Assembly (NCBI RefSeq): GCF_002215035.1
Contig: NZ_NKFP01000006.1
Coordinates: 3,997,080 to 4,061,079, forward strand
DNA from: Leptolyngbya ohadii IS1
GTDB lineage: Bacteria > Cyanobacteriota > Cyanobacteriia > Elainellales > Elainellaceae
Length of the DNA stretch: 64,000 nt
Direction of reading: 5' to 3'
This document shows, piece by piece, positions 1 to 64,000 of the stretch (its first letter is position 1; every line of letters begins with the position of its first letter). The position numbers and the translations under genes were made by a program. The notes under the pieces were generated by a model that saw nothing but the letters and a program-made list of their open reading frames with translations, did not search any database and was not told the DNA's origin.

Positions 1-994
1 GCAGGATTAGGATTTGCGATCGCACTTGATTCGCTAAGGGAAAACGATCGCGAAACTTAAGAATCAACGGCAGTGAAACGACCAGCCAGAGTTGGGGCAT
101 TCCCAACCATCCCAGGAAGTTACTTTCTTGCGCCAGATCACACCATTCCGTCGGCATCATGCCGCTACGCTTTCCGCAGAACCAGAAATCGCTGAAGCTA
201 TTTGTAAAGAACTTTGACCAGCCACCCTCCCAAAAAGCAGGCAGTAATCTCGCTTCAGATGCGCTGATAATGGGCGAATAGGGAGAGGATTGCAGAGCAT
301 AGGGCAGCAGGATCGCAAAAGCGGCAATGAGTCCGGCGATCGACTGTTTGAGATAGGTACGATTTAACCCAAATCCACCGCGAATTTTCCAGAGACGAAT
401 AAATAGAAGTCCCGCAGAAAGAAAGACGCTCTGGGGATAGAATAACCCCTGCAAAATAATCACGATGATTAACGGGATCAGAGATTGGCGCAGCAAGAAG
501 TAGAGGAACGCCAGAAATAATGGATAGATGAACGCTACGGGAGTCGAAGAAACAATGTCATCGCGCATCCAGAGGTTTTGATTCAGCAGCAGGGCACAGG
601 CAAATCCGGCAATGGGCAACGGTAGAAGCTGCATTCCAATCCCGAAGGCGAAAACAGTGCTGATTAGTGCCAGAACAGGCGGCAGCAGCTTACTCACAAA
701 GACCGGATCGACCCCGACGATCGCAAACAGCCGGTACAGATTGGCATAGCCATCGGGCGCAACGGACTGGAAATAATCGGCAATCAAATCATTGGGAAAC
801 AATTGCGGGTCAAGAAATCGCCTTGTCCAGAAAACGTGCTGCCGCGCATCGTCCTGAATGACATACTCATTGCCAAATGCCGTTATTAATGCCGGAATAC
901 AGTACAGCAGCGAAATGAGCAAACTCAGACCGAGCCAGAACATCAGGCGCGATCGCTCAGACTTAAGGGGCAGTCGATTAGGCAGTTGCATCAT
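1..994 (-). CDS. Polytopic membrane protein, C-terminus cut by window edge
   Basis: The reading frame starts at an ATG whose first bases overlap the stop of the upstream gene (ATGA, 4-bp overlap) and stays open to base 1, so about 331 residues are visible and the C-terminus is missing. The product begins MMQLPNRLPLKSERSR and then alternates long hydrophobic stretches with loops. The first external loop carries an acidic QDDARQ motif, which is where GT-C type glycosyltransferases and related polyprenyl-sugar transferases keep catalytic acids. That resemblance is only topological; I do not recognise a defined family. The overlap with the flippase-like gene suggests translational coupling and a shared role in lipid or glycan export. 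Confidence 0.75.
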   Translation of the reverse strand, partial: MMQLPNRLPLKSERSRLMFWLGLSLLISLLYCIPALITAFGNEYVIQDDARQHVFWTRRFLDPQLFPNDLIADYFQSVAPDGYANLYRLFAIVGVDPVFVSKLLPPVLALISTVFAFGIGMQLLPLPIAGFACALLLNQNLWMRDDIVSSTPVAFIYPLFLAFLYFLLRQSLIPLIIVIILQGLFYPQSVFLSAGLLFIRLWKIRGGFGLNRTYLKQSIAGLIAAFAILLPYALQSSPYSPIISASEARLLPAFWEGGWSKFFTNSFSDFWFCGKRSGMMPTEWCDLAQESNFLGWLGMPQLWLVVSLPLILKFRDRFPLANQVRSQILIL

Positions 995-1944
995 GATTTA
1001 ATCCGCCGCATTTCCCGCATGGTTGACAGATATTGTCCCAGAAAAGGCAGTCCGCCGATCGCAGGCAGCAGATAGCGCGAGGTGCAGAGTACCCCCAGAG
1101 CCGCCGCCGTTTGCGCGTTGAAATAGGGCTGATAAAACAGAATCAGCGCCGCATCGCGGGTTCCAACTCCGGCAAAGGTCAAAGGCATCAATCCTGCCAG
1201 AATTGCCAGTGGCGACAGTGCCAGATTTACCAGGAAGGGTGTCCAGGCGTTGAGCGCCAGAATAAACAGCCAGATTTGCAGCAGATGCAGAAACCAGATA
1301 AAGACTGACGTGACGGCAATCTTGGTCAACTGACGCGGATCTTGCCAGAAGTAACGGTGCATCTCCTGCCAGGACTCGCTGAGTTTTTCCAGCTTTGCCT
1401 TCATCTTCTTCGGGGCAATCTTCTCGCACAGTCGAAAGAAACTCTGGGCAAAACGGGGCAGTCCGATCAACGCCAGTCCCAGGATTAGACCGATCGCCAC
1501 CCCTGCCGTCATCGTCCAGAACAGAAAATCCTTGCGCGGATACAGCAGCAATCCAAACACACACCACAGCAGCAGCGACAGCAGATCGCAGGTCTTCTCG
1601 AACACCACCAGCGACAGGGCAAGCGTCCCGCTCAAATGTCCGCGATCGCGCATAAAGTATGCCTTCGCGATATCCCCCATCTTGGAGGGCAGCACCATAT
1701 TCAGCACACTGGCAGCAAGAATAAGCTGATTCGCTTCCCAAAAGCCCAATCTCGTCCCGTGGGGCATCAACTGCTGCAACCGCCACGCCGTAAACATCGT
1801 GATCGGAACCACCATCCCCAGGCTTACCACCAGCCAGAAGCGATCGCTGTCCTGCAACACTTGCAGCAGTCCGGCAAAGTCAATCTTCCAGTAAATGACT
1901 GCCAGGATGATGAGACTAACGGCGATCGAGATCAGGCGTTTCAT
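991..1944 (-). CDS. Flippase-like membrane protein (UPF0104 / LPG synthase TM-domain family)
   Basis: 317 residues with about eight predicted membrane helices. Family features are visible: a cluster around residues 80-115 reading VLPSKMGDIAKAYFMRDRG, then a VVFEKTCDL segment, and a C-terminal LTFAGVGTRDAA stretch. These match the lysylphosphatidylglycerol-synthase-like (YbhN/UPF0104/AglD) membrane domain, thought to flip or transfer lipid-linked substrates. There is no soluble aminoacyl-transfer domain, so it is not a full MprF. It overlaps the downstream membrane gene by 4 bp, and a joint function is likely. The substrate cannot be told from sequence. Confidence 0.8.
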   Translation of the reverse strand: MKRLISIAVSLIILAVIYWKIDFAGLLQVLQDSDRFWLVVSLGMVVPITMFTAWRLQQLMPHGTRLGFWEANQLILAASVLNMVLPSKMGDIAKAYFMRDRGHLSGTLALSLVVFEKTCDLLSLLLWCVFGLLLYPRKDFLFWTMTAGVAIGLILGLALIGLPRFAQSFFRLCEKIAPKKMKAKLEKLSESWQEMHRYFWQDPRQLTKIAVTSVFIWFLHLLQIWLFILALNAWTPFLVNLALSPLAILAGLMPLTFAGVGTRDAALILFYQPYFNAQTAAALGVLCTSRYLLPAIGGLPFLGQYLSTMREMRRIKS

Positions 1945-1988
1945 AGAATGAAGTCACTCAGAGCAGAGCCAACGAGAGCAGGTCAGAA

Positions 1989-2531
1989 ATGTCGCTGAAT
2001 CCTAGATTGATGTTACAGAGGATCTGGCTCCGTGTCGTCAAATCCATCACGACTGTTCCAGACCGATCTTCGTGGCTGTGGGCATTGGGGCTGCTGTTGC
2101 TCTATGGACTGATTTATCTACCAATCGGTTTCAGCACAGGATTTCTGACGTTACAGGTTGAGCGTTCGATTTGGACAACGATCGGCGTTCTGGCAAGAGC
2201 TTTCATCATGCCAGGAATCACAAAGGAACTGTTTTTCAGGGCGATCCTGATTCCCCATCGCAGTGAAGCGGTGCGTCCGGGAAACTACCCCGATCGAGAA
2301 ATTTGGATTTGGAGCGGGATTAGCCTGATTAGCTTTATCCTCTATCACCCGCTAAATCCTTTTGCACCCACTTTTTTCAGCGATCCCATTTTCCTCCTGG
2401 GCGCGGGACTGTTGGGCATTGCCTGTACCCTTTCCTATTGGCAAAGTGGCTCCCTCTGGACAGCCGTTGTGATTCACTGGCTCGCGGTTGCGGTTTGGCT
2501 GCTGGTCTTCGGGGGGTTGTCAAGGTTCTGA
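1989..2531 (+). CDS. CPBP-family intramembrane protease-like protein with degenerate motif 1
   Basis: 180 residues with several hydrophobic helices. The CPBP (CAAX protease and bacteriocin-processing, Abi) signature is usually EExxxR followed by FxxxH and a later His. Here motif 1 reads KELFFR: the first Glu is replaced by Lys while the second Glu and the Arg remain. A LYHPLNPF segment and a C-terminal IHWLAVAVW segment supply the expected histidines. With the first acidic residue gone, catalytic activity is doubtful, and it may be a non-proteolytic relative. It is divergent from the flippase-like gene. Confidence 0.7.
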   Translation: MSLNPRLMLQRIWLRVVKSITTVPDRSSWLWALGLLLLYGLIYLPIGFSTGFLTLQVERSIWTTIGVLARAFIMPGITKELFFRAILIPHRSEAVRPGNYPDREIWIWSGISLISFILYHPLNPFAPTFFSDPIFLLGAGLLGIACTLSYWQSGSLWTAVVIHWLAVAVWLLVFGGLSRF

Positions 2532-2624
2532 ATTGCTTGCAACTGGTTCTGCAATTGCCGAAAACAACTATCCTGCACAACTCCGAGAACTTTGAGTGGT
2601 CGCCAGCACCGTTAATGAAATGAT

Positions 2625-2682
2625 TGCAATCGCCTTGATCAGCTAAGGCAAACAAAAAACTGGTATCGAGTATCGCTGTCAT
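2625..2682 (-). pseudogene. Remnant of a PIN-domain (VapC-type) toxin
   Basis: The first 19 or so codons encode MTAILDTSFLFALADQG, which matches the N-terminus of PIN-domain toxins, including the first metal-binding Asp in the LDTS motif. After that the frame runs into unrelated residues antisense to the CPBP gene, and the other acidic residues of a PIN nuclease are absent. The ATG overlaps the antitoxin stop by 4 bp, the usual arrangement of an intact pair. I read it as a toxin deleted after its first strand. Confidence 0.6.
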
Positions 2683-2954
2683 GAATGCTCGTTTAGCCTG
2701 TTGCTCCAGCCATAGACAGGATCTATTTCTGTTCGTAATATCGCTTCGTCAGATTCAGAAACGTCCTGTTGCTCAGACTTACCTAAGCCGGCGAGCGATA
2801 GCAGAAAATTTTGCTGAGAGGCATTAAGTTCTTTGCCCTGGGCTGTTTTGTAGCGCAAGTAATCAAGAAAATTTGCCAGTTCCACCAAAGCCTCATCCAG
2901 TAGAGCATTGACTACCTCAATTAGATTCTGCCGCTCTGCTGTTGTTTCAGACAT
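2679..2954 (-). CDS. Antitoxin-like protein (DUF2281-type), partner of a deleted toxin
   Basis: 91 residues. The N-terminus has an amphipathic helix followed by ELANFLDYLRYK, typical of small cyanobacterial DUF2281-like antitoxins that precede PIN toxins. The C-terminus is acidic and polar. Its stop overlaps the ATG of the truncated PIN toxin by 4 bp, so the operon order antitoxin-toxin is preserved although the toxin is gone. The product may now be an orphan or able to cross-neutralise related toxins elsewhere; that is inference. Confidence 0.6.
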   Translation of the reverse strand: MSETTAERQNLIEVVNALLDEALVELANFLDYLRYKTAQGKELNASQQNFLLSLAGLGKSEQQDVSESDEAILRTEIDPVYGWSNRLNEHS

Positions 2955-3010
2955 GACTTAATCACTTGTGGAACAGTGTATTCAGTCCATTTTACCCTGC
3001 CTGAAAACAC

Positions 3011-3259
3011 TCATAAGCGCCCCAACTCTCGTAAGTTTTTCAGATCCAACTCAAAATCTTCAACATCATAGGAATACAGTGCTATCTTGCGCTGCTTCAA
3101 AAGTTCGCGAAAAGCATTAAGCGGCATATCTGCTAGACGGCTTGCATAGCCAATCGTTAAACGCCCTGTTTGAAATAGATGTATAGCTATTTCCTGGCAA
3201 AACTCATCCGCTGTTAGTTGAGAGGCTTGCAGGATTTCGTCCGAGATAACAATACTCAT
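3011..3259 (-). CDS. UPF0175 family protein (putative antitoxin, orphan)
   Basis: 82 residues. The pattern AIHLFQTGRLTIGYASRLADMPLNAF is the UPF0175 core, a helix-turn-helix-like domain. In cyanobacteria and archaea UPF0175 genes normally sit directly upstream of a DUF3368/PIN toxin gene. Here the next gene on the strand is another antitoxin-like gene 56 bp away, so the expected toxin is missing. The region is AT-rich compared with the core genes, in keeping with transfer. Confidence 0.75.
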   Translation of the reverse strand: MSIVISDEILQASQLTADEFCQEIAIHLFQTGRLTIGYASRLADMPLNAFRELLKQRKIALYSYDVEDFELDLKNLRELGRL

Positions 3260-3355
3260 AGGAGAGCTACCCTACCAACCACACCTCAAGAGTAACCGAA
3301 AGAAATTTGAGGCTAACAGGAAGCCTTAAGTTACTATCCTATCCAGAGACGAACA

Positions 3356-3442
3356 GTATAACGCCTCAAATCAGCGACGGTAGATAACCTCGGCAACTTC
3401 ACCAGTGACTTTCGCCCGTCCGCTGCATTTGAATTGTTAGAC
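3356..3442 (-). mobile_element. attC-like recombination site (integron cassette type), copy 1
   Basis: On the minus strand the segment opens with GTCTAAC (fits the R'' consensus RYYYAAC) and ends with GTTATAC (close to R' GTTRRRY). Between them, AATTCAAATGCAGCG pairs with CGCTGATTTGAGGC, giving an imperfect inverted repeat with one unpaired G, as in the extrahelical bases of attC sites. It is 87 bp long and begins 36 bp after the stop of the pentapeptide-repeat gene, which is the expected position of attC in a cassette. It is homologous to the site at 62587-62671. No integrase is seen. Confidence 0.65.
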
Positions 3443-3478
3443 ATCAGGGACTAGCATTAGACGACAAACACGCTTGAT

Positions 3479-4546
3479 TTAATGCAACTCTAGCTCTTTG
3501 CGAAACTGATCGTCGTATATCGCTTCGTCCCAAAACTTGGATGCCTTAATTTGCTCTACAGTTATGAATCTTACTCCACGTAAGTCAGCACCTTGAAGAT
3601 TTGCACCATCAAGCTTTGCTTTGTCGAGGTTGGCACCTTGAAGATTAGCTTTACTGAGATTAGCTAGTCGTAAATCAATACCTGCTGCTCTAGCCCCTTC
3701 AAGCTTTGCGTTTTGAAGGTTTGTACGTTGCCAGTTATTGCTCATCCCGCTCATAATGGCACCACGCAAGTCAGCATCTTGAAGGTTAGCCCCCTCAAGG
3801 TTTGCATTCCATAGTAACGCATTTACTAGATTTGCCTGTTTAAGATCAACGCCTGGAGCTATTAGATATGCTCCAGATTCTTGAGGATTGAAATTATTTG
3901 GGAACTTAGTTTCTTGGTCGTATAAGGCATGAGTAAATGCAACATCTACGAACAGAGCATTACTAAAATCAGAACCAAAAATTCTTGCTTTATGGAAATC
4001 AACAACCTCAAAGGTAGTTCTACAAAAGTTAGCCCTACTTAAATCAGCCTCTTGAAAACCACAAACATAGAGGTATGAATCTTCTAGACAAAGCTCCTCA
4101 AGTTTTGCTCCGTTCGCTGCAACATTTGTGAGTTTGATTGATTCTCCATCGGCATCCTCTTCTGCTGCCAACCCTTCTAGAGCAATCCTTAACGAAGTGC
4201 TATACAACCTGCCATCTTTACCTCTTTGCGTCGTTCTTGCAGCATCAACTGCCTTCCAATATTCAAGCTGCCTTCTTCTTGCCTCTTCTTGTGCTCTCTC
4301 CTCCCATTTAGGGATTTCTCTCAAGAATGCAATAGCAGCAATCAGTAAACCCAGCTTACTGAGAGAATCAAGAGCTTTAATAAATGCTGATTTTTCAAGC
4401 CAAGTAGCCAGTTGGTCGGAAAACAGAAGCGTGACCAGCAGAAGAATGGCAATCCCCAACCAAACACCCCATTCCACACGTACAGTTTTCCAAATTAAGG
4501 AACTCAGTGTTCGACGCTTGTGTCTCTTAGCTGCCATACCGTCCAA
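3479..4546 (-). CDS. Membrane-anchored pentapeptide-repeat protein
   Basis: 355 residues. The N-terminus has a basic leader, then two hydrophobic segments (about residues 27-45 and 63-78), a charged linker rich in Glu/Arg, and then two blocks of pentapeptide repeats (A(D/N)LXX) at about 150-210 and 240-335, such as DLKQANLVNALLWNANL. Such repeats form a right-handed quadrilateral beta-helix. The function of this protein is unknown. An in-frame Met at codon 4 is an alternative start. The gene is AT-rich, and it is bounded 3' by an attC-like site and 5' by a GTTAGAC word, so it may be an integron cassette. Confidence 0.85.
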   Translation of the reverse strand: MDGMAAKRHKRRTLSSLIWKTVRVEWGVWLGIAILLLVTLLFSDQLATWLEKSAFIKALDSLSKLGLLIAAIAFLREIPKWEERAQEEARRRQLEYWKAVDAARTTQRGKDGRLYSTSLRIALEGLAAEEDADGESIKLTNVAANGAKLEELCLEDSYLYVCGFQEADLSRANFCRTTFEVVDFHKARIFGSDFSNALFVDVAFTHALYDQETKFPNNFNPQESGAYLIAPGVDLKQANLVNALLWNANLEGANLQDADLRGAIMSGMSNNWQRTNLQNAKLEGARAAGIDLRLANLSKANLQGANLDKAKLDGANLQGADLRGVRFITVEQIKASKFWDEAIYDDQFRKELELH

Positions 4547-4633
4547 TTAAACTCAAAATCAATCAGATCTATTATTACTTCAACTTTTTGTCCAGAAAAA
4601 ATTTTCTGCTGTTGTGAGGGGTTGCCTTCCGAT

Positions 4634-4776
4634 GTCTAACAATTGTTTAGACTGAATGTTTCCGCCTAAGATCCCATTTTGGCGATATAGGCAGAAATAT
4701 TTCCGCCCAAGATCCCGATTCTGGGTGTTTAGGTAGAAATACATCTACTCTAAGATCCCAATTTAGTCGTGTAGAC
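4634..4776 (+). repeat. Palindromic tandem array 1 (one 19-bp and three about 29-bp palindromes)
   Basis: The 341-bp gap between the pentapeptide gene and the ligase holds a 19-bp palindrome (gtctaacaattgtttagac, 4634-4652), then three units at about 4664-4692, 4705-4734 and 4748-4776. Each unit has the form gcctaagatccc...tatagg(c), with complementary ends, separated by linkers like TGAATGTTTCC and AGAAATATTTCC. The period is about 41-43 bp. The same order recurs inverted at 44949-45029, and related units occur at 63857-63967. No gene is seen in the rest of the gap. Confidence 0.7.
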
Positions 4777-4887
4777 AGCAAATTTCAGTATAACCACCGC
4801 TTTTTCGATCTGTCAGTCCTACCTGAATTGATAGGGCACCATATTTGTGCATTGGAAAATTCGATCGCCCCACTCACCCCAATCCAA

Positions 4888-6675
4888 CTACCCCTCAATC
4901 TCTCCCAGTTCCGCCAATCGCTTCACGGTTTCCAACGTATCAATTTCAGAGACGGGTTTATCGTCACGAATTCGCAGGATGCGAGGGAACCGCAGGGCAT
5001 AGCCGCCTTTGTGCCGTTGGGAGGGCTGAACGCGATCGAATGTTACCTCCAGCACGATTTTCGGTTCGACCGTTCGTACCTTTCCGTGGGCAAATTCCTG
5101 GATCGTGTGTGCCTTAAACCAGTCGGAGAGTTGCTGCACTTCCGCATCGGTGAGTCCGGAGTATGCTTTGCCCACATTGAGTAACGTCGGATCGGTTTCG
5201 CTGGTGCGGATGGCAAAGGTAAAGTCCGATAGAAAGCGGCTGCGTCGTCCGGTTCCCACCTCGGCAGCAGTGACCACAACATCTAAGGTGGCGATCGCCC
5301 GTTTGATCTTCAGCCAGTCCTTGCCGCGACGACCGGGTTTGTAGGGTGCGTCCAGAGCTTTCACCATCAAGCCTTCGTTACCGCGATCGCGGGCTGCTGT
5401 GAATTCTGCGTCCAGGGTGGCTACGTCGGAGCAGCGTTTGCTGAGGGCGCGTCTCAGGTGCAGCGTGTTTAAGCCCAGGCGATCGAGAATTTCCAGGCGG
5501 CGGGTGTAGGGTTCGTTGATCAGAATTGCGCCGTTCTGGTACAGCACATCGTAGACGACAAAGGCGACCGGAATCTCGGACAGCATTGCTTCAGTGAGGG
5601 TTTTCCTGCCGAGTCGTTTCTGCAAGGTCTGGAAGGGCAAAATCTGCTCACCGGAAACGGACACAATTTCCCCGTCCAGAATAAAGCCTGCCTGCGGATC
5701 ATCCCCTAACGCAAAGCTGAGGGAGGCGATCGGCGGCAGCAGATCGGGGAAGGTCTGGGTGATTTCGTCCAGGGTGCGGGAAAAGAGGGCAATTCGCAAA
5801 TCGCCGTAGGGCTTGCCGTGCAGCGAAGCCTCGTTGGTATGAATCAACGGTGCAAGGTGAACCTGTGCCCGAATGCCGTCATATTTATCTTCTACGGCAA
5901 ATTCCTGCGGCAGCAGTCGCGCCACCTCTTCCAGATCCTCCGCCGGACTCGCCAGCATGAACTTAATCGGATGAAATAGCTGCATCTGCGCCTGATCCAG
6001 CTTTTCCTGCCGTGCCAGAACTGCGGTTCTGCCAATGTCCCCCAGCAGCATATTCACCCACTGAATCCGCTCCACGGGTTCTTTTGACAGACGGGCGATC
6101 GCATCTTCTACGGCTCCTTCCCGCAGACCAATTCGCAAATCCCCAGCCAGCAGCTTAATCAGATATTTTGCTTCCAGCCGAGTCGCCTGCCGGAGCAACT
6201 GCACAATCCATTCCTGCTTGCGCTTTGTGCCTTTGATTTGCACCAACTGTTCTAAAGCCAGTGCCAGATCTTGCAGCGTAATCGTAGGAGAAACCCGATC
6301 GCGCCACACCTCGAACGCCAAATCGCCCGGATCTCCCAGTTTGACAAGCTGCGGCTTCAGCGTCTCTGCATCAATTTCAGTGACGATCGCCAGTGCCACC
6401 AGTAACGTCGCTCCCCCAATGTTTAGCGTCCGCTGATCCTTCAACGGAAACACCGTCCCCGAAAGATAACGCGCCGCCAGTTCTAAATCTTCATCGCCCA
6501 AACCGCCGAAATATTGTCCCAAAACGGCAGCTTTTTCCAGTCGCTTCGTTGTCCCATTGACCTGCTCTGCCACCTGAGCAAATTGCAGAAACGATCCGTC
6601 GATCGCTTTATCCGCTGTGTTCGTATAGGGGGTCAAGGAATCTGGCTCTGACTGGGAAATGCGGGAGGGGGTCAT
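4888..6675 (-). CDS. ATP-dependent DNA ligase
   Basis: 595 residues from the chosen start (MTPSRISQ); an in-frame Met 12 codons upstream is possible but adds an unlikely leader. An N-terminal all-helical DNA-binding domain (to about 220) is followed by the nucleotidyltransferase core. Motif I is EDKYDGIRAQVH, with the adenylated Lys at about residue 264. A DGEIVSV motif, an EGLMVK motif and a C-terminal OB-fold with WLKIKRA follow. It seals nicks using ATP, unlike the NAD-dependent LigA that cyanobacteria use for replication, so it is probably an accessory repair ligase of the archaeal/LigB type. Confidence 0.93.
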   Translation of the reverse strand: MTPSRISQSEPDSLTPYTNTADKAIDGSFLQFAQVAEQVNGTTKRLEKAAVLGQYFGGLGDEDLELAARYLSGTVFPLKDQRTLNIGGATLLVALAIVTEIDAETLKPQLVKLGDPGDLAFEVWRDRVSPTITLQDLALALEQLVQIKGTKRKQEWIVQLLRQATRLEAKYLIKLLAGDLRIGLREGAVEDAIARLSKEPVERIQWVNMLLGDIGRTAVLARQEKLDQAQMQLFHPIKFMLASPAEDLEEVARLLPQEFAVEDKYDGIRAQVHLAPLIHTNEASLHGKPYGDLRIALFSRTLDEITQTFPDLLPPIASLSFALGDDPQAGFILDGEIVSVSGEQILPFQTLQKRLGRKTLTEAMLSEIPVAFVVYDVLYQNGAILINEPYTRRLEILDRLGLNTLHLRRALSKRCSDVATLDAEFTAARDRGNEGLMVKALDAPYKPGRRGKDWLKIKRAIATLDVVVTAAEVGTGRRSRFLSDFTFAIRTSETDPTLLNVGKAYSGLTDAEVQQLSDWFKAHTIQEFAHGKVRTVEPKIVLEVTFDRVQPSQRHKGGYALRFPRILRIRDDKPVSEIDTLETVKRLAELGEIEG

Positions 6676-6922
6676 GGTGCTGTGCGAAGTCCATTTCTCA
6701 CACCGTAGCACGCGAATTTTGGTGAAAACCGCAGGTTCAACTCGATTCCTGCTAGAGAGAGATCAGTAGAAAAACCCAATCGCTCTCAGGAGATGAATTG
6801 ATACGCTACAGAAGTCAGAGATAGTGATTCACCTCAGACCCGCAAGGGTCTTTTCTTTTTGGTTCAAAATTTCAAATCTCAAGATTTTTGAGTTTCAAAA
6901 TTTTTGAGTTTCAAGAGTTAAT

Positions 6923-6951
6923 AAAAAAAGGACGGTTCGTAAACCGCCCCT
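6923..6951 (-). terminator. Intrinsic terminator of pdhB
   Basis: On the minus strand, a hairpin GGGCGGTTTACGAACCGTCC is followed by seven T residues, about 35 bp after the pdhB stop. The stem also belongs to the dispersed GGGGCGGTT-type hairpin family seen at 25963 and 42901. Confidence 0.75.
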
Positions 6952-6984
6952 CCAGATTCAATACCAAATCTAATAACGACTCGA

Positions 6985-7968
6985 CTAGATCCGCATTGCC
7001 GCCATCTTTTGTACCGCTTCCACCACCTGATGGGGCTGCACGATCGTCAAATTCTCCAGCGTGCCGTTGTAGGGCGTGGGAATATCCTGGGAGGCAAGCC
7101 GCAGTACCGGGGCATCCAGTTCGTCAAACAGGCGATCGTTAATCGATGCGGTTAGTTCTGCGCCAATTCCGCCGGACTTCATACATTCCTCGACGATGAT
7201 CACGCGATGGGTTTTGCTGACCGATTCGCCGATCGTGTCAAAGTCCAGAGGCTTGAGCGAGATCAGGTCAATCACTTCCGGGTCGTAGCCCTGCTGTACC
7301 AGCGTTTTTACTGCCGTCATCACATGGTGACGCATCCGGGAATAGGTGAGGATCGTGACATCCTTGCCGCGCCGCACCACTTCCGCCTTGTCCAGGGGCA
7401 GGACGTATTCCTCTTCCGGCAGATCTTCCTTCAGGTTGTACAGCAGCACGTGTTCAAAGAACAGCACCGGGTTATCGTCCCGAATCGCTGCCTTCATTAG
7501 ACCTTTGGCATTGTAGGGCGTAGAGCAAGCCACCAGCTTCAAACCGGGAACGCCCTGGAAATAGGCTTCGAGACGCTGGGAGTGTTCTGCCCCAAGCTGA
7601 CGACCCACACCGCCCGGACCGCGAATCACCATCGGGATTTTATAGTTGCCGCCAGAGGTATAGCGCAGCATCCCGGCATTGTTGGCAATCTGGTTAAACG
7701 CCAGCAGCAGGAAACCCATGTTCATCCCTTCAATGATGGGGCGGAGTCCAGTCATGGCAGCCCCCACAGCCATCCCGGTAAAGCTGTTTTCGGCGATCGG
7801 AGTATCCAGCACACGCAGATCTCCGTACTTTTTGTACAGATCCTTCGTCACCTTATAGGAACCGCCATAGTGACCCACATCTTCGCCCAGTACGAAGACA
7901 GACGGATCTCGCGCCATTTCTTCATCGATCGCTTCCCGGAGGGCATTAAAGAGAAGGGTTTCTGCCAT
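6985..7968 (-). CDS. pdhB: Pyruvate dehydrogenase E1 component, beta subunit
   Basis: 327 residues, the normal length. The N-terminal pyrimidine-binding domain has the [17 protein letters not shown] stretch, DTPIAENSF with the Glu that activates thiamine diphosphate, and [13 protein letters not shown] with the active-site His. The C-terminal transketolase domain carries the [12 protein letters not shown] and [12 protein letters not shown] motifs. With the alpha subunit (not in this window) it decarboxylates pyruvate and passes the acetyl group to E2 for acetyl-CoA. In cyanobacteria pdhA and pdhB are usually unlinked, as here. It is a single-gene unit with its own terminator. Confidence 0.95.
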
Positions 7969-8414
7969 GAGCGGAATTTACCTAAGAGTGCAGTGCTAGT
8001 TTTTCAAACAATCCTGCCAATCCAAATTCAGAATGAACGGAATTTGCAGGCAATATCCAGCCTATTATCTTATCTGGTCAGGGGGACAAGTATGCAAAAC
8101 ATTATAGTGGCTGGTGTTCTCAGGAACAGTCTGCCAGGAACCTTAGGGAGTAGCATCAGACAATTTGCTTCGCTGCGGAATTTGCGGTGTTTTCCTGGGA
8201 AACCTAGTTTTTGAGTGAAGGTAGATCGGTAGAGGCAGATCGCCATCGACGGGTCAACCCTCTCTACAGGTTTCAGCGGGAAGTCGCTAAAATTCCTCAA
8301 AGATAAAATTTTGAGAAGAATTCGTCCTAACGGCGATAGCGGATCGGCTAGATCTAAGCTATGGTCTGGGATAGGTTGGCATCGAGTGGGACGTTCATCG
8401 AGTGGTGTGAGGGT
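7969..8414. other. Intergenic region, no gene seen
   Basis: 446 bp between the divergent pdhB and amidase genes. Short open frames here have no family features. It must hold both promoters; a CATTATAGT word near 8099 could be part of a -10 element, but this is weak. Confidence 0.4.
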
Positions 8415-9404
8415 ATGAAAATCAATTTTCAGGTCGTGTCGCTGCGGTTTGTAGCATTGGCACTCAGCGGACTGCTGGGAATTTTGGTGCTCGGCGGCAT
8501 TGAGGCGATCGCCAGAGTCGGGTTTGCCAATAGTCAGATTTCCGGTCGTGCCGTCTTAGTGGAAGCTGCCGATGCGGGAAGCTCTGAGGCAACCATCAGC
8601 GCAGACGCAGATCAAAACAATCCCTGGGCATCCTGGCGCATCATGCCCCAATCCGCAAATCCTGCCCCCGCTGCCGTTCCGACTGTCCCTGCGGCTCCTG
8701 CGCGTCCTTCGAGTCGCGACACCAAACCTGCCGATCGCTCTACACAGCCACCTTCGGGAAATCGCCCCAGCCCGTCTCCTACCCCTGCCCCCACGACTCC
8801 CGCAGCCCGCCCTGCCACCCGCTATCAGCCCCGCGAACAGGTTGCCCTGGCAAATGCGACGAACTATGGCGATCGCGTCGCTCGCGATGTGTATGGTAAT
8901 CCGGTGAATAATGCGCCGATTATTGTGCTGCACGAAACGGTGGGATCAGCCGATAGCGCCATTCAGCTTTTCCGCACTGCCCACAGAGACGAGTCAATGC
9001 AGGCAAGCTACCACAGCATCATTCGCGAGGATGGCACCGTCGTTTATGTTGTCTCGCCGGAGAAGCGGGCATTTGGTGCCGGAAATTCGGTCTTCAATGG
9101 TTCCAACGGTCCCGAAGCGGTGAAAACCCATCGTCTCTTCCCGCCCTCGGTGAATAACTTCGCCTACCATATTTCCCTGGAAACCCCAATCGACGGAGAG
9201 GATAACCAGTCCACCCACAGCGGCTACACCGATCGCCAATACCAATCCCTCGCCTGGCTGATCGCCCGCACCGGAGTCCCCGTGGAACGCATTACGACGC
9301 ATCAGGCAGTCGATCGCTCCCAGTCCCGCATGGACCCACGCAGCTTCGATCGCAATAAGTTTTTGCGGCTGCTCGCCCAGTACCAGGCGCAATCGGACGG
9401 GTAA
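8415..9404 (+). CDS. N-acetylmuramoyl-L-alanine amidase (Amidase_2 / AmpD-like)
   Basis: 329 residues from MKINFQVV; the frame extends 18 codons further upstream but without a plausible leader. One hydrophobic segment near the N-terminus (about 10-32) acts as a signal or anchor, followed by a Pro/Ala/Thr-rich linker to about residue 135. The Amidase_2 domain then shows the zinc ligands: the His in VLHET, and the His and Asp of ITTHQAVDRSQSRMDP; YHSII is also present. It should cleave the stem peptide from murein in the periplasm, for recycling or cell separation. The long linker would let the domain span the periplasm. Confidence 0.9.
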   Translation: MKINFQVVSLRFVALALSGLLGILVLGGIEAIARVGFANSQISGRAVLVEAADAGSSEATISADADQNNPWASWRIMPQSANPAPAAVPTVPAAPARPSSRDTKPADRSTQPPSGNRPSPSPTPAPTTPAARPATRYQPREQVALANATNYGDRVARDVYGNPVNNAPIIVLHETVGSADSAIQLFRTAHRDESMQASYHSIIREDGTVVYVVSPEKRAFGAGNSVFNGSNGPEAVKTHRLFPPSVNNFAYHISLETPIDGEDNQSTHSGYTDRQYQSLAWLIARTGVPVERITTHQAVDRSQSRMDPRSFDRNKFLRLLAQYQAQSDG

Positions 9405-9466
9405 ACAAAAACAATCGGCAGGCAATCCTCAGACCACCCACCGACTTCATCCACTCATCTACTCAT

Positions 9467-10741
9467 TTATCCCAACTTCTCCATCGCCTTCGCCACAGCT
9501 CCGATCGCCTGCTTCACCTCTTCCTCAGACACGATCAGCGGCGGCACAAATCGCACGACTTTTGGACCTGCCGGAACGAGGAGTAAACCTTCTGCGATCG
9601 CCGCATTCACGATTTGGGGCGCAGTCAGTTCGACATCGGGATTAATCACCAGACCGTTAATTAAGCCCCAGCCGCGCACTTCGCTGATCAGATTCGGGTA
9701 TTGGGAAGCGATCGCCTGAAGTCCGGCTCTAAGCTGCTCTCCCCGTGCCTGAACCTGAGCCAACAGATTTTCCTGCTCCAGGGTGCGACAGACCGCCAAG
9801 GCAACGCCACAGGCAAAGGGATTGCCGCCAAAGGTACTGGCATGATCTCCGGGCTGGAAGACATCGCAGAAGGATTTGCACAGCATCGCGCCGATCGGAA
9901 TGCCGCCGCCCAGTCCTTTTGCAGAAGTGAAGATATCTGGCTCAATGCCCAGATTCTCGTAGCCCCAGTATTTGCCCGTGCGCCCCATGCCCACCTGCAC
10001 TTCGTCGAGGATGAGCAGAATGCCTTTCTCGTCGCAGATCTCGCGGATACGCTGGAAGTATGCCGCCTCACCTGGACGCACGCCGCCCTCACCCTGCAAC
10101 GCCTCCAGCATGATTGCTGCTACCTGCGCTTCGGATTGATCCAGCAGAGCGATCGCCTCTTCCAGAGCAGTAATGTCGTTGTAGGGAACGTAGTAAAACC
10201 CCGGCATCAGAGGGTCAAAGTTCTTTTGGTATTTCGGCTGTCCCGTCGCGGTAATGGTGGCGAGGGTACGACCGTGGAAGCTGGCATGAGCCGTGAGAAT
10301 AATCGGATTCTGGATACCGCGTACCGTGTGGGCATATTTGCGGGCGAGCTTGATGGCTCCCTCATTTGCCTCTGCGCCAGAGTTACAGAAAAACACGCGA
10401 TCGGCACAGGAATGCTCGACCAGCCAGTTTGCCAGCTCTCCCTGTTCGGGAATGTAGTACAGGTTAGAAACGTGGTGCAGCTTTTGGATCTGCTGCGTAA
10501 CCGCATTCACCATTGCGGGGTGAGCGTGTCCCAGCGTACAGGTGGCAATTCCCGCTACAAAATCCAGGTACTCGCGTCCTTCGCTATCCCACACCCGGCA
10601 GCCTGCTCCTCGCTCCAGCGTCAGCGGAAACCGCGCATAGGTCGTCATCACATAGCGATCGAAAGTTGCCGGATCTGCCGCATTAGAATTGGCGATCGCA
10701 TCAGCAGTCAGATTGGGCATCAGGGCGAGGTCTGGACTCAC
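9467..10741 (-). CDS. argD: Acetylornithine aminotransferase
   Basis: 424 residues from a GTG start preceded by AAGGAG six bases upstream. Longer in-frame extensions lack a ribosome site, and a Met seven codons later is an alternative. Class III aminotransferase features are present: FCNSGAEANEGAIKLARK, FHGRTLATITATGQ, LILDEVQVGMGRTGK, and the PLP Lys in TSAKGLGGGIPIGA. It converts N-acetylglutamate semialdehyde to N-acetylornithine in arginine synthesis, and in some organisms also serves the lysine pathway. It is transcribed away from the neighbouring class I aminotransferase. Confidence 0.95.
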   Translation of the reverse strand: MSPDLALMPNLTADAIANSNAADPATFDRYVMTTYARFPLTLERGAGCRVWDSEGREYLDFVAGIATCTLGHAHPAMVNAVTQQIQKLHHVSNLYYIPEQGELANWLVEHSCADRVFFCNSGAEANEGAIKLARKYAHTVRGIQNPIILTAHASFHGRTLATITATGQPKYQKNFDPLMPGFYYVPYNDITALEEAIALLDQSEAQVAAIMLEALQGEGGVRPGEAAYFQRIREICDEKGILLILDEVQVGMGRTGKYWGYENLGIEPDIFTSAKGLGGGIPIGAMLCKSFCDVFQPGDHASTFGGNPFACGVALAVCRTLEQENLLAQVQARGEQLRAGLQAIASQYPNLISEVRGWGLINGLVINPDVELTAPQIVNAAIAEGLLLVPAGPKVVRFVPPLIVSEEEVKQAIGAVAKAMEKLG

Positions 10742-11051
10742 GGATTGCTCCTTGCGGGTATAACGTTTGGATGGACAGTAGAAAAGCAGATGGTGGGAAG
10801 TTTCAAGCATCGCACAGATTTCTAGACCTGCAAGCATTCTTCGAGATGCAAGCTACGATCGCTGAATTTCCCCGTCTCAAGTTTTTGATCTTAAGCCACA
10901 TTTTTTGGGAAGACCACCGACGATCGATTCTTTTTAGCCGATCGCTGACATTCCCCCATCCACTCCCTACTCCCCACTCCCCAAAAAAATCACGCTACAG
11001 TCAAAAAGACGCACGACCGCTTCTCGTAGCCGCCTTCGGCGGACGCCCCCC
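10742..11051. other. Divergent promoter region with a hairpin before the aminotransferase start
   Basis: 310 bp between argD and a class I aminotransferase. It contains a C-rich low-complexity run (about 10952-10984) and a short GCCGCCTTCGGCGGAC stem-loop (11029-11043) ending eight bases before the ATG of the right-hand gene. The stem-loop belongs to a dispersed word also present near 46882-46902. It could hinder ribosome access, but that is conjecture. No gene is seen. Confidence 0.45.
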
Positions 11052-12221
11052 ATGAACACAGAATCCTTGCGAATGCAGGCAGTCCAGTCTCCGGTGATTC
11101 CGATCGTTGGAGATTTAATTCGCAGCAATCCCGGTACGATTCCGCTGGGGCAGGGCATTGTGTTCTATCCACCACCTCCGCAGGCGATCGAGCGAATCAG
11201 CGAATTTTTAGCCAATCCCAACAACCACCGCTATCAGTCCATTGAAGGCATTCCGCCACTGCTGGAAACGATCGTCCACAAGCTGAAAACTGATAACGGC
11301 ATTGAAATCTCCGACGCAAATCGGATCGTTGTCACCGTGGGCAGCAATATGGGTTTCGTCAATGCGCTGCTGGCGATCGCAGACTCCGGCGATGAGGTGA
11401 TTCTGCAAACGCCCTTCTATTTCAATCACGAGATGGCGATCCAGATGGCAAACTGCGTTGCCGTACCTGTCCCTACGGATGCCAATTATCAGATTGATCT
11501 CGATCGTCTCAAAGCCGCGATTACGCCCAAGACGAAGGCGATCGTCACCATCTCGCCCAATAACCCCACCGGAGTCGTATATTCTGAAACCGTTCTGCGT
11601 CAGGTAAACGCCCTGTGCCGAGAAAAGGGAATTTATCACATCACCGACGAGGCATATGAGTATTTCACCTACGATGATGCCGCCCACTTCTCCCCTGGCT
11701 CAATCCCCGACAGCGAATCCTACACCATCTCCCTATTTAGCCTCTCCAAGTCCTACGGCTTCGCAAGCTGGCGCATTGGCTATATGGTCATTCCCGCCCA
11801 CCTCTACACCGCAGTCAAAAAAATCCAGGACACGATCGCCATTTGTGCCCCAGTGATCTCTCAATACGCGGCGTGGGGAGCCATGCAGGTGGGCGCAGAT
11901 TACTGTCGGCAGCAGCGTCAAACGATCGCCCAGGTGAGAGAACTCTGCCTCAAGGAGCTATCGACGATTGCGGATATTTGCACTGTCCCTGACGCAAAGG
12001 GAGCTTTCTACTTCCTGCTCAAACTCCATACCAACCTGGATTCTATGACTGCCGTAGAGCGACTGATTCGCAGCTACAAGGTGGCAGCATTACCGGGGAC
12101 TGCCTTTGGTCTGACCGATGGCTGCTATTTGCGCGTAGGCTATGGGGCACTTCAGCCGGAGACGACGATCGAGGGGATGCAGCGGTTGGTGCGGGGAATT
12201 GGGGAGTTGGTGGGGGAGTAG
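11052..12221 (+). CDS. PLP-dependent class I/II aminotransferase
   Basis: 389 residues, typical of aspartate-aminotransferase-fold enzymes. The substrate loop LGQGIVFYPPPPQA is near the N-terminus, followed by GSNMGFVNALLAI, the SPNNPTGVVY motif, the ITDEAYEYF motif, and the PLP Lys in SLSKSYGFASWRIGY. A C-terminal LRVGYG supplies the carboxylate-binding Arg. The exact amino-acid substrate is not evident; the family covers aspartate, aromatic and related donors. It is a single gene, followed by the scrambled locus on the opposite strand. Confidence 0.88.
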   Translation: MNTESLRMQAVQSPVIPIVGDLIRSNPGTIPLGQGIVFYPPPPQAIERISEFLANPNNHRYQSIEGIPPLLETIVHKLKTDNGIEISDANRIVVTVGSNMGFVNALLAIADSGDEVILQTPFYFNHEMAIQMANCVAVPVPTDANYQIDLDRLKAAITPKTKAIVTISPNNPTGVVYSETVLRQVNALCREKGIYHITDEAYEYFTYDDAAHFSPGSIPDSESYTISLFSLSKSYGFASWRIGYMVIPAHLYTAVKKIQDTIAICAPVISQYAAWGAMQVGADYCRQQRQTIAQVRELCLKELSTIADICTVPDAKGAFYFLLKLHTNLDSMTAVERLIRSYKVAALPGTAFGLTDGCYLRVGYGALQPETTIEGMQRLVRGIGELVGE

Positions 12222-12245
12222 GGAGTGGGGAGTAGGGAAGAGGAG

Positions 12246-12968
12246 CTAGAGGTTGAGGTTGAGGATAAATTCGGTGTTGGGGGCTTCGGCGATCGTTCTT
12301 TCGAGTGGCTCTGTTGCGGCTTGGGTGGGGGCGATTGGGGAGAAGGCGGAAGCGGGTTGCTGGGAAAGCAGCTGAGATTCGCCGGGAGAGGTGGGGGGAG
12401 TCTGGGCGATTTGGATTTGCTGCGGGTTGGCAAGGATGGCTCGATCGATCGCTGCCATGCGTCTTGCCTGGTCTTGAGTGATGCGCTCCTCGGTGTTGCC
12501 TAAACCCGGTGCATCCCATCGCTGCGTCTTCGGGTTGATGAACGATCGCACTCTGGCTGAAAGGACGGCATCGGCTTCGGGTTTGCCTTCGGCTTTTGCC
12601 ACAGCCAACCAATCGACATAGCCCTGTTCGCCCAGCGCTGCCATCGGTGCCTGGTTTGCCAGGTCAATCCCGTTCAGCTTTTCGGTGACGGTGAGGGTGA
12701 GTCCTTTGTCGATCGCCTTTTGCAGGATTTGGTCAGCCTGTTTGCGAAGGCGGGCAAGCTGCTTGGCATCGGCATCTTCAGGAGAGAGGGCGGCGTGTTG
12801 GTAGGAGAAGGAGCCTAAGTTCCACACCCCATTGCCGGGGTCAGTGTGACCATAGTAGGCAGGGTTGCGATCGCCATTGGGAGAGCGAGTGCCTTCGGCA
12901 GCACCAACGGCTTTGGCGACGAGGGAGTTTTCGTTGCCAGTGAAGAGGGCATCGAGGGAAGTGGGAGC
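12246..12968 (-). pseudogene. Gene A copy 1: C-terminal part of a secreted cyanobacterial protein, 5' truncated
   Basis: The frame encodes the longest surviving stretch of 'gene A': SLDALFTGNENSLVAKAVG, a NPAYYGHTDPGNGVWNLG core, a helical region, VDWLAVAKAEG, then a Gln/Pro/Ser-rich tail ending EFILNLNL. The signal peptide (MKHLTYLLFW...) is not joined to it; instead the frame continues upstream into a GC-rich insert and a second copy of its own DAPGLGNTEERITQDQAR segment. I know of no assigned function; the secretion signal on other copies suggests the periplasm. Either the intact gene has been destroyed or the region is misassembled. Confidence 0.55.
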
Positions 12969-13001
12969 CGACGGGAGCCTCAGTCGCGGGGGCGGGCAGG
13001 G

Positions 13002-13054
13002 GCAGGGTGGTGGGCCCCTCCGGGTTGGCCCGCCCCGGAGGATCCCCACCCTGC
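13002..13054. repeat. GC-rich imperfect hairpin in the scrambled locus
   Basis: GCAGGGTGG at the left pairs with CCCACCCTGC at the right, and CCCCTCCGGG pairs with CCCCGGAGG nearer the centre. This 53-bp element separates the truncated gene A copy from the duplicated C-terminal segment and has no counterpart in other gene A copies. Confidence 0.6.
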
Positions 13055-13128
13055 GTCTTGCCTGGTCTTGAGTGATGCGCTCCTCGGTGTTGCCTAAACC
13101 CGGTGCATCCCATCGCTGCGTCTTCGGG
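13053..13128 (-). repeat. Direct duplicate of a gene A segment (copy of 12460-12533)
   Basis: About 74 bp encoding the TQRWDAPGLGNTEERITQDQAR part of gene A occurs twice in the same orientation, at 12460-12533 and here. Its upstream edge fuses to gene B at a shared CGAAGAC word. Confidence 0.75.
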
Positions 13129-13240
13129 GCGTTCGGTGAAGCGATCGAGGGGAACCCCACGACGGACATCCATCACCAGGGCAGCCAGTCCGACGACCAT
13201 GCCTGCAATCAGCATTGCCTGCGCGCCAACGGGAGAAGCG
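13117..13240 (-). pseudogene. Gene B fragment: N-terminal membrane segment, duplicate of 14845-14968
   Basis: Encodes QAMLIAGMVVGLAALVMDV and VPLDRFTERPED, identical to the N-terminal part of the intact gene B at 14583-14993. On one side it joins gene A C-terminal sequence at a shared GAAGCGGGTT word, on the other it joins gene A at CGAAGAC. It has no start or end of its own. Confidence 0.7.
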
Positions 13241-13276
13241 GGTTGCTGGGAAAGCAGCTGAGATTCGCCGGGAGAG

Positions 13277-13388
13277 GCGGGGGGGGGCTGGGGGGTTTTG
13301 GTTTGTTGCGGGTTGGCAAGGATGGCTCGATCGATCGAGCCACCCTTCCCACCCCCAAAAAAACCAAAACCCCCCAGCCCCCCCCCGC
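13277..13388. repeat. 112-bp near-perfect inverted repeat centred on GATCGATC
   Basis: The left arm runs from a G-tract through CTGGGGGGTTTTGG to GGCTCGATCGA, and the right arm is its reverse complement, ending in nine C residues. The centre (13332/13333) is a natural TCGATCGATCGA palindrome. The left arm is a mutated copy of the gene A 3' region (compare 12380-12450); the right arm looks like its fold-back copy. Middle positions of the arms differ. Confidence 0.75.
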
Positions 13389-13432
13389 TAGGCAGAAATT
13401 AAGCAGATCGATCGTGTGACCGTGGGCAAGCT

Positions 13433-13595
13433 TTAACGCTGAACGCGGAACTGATAGCCTGCGTATTCTTCGCCTTCGTACAGCACGACTAGCCAGGTTT
13501 GGCGATCGAAAGCGAGGGGATAGACGGCGCGTTCGGAAATGGTGAGGAACTGGGCGAGCTGTTCGCGGGAAATGATGACGTTGGCGTTTGCTTCC
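13433..13595 (-). pseudogene. Gene B fragment: C-terminal part with an internal deletion
   Basis: Encodes NVIISREQLAQFLTISER joined directly to AVYPLAFDRQTW and the native end FRVQR. Relative to intact gene B, the stretch between ISER and PSER is missing. Both sites share TCCGAACGC, so the deletion fits recombination or slippage between 9-bp direct repeats. It shares its stop context with the intact gene. Confidence 0.7.
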
Positions 13596-13935
13596 ATGAA
13601 ACACCTCACCTATCTCCTCTTCTGGCTCTCCGTCCTGACCCTCAGTTCTGCGGCTTACGCTGCCGATGTTTTCCTGCCTGCCACTTCCTCCCCCACTCCC
13701 CTGCTCCCCACTCCTCTACCTCTCCCACTTCCCTCGATGCCCTCTTCATCGGCAACGAAAACTCCCTCGTCGCCAAAGCCGTTGGTGCTGCCGAAGGCAC
13801 TCGCTCTCCCAATGGCGATCGCAACCCTGCCTACTATGGTCACACTGACCCTGGTAATGGGGTGTGGAACTTAGGCTCCTTCTCCTACCAACACGCCGCC
13901 CTCTCTCCTGAAGATGCCGATGCCAAGCAGCTTGC
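13596..13935 (+). pseudogene. Gene A fragment, inverted: signal peptide plus N-terminal domain, frameshifted
   Basis: The start MKHLTYLLFW...SSAAYAADVF is a clear signal peptide. A C-rich low-complexity stretch after it (about 13688-13735) puts the following SLDALFIGNENSLVAKAVG domain in another frame, so the ATG frame ends early at 13874. The copy is in the opposite orientation to the other gene A pieces. Its left edge meets antisense gene B at a shared GTTTGCTTCC word. Confidence 0.65.
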
Positions 13936-14072
13936 CCAGTTCCTCACCATTTCCGAACGCAACCGCAAAGCAAAGGTAGAACAGGTGCTGCAAACGCCCT
14001 ACTGTCTGCTGCCCAGTCTGGAGATTCGGGCAGGCACTCCCTCCGAACGCGCCGTCTATCCCCTCGCCGCGT
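13936..14072 (+). pseudogene. Gene B fragment, inverted, fused to gene A
   Basis: Encodes QFLTISERNRKAKVEQVLQ to PSERAVYPLA, from the middle of gene B, in frame after gene A residues ...DADAKQLA. The fusion lies in GCAGCTTGCCC, shared by both genes. One substitution (SERN for SERD) separates it from the intact copy. Confidence 0.7.
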
Positions 14073-14099
14073 CTTTGGGGTGTTGGGAGAGCGAGTGCC

Positions 14100-14479
14100 T
14101 TCGGCTTTTGCCACAGCCAACCAATCGACATAGCCCTGTTCGCCCAGCGCTGCCATCGGTGCCTGGTTTGCCAGGTCAATCCCGTTCAGCTTTTCGGTGA
14201 CGGTGAGGGTGAGTCCTTTGTCGATCGCCTTTTGCAGGATTTGGTCAGCCTGTTTGCGAAGGCGGGCAAGCTGCTTGGCATCGGCATCTTCAGGAGAGAG
14301 GGCGGCGTGTTGGTAGGAGAAGGAGCCTAAGTTCCACACCCCATTACCAGGGTCAGTGTGACCATAGTAGGCAGGGTTGTGGGGGAGGAAGTGGCAGGCA
14401 GGAAAACATCGGCAGCGTAAGCCGCAGAACTGAGGGTCAGGACGGAGAGCCAGAAGAGGAGATAGGTGAGGTGTTTCAT
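14100..14479 (-). pseudogene. Gene A copy 3: signal peptide joined out of frame to the middle domain
   Basis: Reading from 14479: an intact signal peptide (MKHLTYLLFW...AADVF), then a jump from ...TSSPT directly to the NPAYYGHTDPGNG region, which is read in the wrong frame and stops by about 14326. The correct frame resumes with WNLGSFSYQHAALS and runs to VDWLAVAKAEG near 14100, where it meets inverted gene B sequence. This is the likely native position of gene A, just downstream of gene B on the same strand. Confidence 0.65.
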
Positions 14480-14582
14480 GGAAGCAAACACGGCGGCGGA
14501 CAAGGGGGAGACAGAATGCTGATATCAGCCAGCAGCGCTAGACAGAAATTAAGCAGATCGATCGTGTGACCGTGGGCAAGCT

Positions 14583-14993
14583 TTAACGCTGAACGCGGAA
14601 CTGATAGCCTGCGTATTCTTCGCCTTCGTACAGCACGACTAGCCAGGTTTGGCGATCGAAAGCGAGGGGATAGACGGCGCGTTCGGAGGGAGTGCCCGCC
14701 CGAATCTCCAGACTGGGCAGCAGACAGTAGGGTGTTTGCAGCACCTGTTCTACCTTTGCTTTGCTGTCGCGTTCGGAAATGGTGAGGAACTGGGCAAGCT
14801 GCTCGCGGGAAATAATGACGTTGGCATTTGCTTCCCCCTGGCAGTCTTCGGGGCGTTCGGTGAAGCGATCGAGGGGAACCCCACGACGGACATCCATCAC
14901 CAGGGCAGCCAGTCCGACGACCATGCCTGCAATCAGCATTGCCTGCGCGCCAACGGGAGAAGCGGGTTTGGGGCGACTAGAGGACTTGATCAT
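14583..14993 (-). CDS. Gene B: small membrane-anchored cyanobacterial protein, intact copy
   Basis: 136 residues. Residues 16-34 (AQAMLIAGMVVGLAALVMD) form one membrane helix, followed by a short basic loop and a soluble domain, IISREQLAQFLTISERD to YQFRVQR, with alternating helix and strand character. I recognise no named domain. The start overlaps the end of a 31-codon membrane-peptide gene. Three partial copies of this gene lie in the scrambled DNA downstream, which makes this the only complete version. Confidence 0.7.
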   Translation of the reverse strand: MIKSSSRPKPASPVGAQAMLIAGMVVGLAALVMDVRRGVPLDRFTERPEDCQGEANANVIISREQLAQFLTISERDSKAKVEQVLQTPYCLLPSLEIRAGTPSERAVYPLAFDRQTWLVVLYEGEEYAGYQFRVQR

Positions 14994-15072
14994 TCTGGTT
15001 CTCCCATACCATCAGCACAAAGCAAGACAGGACAAAGACGAGCCATCCGGCTCCCATCAATACAAGACTCAT
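14977..15072 (-). CDS. 31-residue single-pass membrane peptide
   Basis: The start is set by GGAGG seven bases before the ATG. The product MSLVLMGAGWLVFVLSCF... is almost entirely one hydrophobic helix with a short polar tail (WENQNDQVL). It overlaps gene B by 17 bp, pointing to translational coupling. A longer frame upstream (to 15192) lacks a ribosome site. It could be a small partner of gene B; the function is unknown. Confidence 0.55.
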   Translation of the reverse strand: MSLVLMGAGWLVFVLSCFVLMVWENQNDQVL

Positions 15073-15149
15073 TTGCAGAACCTCCAGAGAATATAGGAAA
15101 TGGAAATTAGGTACTGAGGCAGTCTGTAGAGGGACTAAAAGTAAAGGGA

Positions 15150-16355
15150 CTAAAGCCTCCCGCCCATCAGCAAGCCAAACAAAATGACGCAAATGCGATA
15201 GCCCCAGAGAATGCCGGACTGCGGTGCGATCGTGGCTTTATACAGGGCGATCGCCGCCGGAAGGATGAGCAGAATCATCACGGGAACTGTGAGCAGGGGC
15301 AGGGCTTCCAGGAGCAAATTGAGGAGTAGCCGGGTTAGCACCGCACCCACGAGCAGCGTTAACGTTTCCTGTAGGGTGAATACGGGTTCAGTCGGGGCGA
15401 TCGCTTCAGGGCTGGAGGAAAGGCTGGCATCTGTGCAGTTTGAATCTGCGCGGCTTGAATCTATGTAATTTGGATCTGTGTGATTTGGATCTGTGTGATT
15501 TGGATCTGTGTGCTTTATGTGGTGCCGACGGGACGAACTGCGGCCGGGCGAACTGGCGAACAACCAGCGGCGGAGCCGTCTTAAGAGGGAGGGACGTTTG
15601 CGCGATCGCCGCACGGGAACTGCCTGTTGCGAAAGCTTATCGCTATAGTCGCGATGTCCTTGAATTTGACGCAGCAGTTGGGCAACTTCAGCAGCGGTTT
15701 CTTGAGCGCTGGGTGGAACTTGAATTCGCAGCGTTACAGATTCGGGGGAATTTAACGATCGCGGAATTCCTGGGTGAGAGCGCTCAGCCTGGGGACGAAT
15801 CATTGATGGCTCTAGCGGCAGGGAAAGTTCAACCGGACGGCGAGTGGCGCGTCTTTCCTGCTCAATTTGGGCAGCGATCGCCTGTGCCCGCTGAAATGCA
15901 GCTTCTCGCTCGCGGGAGAGCTGGTTAATCCGGTCTGCCTGTGCCTCTAGTTCTTTTAGCGGGTCACGAGTTGCAGGGCTTGAGGGTTTTGCAGCAGGAC
16001 TGCCCGATGGCTGGGACGAACGCTCAAGCGGGGGATTCGTTTGACCGGGAAAGCCGTTTTGCAGTGCCGTTTGAATAGCAGCCTGGAGATCGGGTAGCAG
16101 TTCGGGCGTTTGAGCCTGCAAGGATTCACTTCCCGGTGAGGGAAAGGGCTGTACGGCAGCCTGGAAAGATTTCGGACGGCGTGAGGGAGAAGGCTGTACT
16201 GCGATCGGTCGAGGACGACTCGGCGAAGAGGTGGGGACAGACCGCGATCGGACGGCAGGGTTAGGCGATCGGGCAAACGAGTGGTGATCGTCGGCGTGAA
16301 TTGATTCAAGAGCCGTGTGAATCGCTGTTTTTTCGTCAGTTTGCAGTTGGTTCAT
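15150..16355 (-). CDS. Membrane protein with long disordered N-terminus and degenerate 15-bp repeats
   Basis: 401 residues. Residues 1-130 are rich in Pro, Ser and Arg. A coiled-coil-like segment follows (about 133-168, KELEAQADRINQLSRERE), then a basic stretch (VRRSRKRPSLLRRLRRW), a pentapeptide-type repeat of the HTDPN kind, and three hydrophobic helices at the C-terminus (about 325-400). I recognise no family. The architecture suggests a membrane anchor with a cytoplasmic, possibly nucleic-acid-touching, basic arm. It is in the same orientation as genes A and B. Confidence 0.7.
   Translation of the reverse strand: MNQLQTDEKTAIHTALESIHADDHHSFARSPNPAVRSRSVPTSSPSRPRPIAVQPSPSRRPKSFQAAVQPFPSPGSESLQAQTPELLPDLQAAIQTALQNGFPGQTNPPLERSSQPSGSPAAKPSSPATRDPLKELEAQADRINQLSREREAAFQRAQAIAAQIEQERRATRRPVELSLPLEPSMIRPQAERSHPGIPRSLNSPESVTLRIQVPPSAQETAAEVAQLLRQIQGHRDYSDKLSQQAVPVRRSRKRPSLLRRLRRWLFASSPGRSSSRRHHIKHTDPNHTDPNHTDPNYIDSSRADSNCTDASLSSSPEAIAPTEPVFTLQETLTLLVGAVLTRLLLNLLLEALPLLTVPVMILLILPAAIALYKATIAPQSGILWGYRICVILFGLLMGGRL
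15431..15515. repeat. Degenerate 15-bp tandem repeat inside a coding region
   Basis: About five to six units of the form CTGTGTGATTTGGAT, exact at the right end and progressively diverged to the left. On the coding (minus) strand they give HTDPN, HTDPN, then YIDSS, RADSN and CTDAS, so the Asp at position 3 is kept while other positions drift. Confidence 0.75.
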
Positions 16356-17009
16356 AACGTTCAGAAGAATTTAGGAAAACGATCGAGGATGGAATAGGGA
16401 AAGCAGGGTTAAGCTTTAAGGACAATAAAATTAACAGAAAAAATAGATCGGATAGAATCCTATCAATCTGGGTAGAACAAATCCTGAATGGATTACTGGG
16501 TGAATTACTGGATCGCTTTATGAATCAGCGGATTGCCCGATCGATTAATCAAACAGGAGAACTTAAATTCAGTCGCAGCAAACTGGAAAAACCTGTACGA
16601 CTTGCTATGAGGAAGATAACTTGTTTACGCTCCAGTCGAGACATCGTTGCAGTGATTGGGAAAACAGTTGAAACAGTGAGTGAAAAAAGCGAATTAAAAA
16701 ACGATTGAGAATTGAAGGTAAAACGAGACTCGATCCTGCAACCGAATTGGCTGTAGAATCTATCGCCAGGAGAATCATAGTACTTTTGTACTTTATTTAG
16801 TACATTTGTACTGCAAACGATGGAAAAAGTAAAGGGGTCAGCTTAGAAATGCAAATTTTTTTGAATTGATTTCCTCGGTTTTCTTCCGGAACACCCTGAC
16901 TCTGCGGTGTATTTTCCAGGATGAATTTGTGGACTAGGGTCTAGTCCGGGTCGATCGCTAGGGTCGATCGATTGGTACAGTAGAGCGGAAGTCAGGTCAT
17001 TACAGAGCT
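16356..17009. other. Intergenic region carrying the LexA-type boxes
   Basis: 654 bp without a convincing gene. A 62-codon open frame at 16520-16708 has no family features and was not accepted. The tandem boxes at 16779-16812 are the only recognisable signal; they lie about 200 bp before the kinase and about 420 bp before the membrane-protein gene on the other strand. Confidence 0.45.
16779..16812. promoter_or_regulatory. Two tandem LexA (SOS) box-like palindromes
   Basis: AGTACTTTTGTACT (16779-16792) and AGTACATTTGTACT (16799-16812) are separated by six bases, so their centres are 20 bp apart. Both fit RGTACNNNDGTWCB, the LexA-binding consensus reported for Anabaena. Spacing of about two helical turns would place two dimers on one face. 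The target could be either the kinase gene (plus) or the membrane gene (minus). Confidence 0.6.
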
Positions 17010-18635
17010 ATGCACACGCTGATTGGCAAACGGCTGCAAGGCGGCAAATACACGCTGGATCAGGTGATCGGTCAGGGGGGCTTTGGCATCACCTTCCGGG
17101 CAACCCATCACCTGCTGGGGCAAACGGTCGTGATCAAAACGCTGAACGGAATGGCTGGACTCGATCCCCAAAAATTCGACCAGCTTCAGCGACGATTCCA
17201 GGATGAAGCTCGTCGGCTTGCCCTCTGCCTGCACCCCAACATCGTGCGCGTCAACGATTTCTTTCTGGAAGATGGCTTGCCCTATCTGGTAATGGACTAC
17301 GTGCCGGGGCAAACCCTGCAAGACATTGTTTTCCCGGATCGTCCCCTGCCGGAAGCGATCGCCGTTCACTACATTCGGCAAATTGGGGATGCGCTGCGCG
17401 TCGTTCACGCCAACGGACTGCTGCACCGGGACGTCAAACCGGAAAATATTATTTTGAAGCAGGGCACTCAGCAGGTGATTCTGATTGACTTCGGCATCGC
17501 CCGCGAATTCACCTCCGATCGCCCCCAAACCCACACCAGCTTTTTGTCCGCCGGATACGCGCCGATCGAGCAGTATTTCTCCCAGGAAAAGCGAACGCCC
17601 GCTACGGATGTCTATGGCTTGGCAGCAACCCTTTATGCCCTGCTAACCGCTCATGTGCCTGTGGCTTCGGTTTTGCGCGATCGTCAGCCCATGCCTGCCC
17701 CGAAGGATCTGCGTCCCGAACTCAGCACGACTGTCAATCAAGGCGTGATGCGCGGTATGGCAGTAGAAGTCCAGTATCGTCCTGAGACGATCGATCAATG
17801 GCTGGCGCTTCTACCGGGGGTGACGGCAGCTCAGATGAATGAAGCAACCCTGCATCAGGCAGAATTGTATCCCTCACCGTCTCCCTACCCGGCACCCGGA
17901 ATCGTTCCCCCTCCTGTTCAACCGCCCTCCCCGACCTCAGCCGCGACCATAGCAGTAGCTCCCAAGCGTCCCGCAACCGTCACACCTACGATGGCTTCTC
18001 CAGGCAATGCCGGAGGAAATCACAGAGGAAATCACAGAGGAAATCACAGAGAGACTGTGCCCCATGCAGCCTCCCGCTCTGCCTCCAGCGGTCTGATTTG
18101 GGCAGGGATTGGATTAGCAGCCCTTCTGGGCATTATTGTGGGAGCCTTGGCAATCATCCTGCGAAACCCGCAATCCGCGCCTTCACAGACGATCGAAACT
18201 GCCCCCCTTCCGGCACAAACTCCGGCTGAGCAGATCGATCCCCCCTCCCGCCCCGAAGTTTCGCCTGACCCAGCGGAATCTCCTTCCCCGGAGGCAAGCC
18301 CCAGTCCCTCGCCAGAAGCTAGCCCCAGTCCCTCGCCAGAGACAAGCCCCTCCCCCATTGAGCCTGCTGAGCCTGCTGAACCCGATGAGCCTGCTGAACC
18401 GGAACCCCCGGCGGCATCCGAAGCCGATTCCCAGCCCCCCAGCTCTCCATCTCCTCAACCCTCCAGCCCTCCAGCCCCCACACCCGAAGCCGATTCCAAC
18501 CCACCAATCGCCGAACCCCCACCCCCAGTCGAGAAACCCGTCCGCGAAAATTCACCCATTTCAGAGCCGCCGCCCATCCAGAATCGCTCAACGGAGGGCA
18601 TTGCCGAACCGCCACCCAAGCTACCGCAGCAGTAG
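17010..18635 (+). CDS. Membrane-anchored Ser/Thr protein kinase with Pro/Ser/Glu-rich tail
   Basis: 541 residues. The Hanks-type kinase domain (about 1-275) has the Gly-rich loop GQGGFGITF, Lys43 in VVIK, catalytic HRDVKPEN (Asp141, Asn146) and IDFG (Asp160). All catalytic residues are present. A linker with three GNHR repeats (from 15-bp DNA repeats near 18010) leads to one membrane helix ([20 protein letters not shown]). The remaining 160 residues are low-complexity, [13 protein letters not shown] and [11 protein letters not shown], presumably outside the membrane. It is a signalling kinase of unknown substrate; a PP2C phosphatase is encoded about 3 kb away. Confidence 0.92.
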
Positions 18636-18751
18636 TCGTCAAAATCCTTAGGCGGGAATCCCTATCCCTCAGGCAGGAGTGGGTAAGCTAAACCATAGAT
18701 AGACGGTTTCTTGCAGCTTCAAGATTTAAATTAACAACTGCAAACTGACCT

Positions 18752-19351
18752 ATGACTTCCTGGCGCGATCGACTTAACCGCATGAGCGGTAAAACGCAAA
18801 TCACTGTTTGTCGGATCTTCGTTCACCTGGCTGGACGGGAAGTGGCTCCCCTGTTGGGCGTGTTAAATCAGGCTGCACAGGATGCCATTGACTCTGAAGG
18901 CGAGATGCAGGCGTTGGGAGAAGGATTGGTCGCAATCTGCGAATCCCTGCTGCAATACGACGAATACTGGCAATCGGCAGCGAACGAAGGTGATGTCTTC
19001 TGGAATGAAGGTGACGCAGACGATTACGTGACGGAACTGTTTACGGATTCCGCCCAGCGTTATGGCACTGCCAGAGAGAGCGATCTGGACAACGAAGAGG
19101 ACGAACTGCTGCTTCCCGTCACGGAAAATCTGGTGGTGATGCTGACCGTTGCCTACGAAGGATCTGCCGATGCGCTGGAAACCGATCTGGCAAACATGAG
19201 CGCCCTTCGCGCCGGATTGAAGACGCTGATTAACTTGCACTATGCTGGACGATTGAGGGCAATTCAGGTTCATTTCTCGCCCGCTCGTCTGGGCGACGAA
19301 TTGACTGCCGATCAAATGTTGCTTAATTTTCCAGAACTGGTGCCGCTATGA
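18752..19351 (+). CDS. DUF1517 soluble-domain protein
   Basis: 199 residues. The fold pattern matches the C-terminal domain of cyanobacterial DUF1517 proteins: an N-terminal ITVCRIFVHLAGREVAPLL helix, a LLQYDEYW segment, LPVTENLVVMLTVAYEG, and the closing DELTADQMLLNFPEL. The N-terminal membrane/Gly-rich part usual in that family is missing. The function is unknown; DUF1517 proteins are associated with thylakoid or membrane fractions. The stop overlaps the next start by 4 bp (ATGA), so the two are co-translated. Confidence 0.75.
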   Translation: MTSWRDRLNRMSGKTQITVCRIFVHLAGREVAPLLGVLNQAAQDAIDSEGEMQALGEGLVAICESLLQYDEYWQSAANEGDVFWNEGDADDYVTELFTDSAQRYGTARESDLDNEEDELLLPVTENLVVMLTVAYEGSADALETDLANMSALRAGLKTLINLHYAGRLRAIQVHFSPARLGDELTADQMLLNFPELVPL

Positions 19352-20322
19352 GTATTACCCTGCAACCTTTTTTGAGGCGTATGCTTCGCAAACTTTTGAT
19401 CGTTTCGATGACGTTTAGCCTTGCCTGGACTGCGGCAGCCTGTACCGCTCCATTTGACGCAACGGCAGACCGATCGCAGCCCACCCAAACCCAGCCCGCA
19501 CCGCAGGCAGCTCCTCAGAATAATCTGTCTGATGGGGATTATCCTGTGCAGCAGGCAACCTACGACGACAGCATTGGCGAATATTCCGTCATGCTGTTGA
19601 ACACCCGTGCTGGCGAATCCTCGATTTATCGCTCGACCAACCTACCGCTGGCACGCCTCACCGACGAGCAAATTAAGGCGGGACAAAAGAGCTTTCTCAA
19701 GGTCGAAAACGGTGAACCTGCGCTGTACCTGTCCGAAGATTTCCGGATTGAGTACGTGCACAACGTCACCGAAACCCAGCAGAATCCGCAGACCGGACAG
19801 CCCGAAGTGGTAGTGGTTCGTCAGGAATCGAGCTTCTGGACTCCCTTTGCAGGTGCGCTGGCAGGTCAGGCATTAGGCAGTCTGTTGTTCCGCCCCACCT
19901 ACTATTTCCCGCCCGTTTACCAGCCCGGACTTCCCCTGGTGGGTTATGGTGGCTATGGCAACAGCTATGGCGCAGCCATTAACCAGTATCAGCGACGCTA
20001 CCAGGCTCCGCCGATCGAAGTTCGCAACCGTCAGGCACTCCGCACCACGGGTCAGCTGAGAACGCCCTCGGTGAATTCCCCCGTCCGCACCTCCAACCGG
20101 ACTGCAAATCGATCGTCGGGCGGTGGCTTTAGCTCCAGCAATCTGCGTCGGGCAAATCGATCGACGGGTTCGGGCTACGGCAACAGCAACCTCCAGCGAT
20201 CGAACCGGACTTCTCCCAGCTATCAGCGCCCCAATCCCAGCTTTGGTAGTAAGCGCAGCCCCAGCGGGTTTGGCAGCGGTCGCAGTTTGGGTGGACGGCG
20301 ATCGGGTGGTAGAAGACGCTAA
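19348..20322 (+). CDS. Secreted or lipoprotein-like protein with Ser/Arg/Gly-rich tail
   Basis: 324 residues. The N-terminal basic-hydrophobic segment ends in AWTAAAC, a weak lipobox with Ala at -3, then an acidic, Gln/Pro-rich stretch. The middle (about 65-165) is a compact domain (GEYSVMLLNTRAGESSIY). A hydrophobic GALAGQALGSLLF segment follows. The last 110 residues are Ser/Arg/Asn/Gly repeats such as SNLRRANRSTGSGYGNSNLQ, likely disordered and basic. It is co-translated with the DUF1517 gene. No known family is recognised; the envelope is the likely location. Confidence 0.7.
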   Translation: MSITLQPFLRRMLRKLLIVSMTFSLAWTAAACTAPFDATADRSQPTQTQPAPQAAPQNNLSDGDYPVQQATYDDSIGEYSVMLLNTRAGESSIYRSTNLPLARLTDEQIKAGQKSFLKVENGEPALYLSEDFRIEYVHNVTETQQNPQTGQPEVVVVRQESSFWTPFAGALAGQALGSLLFRPTYYFPPVYQPGLPLVGYGGYGNSYGAAINQYQRRYQAPPIEVRNRQALRTTGQLRTPSVNSPVRTSNRTANRSSGGGFSSSNLRRANRSTGSGYGNSNLQRSNRTSPSYQRPNPSFGSKRSPSGFGSGRSLGGRRSGGRRR

Positions 20323-20347
20323 GGCTCTTCAAAAAATCTATTGCAAC

Positions 20348-21370
20348 CTATTGCAGTAAAAGTTCTCCCGCCCCCGGTACGACCTCTCCGATCGTCCAGG
20401 CGGGAATTTGCTGTGCCTGAAAATGTGCCAAAGTGCGATCGACCTGATCGGGAGCGACCAGCACCACGAAGCCAATGCCCATGTTGAAGGTGTTGAACAT
20501 CTCCAGGCGATCGACCTGTCCCTGAGTCATCAGCCACTTAAAAATCGGCACAACGTCCCAGCTCTGGGAATTCACCTGAATCGATTGATTCGCTCCCAGA
20601 CAGCGGGGCAGATTTTCCGGCAGTCCGCCTCCGGTAATATGTGCCATGCCGTGAATTTCCAGACCCGATCGCAGGGCAGACAGGATGGGCTTGACGTAAA
20701 TTCGGGTAGGCGTGAGTAATTCCTCGCCCAGGGTTTTGCCTTGCAGCAGTTCGGGGCGATCGTTAAGGGACTGTCCCGTGACTTCAACAATTTTCCGTAC
20801 CAGGCTGAAGCCATTGCTATGCACGCCCTGACTGGCTAAACCGATCGCCACATCGCCTATCTGAACTCGCGATCCGTTAAGGATCTGGCTTTTTTCCACA
20901 ATCCCGACGCAGAAGCCCGCCAGGTCGTATTCCCCCGGCTGATAAAATCCCGGCATCTCCGCAGTTTCGCCGCCCAGCAAGGCACAGCCTGCCTGCTGAC
21001 AGCCTTCCGTAATGCCCGAAACGACTTCCGCCAACTGATCCTGATTCAGCTTCCCGGTTGCCAGATAGTCCAGGAAAAACAGCGGCTCTGCGCCGGAGGT
21101 CAGCACATCATTGACACACATCGCCACCAAATCAACGCCCACAGTGTTATGGCGATCGCACTGATGCGCCAGCTTCAGCTTCGTGCCTACCCCATCGGTG
21201 CCAGAGACTAACACAGGCTCCCGGTAGCCGCTCGGCAGTTCAAAGAAACCGCTGAATCCCCCCAATCCGCCTAACACTTCGGGGCGAAAGGTGCGCTCGA
21301 CCATTGTGCGAATTTGCTGCACAAATGCCCGCCCTGCTTCTACGTCAACCCCTGCCTGTCGATAGTCCAT
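20348..21370 (-). CDS. purM: Phosphoribosylformylglycinamidine cyclo-ligase
   Basis: 340 residues, the normal AIR synthetase length. The start [13 protein letters not shown] is characteristic, followed by [45 protein letters not shown], and [17 protein letters not shown]. It catalyses ATP-dependent ring closure of FGAM to AIR in purine synthesis. The enzyme acts as a cytosolic dimer. The gene is a single unit converging on the secreted-protein gene with a 25-bp gap. Confidence 0.96.
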
Positions 21371-21473
21371 TGCTTACTCACCTGCCGTTCTTGCAGATGA
21401 TTATTGTACTGGCGATCGGGCTGTTGCGATCGGGTTTCGCCCTCACCCTGACTTCCTGGGCAGTCTTACCCTG

Positions 21474-23474
21474 TTATTCCCGATCCCCCGGCAACACCTG
21501 ATCGATCGTCTGCTGGAAACCAGCCGGATCAGCGACTCTCCAGATGCCCAACCCGATCGCCCCAGCCGTGAGCAGCGTTGCAATGAGACCGATCGCCACC
21601 AGCCAGGGACGGGGAGGATCGATTTGAGTCGGGGGAGACGGAGGCGCATATTCGTCGTAGAGCAGTGCCCTGGAGGATTCGGCAAGGTCAGTTTCGGGGG
21701 TAATTTCGGGCAGGGCAACGGACTGGGAATCGATCGCTGGACGTGGCTCGTAAAGCTGGATTGTAGGATTAATCTGGCAGTGCATCAAGACGATCGAGGC
21801 ATTGTCATGTCCGTTTTGCTCGTTGGCGATCGTAATCCACTGTTCAACGGCAGATTCAAGGGTGAGTTTGCCGCGCATCACTTCGCGAGAAATGGCTTCC
21901 CAGGATTGTTCGACCCGCTGGTAGTCGCTTAGCCCATCGGAGCAGAGCAGCAGCAGGCTATCCTCTTCCACAATGAGCCGCTGAACGGTAATTTGCAATG
22001 TGTCTGCATCGCGAGTGCCGAGCGCTTGAATTAATGCCGCCGCATCCGATCGCTGCCGTGCCTCCCGGTAAAGACTCCGCCCCAGCCGAACTTCCCGCAC
22101 CGCTACATCGTCATCCACCGTCAGCCGTAAACAGGACTGGGAGTTAAACAAATAGGCGCGGCTATCGCCCACATGAACGATGTACAGCTCGTGGGAATTG
22201 CTGCCCGTAGGAAGCGTTTGGGAGACTTTCTGCGGAACCTGTAACGCCATCACTAAGGTCGTGCCCATCCGCTGCCGCATCGATCGTCCCTGAGCATCAT
22301 TTTGGGCAGCGATCTGGTTATTCACCACCCGCACCACGCCCGTTAGCTGCTCGGCAATCACCGCAGGCGACAAGACTTCCGTTTCCTCTGCAATTTCAGC
22401 AAAGAAGGCTTGCAGCAGAGACTTTAGCGATCGCACTGCCAACTGACTGGCAACCTCACCGCCCTCATGTCCGCCCACCCCATCACAGACGATCGCCACG
22501 TAGGGCATCAGACCGTCGTTAGTAGGCAGCTGAAACTGATCGGGATAGCAGGTGTCTTCGTTGTGGGTGCGCTGAGGTCCGGTAGTCGTCGATCCGGCGA
22601 TCGTCAGTTTGAGGGGAAGCTGTGCCGCCTGTTCCAGGAGCAGGGTGTTGAGCTGGTAGGCAATTGGCTCGACGTCCTGGAGTTCTGGATTCGTGAAGGT
22701 TTGCATCTCCTGACAAAGGGCTTGCAGCGATTCCCGAACTTCCGGCTGGGCGATTTCGACCCACGATTGCCAGAACTGTCCTAAATCCGCCAGAGTGGGC
22801 GCGTGAACAGAGGAATTCACGGGAGCCTCCAGATTGGGAGCTTCAAGTTCAGGGTCAATCCCAGGGGCTTCGGTGACAGCCACCGCAATTTCATCAGCAA
22901 TGAGTTCTCGCAGGCGAATCCGCCAACCCTCGACCCGCAAATTCTCCGCCACCAGCAAACTGCGCGTAACTCCCTGACGCTGGAGCGGCTGCCACAGATC
23001 CAGCATTTGCCAGAACCAGTAGAGCTGACGCACCGGACTCACGCTCGACCAAAGAGATTCCACGGCAGGCAGCAGCACCCCATCCGAGCTAATTGGGGCA
23101 TTCTCCAGCAGCAGAATCGGCGGCACGTCCTGTTTTTGAGAGTACAGGTCATACAGTCCGGGCAGATGCAGACGATCGGTATAGAGATGCAGGTAGGGCA
23201 GCGCCGCATCGGGCAGTTCCAGCGACGAGTCCGGTAATTGGGCAGGCTGTGTGTCCAGCCAAATTCGAGAACTCACCACCGCATAGCGTCCCCCCACGAT
23301 CGCCCCCACAGGCGCATCTTCCGCCGTTGCCCCCACCACCCAAAGGTATTGACGCACTAACGGAGTCTGACACTTTTCACACTGCCGCTCGTCCCCCCTG
23401 TTTGGATGACGGCACTCCGGATTGGAACACTGAATCTGCATCATCTGCATCGTCTGCATAACAGCACTACTCAT
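21474..23474 (-). CDS. PP2C-family Ser/Thr phosphatase with zinc-ribbon and C-terminal membrane helix
   Basis: 666 residues from MSSAVMQTMQ; the frame extends 26 codons upstream but reads as non-coding. Four Cys (CSNPEC...CEKC) form a zinc ribbon near the N-terminus. A region resembling a degenerate kinase-like module (about 60-290) precedes the PP2C domain, which has THNEDTCY, CDGVGGHEGGEVAS, HVGDSRAYL, CSDGLSDY and GHDNASIVL, covering the metal-binding Asp residues. A single membrane helix (WLVAIGLIATLLTAGAIG) lies near the end. It should dephosphorylate Ser/Thr targets and may oppose the kinase at 17010; that pairing is inference. Confidence 0.9.
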   Translation of the reverse strand: MSSAVMQTMQMMQIQCSNPECRHPNRGDERQCEKCQTPLVRQYLWVVGATAEDAPVGAIVGGRYAVVSSRIWLDTQPAQLPDSSLELPDAALPYLHLYTDRLHLPGLYDLYSQKQDVPPILLLENAPISSDGVLLPAVESLWSSVSPVRQLYWFWQMLDLWQPLQRQGVTRSLLVAENLRVEGWRIRLRELIADEIAVAVTEAPGIDPELEAPNLEAPVNSSVHAPTLADLGQFWQSWVEIAQPEVRESLQALCQEMQTFTNPELQDVEPIAYQLNTLLLEQAAQLPLKLTIAGSTTTGPQRTHNEDTCYPDQFQLPTNDGLMPYVAIVCDGVGGHEGGEVASQLAVRSLKSLLQAFFAEIAEETEVLSPAVIAEQLTGVVRVVNNQIAAQNDAQGRSMRQRMGTTLVMALQVPQKVSQTLPTGSNSHELYIVHVGDSRAYLFNSQSCLRLTVDDDVAVREVRLGRSLYREARQRSDAAALIQALGTRDADTLQITVQRLIVEEDSLLLLCSDGLSDYQRVEQSWEAISREVMRGKLTLESAVEQWITIANEQNGHDNASIVLMHCQINPTIQLYEPRPAIDSQSVALPEITPETDLAESSRALLYDEYAPPSPPTQIDPPRPWLVAIGLIATLLTAGAIGLGIWRVADPAGFQQTIDQVLPGDRE

Positions 23475-23786
23475 TGCAACAACAATCTCACACCCAAGCT
23501 CACGTACCCAACCTGTCCCTACGGTTGCACAGGCGTTACGCTGCGCTAACACATCCTACGTCCCGCCCACCCATCCACTCATCCACCCATCTTCCTATCT
23601 CCCCATCCACCCAACCCACCCCATAGGGTAATTCCCCTGGGCAGCAAAACAACCCTCAAGCTAGGATAGATTCGTTCTTGTATATCGTGTGATCTCCGTG
23701 CTGGCAAGCTGTTTTCGCAACAAATCTTGATTTTTTTGTCAGTCGGGTTTAGACGATCGCATTACCGGAGGATTCATCAGAAGAAT
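23475..23786. other. Divergent promoter region with C-rich low-complexity DNA
   Basis: 312 bp between the phosphatase and NfeD genes. The stretch 23560-23625 repeats CCACTCATCC/CCCATC words, a low-complexity type also present near 9440, 10955, 32030 and 50630. No gene is seen. Confidence 0.5.
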
Positions 23787-24218
23787 ATGTCGCTCAGTCT
23801 TCCTATGCTGTGGCTGATTGCGGGTCTGATTCTGTGCGTGCTGGAATTTGTCCTCCCAACAGCCTTTGTTGAGTTAACGATGGGGATCAGCGCAATTATC
23901 GTGGCGATCGTGGCGCGACTCGTGCCTAATCTGATCCTTCAGGTCGTCCTCTGGCTGATTCTCTCCGTGGTGCTAACGCTGCTGGTGCGTCGTCTGCTGC
24001 CCAGCAAAACCCACCACACCATCCAGGACTCCCGCGAAGCGCAAACCCTCACCGCCATTCTGCCAGGACAAACCGGACGGGTGATCTACGAGGGCAACTC
24101 CTGGCAAGCCCGCTGCGAAGACGAAGGCATGACCATCGCGCCAAATCAGCGAGTGTATGTGGTCGATCGCCGGGGGACGACATTGATTGTGATTCCGGAG
24201 AGTTTGTTGCGACCTTAA
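23787..24218 (+). CDS. NfeD family membrane protein
   Basis: 143 residues from MSLSLPML. Two to three membrane helices occupy residues 1-70 (LWLIAGLILCVLEFVLPTAF), followed by a small OB-fold domain with GQTGRVIYEGNSWQARCED, typical of short NfeD proteins. NfeD proteins are encoded beside stomatins and are thought to assist membrane quality control. The stomatin gene does follow on the same strand, but a rearranged segment of about 800 bp separates them. The start lies 14 bases after a GGAGG-like site, longer than usual. Confidence 0.85.
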   Translation: MSLSLPMLWLIAGLILCVLEFVLPTAFVELTMGISAIIVAIVARLVPNLILQVVLWLILSVVLTLLVRRLLPSKTHHTIQDSREAQTLTAILPGQTGRVIYEGNSWQARCEDEGMTIAPNQRVYVVDRRGTTLIVIPESLLRP

Positions 24219-24233
24219 GGGAAGCAGGGGAGA
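24018..24233 (+). repeat. Direct repeat: 3' end of NfeD gene, duplicated at 24490-24705
   Basis: 216 bp covering the last 67 codons of NfeD and 15 bp beyond are repeated 472 bp downstream, identical as far as I can read. The second copy has no start and is a gene fragment. Its left boundary falls in ACCATCCA, shared with the inverted segment that precedes it. Confidence 0.85.
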
Positions 24234-24468
24234 AGGGAGCAAGGGAGCGGGGGAGAGAAGTCCACCACTTTTTTGGGTTGTGAGGTAAACCATCCATGTT
24301 TGGGTTTCTAGGGGAACAATAAGCGGAGCGATCGGGAGTTTAAGAAATTTGGACTGTCGCTTTTGATTCATTAAGTTAAGAAGTTGTTGGGCGATTTGCC
24401 CAGAGCGGTTGCACAAAGCGATCGAGCAAGGGACCTCTCTCTGTAACAAAGCAACCCAAGTAAACCAT
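24222..24468. repeat. Left arm of about 247-bp inverted repeat (right arm 24730-24977)
   Basis: This stretch is the near-exact reverse complement of 24730-24977; I see only two or three differences, near 24432. The arms flank the second copy of the NfeD tail, giving the order tail - inverted B - tail - B. The right arm lies directly before the stomatin coding region. Neither arm encodes a recognised protein. Confidence 0.85.
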
Positions 24469-24900
24469 CTTTTTTGGGTTGTGAGGTAAACCATCCAGGA
24501 CTCCCGCGAAGCGCAAACCCTCACCGCCATTCTGCCAGGACAAACCGGACGGGTGATCTACGAGGGCAACTCCTGGCAAGCCCGCTGCGAAGACGAAGGC
24601 ATGACCATCGCGCCAAATCAGCGAGTGTATGTGGTCGATCGCCGGGGGACGACATTGATTGTGATTCCGGAGAGTTTGTTGCGACCTTAAGGGAAGCAGG
24701 GGAGAGTGGATGTGGGACAGGGATAAGACATGGTTTACTTGGGTTGCTTTGTTACAGAGAGAAGACCCTTGCTCGATCGCTTTGTGCAACCGCTCTGGGC
24801 AAATCGCCCAACAACTTCTTAACTTAATGAATCAAAAGCGACAGTCCAAATTTCTTAAACTCCCGATCGCTCCGCTTATTGTTCCCCTAGAAACCCAAAC

Positions 24901-25920
24901 ATGGATGGTTTACCTCACAACCCAAAAAAGTGGTGGACTTCTCTCCCCCGCTCCCTTGCTCCCTTCTCCCCTGCTCCCTGCCCCCTCTCTCTGGGCGGTG
25001 CTGCTGTAGCGGGTTCTGTGCGAATCGTGAACCAGGGGAACGAGGCTCTGGTGGAGCGACTGGGCAGCTATAACCGGAAGCTTTCGCCCGGTCTAAACTT
25101 CACGGCTCCCTTTATCGATCGCGTTGCTTATCAGGAGACGATTCGGGAAAAAGTGCTGGATATTCCGCCGCAGACTTGCATTACGCGGGACAACGTTTCG
25201 ATTACGGCGGATGCAGTGGTGTACTGGCGGATTGTCGATATGGAACGCGCTTATTACAAGGTGCAGAATCTCCAGTCGGCAATGGTGAATCTGGTACTGA
25301 CCCAAATTCGATCGGAGCTGGGCAAACTGGAACTGGACGAAACCTTTACGGCACGATCGGAAATTAACGAGGTGCTGCTGCGCGATCTGGACATTGCGAC
25401 TGACCCCTGGGGCGTGAAAGTAACCCGCGTGGAGCTGCGGGACATTATCCCCTCGAAGGCGGTTCAGGAATCGATGGAGCTGCAAATGGCAGCGGAGCGT
25501 CGCAAGCGGGCATCAATTCTCACGTCAGAAGGCGATCGCGAGTCAGCAGTAAACTCTGCTAAGGGCAAAGCCGAGGCACAAATCCTGGATGCGGAAGCTC
25601 AGCAAAAATCGATGCTGCTGCGGGCAGAAGCGGAACAGAAAGCGATCGTCCTGCGTGCCCAGGCAACCCGTCAGGAACAGGTGCTGAAGGCACAGGCAAC
25701 CGCTGAGGCGCTGCAAATTATCGGCAAAACCCTACAATCCGACCCCAACGCCCGTGAAGCGCTGCAATTCCTGATGACGCAGAACTATATGGACATGGGC
25801 AAGACGATCGGCACCAGCGACAGCAGCAAAGTGATGTTTGTCGATCCGCGCAGCATCGCCGCCTCGGTGGAAAGTATCCGCGCCATGATTTCAGACGATC
25901 GATCGAACGGCAAAGCCTGA
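24901..25920 (+). CDS. Stomatin/SPFH (slipin-like) protein with disrupted N-terminus
   Basis: From [24 protein letters not shown] onward this is a full SPFH protein: [16 protein letters not shown], the [23 protein letters not shown] signature, then a long helical stretch rich in Ala/Glu/Gln (about 195-265). Such proteins form large rings at the membrane. The expected N-terminal membrane segment is mostly replaced by low-complexity SPAPCPLSL-type residues from the inverted-repeat arm. The Met at 24901 lies in that arm, so the native start appears lost. A GTG at about 25019 (SVRIV) would give a soluble protein. NfeD lies upstream. Confidence 0.8.
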
Positions 25921-25962
25921 TTTAGGTAAACCCTCAGCTAGGAACAAGTGCAACATTCCATA

Positions 25963-25983
25963 GGGGCGGTTTGCGGACTGCCC
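25963..25983. terminator. Candidate bidirectional terminator or dispersed hairpin
   Basis: GGGGCGGTTTGCGGACTGCCC forms an imperfect stem between the convergent stomatin and transglutaminase genes and is followed on the plus strand by TGATTCTTTT. It is a member of the hairpin family also at 6931 and 42901. Confidence 0.45.
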
Positions 25984-25991
25984 TGATTCTT

Positions 25992-27716
25992 TTACTCATT
26001 CTCTCCCGGCGGCGGCAGTTCCTCCAGAATCGTGAACCGCACATGGTTGAGCGACAGATCGCCGATCGACACATCATCCGGTAAATCCGCTGCCGTAATC
26101 CACTCGAAGGTGATGCCTTTGGCGATTTCTGCGTGGTACCAGGGTAGTCCCATAAAGAATCGCGTCGGGTACGGTCCTCCTTCGGCGACATCATCAACGT
26201 TCGACTCCATCGGCAGCCAGCCAAAGCCGGGAATATAAAACTCCACCCACACATGGTTAAAATCCGGCTCCAGGGATACATTCCGCTTATCCGGGTCGGG
26301 CGGACACTTGTAGCGACCCACGGTGCGGCAGGCAATTCCGTTGAGCCTCGCCAATGCTAGCAAAACGCCCACGTACTCCCCGCAGGAACCCACGCCCCGC
26401 GCCAGCGCTACATCCGGCGTATCGATATGGGGCTTAATGCCGTAGGACATCCGATCGTACACATAGTTGCGAATCTTCAGCATCTTTCGCAGCAGGTTGG
26501 TTTCGGAGCCGATCGCCTCCCGCGCTGCCTGGCGAATCATGGGCGTATCCATTGCCAGTTCGTCATCATCGACCAGATAGCGTTCCGCAAATTCCTGCGA
26601 CAGGGGCGGACTTTTCTCGGTCAGACGCGGCGTGATCTGATACTTAATGCCCCGCACTTCTAGTAGCGCTTTCCAGCCAAAAATGCGCCCTTCGTTACCT
26701 GCCATCTGGTCGAATCGGAAGAGGGCAACGTGCTGTCCTTCCTCAATTTCCTCCGTGAAGGGCATCCCCACGGGTTCCACATGCAGCACCTTCTGGCGAT
26801 CGGTAGAGGCAGGCAGGGCAATCCGCCATTCCAGGTTCGTCAGCGGCACTTCTTCCAGGGGCGACAGTTCCTCTACATAGGACATCTCGACCAGATAGCC
26901 ATTCGACAGAGCATAGCGGCGATCGGGGTAGTAGCAAAAATGCAGCGGATGGATAAAGGTGCGATCGCGGACGGCGAGTTCCTGGGGGCTTTCGGCATCG
27001 TTGGGGTTATCGCGGATGTACATTTCCTCGCCCGCATAAGCCACGTAGAGAATCGGCTCACCCGTTTCGGGATGGGGATGGAATGCCAGAGCGGAGGGTT
27101 TGTCGTAGGGGGTCAGGACGCTGAACTGCAATTCTCCCGTCGCCCGATCCATGCAGTAAACGGTACGCTCCTCGTCATCGCACAGCCACAGTTCTTCGTC
27201 CCGCACAGTGATATTTTCTGCACCCACCCCCGGCAGCGGAAACTTGGTGATTTGCCGCCCCGTTTTGCGATCGAAGATCAGAATATAGCCCGCTTTTTGA
27301 CAGGTGACATAAACCGTCGATTGCCAGACCGCTACACCGTTTGCCTCGTAGGACAGACTGACAAAGTGCTGCGGCTCAAAATCCGTCAGATTGCACCAGT
27401 ACACATCGCTGTCTTTGGTAAACCAGAGGCGATCGTCCGCCAGTGCCAGCCCGGAAGCATCGAGAAAGTCCTGCACCTTCCGCGGATTTTGAATTGCCGT
27501 ATTATCGCTAGCGCAGTCCACTTCCACCACGTAGCCGCGCACGGTATCCAGTGCCAGCAGCCGCTTGCCGTCAGAGGCTAGTCCCCGCAGCATATACACC
27601 CCAATCGGGCGAACAGTTCGCCGCAGGTAGTCAACTTGGCGCAATGAGGTCGATTGACGGGTCGAAAAGCTAGAGTCCAGCAGCATGGCATCACGGCGAT
27701 CGGTGGATTTTTCCAA
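25992..27716 (-). CDS. Beta-propeller plus transglutaminase-like protein
   Basis: 574 residues; an in-frame Met at codon 11 is an alternative start. Residues about 35-280 consist of repeated four-strand units (GLASDGKRLLALDTVRGYVV, IFDRKTGRQITKFPLP), a propeller of the NHL/PQQ kind. A strand-rich middle follows. The C-terminal transglutaminase-like domain has the triad regions: Cys in VGSCGEYVGVLLALARLNG, His in FNHVWVEFYIPGFGW, and the downstream Asn/Asp of MESNVDD. It probably acts as a peptidase or amidase rather than a cross-linker. No signal peptide is seen, so it appears cytosolic. Confidence 0.8.
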   Translation of the reverse strand: MEKSTDRRDAMLLDSSFSTRQSTSLRQVDYLRRTVRPIGVYMLRGLASDGKRLLALDTVRGYVVEVDCASDNTAIQNPRKVQDFLDASGLALADDRLWFTKDSDVYWCNLTDFEPQHFVSLSYEANGVAVWQSTVYVTCQKAGYILIFDRKTGRQITKFPLPGVGAENITVRDEELWLCDDEERTVYCMDRATGELQFSVLTPYDKPSALAFHPHPETGEPILYVAYAGEEMYIRDNPNDAESPQELAVRDRTFIHPLHFCYYPDRRYALSNGYLVEMSYVEELSPLEEVPLTNLEWRIALPASTDRQKVLHVEPVGMPFTEEIEEGQHVALFRFDQMAGNEGRIFGWKALLEVRGIKYQITPRLTEKSPPLSQEFAERYLVDDDELAMDTPMIRQAAREAIGSETNLLRKMLKIRNYVYDRMSYGIKPHIDTPDVALARGVGSCGEYVGVLLALARLNGIACRTVGRYKCPPDPDKRNVSLEPDFNHVWVEFYIPGFGWLPMESNVDDVAEGGPYPTRFFMGLPWYHAEIAKGITFEWITAADLPDDVSIGDLSLNHVRFTILEELPPPGENE

Positions 27717-27884
27717 TCATAAACAAATCCTGTCCGTTGAACAGGCTCTTGCGGATACAGTCTGGGTCTGTCGTGAGGTAGAGGTCGCCGGGTTTGGGTG
27801 CAGCCGTCCTTTTTGAGGTTGTTGCCGCCCGATCGCCCTCGCTATATTAAAAGCTGAAACGTTTCTTAACTTCTGCCCGAACCC

Positions 27885-28811
27885 ATGAATATCCTTGAGG
27901 CGCATCACCTGCGAAAGGCATACCCGGACAGCAAAAAGCCCGTCCTTGCGGTGCAGGATGTGTCCCTCTCGATCGCCCCACGGGAAGTCCTGGCATTTCT
28001 GGGACCCAACGGGGCAGGCAAGACGACGACGATCAAAATGATTGCGGGGCTGATTTTACCCGATGCCGGATCGGTGCGAGTTGCTGGAAGAGATCCCCAC
28101 CGTGACCCCTGGGCACTTCGATCGATCGGAGCGGTGCTGGAAGGCAACCGGAATGTTTACTGGCGGCTGACGCCTCAGGAAAATCTGGAGTATTTTGGGG
28201 TCTTGCGGGGCTTGAGTCGTAAAGTGGCACGACAGCGGGGCAGGGAATTACTGGAGCGGTTTGACCTGATCGAAAAACGACGGGCACAGGTGCAGAAGCT
28301 CTCCCGTGGAATGCAGCAAAAGCTGGCGATCGCCGTTGCCCTGATCCACGATCCGCAGTTGCTTCTATTAGACGAACCGACGCTGGGACTGGACGTAGAA
28401 GCTACCCAATCCGTAAAACAACTCGTGCGGGAAATCGCTCAGGAGGGGCGGGCAATTCTGCTGACCACTCACCAATTGGACATCGCCGAGGAACTGTCCG
28501 ATCGCGTTGCCATTATCAACCGGGGCGAAATTGTGGTCGAGCAGCCCACCTCGGAACTGATTCGGGAATTCTCTGGCACCACCTACACGATCGAGCTTGC
28601 GGAGCATCCCACAGCCGACCAGATCGGTAAGGTCGAAGCATTAGGGGCCACTGTGGACGATCGGCTAATTTACGTGCGGGATTCGGAGCTGCTTTACCCC
28701 GTGCTGGATATCCTCAGACCCCTACCGATCGTTCGATTAGAGCGCGATGAGGCAAACCTGACGGAGATCTTCCTGAAGTTTTTGCGAGAGGGCAAGAATC
28801 GGGTCGCGTAA
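27885..28811 (+). CDS. ABC transporter ATP-binding protein
   Basis: 308 residues. Walker A is GPNGAGKTTTIK, the Q-loop region is VLEGNRNVYWRLTPQENL, the signature is KLSRGMQQKLAIA (an LSRGM variant of LSGGQ), Walker B is LLLLDEPTLGLD, and the H-loop is LLTTHQLD. A C-terminal extension of about 90 residues is typical of CcmA/DrrA-type exporters. No permease gene is adjacent: the next gene is on the opposite strand. The partner is therefore encoded elsewhere, and the substrate cannot be inferred. Confidence 0.9.
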   Translation: MNILEAHHLRKAYPDSKKPVLAVQDVSLSIAPREVLAFLGPNGAGKTTTIKMIAGLILPDAGSVRVAGRDPHRDPWALRSIGAVLEGNRNVYWRLTPQENLEYFGVLRGLSRKVARQRGRELLERFDLIEKRRAQVQKLSRGMQQKLAIAVALIHDPQLLLLDEPTLGLDVEATQSVKQLVREIAQEGRAILLTTHQLDIAEELSDRVAIINRGEIVVEQPTSELIREFSGTTYTIELAEHPTADQIGKVEALGATVDDRLIYVRDSELLYPVLDILRPLPIVRLERDEANLTEIFLKFLREGKNRVA

Positions 28812-28855
28812 AGTCTTCAAGCCTTTAATTCACTGCCAGTAGTTATCTGCCAATA

Positions 28856-30850
28856 TCAGCTGCCAATCATCGATCGCTCTGCGGCTTCGGAAACATTCTC
28901 CTGAGCAGAGGCTCCGTTCACAGCGGGGATGGCGATCGGCAGGGCAATCTTAACCGTCGTGCCCTGTCCTAAGCCCGCACTGTGCAGCGTAATTTGCCCG
29001 CTCATCATTTCGACCAGATTGCGGGAAATTGCCAGCCCCAGACCCGTTCCCTCAAATTTGCGCGTTGTGGAACCATCGACCATCACAAACGGACGGAATA
29101 GCTTTTGCTGCTGTGAAGGGTCAATCCCGATTCCCGTATCCCGAACTGCCACAACCACCCAGGGCTGAGCTGCGGTATCGCTAGCCCGATGTCCGTTCTG
29201 CTGTGCCTGGTAGGTGGGCAGATCCGCCGCCGGATGAATGCGCGTCTCGATCGTAATGCCGCCCTGGTCAGTGAACTTGATTGCGTTGTAAATGACGTTT
29301 ATCAAGACCTGCTTCAGGCGATCGGGGTCTGCCTGCACCCAGATGGGTTCCGGTAGGTCGGTTACGGTGAGGGTCAAGCCCTTTTGCTGGATCGGCACTG
29401 CCTGGAGGTGAACCGCCTCGCGAATAATCTGCCGCAGGTCGATCGTCTTGATCGTCAGGGTCAGCTTCTCTTCTTCAATCCGCTGAATATCCAGCAGGTC
29501 GTTAATGATCTTCAGCAGGTGGATTGCCGCCTTGTCTGCCTGCTCTAGAAATTCCACTTCCTCCTCGCGGGTATCACAGCAGCCGTCCTTTACGAGGCGA
29601 ATACAGCCAATAATCGCATTCAGGGGAGTCCGCAGCTCGTGAGACGTGGTGGCAAGGAATTGGCTCTTTAGCTTATTGGCGGCTTCCGCTTCCTGCCAGG
29701 CGTGTTCTAGCTCCTTTGCCCGTTCTTCCAGCCTGCCCACCATGTTGTCCAGCACTTCCGCCAGGTGATTTAACTCACGCACGCGAAAATTCTTCGGTGC
29801 CCGCTCCAGCCTGTCCCGCTTGTGAATCCGCATGGCGTATTTGCCCAACTGCTCGATCGGCAGTGCCAGATCCCGCGCCATGTAGAGCATTGCCAGCAGG
29901 TGTGCCGCCAGCAGACCCACCGTGAGAATCAGCAGAATTTGGGTAATCTCTTCGAGTCCCTGAAGCGCACTGTCCATGCGCGTTACTGCCATCACTGCCC
30001 AGATCGAAGTATTGCTGTTGCTCAGCTTTACCGTAACGGGACTGAAACCCGCCAGCCATTCATGGGAGTCGTTTGCCAGACCAAATAAATGCCGCGTTCC
30101 GGTCGTCTCACGCTGAAAGACATTCGTGAGGATATCCTCAAACCGATCACGATCGGGTTCCTGGGCGATCGTCGTCCCTACTCTGCCCGGCATGGGATGC
30201 GCCAAAATCATGCGATCGTCGTTCACCAGAATGGTATAGCCCTGAAGCAGCCAGGGATTCACATCCTCGGTTTGGCGCAGCGATACCTGAGCCGCCAGCG
30301 TGTACTTCAGTTGCCCCTCCGGACTGTAAACGGGCGTACCGATGACCAGATTCAGGAGGCTCATCATGTCCTTCTGCTCCGGCGAATTAAACCGATTGGG
30401 GACGATCGCAAACGGCGGTAGTTGGTTGCTTTCGGAGGGATTTCGCTTGAGACTCCAAGATTGGGTGGGCAAAAAATCCAGCAGCCGATCGCCACAGGTA
30501 CTGGCGACCAGATTTTGAGTCGAAAAATCGCGCAGCTGAAGGCAGTGAACGCTGGGCAGCTGGTTCTCGATCTGGGTGAGATAGGACTGAATGGTGGTGG
30601 GAGAGCCAGCCTTGAGAGCGGAAGCCTGACTGGTGACGGCGAGAGTGGTTTGCAGCGATTGAATCGAGGTTTGCAGCATCTCGGCTTTGCGGATTGCACT
30701 CTGCTCCAGGTTTAGCCGAGCTGTGCTGAGTAAGCTGGTGCGAGCTTTGCGGAACGTCACAGCCATCCCCAAAAACAAAATCGGGATACTGAGTAGGAGA
30801 ATCCGCAGCAGGAGGATACGGCGGAAAGAAGACTGACCAAGCATAGTCAT
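28856..30850 (-). CDS. Sensor histidine kinase with extracytoplasmic Cache-like domain
   Basis: 664 residues. One membrane helix (about 12-30), a periplasmic sensor domain to about 300 resembling a Cache fold, a second helix (LLILTVGLLAAHLLAMLYMA), a HAMP linker, then HisKA with SHELRTPLNAIIG (phospho-acceptor His), and HATPase with NVIYNAIKFTDQGG (N box), VRDTGIGIDP (G1), and GTGLGLAISR (G2). All kinase motifs are intact. No response regulator is adjacent, so the partner is unknown. A Met at codon 3 is an alternative start. Confidence 0.92.
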   Translation of the reverse strand: MTMLGQSSFRRILLLRILLLSIPILFLGMAVTFRKARTSLLSTARLNLEQSAIRKAEMLQTSIQSLQTTLAVTSQASALKAGSPTTIQSYLTQIENQLPSVHCLQLRDFSTQNLVASTCGDRLLDFLPTQSWSLKRNPSESNQLPPFAIVPNRFNSPEQKDMMSLLNLVIGTPVYSPEGQLKYTLAAQVSLRQTEDVNPWLLQGYTILVNDDRMILAHPMPGRVGTTIAQEPDRDRFEDILTNVFQRETTGTRHLFGLANDSHEWLAGFSPVTVKLSNSNTSIWAVMAVTRMDSALQGLEEITQILLILTVGLLAAHLLAMLYMARDLALPIEQLGKYAMRIHKRDRLERAPKNFRVRELNHLAEVLDNMVGRLEERAKELEHAWQEAEAANKLKSQFLATTSHELRTPLNAIIGCIRLVKDGCCDTREEEVEFLEQADKAAIHLLKIINDLLDIQRIEEEKLTLTIKTIDLRQIIREAVHLQAVPIQQKGLTLTVTDLPEPIWVQADPDRLKQVLINVIYNAIKFTDQGGITIETRIHPAADLPTYQAQQNGHRASDTAAQPWVVVAVRDTGIGIDPSQQQKLFRPFVMVDGSTTRKFEGTGLGLAISRNLVEMMSGQITLHSAGLGQGTTVKIALPIAIPAVNGASAQENVSEAAERSMIGS

Positions 30851-31183
30851 AACCGCTGTTTGAGTGCTAAACAGACCCCGAAATCAAATGCAGTACCCCA
30901 TTAGGGATCTACATTAATACTCTAGGGAATCCGACAGTTTGGCTTCCGAGAACGGAGGGGATAACTTTAAACTCTCCTCACATCATATTTTCATTTGGAA
31001 TACTCGGCTTGTTCGTATTCGCTCAATCATAATGCCAAATCCCTTCGATCGGCTGACACCAGCCTAGCCTTAGTGTCGATCGCGACTCAAGGGATAAACG
31101 GTCTTCTCGTAGTGCCACTGATCCGACTGATCGGCAAATTTAATTCCAAACCTCATTCAAGCTGCACGGTTGGCCTTTCCCCA
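30851..31183. other. Divergent promoter region, no gene seen
   Basis: 333 bp between the sensor kinase and the RibD-like gene. The upstream extension of the RibD frame runs through here but is not protein-like. No clear operator or hairpin is visible. Confidence 0.4.
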
Positions 31184-31945
31184 ATGCCCGACATCCCTAA
31201 TTTCCCCCACCGTCCCTACACGACTGCCGTTCTTGCCATGAGTGCAGACGGTAAAATTGCGGATCGCGATCGATCGCCCGCCCGATTCGGCTCCGCGCAG
31301 GACAAGGCACACCTGGAAGCCCGCCTCTCCGAAGTTGATGCTGCCCTTTTTGGAGCCGGAACCCTCCGCGCTTACGGCACCAGCCTACCGATCAAAAATC
31401 CTGCTCTGCTGGAACAGCGTCAGCGACAGGGCAAACCACCCCAGCCAATTCATATCGTTTGTTCCGCCTCCGGGCAGCTTGATCCCCAGATCCCTTTCTT
31501 CCGGCAACCCATTCCCCGCTGGCTGCTCACCACTGAAACCGGCGCAAAAAATTGGGCAGAAAATTGGGCAGAAAATTGGGCAGCAGATCGACAAGAGAGC
31601 AACGGATTCGATCGACTGCTTACCTTCCCCAATCCGACGCAGAGCAGCTCTAGCGTAATCGACTGGACTCCTGAGCTGCAAAAGCTAATCAACCTGGGGC
31701 TTCACAAACTGCTAATTATGGGCGGCGGCGAACTCATGGCTTCCCTGCTGGCAGCAGATGCGATCGACGAACTCTGGCTCACGGTCTGTCCCCTGATCCT
31801 GGGCGGCACAAATGCCCCTACCCCCATCGAAGGAATTGGCTTCCCCGCCCACCTTGCTCCCCGTCTAGAACTGCTTTCTGTAGAGGCGATCGGACAGGAG
31901 GTGTTCCTGCATTACCGCATCCAGCGAAGGGCTATCCTAAACTAA
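31184..31945 (+). CDS. RibD-type reductase domain protein
   Basis: 253 residues from MPDIPNFP; upstream frame residues look non-coding. The dihydrofolate-reductase-like fold of RibD C-terminal domains is seen in TTAVLAMSADGKIADRD, then DAALFGAGTLRAYG, IMGGGELMASLLAADAIDELWLTVCPLILGG. It would reduce the ribosyl group of an aminouracil in riboflavin synthesis, but the deaminase domain of bifunctional RibD is absent, so it may be a stand-alone reductase of another pterin-like substrate. A 12-bp repeat (gaaaattgggca, about 31548-31583) gives ENWA repeats in a loop. Confidence 0.8.
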   Translation: MPDIPNFPHRPYTTAVLAMSADGKIADRDRSPARFGSAQDKAHLEARLSEVDAALFGAGTLRAYGTSLPIKNPALLEQRQRQGKPPQPIHIVCSASGQLDPQIPFFRQPIPRWLLTTETGAKNWAENWAENWAADRQESNGFDRLLTFPNPTQSSSSVIDWTPELQKLINLGLHKLLIMGGGELMASLLAADAIDELWLTVCPLILGGTNAPTPIEGIGFPAHLAPRLELLSVEAIGQEVFLHYRIQRRAILN

Positions 31946-32080
31946 TGTGAAGGACTAACAGTGTGAAGCGTTCATCGTCTGAAACCCACGCATTACGCTG
32001 CCCCAAATCATCCTACACCTCCCCCACTCCCCTGCTCCCCACCTACCCATCCACTCATCCACTCATCCACCCCTCCACCC

Positions 32081-33283
32081 ATGTTCAACCAACAACCCCA
32101 CTACGCCATCCAGTGGATTCATCACATTGAGGAAGTGCCGCAGACCGAATGGGATGCCCTGGCAATGCCGCTGAAAACGCCTTTTCTGGAATGGACGTGG
32201 CTGCACAATATGGAAACCTCCGGCAGCGTGGGCGGAAAATCCGGGTGGCAGCCGATTCACCTCACGGTCTGGCGCGATAGCTCTCTGGTGGCGGCGGCTC
32301 CGCTCTACATTAAAAGCCATAGCTACGGCGAGTTTGTGTTTGACCATCAGTGGGCAGAACTGGCGGCGCGCTTGGGCATCGCCTACTATCCCAAAATGCT
32401 GGGAATGTCCCCCTTTACGCCTGCGGAGGGCTACCGCTTTTTGATTGCTCCCGGCGAAGATGAGGACGAACTGACCGAACTGATGGTGAACGCAATCGAT
32501 CATTTCTGCGTCCGCCACAAGATTTCTGGCTGCAATTTTCTCTACGTTGACCCGGAATGGCGATCGACGATGGAACGGCACGGCTTTTTTACCTGGCTGC
32601 ACCACAGCTATATCTGGCAGAATCAGAACTTCCAGACCTTTGAGGATTATCTGGGCGCGTTCAATGCCAACCAGCGGCGCAACATCAAGCGGGAACGCAA
32701 GGCAGTCACGCAGGCAGGCTTACGGCTCCAGCCCCTTACAGGAGAACAGCTCAGCCGATCGCTTTTGTCCCAGATGTACCACTTCTACGCCGATACCTGC
32801 GACAAATTTGGCTGGTGGGGCAGCAAGTATCTGACGCGCCGATTTTTTGAGCAGCTTTATCCCAACTACTGCGATCGGGTTGTCCTATTTGGCGTTTATT
32901 CCACCGAAGCCAATGAGCATCCGATCGGGATGTCTTTCTGTCTAACGAAGGGCGATCGACTTTACGGACGCTACTGGGGCGCGACGCAGGAATTTGACAA
33001 CCTCCACTTTGATACCTGCTACTACACGCCGATCGAGTGGGGCATTGCCAACGGCATTCAGCAATTCGATCCGGGAGCAGGCGGACGACACAAAAAACGG
33101 CGCGGCTTCCCGGCAACACCAAACTACTCCCTGCACCGACTCTATCAGCCCCGACTGAGCCAAATCTTGCACACCTACATTGATGAAATCAACGAAATGG
33201 AGCAGCAGGAGATGGAGGCGATTAATCAGGATTTGCCGTTTAAGCAAACCAGCCCACTTGAGAGGATTGAGAGCGATCGGTAA
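32081..33283 (+). CDS. DUF482 / FemAB-like acyltransferase (GNAT fold)
   Basis: 400 residues. The start MFNQQPHYAIQWIHHIEEV leads to FLEWTWLHNMETS, then PIHLTVWRDSSLVAAAPLYIKSHSYGEFVFD, and later NANQRRNIKRERKAV and FDPGAGGRHKKRRGF, all features of the DUF482 family ('peptidogalycan biosynthesis', a GNAT relative). Related FemAB proteins transfer amino acids to lipid-linked precursors; the reaction here is not known. No signal peptide, so it is cytosolic. The leader before the ATG is C-rich low-complexity DNA. Confidence 0.85.
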   Translation: MFNQQPHYAIQWIHHIEEVPQTEWDALAMPLKTPFLEWTWLHNMETSGSVGGKSGWQPIHLTVWRDSSLVAAAPLYIKSHSYGEFVFDHQWAELAARLGIAYYPKMLGMSPFTPAEGYRFLIAPGEDEDELTELMVNAIDHFCVRHKISGCNFLYVDPEWRSTMERHGFFTWLHHSYIWQNQNFQTFEDYLGAFNANQRRNIKRERKAVTQAGLRLQPLTGEQLSRSLLSQMYHFYADTCDKFGWWGSKYLTRRFFEQLYPNYCDRVVLFGVYSTEANEHPIGMSFCLTKGDRLYGRYWGATQEFDNLHFDTCYYTPIEWGIANGIQQFDPGAGGRHKKRRGFPATPNYSLHRLYQPRLSQILHTYIDEINEMEQQEMEAINQDLPFKQTSPLERIESDR

Positions 33284-33473
33284 GAATCTGTGTGAGCGAT
33301 GGCACTCTGCCTCGAACCGCCCCCTAACCCCCAATTCTGGGGGAACTCGAGCCAACGCAGCCATTCTACTTGCAGGAGGATTACCTCTCTGGTGTCTGAG
33401 CTTCAGACTGAATAAGTGTTGGATGCGGCACTGCTGCCCGTGAGGTAAAGGCGGCGGAGCCTTCCAAAGAAAA

Positions 33474-33498
33474 TTCCAACGCAGAGCATTGGAACGAG
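33474..33498. repeat. Dispersed palindromic repeat (second copy 50558-50582)
   Basis: TTCCAACGCAGAGCATTGGA plus ACGAG, preceded by a related purine-rich word (GGCGGAGCCTTCCAAAGAAA here, GAGGCAGAGCCTCCCATAAA at the other copy). The ends are complementary. It lies in the 341-bp gap 33284-33624, which also has a CCCCCAATTCTGGGGG hairpin (about 33328-33343) and a further repeat (33536-33591), and no gene. Confidence 0.65.
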
Positions 33499-33535
33499 GA
33501 GTCGTTAGCTTATTTGCAGCAGGGAGTTCTAAGAT

Positions 33536-33591
33536 TCAAAGTCCCCCACTCGCTCCCCAGGAGCGGCAGCAAACAGATGGGGGATTTAGGG
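33536..33591. repeat. Dispersed repeat: AAAGTCCCCC ... GGGGGATTTAGGG
   Basis: A pair of complementary C- and G-rich words flanks a variable middle. Related elements occur at 38951-39010 and 47001-47034, all intergenic. Confidence 0.5.
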
Positions 33592-33624
33592 AGCGCAGGA
33601 CATCAACCACTCCCCAGCGAGCCT

Positions 33625-35106
33625 CTACGATCGCGCAGCCGGATCGGGCGGAATCGTAATGTCGATCGGCGTGACCTGACCATTGGGGGCGATCGAGCTT
33701 AGGGGAGGAACCATGTCTTTGGCGTTCCCCACAACCAGCGTCACAAGTTTGTCGGGCTGGAGGTGTGTTTGGGCGGCGCGTTGGATATCGGCGGCAGTGG
33801 TGGCTTCGATCTGCTTCTGGTACTTAAAGATAAAGTCCTGCGGATAGCCGTAGTAGTCGTAGCGAATCACCCGCGACAGGGTTTGGGACGGGGTAGCGAA
33901 GCGGAAGATAAAGGCATTCAGCACCGAGTCTTTTGCCCGCTTCAGTTCGTTTTCAGTCACCGGACTGGTGCGGATTTTTTCGATCTGTTCCAACGTGGAT
34001 TTAATGAAAGGAACCGTCGCATCCGATCGCGTTTGCCCGCCTGCCGTAAATGTCCCCGGATAGTCAAACGTGGGCGACCAGAAAGCATAGACGCTGTAAG
34101 CTAATCCCTGCCGCGATCGCACTTCGTTCACCAGTCGTCCGCCAAAGGAACTCAGGACTTCATTCATCACGCTGAGCGCCGCATAGTCCGGATCGCTGAG
34201 TTTGCCGCCCAGGTGTCCCATGAGAACAGAGCTTTGGGTTAGCTGGGGCTGATCGACGAGGAATACACCGCCCTGCTTTGCCTGGGTTGCCTGGGGTGGT
34301 TCAATTTTATCCGCGCCGACGGGTTGCCAGTCGCCCAGCTTTGCCTCGATTAGCGATCGCATTTTTGCCGAGTCGAAGTCTCCTACGATGCCAAGCAGCA
34401 TCTTATTCGGATGGAAATACTGCTGATAGAACTGCTGCACATCCTGCCGCGAAATTTGATCTAGCGTGGCGTACTCTACTGTACGGGCGTAGGGACTGTC
34501 TGCCCCATAGAGCAGCTTGCCGAACTCCCGCTGGGCAATGCTTTCCGGGTCGTCGTTCCGACGGGCAATTCCTCCGCGAGTCTGAGTTTTTACCAAATCA
34601 ATTCGATCCTGGGGAAAGGCGGGCTGGCGCAGCACTTCGGCAAACAAGCCAAACACCTCCTCCAGGTCTTCGCTGAGGGAACTAAAGCTGGCGCTTCCGG
34701 CAGTCGTATCAATTCCCGTTTCGATCGAGGCTGCTTTTTGTTCGAGCAGTTGATTTAAGGCATCCGGGGGATGGGAAGCTGTACCGCCGCTCCGCATTAC
34801 CGCTCCCGTAATTCCAGCCAGACCGACTTTCTCCGCAGGCTCCAGGCGATCGCCCGTGTACACCGTCACTGATCCGCCAACCAGGGGCAGTTCGTGGTCT
34901 TCCAGCAGGTAAACCTTGAGTCCGTTGGATAGCTCAAAACGGCTGTATTCCGGCAGCGTGATTTCCGGAGCGGGGGGCAATTGCAATTCGGTGTAGTGCC
35001 GGGGCGTCACTGCCAGAGCCGGATCGCGTCCAAAGCCCAGAATGATGAGCAGTGCGGCGATCGAGGTCAGGCTATAGCGCAGCCAGGGGCGAAGCGAGAA
35101 TTTCAT
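33625..35106 (-). CDS. M16-family peptidase subunit, inactive partner
   Basis: 493 residues with a signal peptide (about 1-32). Four-strand M16 halves are clear, and the C-terminal half keeps SRQGLAYSVYAFWSP, which binds substrate. At the place where the zinc motif HxxEH should be, the sequence reads KVGLAGITGAVMRSGG, so it cannot bind zinc. In periplasmic M16 pairs one subunit has HxxEH and the other the Arg-Tyr motif. The active partner is encoded 35 bp upstream on the same strand, so the two form one operon and probably a heterodimer. Confidence 0.9.
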   Translation of the reverse strand: MKFSLRPWLRYSLTSIAALLIILGFGRDPALAVTPRHYTELQLPPAPEITLPEYSRFELSNGLKVYLLEDHELPLVGGSVTVYTGDRLEPAEKVGLAGITGAVMRSGGTASHPPDALNQLLEQKAASIETGIDTTAGSASFSSLSEDLEEVFGLFAEVLRQPAFPQDRIDLVKTQTRGGIARRNDDPESIAQREFGKLLYGADSPYARTVEYATLDQISRQDVQQFYQQYFHPNKMLLGIVGDFDSAKMRSLIEAKLGDWQPVGADKIEPPQATQAKQGGVFLVDQPQLTQSSVLMGHLGGKLSDPDYAALSVMNEVLSSFGGRLVNEVRSRQGLAYSVYAFWSPTFDYPGTFTAGGQTRSDATVPFIKSTLEQIEKIRTSPVTENELKRAKDSVLNAFIFRFATPSQTLSRVIRYDYYGYPQDFIFKYQKQIEATTAADIQRAAQTHLQPDKLVTLVVGNAKDMVPPLSSIAPNGQVTPIDITIPPDPAARS

Positions 35107-35141
35107 GGGTGGTAGAAATAGAAGGGCTGTGAATAACGAAA

Positions 35142-36746
35142 TTACGGTGCGGGGGATTCCGTGGAGAGCAGTTTGCCGATCGTCTTTTTATCCGGACGGA
35201 AGGTTGCTTGTGCCACGCGCTGAACATCTGCCTCAGTGACAGCTTCAATTTGCGGGATCAGGTTAAATAGATTTTCCCAGGAACCCGTTTTAGCCTCGTA
35301 TTCTGCCAACAGACCTGCCATGCCCTGATTTGAGGCAAGGGTTTGCAGCAGTCCGGCGCGGGTTTGGGTCTTCACCCGATCGAGTTCTTCAGCGGTTACG
35401 GGTTCCGTCTTCAGCCGCTCTAATTCCACATCCAGTACAGTCGCAATTTCATCTACGGTGTGCCCCGGCGCGGTGAGGGCATAGATCAGCATCAGGTTCG
35501 AGTAGCGATCGCCCGGAAAGCTGTTGGCAATGTTGTAGTCCAGGGCAAGCTGCTTATCCAGCACCAGGGATTTGTAGAGGCGCGAGGTTCGTCCGTCGCC
35601 CAGAATGCTGCTAATGACCTGATACACAACCTCATCGCGATCGGTAATTGCCGGACGCTGATAGCCTTCCATGTACCAGGGCTGGGTGGGAAGACGCAGG
35701 GTGACTTCCTTCGGCTGGGTTTGCTTGGGCAGGGCTGCCTGCACCTCCGGGGCACTCGATCGTGCCTTGTAACGTCCAAAGTACGCCTGTGCCAGTTCCT
35801 TTACCCGATCGGGGTCAACATCGCCGACGACCGTGGCAACAATATTGTCTGGCGTGTAGTGGGTGTCAAAGAAATCAATAATGTCCTGGCGCGTCATTCC
35901 CCGCAGGTCTGCCTCGGAGCCAATCACTGGACGACCGTAGGGATGCCCCGGCAGCGCAGTTTCCAGGAATTGCTCGATCATTTTGCCGATCGGGGAATTG
36001 TCCGTCCGCATCCGGCGTTCTTCCAGGATCACATCCTTTTCTTCGTAGAATTCGCGGAAGACCGGATCGAGGAATCGCTCGGACTCCAGAGACATCCACA
36101 GTTCCAGCTTGTTCGAGGGGAAGCTGTAGAAATACATCGTCGCGTCCGCAGAGGTCGCCGCATTCAGTCCTACACCGCCTGCCTGTTCCACGATCTGACC
36201 ATATTCGTTTTGCCTCACGAAGCTCGCAGCCTCTAGGAGGGCTTTATCAAACTCCTGCTGAAGCTGAGCTGCCTCCTCAGCACGGTTTGCTGCCTTTGCC
36301 GCCTGGATTTGATCGAAGAGCTGATCCAATCGATCGAGTAAAGGCTTTTCTGCGCGATAGTTGGTCGTGCCAATGCGATCGGTTCCCTTAAACGCCAAAT
36401 GCTCCAGGAAATGCGCCGCTCCCGTTTTGCCGGGCTGCTCGTAGGCAGAGCCGATGTTCACGTAGGTTTCAAAGGAGACGATCGGTGCCTGATGCCGCTC
36501 CATCACAATAAACTTCATGCCGTTGTCCAGCGTGAACTCCGTGATCTGGTTTTTAACGCGATCGATATATGGCTGAATATTGCTGGGAGCCTGCGCCAGG
36601 GCAGCGGGCATGAGCTGTCCCCACAAAGTAAGCACCGTCAGTCCCAGTACCAGGAGACGCGATCCAGATTGGAATAGGGGGGTAAGGCGGTGAAAAAGGG
36701 AAAGGTTCAAACGATGAGGAGGGGTGAACCGATCGAGAAAGGGCAT
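35142..36746 (-). CDS. M16-family zinc metallopeptidase, active partner
   Basis: 534 residues. A signal peptide ends near ALAQA (about 47-52). The inverted zinc motif HFLEH is at about 112-116 (TGAAHFLEHLAFKGT), with the third ligand in the downstream helix about 76 residues on. A helical insertion rich in Ala/Glu (about 135-175) interrupts the first half. This is a periplasmic processing peptidase acting with the inactive subunit encoded next. The operon order is active then inactive, with a 35-bp gap. Confidence 0.92.
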   Translation of the reverse strand: MPFLDRFTPPHRLNLSLFHRLTPLFQSGSRLLVLGLTVLTLWGQLMPAALAQAPSNIQPYIDRVKNQITEFTLDNGMKFIVMERHQAPIVSFETYVNIGSAYEQPGKTGAAHFLEHLAFKGTDRIGTTNYRAEKPLLDRLDQLFDQIQAAKAANRAEEAAQLQQEFDKALLEAASFVRQNEYGQIVEQAGGVGLNAATSADATMYFYSFPSNKLELWMSLESERFLDPVFREFYEEKDVILEERRMRTDNSPIGKMIEQFLETALPGHPYGRPVIGSEADLRGMTRQDIIDFFDTHYTPDNIVATVVGDVDPDRVKELAQAYFGRYKARSSAPEVQAALPKQTQPKEVTLRLPTQPWYMEGYQRPAITDRDEVVYQVISSILGDGRTSRLYKSLVLDKQLALDYNIANSFPGDRYSNLMLIYALTAPGHTVDEIATVLDVELERLKTEPVTAEELDRVKTQTRAGLLQTLASNQGMAGLLAEYEAKTGSWENLFNLIPQIEAVTEADVQRVAQATFRPDKKTIGKLLSTESPAP

Positions 36747-36918
36747 GAATCCAAGTCAAGAAACGCTAATAAACCAGCATAAAGATTTTTTTTGACTTTG
36801 CGGGAACGCGAGCCGAAAAGAAAATTAAGCTTTACGCCGCCGAATCTCCCATTTCCTGCTGATACCTCCGCCCCAAATACAGTAGGCTGGATGGGAACAA
36901 TGTCCTTTTCAGGAAGCG

Positions 36919-38325
36919 ATGACCACAGGGTGGGTCTTAATTTTTGCCGTACTATTTCTAGGCGGGGTAATTGCCACGGTGGGCGATCGCCTGGGAATGC
37001 GCGTGGGCAAAGCCCGCTTAAGTTTGTTCAACCTGCGACCCCGGCAAACCGCAACCCTGATCACCATTCTCACCGGAGGCTTGATTTCTGCTTCGACGCT
37101 GGCAGTGCTGCTGGCTGTAAGCGATCAGCTCCGAACGGGACTGTTTGAGCTGCAAAACATTCAGGACGATCTGGCAACGACCCGCCAGGATCTCGAAGAA
37201 GCCAACCAGCAAAAAGAGGAAGCCGAGGATCGGCTCCAGCAGGCACAGCAGCGGGGACAAACTGCCCGACGCAGTCTGGAGCAAATTAACCGATCGCTCC
37301 AATCCTCTCAGGAACTCCAGCGGCAAACCCAGTTTCAACTCCAGCAGACCCAGACCCAGCTTCAGCAAATCCAGTCCCGGTTCCAGCAGGCACAGGAGCT
37401 TTTGCAATCGGTCTCTCGACAGGAGGCAACCTTGCGGAACGAAATTGGGCAGCTCCAGTCCGAGCGGCAGGCATTGAGAAACGAAGTTGGTCAGGTGCGC
37501 GAACAAAGCGAACAGGAAATTGCCCGACGCGATCGCGCTATTGCCCAGCGCCAAGCCGAACTGGAAGCTCTGGAAAAGCAGCGGACAGCACTAGAACAGG
37601 ATGTGGCAAGCATTGAGCAGGAATACGATCGACTGCGATCGGGGAGATTAGCCCTGCCGCGCGATGGGGTTTTGGCGGAAGCCGTTCTGCCAGTGAATGG
37701 GTCAAACGCAGCCATACAGGAAGTGGATCAACTTCTGAGTGAGGCAAATCTGGTAGCGTTAGCAAGCGTGCTTCCCGGCAGCAATAGCCGCAACCAGCGA
37801 GTTATACAGCTCACGGACATCGAAGAACTCCAGCGGCTCACCAACCAGATCAGCGACGGGCGAGAATACCTCGTGCAGATTGTCTCCGCTGGGAACTACA
37901 TCCAGGGAGAACCCTGCGTTCTGGCAGGACAGGACTGCCTCAAAGTCTACGCCAGAGCATTTGTAAATCAGCGGGTTTTTAGCAGCAGTCAGGTGATTGC
38001 CTCCGTTGAAGTGGTGCCGCCCCTCTCACAAAATGCTTTGATTGAGCGGTATTCGCAGCTCATCTCGGCGGTACAGTTTCAGGCAAGTCAGAAAATGCCC
38101 CCTGGAACGCTGGGCGTTTTGGCGAACAACAACCAGGAAACCATCAGAACCTTTCTGCGTCGGGTCAGCAGCCTTCAACAGCCCACAGTCATCCAGGCGA
38201 TCGCCGCCTCGGACATTTTCACAGTTGAACCGCTGCGGCTGGAGCTACAGGCAGTTCAAAACGGGCAAGTGCTGTTTAGTACCCGCGACTCAGGATCGAT
38301 CGCGCCATTGCCCCCTAACCTGTAA
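36919..38325 (+). CDS. DUF3084 family membrane protein with long coiled coil
   Basis: 468 residues. One membrane helix at the N-terminus (WVLIFAVLFLGGVIATVG), then a conserved RLGMRVGKARLSLFNLRPRQTAT segment, a second hydrophobic stretch (about 48-65), and a coiled coil from about 75 to 235 made almost entirely of Gln, Glu, Arg and Leu. The C-terminal domain (LVQIVSAGNYIQGEPCVL) completes the DUF3084 pattern. A ribosome site AGGAAG precedes the ATG by two bases' spacing. It is followed by the RuvX-like gene, a common cyanobacterial pairing. The function is not established. Confidence 0.88.
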   Translation: MTTGWVLIFAVLFLGGVIATVGDRLGMRVGKARLSLFNLRPRQTATLITILTGGLISASTLAVLLAVSDQLRTGLFELQNIQDDLATTRQDLEEANQQKEEAEDRLQQAQQRGQTARRSLEQINRSLQSSQELQRQTQFQLQQTQTQLQQIQSRFQQAQELLQSVSRQEATLRNEIGQLQSERQALRNEVGQVREQSEQEIARRDRAIAQRQAELEALEKQRTALEQDVASIEQEYDRLRSGRLALPRDGVLAEAVLPVNGSNAAIQEVDQLLSEANLVALASVLPGSNSRNQRVIQLTDIEELQRLTNQISDGREYLVQIVSAGNYIQGEPCVLAGQDCLKVYARAFVNQRVFSSSQVIASVEVVPPLSQNALIERYSQLISAVQFQASQKMPPGTLGVLANNNQETIRTFLRRVSSLQQPTVIQAIAASDIFTVEPLRLELQAVQNGQVLFSTRDSGSIAPLPPNL

Positions 38326-38426
38326 GCCGCCTTCGCCTCTTTCCTTCCCTGCGTCGATCGTCTAAAGTCTAGAGACAAATCCTGTTTTTCCCGTCATTCT
38401 TTTCACCCTTCCTGGCTTCGGCACCC

Positions 38427-38864
38427 ATGCAAGCTTCTTCCTCTGCGTCTGCCCAGCCCGTCATTTTGGGCTTTGATCCTGGACGGCAAAAATGCGGTGT
38501 GGCAATTCTCGGCATCGACCGCACCCTGCTCTTCCATCAAGTGATTGCGGCGGGCGAAGCCATTCAGGCGATCGAACAACTGCGACAAAAATATCCGGTG
38601 ACAACGCTCGTGATGGGCAATCAAACCAGCGCAAAGGAATGGAAGCAAAAACTGAGCGACCAGCTCACCGATCCGCCCCGCATTGTTTTGGTCAACGAAC
38701 GCTACAGCACTCTGGAAGCCCGCGATCGCTACTGGCAAATGTTTCCCCCCACCGGACTCACCCGCCTCTTACCTCAAGGACTTCGGACTCCGCCCAGGGC
38801 GATCGATGATATTGTGGCAATTTTGCTGATCGAGCGGTACTTAGAGCAGCTTAGCAGCGGATAA
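38427..38864 (+). CDS. RuvX/YqgF-like RNase H-fold protein (pre-16S rRNA nuclease family)
   Basis: 145 residues. The first strand carries the acidic motif GFDPGRQKCGVAIL, then VMGNQTSAKEW, LVNERYSTLEARDRYW and a C-terminal RAIDDIVAILLIERYL with further acidic residues, matching the RuvC-like fold of YqgF/RuvX. The family is implicated in 16S rRNA 5' maturation. It diverges from canonical YqgF (no VGxP motif), so it is a cyanobacterial variant. It lies just after DUF3084 on the same strand, 101 bp apart. Confidence 0.82.
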   Translation: MQASSSASAQPVILGFDPGRQKCGVAILGIDRTLLFHQVIAAGEAIQAIEQLRQKYPVTTLVMGNQTSAKEWKQKLSDQLTDPPRIVLVNERYSTLEARDRYWQMFPPTGLTRLLPQGLRTPPRAIDDIVAILLIERYLEQLSSG

Positions 38865-38950
38865 TTCGAGGCTTAGAAAGCGGCAGACCCCTCACCCGTT
38901 GAAAAACACGAAAATCGGCGCACTTCTCCAACATCAGGAAAGCTATACAA

Positions 38951-39010
38951 ATCAAAGTCCCCCTCTCGCTCTTGCAGAACGGCAAAAAACAAAAGGGGAA
39001 TTTAGGGAGA
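38951..39010. repeat. Dispersed repeat of the AAAGTCCCCC...GGGGAATTTAGGG type
   Basis: Same layout as 33536-33591, sited just after the RuvX-like gene in the gap before the gatB 3' end. Confidence 0.45.
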
Positions 39011-39031
39011 TCTCAAGCATCAGGGACTTGC

Positions 39032-40516
39032 TTAGCCGTCCAGCTTCTTCTGAAGCAGTTGATTCGTCAGCTTCGGATCAGCCTTACCGCCCGTTGCCTT
39101 CATCACCTGACCAACAAAGAAACCCAGCATATTCTTCTTGCCGCCCCGGTACTTCTCCAGTTCGCCAGGAAACTTCTCCAGAACTTGATCGATCGCCTCT
39201 TCGATCACCTTCGGATCGGAGACCTGCACCAGTCCTTTCTTCTCGACTAGCTCCTTCGCCGAGCCGCCATCCTTCAGCAGTTCCGGCAGAATTTCCTTCG
39301 CGGCAGAGTTGCTAATCGTGTTGGATTCAATCAACTGAATCATTTCCGCCAGGATTTCCGGCTTGAGGGCAATGTCATTAACAGTCAGCTTCTCTTTATT
39401 GAGATAGCCGCTGATGTCGCCCATGATCCAGTTTGCCGCAGGCTTCGCATTTGCCCCGGCTGCTAGCACGGCTTCAAAGTATTGGGCGATCGTCCCATCC
39501 TCGGTCAGCACTTTGGCGTCGTAGGGGGAGAGTCCCAATTCCGACTCATAGCGGTGACGCTTCTGGGCGGGCAGTTCCGGCAGTTCCCCTTTCCAGGCGG
39601 AAAGCTGGTCTGCACCCACTTCGATCGGGGCGAGATCCGGCTCCGGGAAATAGCGGTAGTCGCTCGATCCCTCCTTCACCCGCATACTGATGGTGCGCTG
39701 CGAACCTTCTTCCCATAAACGGGTTTCCTGCACAATTCGCTCGCCGGATTCGATCGCTTCAATTTGCCGTTCGATCTCGTATTCGATCGCCTTTTGAATG
39801 GCACTAAAGGAGTTCATGTTCTTGATTTCAACCTTCGTGCCAAACTTTTCAGTGCCGACCGGACGCACGGAAATATTCACGTCGCAGCGCAGCGAACCTT
39901 CCTGCATATTGCCGTCGCTCACGCCCAGATAACGCACAATCCGGCGCAGTTCTTGAGCATATTCCGCCGCTTCCTGACCCGATCGAATATCCGGCTCGGA
40001 TACGATTTCCACCAGCGGAACGCCTGTGCGGTTGTAGTCTACGAGGGAATATTTGGAGCCGGAAAGCCGCTCACTGCCTGCATGAACCAGTTTCCCCGCA
40101 TCCTCTTCCATGTGCAGGCGGGTAATGCCGATTTTCTTGCGCGTCGGTTTACCAGCCTTGTCCAGCACTTCGATCTCCAGCCAGCCATGCTCAGCGATCG
40201 GCAGGTCGTACTGCGAGATCTGGTAGTTCTTGGGCAGATCGGGATAGAAATACTGTTTGCGATCGAACTTGCTGAAGTCGGCGATTTTGCAGTTCAGCGC
40301 CAAGCCTGCTTTAACGGCATATTCCAGCACCCGCTGGTTCAGCACGGGCAGCACACCGGGCATTCCCATGCAGATCGGGCAAACGTTCGTATTGGGCGGC
40401 GTCCCAAACTCGGTGGAACAGTTACAGAAAACCTTCGTGTCAGTTTTAAGCTGGCAGTGAGTTTCCAGACCAATAATCGCTTCGTACTGGGTTTTTGCGG
40501 GCGTAGCGGTTGTCAT
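39032..40516 (-). CDS. gatB: Asp-tRNA(Asn)/Glu-tRNA(Gln) amidotransferase subunit B
   Basis: 494 residues, full length. The start YEAIIGLETHCQLKTDTKVFC leads into the zinc-binding CNCSTEF...CPICMGMPG motif, HMEEDAGKLVHAG, DYNRTGVPLVEIVSEPDIR, and the C-terminal tail domain ending GKADPKLTNQLLQKKL that binds the tRNA. With GatA and GatC it amidates mischarged Glu-tRNA(Gln) to Gln-tRNA(Gln), needed because cyanobacteria lack GlnRS. It is transcribed alone here, divergent from acs. Confidence 0.96.
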   Translation of the reverse strand: MTTATPAKTQYEAIIGLETHCQLKTDTKVFCNCSTEFGTPPNTNVCPICMGMPGVLPVLNQRVLEYAVKAGLALNCKIADFSKFDRKQYFYPDLPKNYQISQYDLPIAEHGWLEIEVLDKAGKPTRKKIGITRLHMEEDAGKLVHAGSERLSGSKYSLVDYNRTGVPLVEIVSEPDIRSGQEAAEYAQELRRIVRYLGVSDGNMQEGSLRCDVNISVRPVGTEKFGTKVEIKNMNSFSAIQKAIEYEIERQIEAIESGERIVQETRLWEEGSQRTISMRVKEGSSDYRYFPEPDLAPIEVGADQLSAWKGELPELPAQKRHRYESELGLSPYDAKVLTEDGTIAQYFEAVLAAGANAKPAANWIMGDISGYLNKEKLTVNDIALKPEILAEMIQLIESNTISNSAAKEILPELLKDGGSAKELVEKKGLVQVSDPKVIEEAIDQVLEKFPGELEKYRGGKKNMLGFFVGQVMKATGGKADPKLTNQLLQKKLDG

Positions 40517-40884
40517 AGACGCAAATTGTGACGCAAGTTCTAAAGACGCAGTGGCTTATGATCTCTCGATGCGATATCTCGATCGCAATTCTTTCGACGG
40601 ATCTGTGCGCGGTAGCTGCTCCATTTTAGCCTACCAGTCGTCGGGCAAGCTCAAAGGCAGCAGACGCAATTCGATCGGGAAACTCTACTCGATCGGGAAA
40701 CTCCAACAGAACGTCTTAAAATCCGCTGTAACAGTTCCTACAAGACTTCTTGAAGAATCCCTAATTGATTACCCAAAACAAGCATCAGCCCAGTATGGTG
40801 ATAGATCGGGGCAGTGGCGGACGCACTGCGAGTCCCAATACCAGTCCCAATTTCAGCGTTTTATTGCCTTTATTTAGATTTGCT
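40517..40884. other. Divergent promoter region with a short direct repeat
   Basis: 368 bp between gatB and acs. TCGATCGGGAAACTC occurs twice (about 40672 and 40690), 18 bp apart. A 108-codon open frame covers the region but has no protein features. No gene is called. Confidence 0.4.
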
Positions 40885-42855
<1,971 letters not shown>

Positions 42856-42900
42856 AAGAATTAACTAAAGCAAATCATTTGCTGGACGTTTATTTCACCT

Positions 42901-42928
42901 GTAGGGGCGGTTCGCGGATCGCCCTTAC
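42901..42928. repeat. Dispersed GTAGGGGCGGTTCGCGGATCG hairpin
   Basis: A palindromic word, GTAGGGGCGG ... GCCCTTAC, follows the acs gene. It belongs to the same family as 6931 and 25963. No T-run follows on the plus strand, so termination is uncertain. Confidence 0.5.
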
Positions 42929-42978
42929 ACAAACTATCAGTGCCACCAATAATCTGCCTGCATAAGGAAGATTATTTT

Positions 42979-43638
42979 TTGCCCATAAAGAGTGATCCTG
43001 TGATTCTAGAAAGTGATACTACACCCCTAGAAAACTTCCTCTTATGCCTTCGAGAAACAGAGGATGACGATGGGCTAATGGATTTGTGCAGAAAAAGAAT
43101 CTTGCATGGTATCCCATATATTTTTGAGGGTAGGGAAGATGCTTACTATGAATTTAGAAAAAGGATATCTAGAAAGTTCAATATAGATTTCCACGAAGTT
43201 TTTATAGCTGGTTCTGCCAAGCTAGGATTCAGCCCCCATAAAAAGAAGATGTTTGACTATGATTCTGATATTGATATTGCAATAGTATCACCAAGACTTT
43301 ATGAAAAGATCCTTGATAGTATTTGTGACTACCAGATGGAATTAAGGAGAGCAAGACGAACAATAACAGTTAAAGAGCTAGCAATGTATCACGAGTTCTT
43401 GGAGTACACAGCAATCGGTTGGATTCGTCCTGATAAACTTCCTTTGTCCTTCCAAGTTGATAAGCTGAAGACTGAATGGTTTGAGTTTTTCAAATCACTT
43501 TCCTATGGAGGGTCTGAAGTTGGAAATTATAAAGCTTCTGCCGGAATCTTTAAAACATATAGGCATTTTGAACAATATACTGTAAGCGGATTCAAGCAGT
43601 TAAAGAAATCTTTAGAGGTTAAAAAGGAAGATGTCTAA
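42979..43638 (+). CDS. Nucleotidyltransferase-fold protein, first gene of a two-gene module
   Basis: 219 residues from a TTG preceded by AAGGAAG eight bases upstream; an in-frame GTG at 42940 is possible but has no ribosome site. The central region has the DNA polymerase beta-type NTase signature: VFIAGSAKLGFSP followed by DYDSDIDIAIV, supplying the GS motif and paired metal-binding Asp residues. A second helical half (EFLEYTAIGWIRPDK...) is not recognised. The gene is distinctly AT-rich relative to flanking acs. It overlaps the DUF262 gene by 8 bp, so the two are co-translated. A role as a defence enzyme or as an NTase antitoxin is inference. Confidence 0.75.
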   Translation: MPIKSDPVILESDTTPLENFLLCLRETEDDDGLMDLCRKRILHGIPYIFEGREDAYYEFRKRISRKFNIDFHEVFIAGSAKLGFSPHKKKMFDYDSDIDIAIVSPRLYEKILDSICDYQMELRRARRTITVKELAMYHEFLEYTAIGWIRPDKLPLSFQVDKLKTEWFEFFKSLSYGGSEVGNYKASAGIFKTYRHFEQYTVSGFKQLKKSLEVKKEDV

Positions 43639-44665
43639 TCAGATTAAACCCTCAGTCACTAATCCTACCATTGCTGATATTTATCAATATATTGAATCAG
43701 GAAGGCTTGTTCTAAAGCCTGATTTCCAAAGAAGATTTGTATGGACTCATGATCATCAAGAAGATTTCATAGATACTATTCTAAAGGGATATCCGTTTCC
43801 TGAAATATACGTTTGCCAGGGTGATATTGATACTAAAAAGCTACGAACAACCCAGTTTGTGATTGATGGACAACAACGTCTAACAACTATCAAGAAATAT
43901 ATTGATGGAGAACATGATGATAAACCTTTAAGCAAGGTCTTGAAGTTTGAAGACTTGACCGAGGATCAAAGACGCGACTTTCTGTCATATCAAATAGTAG
44001 TACGTGACATTGGCAAAGTAGAAGATGAGACAATTAGAGAAATTTTCAGGAGAATTAATCTAACTAAATTTCAGTTGGATGACATTGAAGTTCACAATGC
44101 TGTTTATAACGGGTACTTCATTAAAACAGCGAAAGAGATCCTTGAAGATATTTCTCTTCGAGATTATGGAGTTTTTTATGATTCAGAATTTACAAGAATG
44201 GCTGATTTACATTTCATCTTATTAGTAATGTCAACGCTTGAAAACAAGGGTTATTTTCCCAGAGATAATGATATCGAAACATATATTGCAGCAAATAATG
44301 ATTTCTACCCTAATAGAGATCATATGAAAGCCCAACTTGTTAAGACATTTGCTGTTATCAAAGATTTAAATTTGCCTCTTGACTCAATTTGGTTTAGGAA
44401 ATCTAATTTCTTCACACTTGTAGTAGAACTGTCGAATAATATCAACAAGATCCCGAAGGATATAGTTTCTCGTTTGATGGAATTAGAAGCTAGGATTTTA
44501 GAGAACAAAAACAATGCAAAGACTGAATTCGGGGTCTACTATTCCTATATGTACCAAGCAACTAACAATCGAAAGGCGAGAGTTGTTCGAGGTGAAACAT
44601 TTAATAAATACATATTCTCTGGGGTTAGTACGCAAGCTAACGATTCAAGTTCAGCAGACATTTGA
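43631..44665 (+). CDS. DUF262 protein (ParB/Srx-like nucleotide-hydrolysing fold)
   Basis: 344 residues. The DUF262 signature is clear: LVLKPDFQRRFVWTHDHQEDF, IDTILKGYPFPEIYV, then FVIDGQQRLTTI with the DGQQR motif, and EIFRRINLTKFQL. The C-terminal DUF1524/HNH nuclease domain found in GmrS-D, BrxU and SspE-like proteins is absent: the remaining 180 residues are helical with no HNH motif. It is co-translated with the NTase gene upstream. DUF262 proteins are often anti-phage effectors, so the pair may be a defence module with an unusual partner. AT-rich codon use supports acquisition by transfer. Confidence 0.85.
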   Translation: MSNQIKPSVTNPTIADIYQYIESGRLVLKPDFQRRFVWTHDHQEDFIDTILKGYPFPEIYVCQGDIDTKKLRTTQFVIDGQQRLTTIKKYIDGEHDDKPLSKVLKFEDLTEDQRRDFLSYQIVVRDIGKVEDETIREIFRRINLTKFQLDDIEVHNAVYNGYFIKTAKEILEDISLRDYGVFYDSEFTRMADLHFILLVMSTLENKGYFPRDNDIETYIAANNDFYPNRDHMKAQLVKTFAVIKDLNLPLDSIWFRKSNFFTLVVELSNNINKIPKDIVSRLMELEARILENKNNAKTEFGVYYSYMYQATNNRKARVVRGETFNKYIFSGVSTQANDSSSADI

Positions 44666-44785
44666 TAGATGCTGAGTTTGAAGATGTCTATTTCCAATGA
44701 TTTGAGCCGTTAAGCTGTCAATGATGAGCTTGTAGAATAGACGAATTTATTAGTTGCTAAAGCACCTTATGATTCAGGATATTCA

Positions 44786-44956
44786 ATGATTTTGGTCTGC
44801 ACCTATGACGATCGCACCTATCACTTCAGAACACCTGCTTCAAGTAATATTTGGCGTTCCTTAAGGCGATCGTCTCGCCCTTTTTTCCTTTATCTGAAGG
44901 GGCAGAAATATGTAGAAATCGCTGCGTGTATCATGAAAGTGAGAGGAGGATCTTAG
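44786..44956 (+). CDS. Short open frame of 56 codons beginning MILVCTYDDR, doubtful
   Basis: The frame starts at an ATG and ends at TAG just before array 2. The first ten residues, MILVCTYDDR, are encoded by a segment repeated almost exactly at 46077-46106, where the copy reads MVLVCTYDDR and ends after 41 codons. There is no clear ribosome site. The repetition suggests that both are 5' pieces of one former gene or a dispersed element. The rest of the 389-bp gap 44666-45054 holds array 2 and nothing else recognised. Confidence 0.25.
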   Translation: MILVCTYDDRTYHFRTPASSNIWRSLRRSSRPFFLYLKGQKYVEIAACIMKVRGGS

Positions 44957-45029
44957 GCAGACAAAGCTCGGTCTAATGTCCCAGTGAGGGGAATTAGGCG
45001 GAAAGATTCAGTCTAAATAATCGCTAGAC
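44949..45029 (-). repeat. Palindromic tandem array 2, same order as array 1 on the opposite strand
   Basis: Read on the minus strand: a 19-bp palindrome (45029-45011, gtctagcgattatttagac), linker TGAATCTTTCC, a 29-bp palindrome (44999-44971, gcctaattcccc...attagac), a 12-base linker, then a half unit beginning gcctaagatcc (44958-44949). This matches the order and linker of array 1 on the plus strand. It ends about 25 bp before the ATG of the antitoxin gene, so it may lie in its leader or promoter. Confidence 0.7.
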
Positions 45030-45054
45030 TGAGCAATTATCAGGAGGTACGGGA

Positions 45055-45300
45055 ATGTCGATCGCTGAACAAATTTACGCCATTGTCAAAACGCTGCCTC
45101 TAGATCAAGCCAGAGAAATTCTTGAGTTTGCTGAGTCCATGCAGTCTAAGCACTCAGTTGAAGGAGAGGATCAAGCGATCGCCTTATTATCTTGGACAGA
45201 GCTAGTCAACTCCTTTGCTGGGGCTTGGGCAGACGACTTTCCGACGCTAGAGGAGATTCGTGCTGGAGAAGGACAAGATGCTTTACGGGAGAACCTTTAA
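45055..45300 (+). CDS. Antitoxin of a VapBC-type pair (DUF2281-like)
   Basis: 81 residues, with a strong ribosome site (CAGGAGG) 6-12 bases before the ATG. MSIAEQIYAIVKTLPLDQAREILEFAESMQ is the usual DUF2281-type N-terminal helix pair; the acidic C-terminus (DDFPTLEEIRAGEGQD) probably wraps the toxin. The stop abuts the GTG of the toxin gene with no gap. It should neutralise the PIN nuclease and repress the promoter. Array 2 lies immediately upstream and could be involved in regulation. Confidence 0.8.
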   Translation: MSIAEQIYAIVKTLPLDQAREILEFAESMQSKHSVEGEDQAIALLSWTELVNSFAGAWADDFPTLEEIRAGEGQDALRENL

Positions 45301-45693
45301 GTGTACGTTTTGGATACGAATACGCTGATTTATTACTTCAGAGGTCAAGGGCGGGTCGCTCAAACTCGTGCAAGCATTTCTTCTCAAGACATCGTGATTC
45401 CTACGATCGTCCTCTATGAATTGCAGGTTAGCATCTTGAAATCAACATCGCCTGCAAAGCGAATTCAACAACTTCAGCAACTTTTGAGCCGAGTGAATTT
45501 AGGTTTGTTCGATCGAGATGCTGCTTCGGCTGCGGCGACGATTCGCACTCAATTAGAGCAACAAGGTACGCCAATTGGCGCGATCGACGTTCTGATCGCG
45601 GGAGTAGCTGTCTCACTTCAGGCGACGTTTGTTACTCACAATACGGCTGAATTTTCTAGGGTTTCGGGGCTTACAATCGTGGACTGGTATTAG
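45301..45693 (+). CDS. PIN-domain ribonuclease toxin (VapC family)
   Basis: 130 residues from a GTG directly after the antitoxin stop. PIN features in order: YVLDTNTLIYYF (first acid), PTIVLYELQV (Glu), and AIDVLIAGVAVSLQATFVTHNTAEF with the third and fourth acids. All four catalytic acidic residues appear present, so the toxin should be active as an RNase. The 3' end overlaps the convergent antitoxin-like gene by 23 bp. This is the only complete TA pair in the window. Confidence 0.88.
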   Translation: MYVLDTNTLIYYFRGQGRVAQTRASISSQDIVIPTIVLYELQVSILKSTSPAKRIQQLQQLLSRVNLGLFDRDAASAAATIRTQLEQQGTPIGAIDVLIAGVAVSLQATFVTHNTAEFSRVSGLTIVDWY

Positions 45694-46039
45694 GCTTTAG
45701 CTTAATCAACGCCTGAGCCTTCGCAATCCGAACCCGATGCTCAAGATACTGGTACTGCTGCCAGATCTGCTCTTCGTCTCTCGTTAGCCCCTGCGTGCGA
45801 TTACTTTTCCAGCAGGGCACCAATTTGGGCTTGTAATGCCTCAGCCGGACGTAATGTAAGAATCTCGTCTGGGAGGGCAATCCGGCTAAAAACTCCAGCA
45901 CTTCCGCCGCCCCGGTAAAACCAACTTGCGTACTTGCATTCAGTTCCCGCAGTCCTAGCAGCAGAATTTGAGGCAGCTTGTCTTCTAGGGAGCCTAGCTG
46001 GGATACGAGGTCGTCAGGCAGTTCCAGAGTGATTTGCAT
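45671..46039 (-). CDS. Antitoxin-like protein with an internal frameshifted stretch
   Basis: 122 residues from MQITLELPDDL; an 18-codon upstream extension is unlikely. The N-terminal half (LGSLEDKLPQILLLGLREL) and C-terminal half (TRDEEQIWQQYQYLEHRVRIAKAQALIKLKP) look like a small antitoxin-type protein. The middle (about 56-79, QTRFLHYVRLRHYKPKLVPCW) is basic and out of character. Read one base over, the same DNA gives PDEILTLRPAEALQAQIGAL, a typical linker. So a one-base loss near 45870 and a one-base gain near 45806 have shifted and restored the frame, by mutation or sequencing error. No toxin is paired with it. Confidence 0.55.
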   Translation of the reverse strand: MQITLELPDDLVSQLGSLEDKLPQILLLGLRELNASTQVGFTGAAEVLEFLAGLPSQTRFLHYVRLRHYKPKLVPCWKSNRTQGLTRDEEQIWQQYQYLEHRVRIAKAQALIKLKPNTSPRL

Positions 46040-46076
46040 CGTTACCTCAAGCATTTTGCAATCAGTGCAGCAATCC

Positions 46077-46106
46077 ATGGTTTTGGTCTGCACCTATGAC
46101 GATCGC
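46077..46106 (+). repeat. Second copy of a 29-30-bp direct repeat (first copy 44786-44815)
   Basis: ATGGTTTTGGTCTGCACC... matches 44786-44815 with one substitution. The two copies lie 1,291 bp apart in the same orientation and bracket array 2, the TA pair and the frameshifted antitoxin. Confidence 0.8.
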
Positions 46107-46154
46107 TCTTCCACAAACCCGACCGATTCGCGCGACCGTCTTAGGCGGATCGCC

Positions 46155-46859
46155 CTAACCCCCCTGAGTAAGCCGCTGTACAAATTCCTGATGTTCTGTT
46201 GAATCAATGCCCTGCTGCAAAATAGCGAGAACCTGCTGCATTTCTCCATTTAACAAAGCCGAAGGCATGAGCCACAGACCGGGAAAAACCTGACTGCGAA
46301 AGATGCCCTGCTCATCGATCGCCAACGATACATACTCGTCATCTTCCAAGCGAAACCAATCAATCTTGCCATCAAATACCTGCCAGACCAGATATTCCTG
46401 AACGCCGTTCCGACGATACGCCCGTTTCTTGTCTCCTAAATCGATCGATGCGCTGCTTGCCGCCACTTCCGCCACAAGTTCGGGTGCGCCTTCCACATAG
46501 TCATCTTCACTGAGTCGCGCCTGTCCGCCTGCCCTTTCTTCGATTAACAGAACGGCATCGGGTTGAGGTTCATTATCGCGATCGAGCCGAATCGTTGGAT
46601 TGTCCCCGATTAAAACACTAGGTGTGAATGCTCGATAAACGCCTAACCAAGTCATTAAATCACCATGCGGCTGACCATGGCTCCGAAACCGTAGAGCGGC
46701 AGGCACGTAAACGACTCCTTCAATTAATTCAGCTTTTTTCAGGTGCGGCATTGCCTCATAGCGACGCTCAAACTCATGGCGAGTCAAACGATCGCCGCTC
46801 TCCAACGGAGGAATCTGCATCGGAAGAATACGCTTCTGGTAAAGGGAAGTATCGACCAT
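46155..46859 (-). CDS. Uma2 family (DUF820) restriction-endonuclease-like protein
   Basis: 234 residues, slightly longer than the usual 190-220. The PD-(D/E)XK elements are EPQPDAVLLI and GAPELVAEVAASSAS, with the family-typical KRAYRRNGVQEYLVWQVFDG after it. Uma2 genes are multicopy in filamentous cyanobacteria and their role is not settled. Here it lies at the edge of the accessory island. A second in-frame Met (codon 14, MQIPPLESG) is a likely real start. Confidence 0.85.
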   Translation of the reverse strand: MVDTSLYQKRILPMQIPPLESGDRLTRHEFERRYEAMPHLKKAELIEGVVYVPAALRFRSHGQPHGDLMTWLGVYRAFTPSVLIGDNPTIRLDRDNEPQPDAVLLIEERAGGQARLSEDDYVEGAPELVAEVAASSASIDLGDKKRAYRRNGVQEYLVWQVFDGKIDWFRLEDDEYVSLAIDEQGIFRSQVFPGLWLMPSALLNGEMQQVLAILQQGIDSTEHQEFVQRLTQGG

Positions 46860-47000
46860 CGGGAAAGTGCTCTATGGGGCGATCCGCTGAAGGCGGCTAC
46901 GAGAGTCAATCGATCGTATTTTATCGCTGTGATTTGGGAGTAAGCAGCAATCGGGACATACTATCAAAAGCGAGCAGTGCTTTCGTGAGAATCAAACCAT

Positions 47001-47034
47001 TCAAAGTCCCCCACCTGTAGAGAATTAGGGGGCG
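47001..47034. repeat. Dispersed repeat of the AAAGTCCCCC...TTAGGGGG type
   Basis: Lies in the 297-bp gap 46860-47156 before msrP, which also has a CCGCTGAAGGCGGCTACGAG word (46882-46902) related to the hairpin before the aminotransferase at 11029. No gene is seen in the gap. Confidence 0.45.
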
Positions 47035-47156
47035 TGAGGAGTTGAGCCACCTAATCGAGAATTTGTGTACACGACCAAGCCACGATCGCAGCAAAAAATC
47101 AGTCTATATTAAGGACTGTAACGTGCTTTAAATCTCTCCATTAAATCCCTCCTCCT

Positions 47157-48140
47157 ATGGCTTTCATTCGGATTCCTCCTGGCTGGCAGTTGCCGGAACG
47201 CGATGCAACTCCTGAAACGGTTTTTTTCAATCGGCGACGTTTCCTGAAAGGACTGGCGGGTGCAGGAATTGCTGGGGCGGTGCTGCCGCTGGTGGGCTGT
47301 CGGACGCAGAAGCCGCTGGATAGGGCTGCGATCGCTGGTGTTCAACCGCTTGCCGTGACCCTGAATCCTGCCTTTGCCCAGGTAGACCGTCCCATCACCA
47401 ATGAACTGGTTGCCGCTACTTATAACAACTTTTATGAGTTTGGCAGCACCAAAACTGCGATCTGGCAGAATGCCCGTCCCCTGCCGATCGAGGATTGGAA
47501 AGTAGAAGTGGGCGGACTGGTCAAAAATCCCCAGACCTTTGATCTGGATGACCTGACGAAGAAGTTTCCCCTTGAGGAGCGAATTTATCGCTTTCGCTGC
47601 GTCGAGGCTTGGTCGATGGTGATTCCCTGGGTGGGCTTCCCGATGAATCTCATCATCAAAGCAGTCGAGCCGACTTCCGCCGCAAAATTTGTCCGCTTTA
47701 CCTCCTACTACGATTCCAAAGTTACCCCAGGTCCACTGTTCCCGCCGAATCAGTTTCTTCCCTTCCCCTACACCGAAGGGATGCGAATTGAGGAAATGGC
47801 AAACGATCTGGCATTCTTTGCGGTCGGTGCTTACGGACATACCCTGCCCAAACAGCACGGCGCACCCCTGCGGGCAGCGATTCCCTGGAAGTACGGCTTT
47901 AAGGGCGCAAAGTCGATCGTCAAAATTGAGTTTGTGGACAAGCAGCCCGCAACCTTCTGGAATACCCTGATTCCCAGCGAATACAAGTTTGAATCCAACG
48001 TTGACCCTGCTGTTCCCCATCCCCGCTGGTCGCAGTCCCAGGAACGATTTGTCGGTGCAGAACCCGAATTCGCCTGGATCGAAAAGCCAACGCTAAAATA
48101 TAACGGCTACGGAGAATATGTTGCCTCCCTGTATTCCTGA
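47157..48140 (+). CDS. msrP: Protein-methionine-sulfoxide reductase catalytic subunit (molybdoenzyme)
   Basis: 327 residues. A Tat signal is visible: NRRRFLKGLAGAGIAGAVLPL (residues about 25-45). The sulfite-oxidase-fold core has the molybdopterin Cys in RFRCVEAWSMVIPW and WKYGFKGAKSIVKIEF. MsrP repairs oxidised methionines in periplasmic proteins. Its usual membrane heme partner MsrQ is not adjacent, so electrons may come from elsewhere. The gene is followed on the same strand by a methyltransferase after 123 bp. Confidence 0.92.
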   Translation: MAFIRIPPGWQLPERDATPETVFFNRRRFLKGLAGAGIAGAVLPLVGCRTQKPLDRAAIAGVQPLAVTLNPAFAQVDRPITNELVAATYNNFYEFGSTKTAIWQNARPLPIEDWKVEVGGLVKNPQTFDLDDLTKKFPLEERIYRFRCVEAWSMVIPWVGFPMNLIIKAVEPTSAAKFVRFTSYYDSKVTPGPLFPPNQFLPFPYTEGMRIEEMANDLAFFAVGAYGHTLPKQHGAPLRAAIPWKYGFKGAKSIVKIEFVDKQPATFWNTLIPSEYKFESNVDPAVPHPRWSQSQERFVGAEPEFAWIEKPTLKYNGYGEYVASLYS

Positions 48141-48263
48141 GTTCATTGCAACAGCTAGCAGAAATTCTTGTGGGGTGAGCATCCTGCCTGCCCAGTGACA
48201 TCTATTCGTTCAGTACCTCACCAATCAGGTTGCGAATCCCCCACCCAAAAGGAGACTTCCATA

Positions 48264-49127
48264 ATGCAGGAGACAATTTTTGAGCGGTTTCTCGCACCGA
48301 TTTTCAACAACTTTCTGATCGATCGCCAAGCCCTGCTGAACTACCAGCAAAGCAAAGACTGGGAAAAGGAGTGCGATCGCTTCCGTCAGCCCAATCTAGA
48401 ATATCCCGCCTACTACCAGTCCCAGAATTTCCACGGCATCAAAGGCGGGTATCTAACCAGCAGCGCAGCCGTCACCTACGATCCGATTACCCAATACGTT
48501 CTGCCGCCAAACGAAGAATGGGTGCGTCAGGGCTTGATCGATCGCATTCGCTGCCATCCCCGCAGAATTCTTGATCTAGGGTGTGGCACAGGCTCCACTA
48601 CGCTGCTGCTCAAAAAGGCATTTCCAGAAGCAGAGGTAATCGGCATGGATCTGTCGCCCTATATGCTCGTCGTGGCGGACGATCGTGCCCAGAAAGCGGG
48701 ACTGAAGATCGCCTATCAGCAGGGAAACGCCGAACAGACCAACTTCCCCGATGCCAGATTCGATCTGGTGACTGCCTCATTGCTGTTCCACGAAACACCC
48801 CCGCTCGTCTCCTGCGCCATTTTGCAGGAATGCTTCCGATTGCTAAAACCGGGCGGCGAAGTGCTGATTCTAGACGGCAACCAGGAAACCTTGCGCCAAA
48901 CGGAATGGCTAACGCAAATCTTCGAGGAGCCGTATATCAAGGATTTCGCTGCGGGCAGTGTAGATGCCTGGATGGGCAGAGCTGGCTTTCAGGACGTGCA
49001 GACCGATAGCCACTGGTGGGTGAATCAGGTGACACGCGGAGTCAAGCCGCTGCCCTATCAGAAAGTTTCGTTTGAATCCGCCGAATCGGTGCTGGAAGGT
49101 AAGGGAGCCTGGGCGACGGGTTCTTGA
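48264..49127 (+). CDS. Class I SAM-dependent methyltransferase
   Basis: 287 residues from MQETIFERF, supported by AAAGGAGA about nine bases upstream; a longer frame starts at 48168 but lacks that. The SAM-binding motifs are RILDLGCGTGSTTLLLKK (motif I), EVIGMDLSPYML (II), and PGGEVLILDG (post-III). An N-terminal helical region of about 90 residues precedes it. The substrate is unknown. Its 3' end overlaps the convergent downstream gene by 70 bp. Confidence 0.88.
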   Translation: MQETIFERFLAPIFNNFLIDRQALLNYQQSKDWEKECDRFRQPNLEYPAYYQSQNFHGIKGGYLTSSAAVTYDPITQYVLPPNEEWVRQGLIDRIRCHPRRILDLGCGTGSTTLLLKKAFPEAEVIGMDLSPYMLVVADDRAQKAGLKIAYQQGNAEQTNFPDARFDLVTASLLFHETPPLVSCAILQECFRLLKPGGEVLILDGNQETLRQTEWLTQIFEEPYIKDFAAGSVDAWMGRAGFQDVQTDSHWWVNQVTRGVKPLPYQKVSFESAESVLEGKGAWATGS

Positions 49128-49966
49128 GAGATTATCGGACGACGAAATTCCATACGATAGCGGTATAGCGCAACCGGACGCGAAGCCCCCAGTGGATTGT
49201 CGGCGGGAAGGGTTTTAAAGTAGTCCGGGTCTTGGGGCGAAAGGTAAACGGCTGTCACCTGATCGGCAATGATCGGCGGCACATCGGGTTCCTTTGCTTC
49301 ATTAAGAGAGGATTCAGAGAAATGTGTGTATGCCGTCGTATTCTCCACCTCATTGAAGTAAAGCTGCGGCGTGCCGCGAAATTCCTGCTGGAATAATTCC
49401 GTCGTAATAAACTGCTCCTCGCTCGGCTGCTCGATCGCCCTCCCCGTCACGGTAGAAACTAAACGACGATCGCCCCTCAGCTTTGTAATCTGCCGATTTG
49501 GATTCTGCGGATCAACCTGAACTGAGAGAACCGCGCGATCGCCCAGATACGCCTTCGCCAGACTGAACCCATTAAAGGCGCGATCGGATACAATCTCCGC
49601 CTGACGAGCCACCACAGGCAGAAACGCCGATAATCCCTTTGGCTGCGCCGCAACAAACCGCACCGTAAACGCCACAGGCTGACCGAGAAACTGCCGATTC
49701 CCCTCAAACCCAGGCGTCACCAGATCGGGAGCCAGCGGAGCCGCCAGATCCACCAGCGTCGTCGTCACCGTCCATTCGCCCGCAAACCATTCGGGATACG
49801 CCAAGTCGCCCCGTGCCACTTCAACGGTCGGCTTCCCCTGCCAGTCGGGAAACTGCGCCAGACGGTCATCCAGGGTATCCGCGAACACCGTGCCGCTACA
49901 GAGCAACCACAGCAGCACCAGCAGACCCAGCCAGATCAGTCGTCCTCTCCACTGCTTCAGCATCAT
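49058..49966 (-). CDS. Conserved cyanobacterial secreted protein (probably DUF6816)
   Basis: 302 residues with an N-terminal signal peptide (LLVLLWLLCSGTVFADT). The mature part holds YPEWFAGEWTVTTTLVDLAAPLAPD and QFLGQPVAFTVRF, strand-rich patterns I associate with DUF6816; that label is from memory and moderate in certainty. It should be lumenal or periplasmic. The convergent overlap of 70 bp with the methyltransferase gene means the two 3' ends are antisense. Confidence 0.7.
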   Translation of the reverse strand: MMLKQWRGRLIWLGLLVLLWLLCSGTVFADTLDDRLAQFPDWQGKPTVEVARGDLAYPEWFAGEWTVTTTLVDLAAPLAPDLVTPGFEGNRQFLGQPVAFTVRFVAAQPKGLSAFLPVVARQAEIVSDRAFNGFSLAKAYLGDRAVLSVQVDPQNPNRQITKLRGDRRLVSTVTGRAIEQPSEEQFITTELFQQEFRGTPQLYFNEVENTTAYTHFSESSLNEAKEPDVPPIIADQVTAVYLSPQDPDYFKTLPADNPLGASRPVALYRYRMEFRRPIISQEPVAQAPLPSSTDSADSNETF

Positions 49967-49990
49967 CCAGCTTTCCTATGCCCAAATTGG

Positions 49991-50398
49991 CTACAAACTT
50001 TCGACAGGTTCAGGCTGCCACACTTCTCCATACTGATTTCGCAACGCTTCCCAAGCTTCTACCTGTCCCGGCGCATATTCCCCCGGCTTGCCCCACTGCA
50101 AAAACAGACTCAGCATATTGTCGCCCTGCTCATCCACCAACCGAATCGCGTAGGTCGTAAAGTTGCCCCGCTTCGCTTCCCCGGTTTCAAACTTCACCTG
50201 CTGAATCAGATCCATATTCAGGTGAAACTCAAACAAATCTTGGTGCATATTGGCGTACTTGCCCTTGGGCAACTCAGCATAAAACAGCTTCTCGATCGTC
50301 CCCCGCACCTCCAGCACCGCCGCCCGGCTCGTCACAATCATCCGCAGCAGCCCCAGCGACTCACAAGCCTCCAAAAATTCCTTCAGCGTCCCAGCCAT
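49991..50398 (-). CDS. ChuX/HutX-like heme-utilisation domain protein
   Basis: 135 residues. LLRMIVTSRAAVLEVRGTIEKLFYAELPKGKYANMHQ and FEFHLNMDLIQQVKFETGEAKRGNFTTYAIR are typical of the cyanobacterial ChuX/HutX-like group, which has the heme-degrading fold. The binding His is not certain. A role in heme handling is inference from fold. It precedes the DUF6816 gene by 24 bp on the same strand, so the two may form an operon. Confidence 0.72.
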   Translation of the reverse strand: MAGTLKEFLEACESLGLLRMIVTSRAAVLEVRGTIEKLFYAELPKGKYANMHQDLFEFHLNMDLIQQVKFETGEAKRGNFTTYAIRLVDEQGDNMLSLFLQWGKPGEYAPGQVEAWEALRNQYGEVWQPEPVESL

Positions 50399-50557
50399 CT
50401 CAATCCCCCCTCGTTCGTATCTAAATAGATTCGCATCGCAAGCGATCGTCTCTCTGCACTTTAAACCAAACCGCCCTCAAACCGAAGCAGCCCCCAACCA
50501 AAGCAGAGTCGATCGCTGATTCTGGGGGTGGAGGCAGAGCCTCCCATAAATTAAATA

Positions 50558-50582
50558 TTCCAACGCAGAGCATTGGAACGAG
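50558..50582. repeat. Dispersed palindromic repeat (copy of 33474-33498)
   Basis: Same 25-bp core as at 33474, with the GAGGCAGAGCCTCCC leader. It lies in the 440-bp gap 50399-50838, which is otherwise low-complexity C-rich DNA (50585-50660) and has no gene. Confidence 0.65.
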
Positions 50583-50838
50583 GTGACTTCCCTGATCCCT
50601 GCTCCCCTGATCCCTGCCCCTGCTCCACCCATCCACCCCTGTTTCCCTCCCCCCCAACTCCGGGCATCCTAAAACAGGTGCATCGATCGTCCCCACTGGG
50701 GGAACCGTTTCGCATAGAGGAATCGGGGGTTTGAATTTGGCGGAATTACAGCCTGCCTGGCTGTAGAGAGGAGTTAGAAACTCCCCTTAAGGATTCACGT
50801 CAATCCCTCAAATAAGCTTGCGTCTGGGAGAACAGGAG

Positions 50839-51216
50839 ATGCCCAAGATTCTCTTAATCGAAGATAATGAAATGAACCGCGATATGCTGTCCCGGCGGCT
50901 GATCCGCAAAGGGCTTCAGGTCGTCATTGCCACGGATGGCGAACAGGGTATTGCGCTCGCGCTTGCGGAGTCTCCCGATCTAATCTTGATGGACATGAGT
51001 TTGCCGATTCTCGATGGCTGGTCTGCTACTCGCATAATTAAGGCAACCCCTGCCACCCAAAACATTCCGATTATTGCCCTGACTGCCCATGCGATGACGG
51101 GCGATCGCGATAAATGTCTGGAAGCGGGCTGCGACGACTATGACACAAAGCCGATCGAATTTAACCGACTGTTAGATAAGATTCAAGCACTGCTGGTCAA
51201 AGAGGCAGCACCATGA
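50839..51216 (+). CDS. Single-domain response regulator (CheY-like)
   Basis: 125 residues from MPKILLIEDNE, with GGGAG nine bases upstream. Receiver features: the acidic pair in IEDNE, phospho-acceptor Asp in LILMDMSLPILDG, Thr in IIALTAHAM, and the Lys in DDYDTKPIEF. No output domain. It overlaps the next gene by 4 bp (ATGA) and probably passes signals together with that cyclase, a common pairing with hybrid kinases. Confidence 0.92.
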   Translation: MPKILLIEDNEMNRDMLSRRLIRKGLQVVIATDGEQGIALALAESPDLILMDMSLPILDGWSATRIIKATPATQNIPIIALTAHAMTGDRDKCLEAGCDDYDTKPIEFNRLLDKIQALLVKEAAP

Positions 51217-52271
51217 CAGACCAGGGGCGAGTACTGGTAGTAGACGACAACGAAATGAACCGAGATTTGCTGTCTCGGCGGCTTCAGCGTCAGGGGCACA
51301 TCATTGTGATGGCAGAAAACGGGCAGGAAGCTCTGGAAAAGCTGCGATCGCAACCCTTTGATCTGGTGTTGCTGGATGTCATGATGCCCGTGATGAACGG
51401 CTATCAACTTCTGGAAACCCTGAAGGCAGATCCCGACCTGCGCCACATTCCGGTGATTATGATTTCGGCGCTGGATGACCTGGATAGCGTTGTACGATGC
51501 ATTGAATTAGGGGCAGAAGATTATCTGTTCAAGCCCTTTAATCCCACGCTGCTCAAAGCCCGAATTGGAGTTAGTCTCGAAAAAAAGCGGCTGCGCGATC
51601 AGGAACAGGCGTATCTTCAGCGGATTCAGAACGAGCAGGAAAAATCGGAGCGGCTGCTGCTCAACGTGCTGCCTAAACCGATCGCCGATCGCCTGAAGCA
51701 GGGACAAAATACAATTGCCGACAACTTCAGCGAAGTCACCGTTCTGTTTGGAGATATTGTCAATTTCACCCAGCTCTCGGTGTCCATGTCTCCGGCGGAT
51801 CTGGTCGAGCTGCTAAACCAGATTTTCTCCACCTTTGATCAGCTTGTAGCGCAGCATGAACTGGAGAAAATTAAAACGATCGGGGATGCCTATCTTGCAG
51901 TTGGGGGTCTGCCGCTGCCTCGTCCCAATCACGCAGAAGCCGTGGCAAACCTGGCGCTGGCAATGCAGGAGGCAATTGGTCAATTCTCTGTTCCCACTGC
52001 CTCTGGCGAAGAAAAACCCCTGGCAATGCGAATTGGTATCCATACGGGTGCGGTAGGGGCAGGCGTAATTGGCACCACAAAATTTGCCTACGATCTCTGG
52101 GGCGATACGGTCAACACCGCCAGCCGCATGGAATCTCAAGGGTTGCCCGGAAAGATTCAGGTAACAGAAGTAACGTACCGTCTGCTGAAAGACAAGTATT
52201 GCTTCGAGGAAAGAGGCATCGTCGATATTAAGGGCAAAGGCGAAATGCGGACTTACTTTCTCTGTCCCTAA
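51213..52271 (+). CDS. Response regulator fused to class III adenylate cyclase
   Basis: 352 residues. Receiver domain 1-125 with LVVDDNE, phospho-Asp in LVLLDVMMP and KPFNP. A short coiled coil (RIQNEQEKSERLLLNVLP) leads to the cyclase domain: metal-binding Asp in VLFGDIVNFT and in IKTIGDAYLAVGG, purine-specifying Lys (EKIK) and Asp (YDLWGD), and transition-state Asn/Arg in DTVNTASRM. The Lys/Asp pair indicates ATP, so the product should be cAMP. Co-translated with the single-domain regulator. All catalytic residues are present. Confidence 0.92.
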   Translation: MTDQGRVLVVDDNEMNRDLLSRRLQRQGHIIVMAENGQEALEKLRSQPFDLVLLDVMMPVMNGYQLLETLKADPDLRHIPVIMISALDDLDSVVRCIELGAEDYLFKPFNPTLLKARIGVSLEKKRLRDQEQAYLQRIQNEQEKSERLLLNVLPKPIADRLKQGQNTIADNFSEVTVLFGDIVNFTQLSVSMSPADLVELLNQIFSTFDQLVAQHELEKIKTIGDAYLAVGGLPLPRPNHAEAVANLALAMQEAIGQFSVPTASGEEKPLAMRIGIHTGAVGAGVIGTTKFAYDLWGDTVNTASRMESQGLPGKIQVTEVTYRLLKDKYCFEERGIVDIKGKGEMRTYFLCP

Positions 52272-52274
52272 TCG

Positions 52275-52592
52275 CTACGGCTCTACTGCCGACTCTGCCG
52301 CAGAAGATTCGTCCTCCTCCTCACCACCGCCGCGCAGCAGTTTCACTGCCATAACCGCAAACCCGATCGCCGCAACCCCTTTTACCCAACGCACAGGCAG
52401 AATTTGTGATAAACCGCCGCCCAGCAGGACGCCCAGCAAACTTGCCAATACCAGAGCCGCCGCCGTTCCTAAGAAAACCGCCTTTACCGATCGCCCCCGC
52501 CCGCTGAGGGCAATTGCCGCAAGCTGACTTTTATCGCCCAGCTCGGACAGAAATACGGTGATGAAGCTCAATCCCAGCAAATGCCATTCCAT
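52275..52592 (-). CDS. TMEM165/GDT1 (UPF0016) half protein, C-terminal partner
   Basis: 105 residues: three membrane helices with the family motif ELGDKSQLAAIAL near the N-terminus. Full-length GDT1/Mnx proteins carry two such motifs; this is one half. The other half lies 79 bp upstream on the same strand. Together they should form a heterodimeric manganese or calcium transporter like cyanobacterial Mnx. An acidic tail EEEDESS ends it. Confidence 0.88.
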   Translation of the reverse strand: MEWHLLGLSFITVFLSELGDKSQLAAIALSGRGRSVKAVFLGTAAALVLASLLGVLLGGGLSQILPVRWVKGVAAIGFAVMAVKLLRGGGEEEDESSAAESAVEP

Positions 52593-52671
52593 AGCGCCTG
52601 ACCTGAGTGCTTTACCTGCGATCGCCTAGCTGCGAAGAATCCAAAGAATTAATCCGAAGAATTAATCTGTC

Positions 52672-53124
52672 CTAGCCCTGAATTACGTCCCACACTAGCA
52701 GCGCCGAGACAAACAGCAGCAGCACGCCAACCGATCGCTCCAGCATTTGGGGCGAAACCCGCTTCGACAGCCAGCAGCCCAACCAGCAGCCGATCGCACT
52801 TGTCGCAATCAAAGCCGCCGCTGCCCCCGCAAACACAATCCAGGGAGAGTGGGATTCTGCCGCCATCAGCAGCGTTGTTAACTGAGTTTTGTCGCCCAGC
52901 TCTGCCAGGAAAATAGTAAAAAAGGTGGAGGCGAATACTTGAAGACCTTGCTTCCAGGCGGGCGCTCCGTCAGAAATTTCATCGGTTAAAATTTCGGCAT
53001 GGGTCGGCAGCAGCGAAGCCGATTCGAGCGAAACCATTTCCGCAGAAACCTCTAGGGAAGATTCTAGGAGGGTTAGCGTCTCTTCAGTAGTCGAGGAAGG
53101 GGCAGAGAGAGATTGCACGGGCAA
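52672..53124 (-). CDS. TMEM165/GDT1 (UPF0016) half protein, first partner
   Basis: 150 residues: an acidic, Ser/Thr/Glu-rich N-terminal extension of about 55 residues, then three helices with motif ELGDKTQLTTLLM. The extension has no counterpart in the second half and looks disordered. Same operon as the following half gene. The substrate (Mn2+ in the characterised cyanobacterial homologue) is assigned by family only. Confidence 0.88.
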   Translation of the reverse strand: MPVQSLSAPSSTTEETLTLLESSLEVSAEMVSLESASLLPTHAEILTDEISDGAPAWKQGLQVFASTFFTIFLAELGDKTQLTTLLMAAESHSPWIVFAGAAAALIATSAIGCWLGCWLSKRVSPQMLERSVGVLLLFVSALLVWDVIQG

Positions 53125-53295
53125 AATACCTCGATCGGGTCATTTCATATTCTTTTCATTTTGTCTGACCCTGAGAAGAAAGGCAATCCCCCCAGCCAGA
53201 ATTTCTCAACCAGAATTTCTCAGCCAGAATTTCCCAGCCAAAAATCTTAGCCTCACTTCCGGAAGCATCTCTAGAAATCATTGAAACCAGTGAAA

Positions 53296-53661
53296 TCATT
53301 GCTGAAATGATTCCTGCCCAATCTCCCGCTCAAACCGCAGCAGTTCCAAACTTCGATCGCCATAAACTGCCTCAATCTGCTGCACACAGCAGTCGATCGC
53401 AAAATCGTTTAATTCCTCTGGTTCCACATCGTACAGATCCTTAAACACATCCGGCTGAACGCGGCAGAAGCGAGGGCGATCCTCATAAATCCGACACTCC
53501 CGCAAAGCATGGTCAAAGTGAACACACCAGCCATCCTCACCCACCATGCTCAGGTAAAGGGTAAACTCCTCCGGCGAAAGATAGGTATCCAAATCGGGTC
53601 GATCGTCTGGATCAAGCTGGCAGCACGCACCGCACTGCTTTACACATCGCCAAATCGCCAT
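53296..53661 (-). CDS. YkgJ-family Cys-cluster protein
   Basis: 121 residues. A Cys-rich pattern C-V-K-Q-C-G-A-C-C near the N-terminus, then CVHFDHALRECRIYEDRPRFCRV, is the UPF0153/YkgJ zinc- or iron-binding signature. The C-terminal half carries IDCCVQQIEAVYGDRS. The function is unknown across the family. The gene stands alone. Confidence 0.88.
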   Translation of the reverse strand: MAIWRCVKQCGACCQLDPDDRPDLDTYLSPEEFTLYLSMVGEDGWCVHFDHALRECRIYEDRPRFCRVQPDVFKDLYDVEPEELNDFAIDCCVQQIEAVYGDRSLELLRFEREIGQESFQQ

Positions 53662-53890
53662 TGCTCCTACCCCAATAAATCACTCTTCGAGCTTAGCGGT
53701 TCTCAGCGTCGGTGTGTTATGGACTTTCTGGCATCCGGTCTAGGGTTCAGTCTGTCTCCAGCCTGCTGTTGAGCCTGCTCGATTCGATCGCAATTCTCCG
53801 CCTGCAAGAGGGCAAGAACCGTGTAGAATACAATCCAGATAAGTTGTTCAAATAACAATCAATCAATATCTGGGATAGTCGGGAGGAGCA

Positions 53891-54022
53891 ATGGATTTTA
53901 TTACGAGTGCCCTTGGCAGTATTAATTTTGAGACGATCGCTCAGCTCACCATGCTGGCGCTGATTGTGATTGCAGGTCCGGCGGTCATCTTTGTTCTGGC
54001 TTTCCGGGGCGGCGATCTGTAG
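53891..54022 (+). CDS. psb30: Photosystem II protein Psb30 (Ycf12)
   Basis: 43 residues. After a short leader ([11 protein letters not shown]) the sequence [20 protein letters not shown] and its continuation [12 protein letters not shown] follows the Ycf12 pattern of cyanobacteria and plastids: one membrane helix with a conserved GP followed by a positively charged end. A GGGAGGAG ribosome site sits two bases before the ATG. Psb30 binds at the PSII edge near PsbJ and cytochrome b559 and helps stabilise the complex. It appears monocistronic, with a stem-loop 50 bp downstream. Confidence 0.9.
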
Positions 54023-54722
54023 CTCTAGGGTTAGAACGGACTGTCTAGCCAGTTACTAGCCATTTAATCGACTGGAGGGATCGCAGGCAGCAAAACTGCG
54101 CGAATTTGTTTTCGCAAAGAGAACTGGATTGCGTCCCTCTTTATCTATGTAATAACCTCTGAACATTGTAAATCCTTATATAAATTCCGTACCTTGTCCC
54201 ATTCCAAAGGCAGAGTTGGTAAAGTATAAGTGTGATTGAACTCACAAAAATCTCTAGTCTTCAAAGTTGTTTTTAATTTTTAGTAATTTTTACTCAGTCT
54301 GCACCTCGGTTTGCCAAGGCTAACCCGAAAACTCAACAGTTCACATTGAACGACTCACACTGAAACGGCTGACACTGAAACGGCTCACGCTGGCATGGTT
54401 TCTTTAGCTGATGCTCAGGAAATATTGTTCAGGGGATTATTTCAGGAAATTTATCGTCCTCAAATCTGCCGGGTTGGGAATATCCACGATCGGTAGATAG
54501 CCGCCTAGAATGTGAAATTGATTGTCTTCTAGTTAGCTATTTTCTAACTGGTTGCTTTCTTACTCGTCGTTTTTTGACTGGCTGTTTTCCAACAATGCCC
54601 CTGGGAACTGAGAAAATGCAGTGCGCGTGATCAATCCAGTTTTAGTATCCGTACAAGTACGAAGAGATGATACCGCTCTGATGATGGTAATATTTCCCTG
54701 ACTGTAGCCCTGAGGAACTGTC
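54023..54722. other. 700-bp intergenic region with short repeats
   Basis: No gene found. From about 54341 a 15-bp unit of the type TCACACTGAAACGGC is repeated three to four times. From 54530 to 54592 three loosely related units of about 20 bp (CTAACTGGTTGCTTT, TCGTTTTTTGACTGG, CTGTTTTCC) follow. It also holds the psb30 stem-loop and, presumably, the prs promoter. Confidence 0.55.
54075..54139 (+). terminator. 65-nt stem-loop after psb30, terminator or structured RNA
   Basis: GAGGGATCGCA pairs with TGCGTCCCTC (one bulged T), enclosing an inner GCGAA/TTCGC stem, and is followed by TTTATCT. The long loop is unusual for a simple terminator. Confidence 0.45.
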
Positions 54723-55712
54723 GTGATCAGCACTGCAACACTTACCCTTCAGCCTCCTCGCATCGATCTTTCGGATAACCGCCTCCGGCTGTTTTCTGGA
54801 TCTGCAAATTTACCGCTCGCCCATGAAGTTTCCCATTATTTGGGTATGGATCTGGGTCCGATGGTGCGAAAGCGGTTTGCTGACGGTGAAATTTATATTC
54901 AAATTCAGGAATCGATTCGCGGCTGCGATGTCTATCTCATGCAGCCCACCTGCTGTCCGGTGAACGATCACCTGATGGAGCTGTTGATTATGATCGACGC
55001 CTGCCGTCGTGCCTCAGCCCGTCAGATTACGGCGGTCATCCCCTATTACGGTTACGCCAGAGCCGATCGCAAAACGGCAGGACGCGAATCGATTACTGCC
55101 AAGCTCGTTGCCAACCTGATTACCCAGGCGGGAGCAGACCGGGTTCTGGCGATGGATCTGCACTCTGCTCAGATTCAAGGCTACTTTGATATTCCTTTCG
55201 ATCACGTCTACGGTTCTCCAGTCATTCTGGACTACCTGAACGCGAAGAATCTAGACGATATCGTGGTCGTTTCGCCAGACGTGGGCGGCGTGGCACGGGC
55301 AAGAGCCTTTGCAAAGAAGCTGAACGACGCACCTCTGGCAATTATCGATAAACGGCGTCAGGCACACAACGTTGCAGAAGTGATGAACGTAATCGGCGAC
55401 GTGGCAGGCAAAACCGCAGTCCTGGTGGACGACATGATCGACACCGCCGGAACCATCTGCGAAGGAGCCAGAATTCTGCGTCAGCAGGGCGCAAGTCGGG
55501 TTTATGCCTGTGCCACCCATGCGGTCTTCTCGCCACCCGCGATCGAACGACTGTCTACAGGGCTGTTCGAGGAAGTGATTGTCACCAATACCATTCCGAT
55601 TACGGAAGATCGCCGCTTCCCGCAGCTTACGGTGCTTTCAGTAGCAAACTTAATTGGCGAGGCAATCTGGCGGATTCATGAGGATAGCTCGGTGAGCAGT
55701 ATGTTCCGCTAA
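54723..55712 (+). CDS. prs: Ribose-phosphate pyrophosphokinase
   Basis: 329 residues from a GTG start. Typical class I PRPP synthetase: NLPLAHEVSHYLGM, RFADGEIYIQIQESIRGCDV, YYGYARADRKTAGRE (flexible loop), the LAMDLHSAQIQGYFDIP motif, and the PRPP-binding VLVDDMIDTAGT. It makes PRPP from ribose 5-phosphate and ATP for nucleotides, His and Trp. A strong terminator follows. rpiA, which makes ribose 5-phosphate, is the next gene on the same strand, a sensible metabolic pairing. Confidence 0.96.
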   Translation: MISTATLTLQPPRIDLSDNRLRLFSGSANLPLAHEVSHYLGMDLGPMVRKRFADGEIYIQIQESIRGCDVYLMQPTCCPVNDHLMELLIMIDACRRASARQITAVIPYYGYARADRKTAGRESITAKLVANLITQAGADRVLAMDLHSAQIQGYFDIPFDHVYGSPVILDYLNAKNLDDIVVVSPDVGGVARARAFAKKLNDAPLAIIDKRRQAHNVAEVMNVIGDVAGKTAVLVDDMIDTAGTICEGARILRQQGASRVYACATHAVFSPPAIERLSTGLFEEVIVTNTIPITEDRRFPQLTVLSVANLIGEAIWRIHEDSSVSSMFR

Positions 55713-55754
55713 ACTTTTCGTCGATTACTGAAGTTCGGTCAGAAATAAACGATC

Positions 55755-55777
55755 GGGGGGCACAAGCCCCCTTTTTT
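55755..55777 (+). terminator. Intrinsic terminator after prs
   Basis: GGGGGGCACAAGCCCCC, then TTTTTT, about 45 bp after the prs stop. Confidence 0.85.
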
Positions 55778-55961
55778 AGATTTCCTGAAGCCAGAGTAAT
55801 TTGCGATTTTACTGGCTGCGATCGTTTTTGTTGAAGAGTCCAGGAAACGCCTTTGAATTTGTACCGCTTTAGGTCATGCTAGATCCGGTTTGCCCTGCAA
55901 GAAGACAATTCCAGGCAGGAAGTTCTATCACGAATAGCACGCAAGACAGGAGGTATAGGAT

Positions 55962-56669
55962 ATGACGGCAGGAGTTGATCCAGTCAAGGTAATGAAGCAG
56001 GAAGTCGGCAGACTCGCCGCTAGTCGAGTGCAGTCCGGCATGATTGTGGGTTTGGGCACCGGGTCAACCGCAGCTTTTATGATTCAGTTTTTGGGCGATC
56101 GGCTCAAGTCGGGCGAACTGAAGGACATTAAGGGCATTCCCACCTCCTTCCAGGCTTCGGTGCTGGCAAAGCAGTACGGCATTCCGCTCACCACGCTGGA
56201 TGAAGTCGATCGCATTGATATTGCCATTGACGGCGCAGACGAAGTTGACCCCCAAAAGAATTTGATCAAGGGCGGCGGCGCGGCACACACCCGCGAAAAG
56301 ATCGTGGACGGACTGGCAGAACAGTTTATCGTCGTCGTAGATAGCTCCAAGTTAGTCGATCGCCTAGGAGCCTTCCCGCTGCCCGTCGAAGTGCTGCCGA
56401 TGGCAATGACCCCCGTGATGAAAGCGATCGAAAAACTAGGCGGTCAGCCCGAAATCCGCATGGCGGTCAAGAAAGACGGTCCCGTGATCACCGACCAGGG
56501 CAACATGATCATCGACGCGAAATTTGGAGCGATCGACAATCCCGCCGAGCTGGAGAAAATCCTGAACAACATTCCCGGCGTCCTGGACAACGGACTCTTC
56601 GTAGGACTCGCCGACGTGGTGCTGATCGGTGAGGTGAAGGATGGACAGCCGGGGGTGAGGGAAGTCTAG
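55962..56669 (+). CDS. rpiA: Ribose-5-phosphate isomerase A
   Basis: 235 residues; AGGAGG lies seven bases before the ATG. Motifs: [44 protein letters not shown] with the catalytic Glu/Lys region, and [16 protein letters not shown]. It interconverts ribose 5-phosphate and ribulose 5-phosphate in the Calvin and pentose phosphate pathways. It converges on the DUF2325 gene with a two-base gap. Confidence 0.96.
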
Positions 56670-56671
56670 CC

Positions 56672-57727
56672 CTACGCTGGCTTCGACCACTGCCCATGCC
56701 GTCGGGCAAACTGCTTCATCTTCAGACCGTACTCGATCGCCTCTAGGACGCGCACAACGCCTGTGGTGTTAATCATCTCAACGACTTTTCCGGCTCGCTG
56801 GGCGGCTTGGGTGGCTTTGTCGGTGAGTTTGTGGCTGGTGTAGGCGGTCATGACAAGGACGAGATCGGCGCTGGCGATGTGGCTTTCTGCTTGTTCGGCG
56901 ATCTGCGGTCCTGCCTGAGCGGTACACCACACGAGATTGATACTGGCATCCCGGAGGCGGTTGCGAATGGCGGTTTCGAGGCGATCGTGTCCACCAAAAA
57001 TAACCACCTTTCCGTCGAGAGAACTGTAGGGATTGGGGCGCTTTTCGGACGTGCGGTGACGGACGCGAGGCTGCACATCGGGGGCGCGTTCTACTCTGGC
57101 GCGATTCTCTAGTGCTTTGTTGTAGATAAAGCTGAGGGTTTGCTCGTAGCTACCTCGGAGCCGTGCGACTGGACCTTCCTCGCTCAGGTCGTTGATCTGT
57201 GAAATCAGGACATCCACGACTTCCTCCAGAGCGCCGATCGCCTTCAAGTCATGCTGGTAAGCCCGCACGGCGATCGCGGCATCGGTGGCACTGTAGAAAT
57301 CCTCCTGTTCGCCAATCATCTCTAGCAGGTCGGCTTTGAGTCCCTGTCGCCAGCGGTTGGTCTGTTCGGTTAACTGTTCGTCGAGCAGCCTTTCCTCCTG
57401 AAGGATGAGCTGGCGATCGATGGTTTGGGTAGCTAATAAGGGGGCACTGTCTAGTTTTTCTCTTAAGTCTGCGGCTTTTTCTTCTAGTTTTAAGCGGGTG
57501 ACGCTATCAAAGATGGCTTCCTCCGTGAGCTGTGCCAGCATTTGTTCGACCTGTTCCAGTAGAGGCTTCAATCTTTCCGTAATACGGGCAGTTTCCTGGT
57601 CAATTTGTGCCTGCCGCTGCTGCTGGAGGCGATTTTCTTCTAGCTCTACTCGTGCCATCGACAGTAAATCCTGCACGGCATTTTCGAGATCGTCTAAGTC
57701 TGAGCTATCCATGATGAAAGTATTCAT
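56672..57727 (-). CDS. DUF2325 protein with coiled-coil N-terminus
   Basis: 351 residues. Residues 1-230 are charged helices forming coiled coil (VELEENRLQQQRQAQID). The C-terminal DUF2325 domain (about 240-340) starts GKVVIFGGHDRLETAIRNRL and carries CTAQAGPQIAEQAE and VLVMTAYTSHKLTDKA, a receiver-like or Rossmann-like fold. The function is unknown. It is transcribed alone, converging tightly on rpiA. Confidence 0.85.
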   Translation of the reverse strand: MNTFIMDSSDLDDLENAVQDLLSMARVELEENRLQQQRQAQIDQETARITERLKPLLEQVEQMLAQLTEEAIFDSVTRLKLEEKAADLREKLDSAPLLATQTIDRQLILQEERLLDEQLTEQTNRWRQGLKADLLEMIGEQEDFYSATDAAIAVRAYQHDLKAIGALEEVVDVLISQINDLSEEGPVARLRGSYEQTLSFIYNKALENRARVERAPDVQPRVRHRTSEKRPNPYSSLDGKVVIFGGHDRLETAIRNRLRDASINLVWCTAQAGPQIAEQAESHIASADLVLVMTAYTSHKLTDKATQAAQRAGKVVEMINTTGVVRVLEAIEYGLKMKQFARRHGQWSKPA

Positions 57728-57887
57728 GCGATCGTGAAGGAGCAGTCCGGCGATCCAGCAGGCAGTAAACTGCGCTGAAAGAATTGCCGACTGCGTAAAG
57801 TTTCGTTAGCTTTATTATTGCCAGTTTTGGGGCAGGCAACTTGCCTCACTGTAGATCCGTTCCTGATGATTCCGGGGCAATATCCTG

Positions 57888-59069
57888 ATGCAATATCGAA
57901 GATTTGGACGTACCAATTTGCCGATGCCTGTCTTCTCCTGCGGGGGAATGCGCTACCAGTTCAAATGGCAGGATGTTCCGCTAAGTGACATTCCTACGGA
58001 TAACCAGGCAAACCTGGAGGCAACGATTCGGCGGGCACTCGAACTTGGCATTACCCACATTGAGACGGCACGGGGCTACGGCACGTCTGAGATGCAGCTA
58101 GGACAAATTTTGCCCAAATTGCCGCGTGAAAAGCTCATTGTACAAACTAAAGTTGCACCAGCGGAAAATCCAAAGGAATTTGAGGACACCTTTAACCAAT
58201 CGCTTGCCTATCTGAAACTCGATCACGTCGATCTGCTGGGGCTACACGGGGTTAATAACGCCGAACTGTTGGAGCAGTGCCTTCGTCCGGGGGGCTGTCT
58301 GGAGGTGGCGCAGAAGCTTCAGCAGCAGGGAAAGGTGCGCTTTATTGGCTTTTCGACCCACGCGCCAACTGAGGTGATTCTGCGGGCGATCGACACCGAC
58401 CAGTTCGATTACGTGAATTTGCACTGGTACTACATCTACCAGAATAATTGGACAGCGATCGAAGCGGCAACCCTTCACGATATGGGCGTGTTTATCATCA
58501 GTCCCTCGAACAAGGGCGGAATGCTCTACCAGCCGTCCCAAAAGCTGACTGAACTCTGTGTGCCTCTTAGCCCGATCGTCTTCAATAATCTGTTTTGCCT
58601 CAGCCATCCCCAGGTGCATACTCTGAGCGTGGGGGCTGCCCGTCCCCAGGATTTTGATGAGCATCTGAAAACGCTGGACTTGCTGGATCGGGCGGAGGAA
58701 CTGCTGCCGCCCATTATGAATCGGTTGGAGCAGGCGGCGATTGAGGCTCTGGGGAAGGACTGGTATCAAACCTGGCACATTGGTTTACCGCAGCCGGAGG
58801 AAACCCCGTACCATATCAACATTCCGGCAATTCTCTGGCTGTTTAATCTAGTGAAGGCATACGATATGCTCGACTTCGCCAAAATGCGGTATAACCTGCT
58901 GGGCAACGGCGGACACTGGTTTTTTGGCACAAAAGCCGATCGCGCCAGTCAAGTAGATCTGACAGAATGCTTGCGAAATAGCCCTCACGCTGAGAAAATT
59001 CCTGGGATTCTCCAGGCTGCCGATCGGCTAATGGGGGGTGAAGGGGTACGTCGCCTTTCGCAGCAGTAG
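57888..59069 (+). CDS. Aldo/keto reductase
   Basis: 393 residues. The AKR barrel occupies about 1-290: GITHIETARGYGTSEMQLG with the catalytic Tyr, IVQTKVAP with Lys, and DLLGLHGVN with His. The catalytic Asp position reads Glu (IETARGYG), as in some cyanobacterial AKRs. The C-terminal extension of about 90 residues resembles that of iron-sulphur AKRs but without their Cys cluster. The substrate is unknown. Confidence 0.88.
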   Translation: MQYRRFGRTNLPMPVFSCGGMRYQFKWQDVPLSDIPTDNQANLEATIRRALELGITHIETARGYGTSEMQLGQILPKLPREKLIVQTKVAPAENPKEFEDTFNQSLAYLKLDHVDLLGLHGVNNAELLEQCLRPGGCLEVAQKLQQQGKVRFIGFSTHAPTEVILRAIDTDQFDYVNLHWYYIYQNNWTAIEAATLHDMGVFIISPSNKGGMLYQPSQKLTELCVPLSPIVFNNLFCLSHPQVHTLSVGAARPQDFDEHLKTLDLLDRAEELLPPIMNRLEQAAIEALGKDWYQTWHIGLPQPEETPYHINIPAILWLFNLVKAYDMLDFAKMRYNLLGNGGHWFFGTKADRASQVDLTECLRNSPHAEKIPGILQAADRLMGGEGVRRLSQQ

Positions 59070-59291
59070 GTCTCCCAGCAGCAGGTTTTTCAGCGTCAGG
59101 TTTCCCACCCGTGACTTTCTCGGCAATAATAGCCGTCAGGCAAGTCGCGATCGGAGCGATCGGGCTGAGCGATCGGAACATCGGCTGCAATTCCTCGGAA
59201 GGAGGCAAAATCGCATTCGCTTTGGCACAATACTTTGGCGCAGCAAGGCGAATTCAATCATCAGGTGGTTTGAGGAACAGTAGGAGGTTCA

Positions 59292-59900
59292 ATGAAAGCA
59301 GAAAATCGCGGATTAACGGTCTGGTTCACCGGGTTGAGCGGCGCAGGCAAAACCACAATCTGTCAGGCAGTGGAAAACGAGCTGCGGGCACAGGGCTATA
59401 AGTTAGAAGTCCTGGATGGTGACGTGGTGCGGGAGAATTTGACGAAAGGACTGGGCTTTAGCAAAGCCGATCGCGATGAGAATATTCGCCGGATTGGATT
59501 TGTGGCAAATTTGCTGACCCGCAACGGAGTGATCGTCCTGGTATCTGCGATTTCGCCTTACCGTGAGATTCGCGATGAGGTGCGGCAAACGATTAGCGCT
59601 TCGCGCAACTCCGAAGGACACGGCAATTTCATGGAGGTCTACGTCAGCGCACCGCTCGAAGTTTGTGAACAGCGGGACGTGAAAGGGCTGTATAAGCGGG
59701 CAAGGGCTGGAGAAATTAAGAACTTTACGGGCATTGACGATCCCTATGAGCCGCCCATCAGTCCGGAGGTGAACTGTCAGACTCACCTGGAAATGCTGGA
59801 GGAGAGCGTCAATAAGGTGATGGCACAGATTAAGGCGTATCTGCATCCGGAGGCTCCGATTCAGATTGAAGCGGCTTCGGCGAAGCGGAATGTGGCTTAG
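59292..59900 (+). CDS. cysC: Adenylylsulfate kinase (APS kinase)
   Basis: 202 residues with GGAGG six bases before the ATG. P-loop [11 protein letters not shown], then [29 protein letters not shown], and [11 protein letters not shown] are all APS-kinase signatures. It phosphorylates APS to PAPS in sulfate assimilation and sulfation. A C-terminal tail of about 20 residues ([14 protein letters not shown]) is longer than usual. Isolated gene, not fused to sulfurylase. Confidence 0.95.
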
Positions 59901-60004
59901 AGAAATGGGGGTTGAGGGGATAGCCCCTTAATTCACCAATGCTAGCTACGGTGTTATATAAAAGCCGCATCTGTCCCAGTTGCAAACCCTATCGCCCCCT
60001 AAAT

Positions 60005-60020
60005 CCCCCAATTCTGGGGG
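60005..60020. repeat. Dispersed hairpin CCCCCAATTCTGGGGG
   Basis: Same hairpin as at about 33328-33343. It lies in the gap before the ABC-F gene. Confidence 0.5.
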
Positions 60021-60158
60021 ACTTTGACTTTCTGGGGTCTGACTTACTTTAGTTACAGGTGAGCGGATTCAGCGATCGCCCCACTTCACCCCCTGCGGAG
60101 GATCGTTTCAAGCCAGTAGACTGGAGGAGAGACAGCTACACGGAAGCTCGCTAATTTC

Positions 60159-62108
60159 ATGACAATTTTTACGCTGCGATCGGTTTCTAAGGACTTTGGC
60201 ATTAAGGAAATCCTGAAGGATGCTAGCTTTAGCCTGGAAGAGGGCGATAAGGTAGGGCTGATTGGAGTCAACGGTTCCGGAAAATCGACGCTGCTAAAAA
60301 TGATTGCGGGACTGGAGCCAATCGATCGCGGGGAGATTTGGAAGAATTCGGGGGCGAAGATTGTCTATTTGCCGCAGCAGCCCGATATGGACGAAGACCG
60401 CACGGTGATCGATCAGGTGTTTGCCGATGGCGGGGAGCAGATGTCGCTGGTGCGCGAATACGAGGAATTGTCGGATAAGCTGACCCACGGGCATGGCGAC
60501 CCGGAAAAGCTGATGGCTCGGCTGACGCAGGTGACGCAGCGGATTGAGGCGATCGGCGCATGGGATGCGGAAAATAACGCCAAGATTATTTTGAGTCAGC
60601 TAGGCATTGAGGACTTTGAGGCGCGGATTGGTGATTTGTCGGGGGGATACCGCAAGCGAATTGCCCTGGCTGCTGCCCTGCTGTCCGAACCGGACGTGCT
60701 GCTGATGGACGAGCCGACGAACCATTTGGATGCGCTGTCGGTGGAATGGCTGCAAAGCTATCTGAACCGCTTCCGGGGGGCGCTGCTGCTGATTACCCAC
60801 GATCGCTATTTCCTCGATCGGGTCACGAATCGGATTCTGGAACTCGATCAGGGGGAGCTATCGGGCTATAGCGGCAACTATGCCTACTTTCTGGAGAAGA
60901 AAGCGGAGTCTGAGGAGTCGGCGGCAAGCAGTCAGCGCAAACACGCGGGAGTGTTACGGCGGGAACTGGAATGGCTAAAACGCGGACCCAAAGCCCGCAG
61001 CACCAAACAGAAAGCCCGGATCGATCGGATTCGGGAAATGCAGGCGCAGGAATTTAAGCAGGGGCAGGGCAAAGTTGCCATTTCTACGGCAGGGCGGCGG
61101 ATCGGTAAGAAAGTGATCGATCTGGAGAACGTGAGTAAGGCGTTTGGCGATCGCGTCCTGATCAAAGACTTCACCTACAGCTTTAGTCCCGAAGATCGGG
61201 TGGGGATTATCGGCAGCAACGGAGCCGGAAAATCGACGCTGATGAATATCATCACGGGACGGCTGGAGTCGGATTCGGGGAAGGTAGACCTGGGGACAAC
61301 GATTCACATCGGCTACTTTGACCAGCACTCAGAAGATGTGTCGATCAACGAAAATCAGCGGGTGATTGACTATCTGAAGGGCGTGGCGGAACTGGTGAAA
61401 ACAGCGGACGGCAGCGTGATCACGGCTTCCCAAATGCTGGAGCGATTTCTATTTCCGCCTAACCAGCAGTATGCGCCGATTCACAAACTCTCCGGCGGCG
61501 AAAAGCGAAGACTCTTCCTGCTCAAGGTGCTGATGGCTGCACCAAACGTACTGATTCTGGACGAACCGACGAACGATCTGGACGTGCAGACCCTCTCCGT
61601 TTTAGAGGAATATCTGGAGGACTTTAACGGTGCTGTGATTGTGGTTTCCCACGATCGCTATTTCCTCGATCGCACGATCGACACTATTTTTGCCTTTGAA
61701 CCGGGCGGCACGCTGCGCCAGTATCCGGGCAATTACACCACCTATCTGGACTTCAAAAAGGACGAAGAACCGAAAGCCGATGTAAATTCCGCAACGAATG
61801 GCACGAAGGATCGATCGGTGAATTCGAGTGTGAAGGAAGTCTCGAAGGAAGCGGAGAAGCCAGCGGAGAATAAAGCACAGAACAAATCCGGCAAGCTCTC
61901 CTACAAAGAAAAACGCGAATACGAAACCCTGGAGACACAAATTCCCCAGCTAGAAAGCGAAAAAGAAGCACTGGAAAAACAGCTCTATAGCAATCCGCCC
62001 AGTGACTATGCAGAGATGCAGCAGTTGACAGAAAAGTTAGCGCATTTGAGTGAGACGATCGATTCTGCGACGGAACGGTGGTTAGAGTTAGCTGAACGTC
62101 AAGGATAA
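60159..62108 (+). CDS. ABC-F family ATPase, Uup-like
   Basis: 649 residues with two ABC domains: Walker A GVNGSGKSTLLK and GSNGAGKSTLMN, signatures LSGGYRKRIALA and LSGGEKRRLFL, Walker B LLMDEPTNHLD and LILDEPTNDLD, and the inter-domain linker of about 80 charged residues (RREL...ARIDRIREM). No membrane segment. The tail (about 535-649) is a charged linker and coiled coil, which groups it with Uup rather than EttA. Members act on ribosomes or on DNA repair; the exact role is not settled. Confidence 0.92.
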   Translation: MTIFTLRSVSKDFGIKEILKDASFSLEEGDKVGLIGVNGSGKSTLLKMIAGLEPIDRGEIWKNSGAKIVYLPQQPDMDEDRTVIDQVFADGGEQMSLVREYEELSDKLTHGHGDPEKLMARLTQVTQRIEAIGAWDAENNAKIILSQLGIEDFEARIGDLSGGYRKRIALAAALLSEPDVLLMDEPTNHLDALSVEWLQSYLNRFRGALLLITHDRYFLDRVTNRILELDQGELSGYSGNYAYFLEKKAESEESAASSQRKHAGVLRRELEWLKRGPKARSTKQKARIDRIREMQAQEFKQGQGKVAISTAGRRIGKKVIDLENVSKAFGDRVLIKDFTYSFSPEDRVGIIGSNGAGKSTLMNIITGRLESDSGKVDLGTTIHIGYFDQHSEDVSINENQRVIDYLKGVAELVKTADGSVITASQMLERFLFPPNQQYAPIHKLSGGEKRRLFLLKVLMAAPNVLILDEPTNDLDVQTLSVLEEYLEDFNGAVIVVSHDRYFLDRTIDTIFAFEPGGTLRQYPGNYTTYLDFKKDEEPKADVNSATNGTKDRSVNSSVKEVSKEAEKPAENKAQNKSGKLSYKEKREYETLETQIPQLESEKEALEKQLYSNPPSDYAEMQQLTEKLAHLSETIDSATERWLELAERQG

Positions 62109-62139
62109 TCCGCAATATAGTTCTTATTCCCGAAGCCGT

Positions 62140-62346
62140 TTATCGATCCAGCATCGTTGCCACTTCTTCATCAGTTGGGGCGGGTTGGTCTGTTTTTAAT
62201 AAACCCCTCATTCGTTGAATTGCGCCAGAGCGGTCAGACTGGGTCACGGGAGCATTTTGCAGGGATTCAATGATGGCAGAGATTAGCGCAAGGCGATCGC
62301 TGGGCGGCAACTTCAAGACTTGTGCCTTTAGTTCTTGCGATAACAT
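62140..62346 (-). CDS. Small antitoxin-like protein, toxin partner missing
   Basis: 68 residues. MLSQELKAQVLKLPPSDRLALISAIIESLQ is typical of short antitoxins of the addiction-module type preceding RelE or PIN toxins in cyanobacteria. The C-terminus is short and acidic. Downstream (below 62140) the DNA does not continue into a toxin: the ABC-F gene ends 32 bp away on the other strand. It is therefore an orphan or a leftover of a deleted pair. Confidence 0.65.
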   Translation of the reverse strand: MLSQELKAQVLKLPPSDRLALISAIIESLQNAPVTQSDRSGAIQRMRGLLKTDQPAPTDEEVATMLDR

Positions 62347-62586
62347 AGACGACTCCTATCCTTGAAGGGATCTACCATTCAGTATGGGCACTCTTGCCCT
62401 TCATGACCCTATGTTACCCCTGCACACACCAACCCTTCGAGTACGATCGTCCAATTCTCTTTCCAAATCGCCTATGAGCGGAATACGAGTGCTGCGTTCG
62501 ATCGCTCAGACAGTCTTTATAAGTGGCTGAATTGATTTGATTATGGTGTTGGGGCGAGCGTCTATCTTACAGCTACGTCATGAACA

Positions 62587-62671
62587 GCGTAACAGTTTAA
62601 ATCAGCGGCGACAGATAACTTCAACTCAGTGTTAGCGGCTCGAAATCGTCCGCTGAAATTTGAGTTTAGTC
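62587..62671 (-). mobile_element. attC-like recombination site (integron cassette type), copy 2
   Basis: On the minus strand: GACTAAAC at the left, CTCAAATTTCAGCGG pairing with CCGCTGATTTAAACTG, and GTTACGC at the right. The stop codon TAA of the preceding gene lies inside the left box, a frequent arrangement in cassettes. Copy 1 (3356-3442) shares GTTATCT and CGCTGATTT at matching positions, and the lengths are 85 and 87 bp. No integrase gene is in the window. Confidence 0.6.
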
Positions 62672-63346
62672 TGCTTCAGCACTAACCTGTAAAGTTTTTA
62701 ACAGGTGCTCTGCACTATCAATTAGCTGATATACAGACTCTTGCGTAATTTGGGTTGCTTTGAAGCCATGAGCAATTGCATTCCGTAATGAAAGTGCATC
62801 CATGAGTAACTGGTACTCAGGACGCGAAATCGCACCCTCAATCACTAATTGTTTCACCAAATAAAGCGAATCAAGTCTTTGCAAACTCATTCCCTCACGC
62901 TCTGCAACAAGCCTTAAGGTTGCCTCAACGAGAGACCAAGAATAGAGGATAGCTGCCTCTGGATGTTGTGTTGCAAGTTGTCTCGCCACTTGCAATCTTG
63001 TTTCTATTTCAGGTTGTTGAAGAGAGCTTTCAGCTTTTGGAGAATATACAGCATCCTCTGGATTAGTCATTACTAACTCAAATCGCCAACCAGGATGCTG
63101 CTCAACAGATTGGGCTAGGTTCTGCAAATATTGCCTAGAGGAGGAATTAAGTGAGCGACGTGACTTCACTTCAATGATCACAGCTTCATCCCCCCGTCGC
63201 ACAATCATATCAGGGCGATAATTCCTAAGAAAATCAGGCAGGTCTTCAGGGTTTGGATGAAAAGAAACCTCGTATCCCTTATCACGATATTCTTCTGCTA
63301 GTTGCAGTAATCGCTCTCTTTCCAGGTTTGCAGTTGGGGTTGCCAT
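62666..63346 (-). CDS. PD-(D/E)XK nuclease-like domain fused to HEPN-like domain
   Basis: 226 residues. N-terminal half: RPDMIVRRGDEAVIIEVKSRRS gives the PD...EVK triad of restriction-endonuclease-fold proteins (resembling the REase AHJR-like group). C-terminal half is helical and contains LRNAIAHGF, an RxxxxH motif typical of HEPN ribonucleases. The two-domain layout is common in defence and toxin genes, but the partner and target are unknown. It starts one base inside the RusA stop (TGATG), so it is translated with it. AT-rich, and followed directly by an attC-like site. Confidence 0.75.
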   Translation of the reverse strand: MATPTANLERERLLQLAEEYRDKGYEVSFHPNPEDLPDFLRNYRPDMIVRRGDEAVIIEVKSRRSLNSSSRQYLQNLAQSVEQHPGWRFELVMTNPEDAVYSPKAESSLQQPEIETRLQVARQLATQHPEAAILYSWSLVEATLRLVAEREGMSLQRLDSLYLVKQLVIEGAISRPEYQLLMDALSLRNAIAHGFKATQITQESVYQLIDSAEHLLKTLQVSAEAD

Positions 63347-63750
63347 CAGATAAGTACCTCTTTGTCAGGAGCTTCAATTACAACAATATGTAGGAATTCG
63401 TTTCCACGAGAAAAACCTTCTGCTAAGGTGGAGGTCATGTTTTCCACCTTAAAGTTACCTGACAAATTTCGCTTCCTGACAAGAATGTCAGTGACTTGAT
63501 CATCGTCAATGTAGGCTAATCCAATTATGGCATCCTGAATTGGCTTGACAATATTGTCCACATCCATAGCAACAGAATCATAGAAATAGGTTATTTGCAG
63601 CAGGATTAGACCAGTAGCTGCTTTTTGACCAGGTGACCAATATTTCTCTGCCTCTTGCCTTACCACTATTTTCCAGGCTCTAAGACGCTCACGCCTACGA
63701 GTCTGTTGTGACACGGGTGGTCCATCCACTATGAATTCAAATTTCGTCAA
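63346..63750 (-). CDS. RusA-like Holliday junction resolvase family protein
   Basis: 134 residues. The signature DVDNIVKPIQDAIIGLAYIDDDQV holds the conserved acids and Lys of RusA (D...K...D...DD). RusA genes are mostly prophage-derived and cleave four-way junctions. Upstream residues (QQTRRRERLRAWKI) are basic, for DNA contact. The gene overlaps the nuclease-HEPN gene by one base; a phage or cassette origin is inferred. Confidence 0.85.
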   Translation of the reverse strand: MTKFEFIVDGPPVSQQTRRRERLRAWKIVVRQEAEKYWSPGQKAATGLILLQITYFYDSVAMDVDNIVKPIQDAIIGLAYIDDDQVTDILVRKRNLSGNFKVENMTSTLAEGFSRGNEFLHIVVIEAPDKEVLI

Positions 63751-63856
63751 CGTGCTTTCAACTAGAAGGCATGAATTATTTTATACATCTGTGAGCGGTG
63801 CAACTACCTTCCCGAAAGGTTGGGCAGGCTGACTGCTATTCAGACGGATAACCTCT

Positions 63857-63967
63857 GCCTAATCATCCTTGTGGAGACGTCAGATCAAATTCTATCCGTC
63901 TAATCTCCCAACAAGGTGATTTAGGCTGCATCGGGTTAGGATAACATTCCGATCTAGCGCATTAGAC
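63857..63967 (+). repeat. Palindromic tandem array 3
   Basis: Units: about 63857-63886 (gcctaatcatcc..., decayed), linker AAATTCTATCC, a good 29-bp palindrome at 63898-63926 (gtctaatctccc...atttaggc), a 24-bp linker ending AACATTCC, and a short gatctagcgcattagac unit (63951-63967). The units match arrays 1 and 2. The remaining end of the window has no gene. Confidence 0.65.
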
Positions 63968-64000
63968 CGCCTTTTTCTGCTAATTAATTACAGAAACAGA

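Follow-up and report, generated by a model that had tools for sequence, protein, structure and literature searches.

A pentapeptide-repeat gene cassette at a probable iteron-type attI without an adjacent integrase in Leptolyngbya ohadii IS1, probably served by IntI in trans

An integron is usually described as one integrase, one attI site and one cassette array beside it. In a 64,000-nucleotide stretch of the Leptolyngbya ohadii IS1 genome (hereafter the window), a pentapeptide-repeat gene is followed by an attC-like inverted repeat and preceded by a GTTAGAC box, and no integrase gene adjoins it. This locus raises the question of whether the gene is an integron cassette and, if so, by what means it was inserted there. 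The window was compared with a set of 98 genomes that comprised its own genome (G000), one of the same genus (G001, the sole other genome of that genus in the set), 34 of the same family and 62 of the same class; G-numbers denote genomes, L-numbers denote loci, and C4 and C6 are contigs of G000. On the strength of sequence comparisons, we hold with considerable confidence that the pentapeptide gene and its attC form a real integron cassette inserted where an iteron-type attI with no adjacent integrase has its crossover GTT, and that this is one of many such platforms, probably served by IntI in trans.

The attC lies at 3356-3442 on the minus strand, with R'' at 3442-3436 and R' at 3362-3356. 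As the initial annotation had described, GTCTAAC and GTTATAC bound an 87-bp imperfect inverted repeat with an extra base on this strand (GTCTAAC-AATTC-AAAT-G-CAGCG ... CGCTG-ATTT-GAGGC-GTTATAC), and the site starts 36 bp past the gene's stop codon, which begins at 3479. The R'' consensus of attC sites is RYYYAAC, with which GTCTAAC agrees. For R', PMC7923331 gives GTTRRRY, and it prints R'' as RYYYACC; GTTATAC agrees with GTTRRRY at 6 of 7 positions, and its one non-consensus base was counted against our main reading. A covariance model, R1, was built from an alignment of 32 attC copies (two rows identical) that includes the window's own site. In a search of the 64-kb window R1 scored the site at 94.4 bits (E 2e-23), partly by construction since the alignment contains it, and the independent evidence is therefore BLAST of the site against other genomes. 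This gave matches at E<=1 in 83 of the 98 genomes, many weak ones of which may be chance; among the matches listed were dozens of copies in other genera and families with 77-86% identity over most of the site, many relatives having copies at 80-86%, the best E in another genome being 1.9e-21.

The 32-copy alignment also bears on the hairpin itself. In the consensus hairpin 95.2% of cells were paired, a value that fell to 22.7-49.4% when the partners were slid by 1-3 columns, and compensatory changes were seen in that 7 of the 21 stem pairs were altered on both sides. On none of five covariation measures was any of 500 shuffles as high, an outcome that related sequences alone can also produce. 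Folded as DNA, the bottom (plus) strand formed one long hairpin (-12.3 kcal/mol, z = -2.53; 1 of 200 shuffles equal) with two single-base bulges, both on the 3' arm; that the bottom strand, once folded, leaves bases of one arm unpaired is a defining attC feature. The fold of the top strand had a z of -1.38, with 20 of 200 shuffles as good. A strict canonical-attC pattern search of the L. ohadii genome found nothing, the window attC included, which was missed because the pattern did not fit the site. The annotation had proposed an attC-like site, to be checked with an attC covariance model and abandoned if no score rose above background; the model made here scores it far above background, and the relatives' copies and the compensatory stem changes bear the proposal out. 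We regard 3356-3442 as a genuine attC of a cyanobacterial attC family, for which recombination by IntI is predicted.

The gene that this site follows occupies 3479-4537 on the minus strand (Pfam PF00805, E 8e-33), or extends to 4546 if an upstream TTG serves as an alternative start, and its product has a hydrophobic N-terminal region. The cassette as inserted runs from G^TTAGAC (4640) to G^TTATAC (3362) on the minus strand, boundaries that were set by analogy with a GNAT cassette common to G000 and G001. Its length of about 1.28 kb fits the bracketed cassette of about 1.3 kb that had been suggested, and a G+C content of 0.425 for the cassette vs 0.532 for the window agrees with the remark that the gene is AT-rich relative to the core. 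A near full-length homologue of the pentapeptide protein (residues 14-348, 38% identity) sits between two attC sites in G052 (L035), and G021 holds a decayed homologue with an attC and without an attI match. PADLOC gave no defence match for the pentapeptide gene. Past the attC lies a UPF0175 gene (3011-3259, minus strand), possibly a second cassette that lacks its own attC; attC sites are found near the UPF0175 gene in the relatives L131 and L136.

On the 5' side of the gene, the GTTAGAC box that had been noted is present at 4640-4634 on the minus strand. That reading was incomplete, however, because an attI-like platform has its crossover end in this box, where it is joined to the cassette. 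The platform, at 4635-4798 on the minus strand, consists of four iterons that start at 4793, 4753, 4710 and 4669, are spaced 40-43 bp apart and end TTAGGCGGAAACATTCAGTCTAAACAATTGTTAGAC. Arrays of this kind, often with a 41-bp step, precede intI in many of 80 named loci around relatives of the IntI encoded on C4; these relatives are mostly cyanobacterial (Leptolyngbya, Nodosilinea, Phormidium, Pseudanabaena, Elainella), with some MAGs labelled Chloroflexi and others. BLAST with the attC consensus found attC at 21 of the 80 loci, and in 20 of these it lies upstream of intI on the opposite strand, the exception being L051 (same strand). A simple expression picked an attI-like end in 30 of the 80, the others having little upstream sequence or nothing that fitted the expression. 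After eight picks had been dropped by eye (L048, L067, L095, L099, L105, L110, L122 and L124; some mis-picks, some plausible), 22 intI-linked attI of other genomes were aligned to give a sequence model, R2, that contains nothing from the L. ohadii genome. R2, which is partly palindromic and also matches parts of arrays on the other strand, matched the window at 4636-4692 on the minus strand (38.2 bits, E 6e-11), and a profile HMM (nhmmer) from the same alignment matched 4717-4635 with 55.7 bits over model positions 2-84. Moreover, the repeats between intI and the first cassette of the C4 integron end TTAGGCGGAAGCAGTCAGTCTAAATAATAGTTAGC, a close similar to that in the window. Given these matches and the likeness to intI-linked ends, we read 4635-4798 as a probable attI with its crossover at 4640/4639; both its sequence and its cassette junction fit the intI-linked attI sites, which stand between intI and the first cassette and end at the crossover GTT. 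Tandem Repeats Finder did not report the array since its units are too unlike.

No intI adjoins this array. Whereas a complete integron has intI adjacent to attI, the nearest upstream gene here encodes an ATP-dependent DNA ligase (4888-6711, minus strand; ORF and domain search), which lies only about 90 bp from the attI and flanks the platform without being part of it; it is conserved as a neighbour in G001. A complete integron also has a promoter, Pc, that drives its cassettes. At the outer attI edge lies a candidate cassette promoter, CTGACA-18-TATACT (4787-4816, minus strand), a weak candidate because the promoter search found 1 such site vs 0.8 expected by chance. Similar boxes can be seen by eye in the array copies at C6:3080 and C6:1722.

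The annotation had suggested a search for other attC copies and for a cyanobacterial intI, and both are present in the L. ohadii genome. An intact intI without stops lies at C4:627084-628025 (TIGR02249, 462.7 bits vs a curated cut-off of 265). Its product carries Phage_integrase and SAM-like domains (Pfam) and is the sole protein of the genome above the TIGR02249 cut-off, which was passed in none of 14 control genomes. Three attC sites, at 631456, 632280 and 633068, lie beyond the attI in divergent orientation to intI, which is the layout of an ordinary integron. R1 found 13 places in the genome with E<=10, for 12 of which E was <=0.1; apart from the window attC, those 12 comprise eleven places that are absent from the R1 alignment. 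There are seven attI arrays, one beside intI on C4 and six without intI (window 4635, 44948 and 63824; C6:3080881, C6:1722835 and C6:3071156); an attC on the same strand follows within 3.2 kb in six of the seven, 44948 being the one for which none was found. The cassette gene of another intI-less platform, at C6:3079168-3080427 (L241 8169-9428), scored 558 bits against PADLOC HEC-04, which is a candidate protein of anti-phage defence.

Within the window, the nearest other attC sites found with R1 are about 41 and 59 kb from 3356-3442. One, at 44635-44715 on the plus strand (33.7 bits), overlaps the end of a GmrSD-like gene (43631-44665, Pfam). The stretch before it, 42940-44665 on the plus strand, encodes a 232-aa ORF without a Pfam match and a GmrSD/NsnA-like protein, and this two-gene unit is probably cassette-borne. 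A second attI-like array without intI follows at 44948-45030 on the plus strand (R2 51.9 bits, E 3e-15 at 44948-45021); its crossover reads GCTAGAC, and a small ORF and a PIN-domain gene come next. The other attC, at 62587-62670 on the minus strand (R1 45.1 bits), closes a series formed by a third, degenerate attI-like array (63824-63948, minus strand), a RusA-like gene and an AHJR-like nuclease gene. This array is a weak match (R2 19.7 bits at best), ends GTCAGCC and is 70% identical to the C4 attI. The crossover triplet is thus damaged in two of the three window arrays (GCT and GTC), which was counted against our main reading.

Elsewhere in the genome, the TIGR02249 search found a broken N-terminal intI piece with a stop at C6:3427747, and the C6:3427 region looks like a relic second integron, with this remnant and a repeat array that differs by eye. 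Group II introns that are alike interrupt R'', on the bottom strand, of two attC sites, C6:3423966 and C6:1715616. The interrupted sites lie in L009 (C6:3418000-3430000) at 5967-6054 and following, near the broken intI remnant and the different repeat array, and in L242 at 3619-3698, where an ORF at 4202-5536 encodes reverse transcriptase and maturase domains. L003 had been considered as a plain second attC copy and was rejected, being an attC with R'' interrupted by a group II intron.

Cassette content differs between species at platforms that lack intI. The ligase neighbourhood is 79-88% identical over about 3 kb in G001, which has an attI array at the same place and other cassettes behind it: a PemK-like toxin gene (PF02452), followed by genes that include one for a Uma2 family protein. 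The expected strand carries four attC candidates there, of which two are partial. The annotation had taken the presence of the gene and its flanks at one place in all relatives as evidence against a cassette. This was not what was found, in a comparison where the genus is represented by one other genome and the species by one strain. In four other genera the ligase loci (L129, L130, L133 and L134) showed neither attI nor attC within 1.5 kb beyond the match. In a second platform pair, C6:1722 in G000 and C34:1164856 in G001 (a weak array, 18.7 bits), the flanking gene is shared and the cassettes differ. Individual cassettes also recur at other platforms. The GNAT acetyltransferase cassette (PF13302) of the C6:3071 platform in G000 recurs in G001 at platform C77, not in first position, with 87% identity over 594 bp; it begins at the crossover GTT in both genomes, where it is joined to attI in G000 and, in G001, to an attC-like site with a weak score (9.7 bits). 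At the ligase platform of G001, the PemK cassette is 92% identical over 760 bp to one at an attI platform of G014, in another genus, where the identity stops exactly at the attC end and starts about 20 bp inside the junction. We read such exact cassette edges as marks of IntI-type cassette exchange at intI-less platforms.

A census of arrays was taken in nine other family genomes (G023, G008, G014, G001, G009, G025, G012, G020 and G019) and covered 60 regions with 62 arrays. It was drawn from R2 clusters of about 33 bits or more among the matches listed for 13 family genomes, plus one of 32.3 bits; G025:C52:85464 and G019:C7:49865 were left out, and G003, G004 and G006 had no cluster that strong. 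No trace of intI in the expected orientation was found within 1.5 kb upstream of 57 of the 62 arrays. Using an HMM without structure (E<1e-3), a same-strand attC was found within 5 kb downstream of 29 arrays and upstream of 3, and an opposite-strand attC on either side of none. The 33 arrays with no attC within 5 kb downstream at this threshold, like the 3 with an upstream attC, were counted against our main reading. In 60 of the 62 arrays a GTT stood close to where the end was expected, a loose test since the stretch was 20 bases. Outside the family, R2 matched at E<=1e-5 in 8 of 11 genomes picked for strong attC matches (not in G042, G069 or G076) vs 3 of 13 genomes without an attC BLAST match (G058, G059 and G072; Fisher p 0.038, with kinship ignored). 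When these genomes were sorted by integrase, R2 matches occurred in 8 of the 13 that had an intI match (E<=1e-25) and in 3 of the 11 that had none. This control supports the attI reading only partly. Attention is also drawn to attI-like matches in genomes where no integron integrase was detected (G055, G059 and G081 at E<=1e-25; G006 and G014 at E<=1e-15); platforms without a server IntI possibly reflect gaps in the assemblies. Separately, attI-like ends precede relatives of the cyanobacterial intI in L097, L105 and L120, from MAGs labelled Ktedonobacter, Chloroflexi and Anaerolineae, which suggests transfer between phyla or mislabelled bins.

A conserved small gene without a Pfam match, 66-75 aa in its full copies, accompanies many of these sites. 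In nine cases measured in G003 and G009, and in L058, it follows intI or a C-terminal piece of intI at a distance of 326-433 bp (copies at L058 7307-7531, plus strand, and L243 12482-12697, minus strand), and it is found beside 21 of the 62 arrays. Its matches, fragments included, number 40 in G023, 14 in G003, 9 each in G009 and G012, 5 in G001, 3 in G025 and 1 each in G000 and G008. In G023 the small gene belongs to a module of some 500 bp whose edge near the stop codon is sharp, and several copies of this module are followed by unlike sequences that by eye seem able to form hairpins. The module precedes 12 of 12 G023 arrays retrieved, but not the window's platforms, and so does not account for the dispersal of attI.

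The main rival to service in trans is that whole integrons, with cassettes, attI, intI and the small flanking gene, were multiplied and that most copies lost intI, so that the window platform is a relic served by no integrase. We give this account appreciable weight, well short of an even chance. It draws on graded intI remnants in G003, G009, G012, G023, G025 and others, on the 21 arrays that adjoin the small gene found elsewhere some 330-430 bp behind intI or its C-terminal part, and on the damaged crossover triplets of two window arrays. An intI could indeed once have stood beside the window platform and since been lost. The account is opposed, however, by the 57 arrays around which the census found no intI trace, by the short attI-ligase interval in G000 together with the lack of an intI trace at its G001 counterpart, and by cassette content that differs between species at intI-less platforms.

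Two further explanations concern the repeats and the hairpin themselves. An origin of the iteron arrays as some unrelated intergenic repeat, dispersed in the genomes and used by IntI as no more than a secondary target, would suit their multiple copies, their partial R2 matches on both strands and their occurrence in the five genomes named above without an intI match. We consider it quite unlikely, because arrays with the same ends stand between intI and the first cassette at C4 and in integrons of other genomes, and because attC lies on one strand and mostly on one side of the census arrays. These intI-linked copies and this one-sided association also argue against the 41-bp iterons being ordinary cyanobacterial intergenic repeats, a candidate that was rejected. 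Finally, an origin of the attC-like site by chance or as a terminator hairpin would be in keeping with the unremarkable top-strand fold and with the lack of a meaningful Rfam match at the site (Rfam may simply hold no such family), yet is extremely improbable in view of the BLAST homologues, the R1 matches, the covariation, the bottom-strand fold and the expected side and strand of attC at all but one of the intI loci where it was found.

We return to the preferred reading, an integron cassette at an attI platform probably served in trans. The cassette most likely arrived by IntI-catalysed attC x attI recombination, since the bottom strand of the attC folds and G^TT is where the cassette is joined. 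In such an event, IntI from C4, or from earlier copies, would fold and cut the attC bottom strand and would join the cassette, in trans, at the G^TT of the 4635-4798 attI. We infer that IntI from C4, or a lost copy, acted on the window platform in this way and that the platform can still capture cassettes. Transcription of the cassette may proceed from the promoter-like CTGACA-18-TATACT or result from read-through of the ligase gene, whose orientation is the same. In G001, trans action is not evident today because intI is represented there by partial matches only (residues 94-314, and a fragment with stops). As a broader and more tentative proposal, to which we assign slightly less than an even chance, many cyanobacteria may possess a distributed integron, in which one or few integrase genes (sometimes none found) serve many dispersed attI docking sites, some accompanied by the small gene of about 66-75 codons. 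These sites would exchange cassettes in trans beside unrelated genes of the chromosome, with defence-like and toxin-antitoxin-like genes among the cargo.

Should attI platforms function with no integrase next to them, a single IntI could install cassettes at many chromosomal addresses. Platforms that lack intI and have fewer than two attC sites would then escape the usual annotation as complete integron, integrase alone or CALIN. Because the iteron attI is distinctive, a sequence model can search for it directly, and service in trans is therefore testable in culturable cyanobacteria. Searches of open-licence PubMed Central brought up no paper whose title or opening abstract lines concern attI platforms that lack intI, or a cyanobacterial integron of the distributed type; the novelty of such platforms is provisional, since most subscription journals and preprints lie outside that scope. 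The nearest paper in these searches is PMC12901181, on attI sites that occur in shortened form inside the cassettes of mobile integrons. Earlier publications already cover integrons and attC sites of Cyanobacteria: in PMC8352920 Ghaly et al. 2021 modelled cyanobacterial attC sites, and PMC9668308 names the phylum.

Compared with known systems, the locus shares with a sedentary chromosomal integron its attI-like array, a cassette attC on the expected strand and, within the genome, a TIGR02249-family IntI with a three-attC array, but it differs in that the window platform has no intI and in that there are several platforms per genome with one or few cassettes each. The attC belongs to the same phylum and is the same kind of site as those of Ghaly et al. 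(PMC8352920), presumably of the same family. A CALIN is defined for IntegronFinder as a cluster of attC sites lacking an integrase, called by default in version 2.0 from two attC sites up (PMC9024848). The window cassette resembles a CALIN in bearing an attC without a neighbouring integrase and differs from it in being led by an attI-like array and in having one attC only, against the two of that definition. The group IIC-attC introns treated in PMC7923331 find their likeness in the group II introns that interrupt R'' on the bottom strand in the L. ohadii genome, with the difference that these concern C6:3423966 and C6:1715616 and not the attC of the window.
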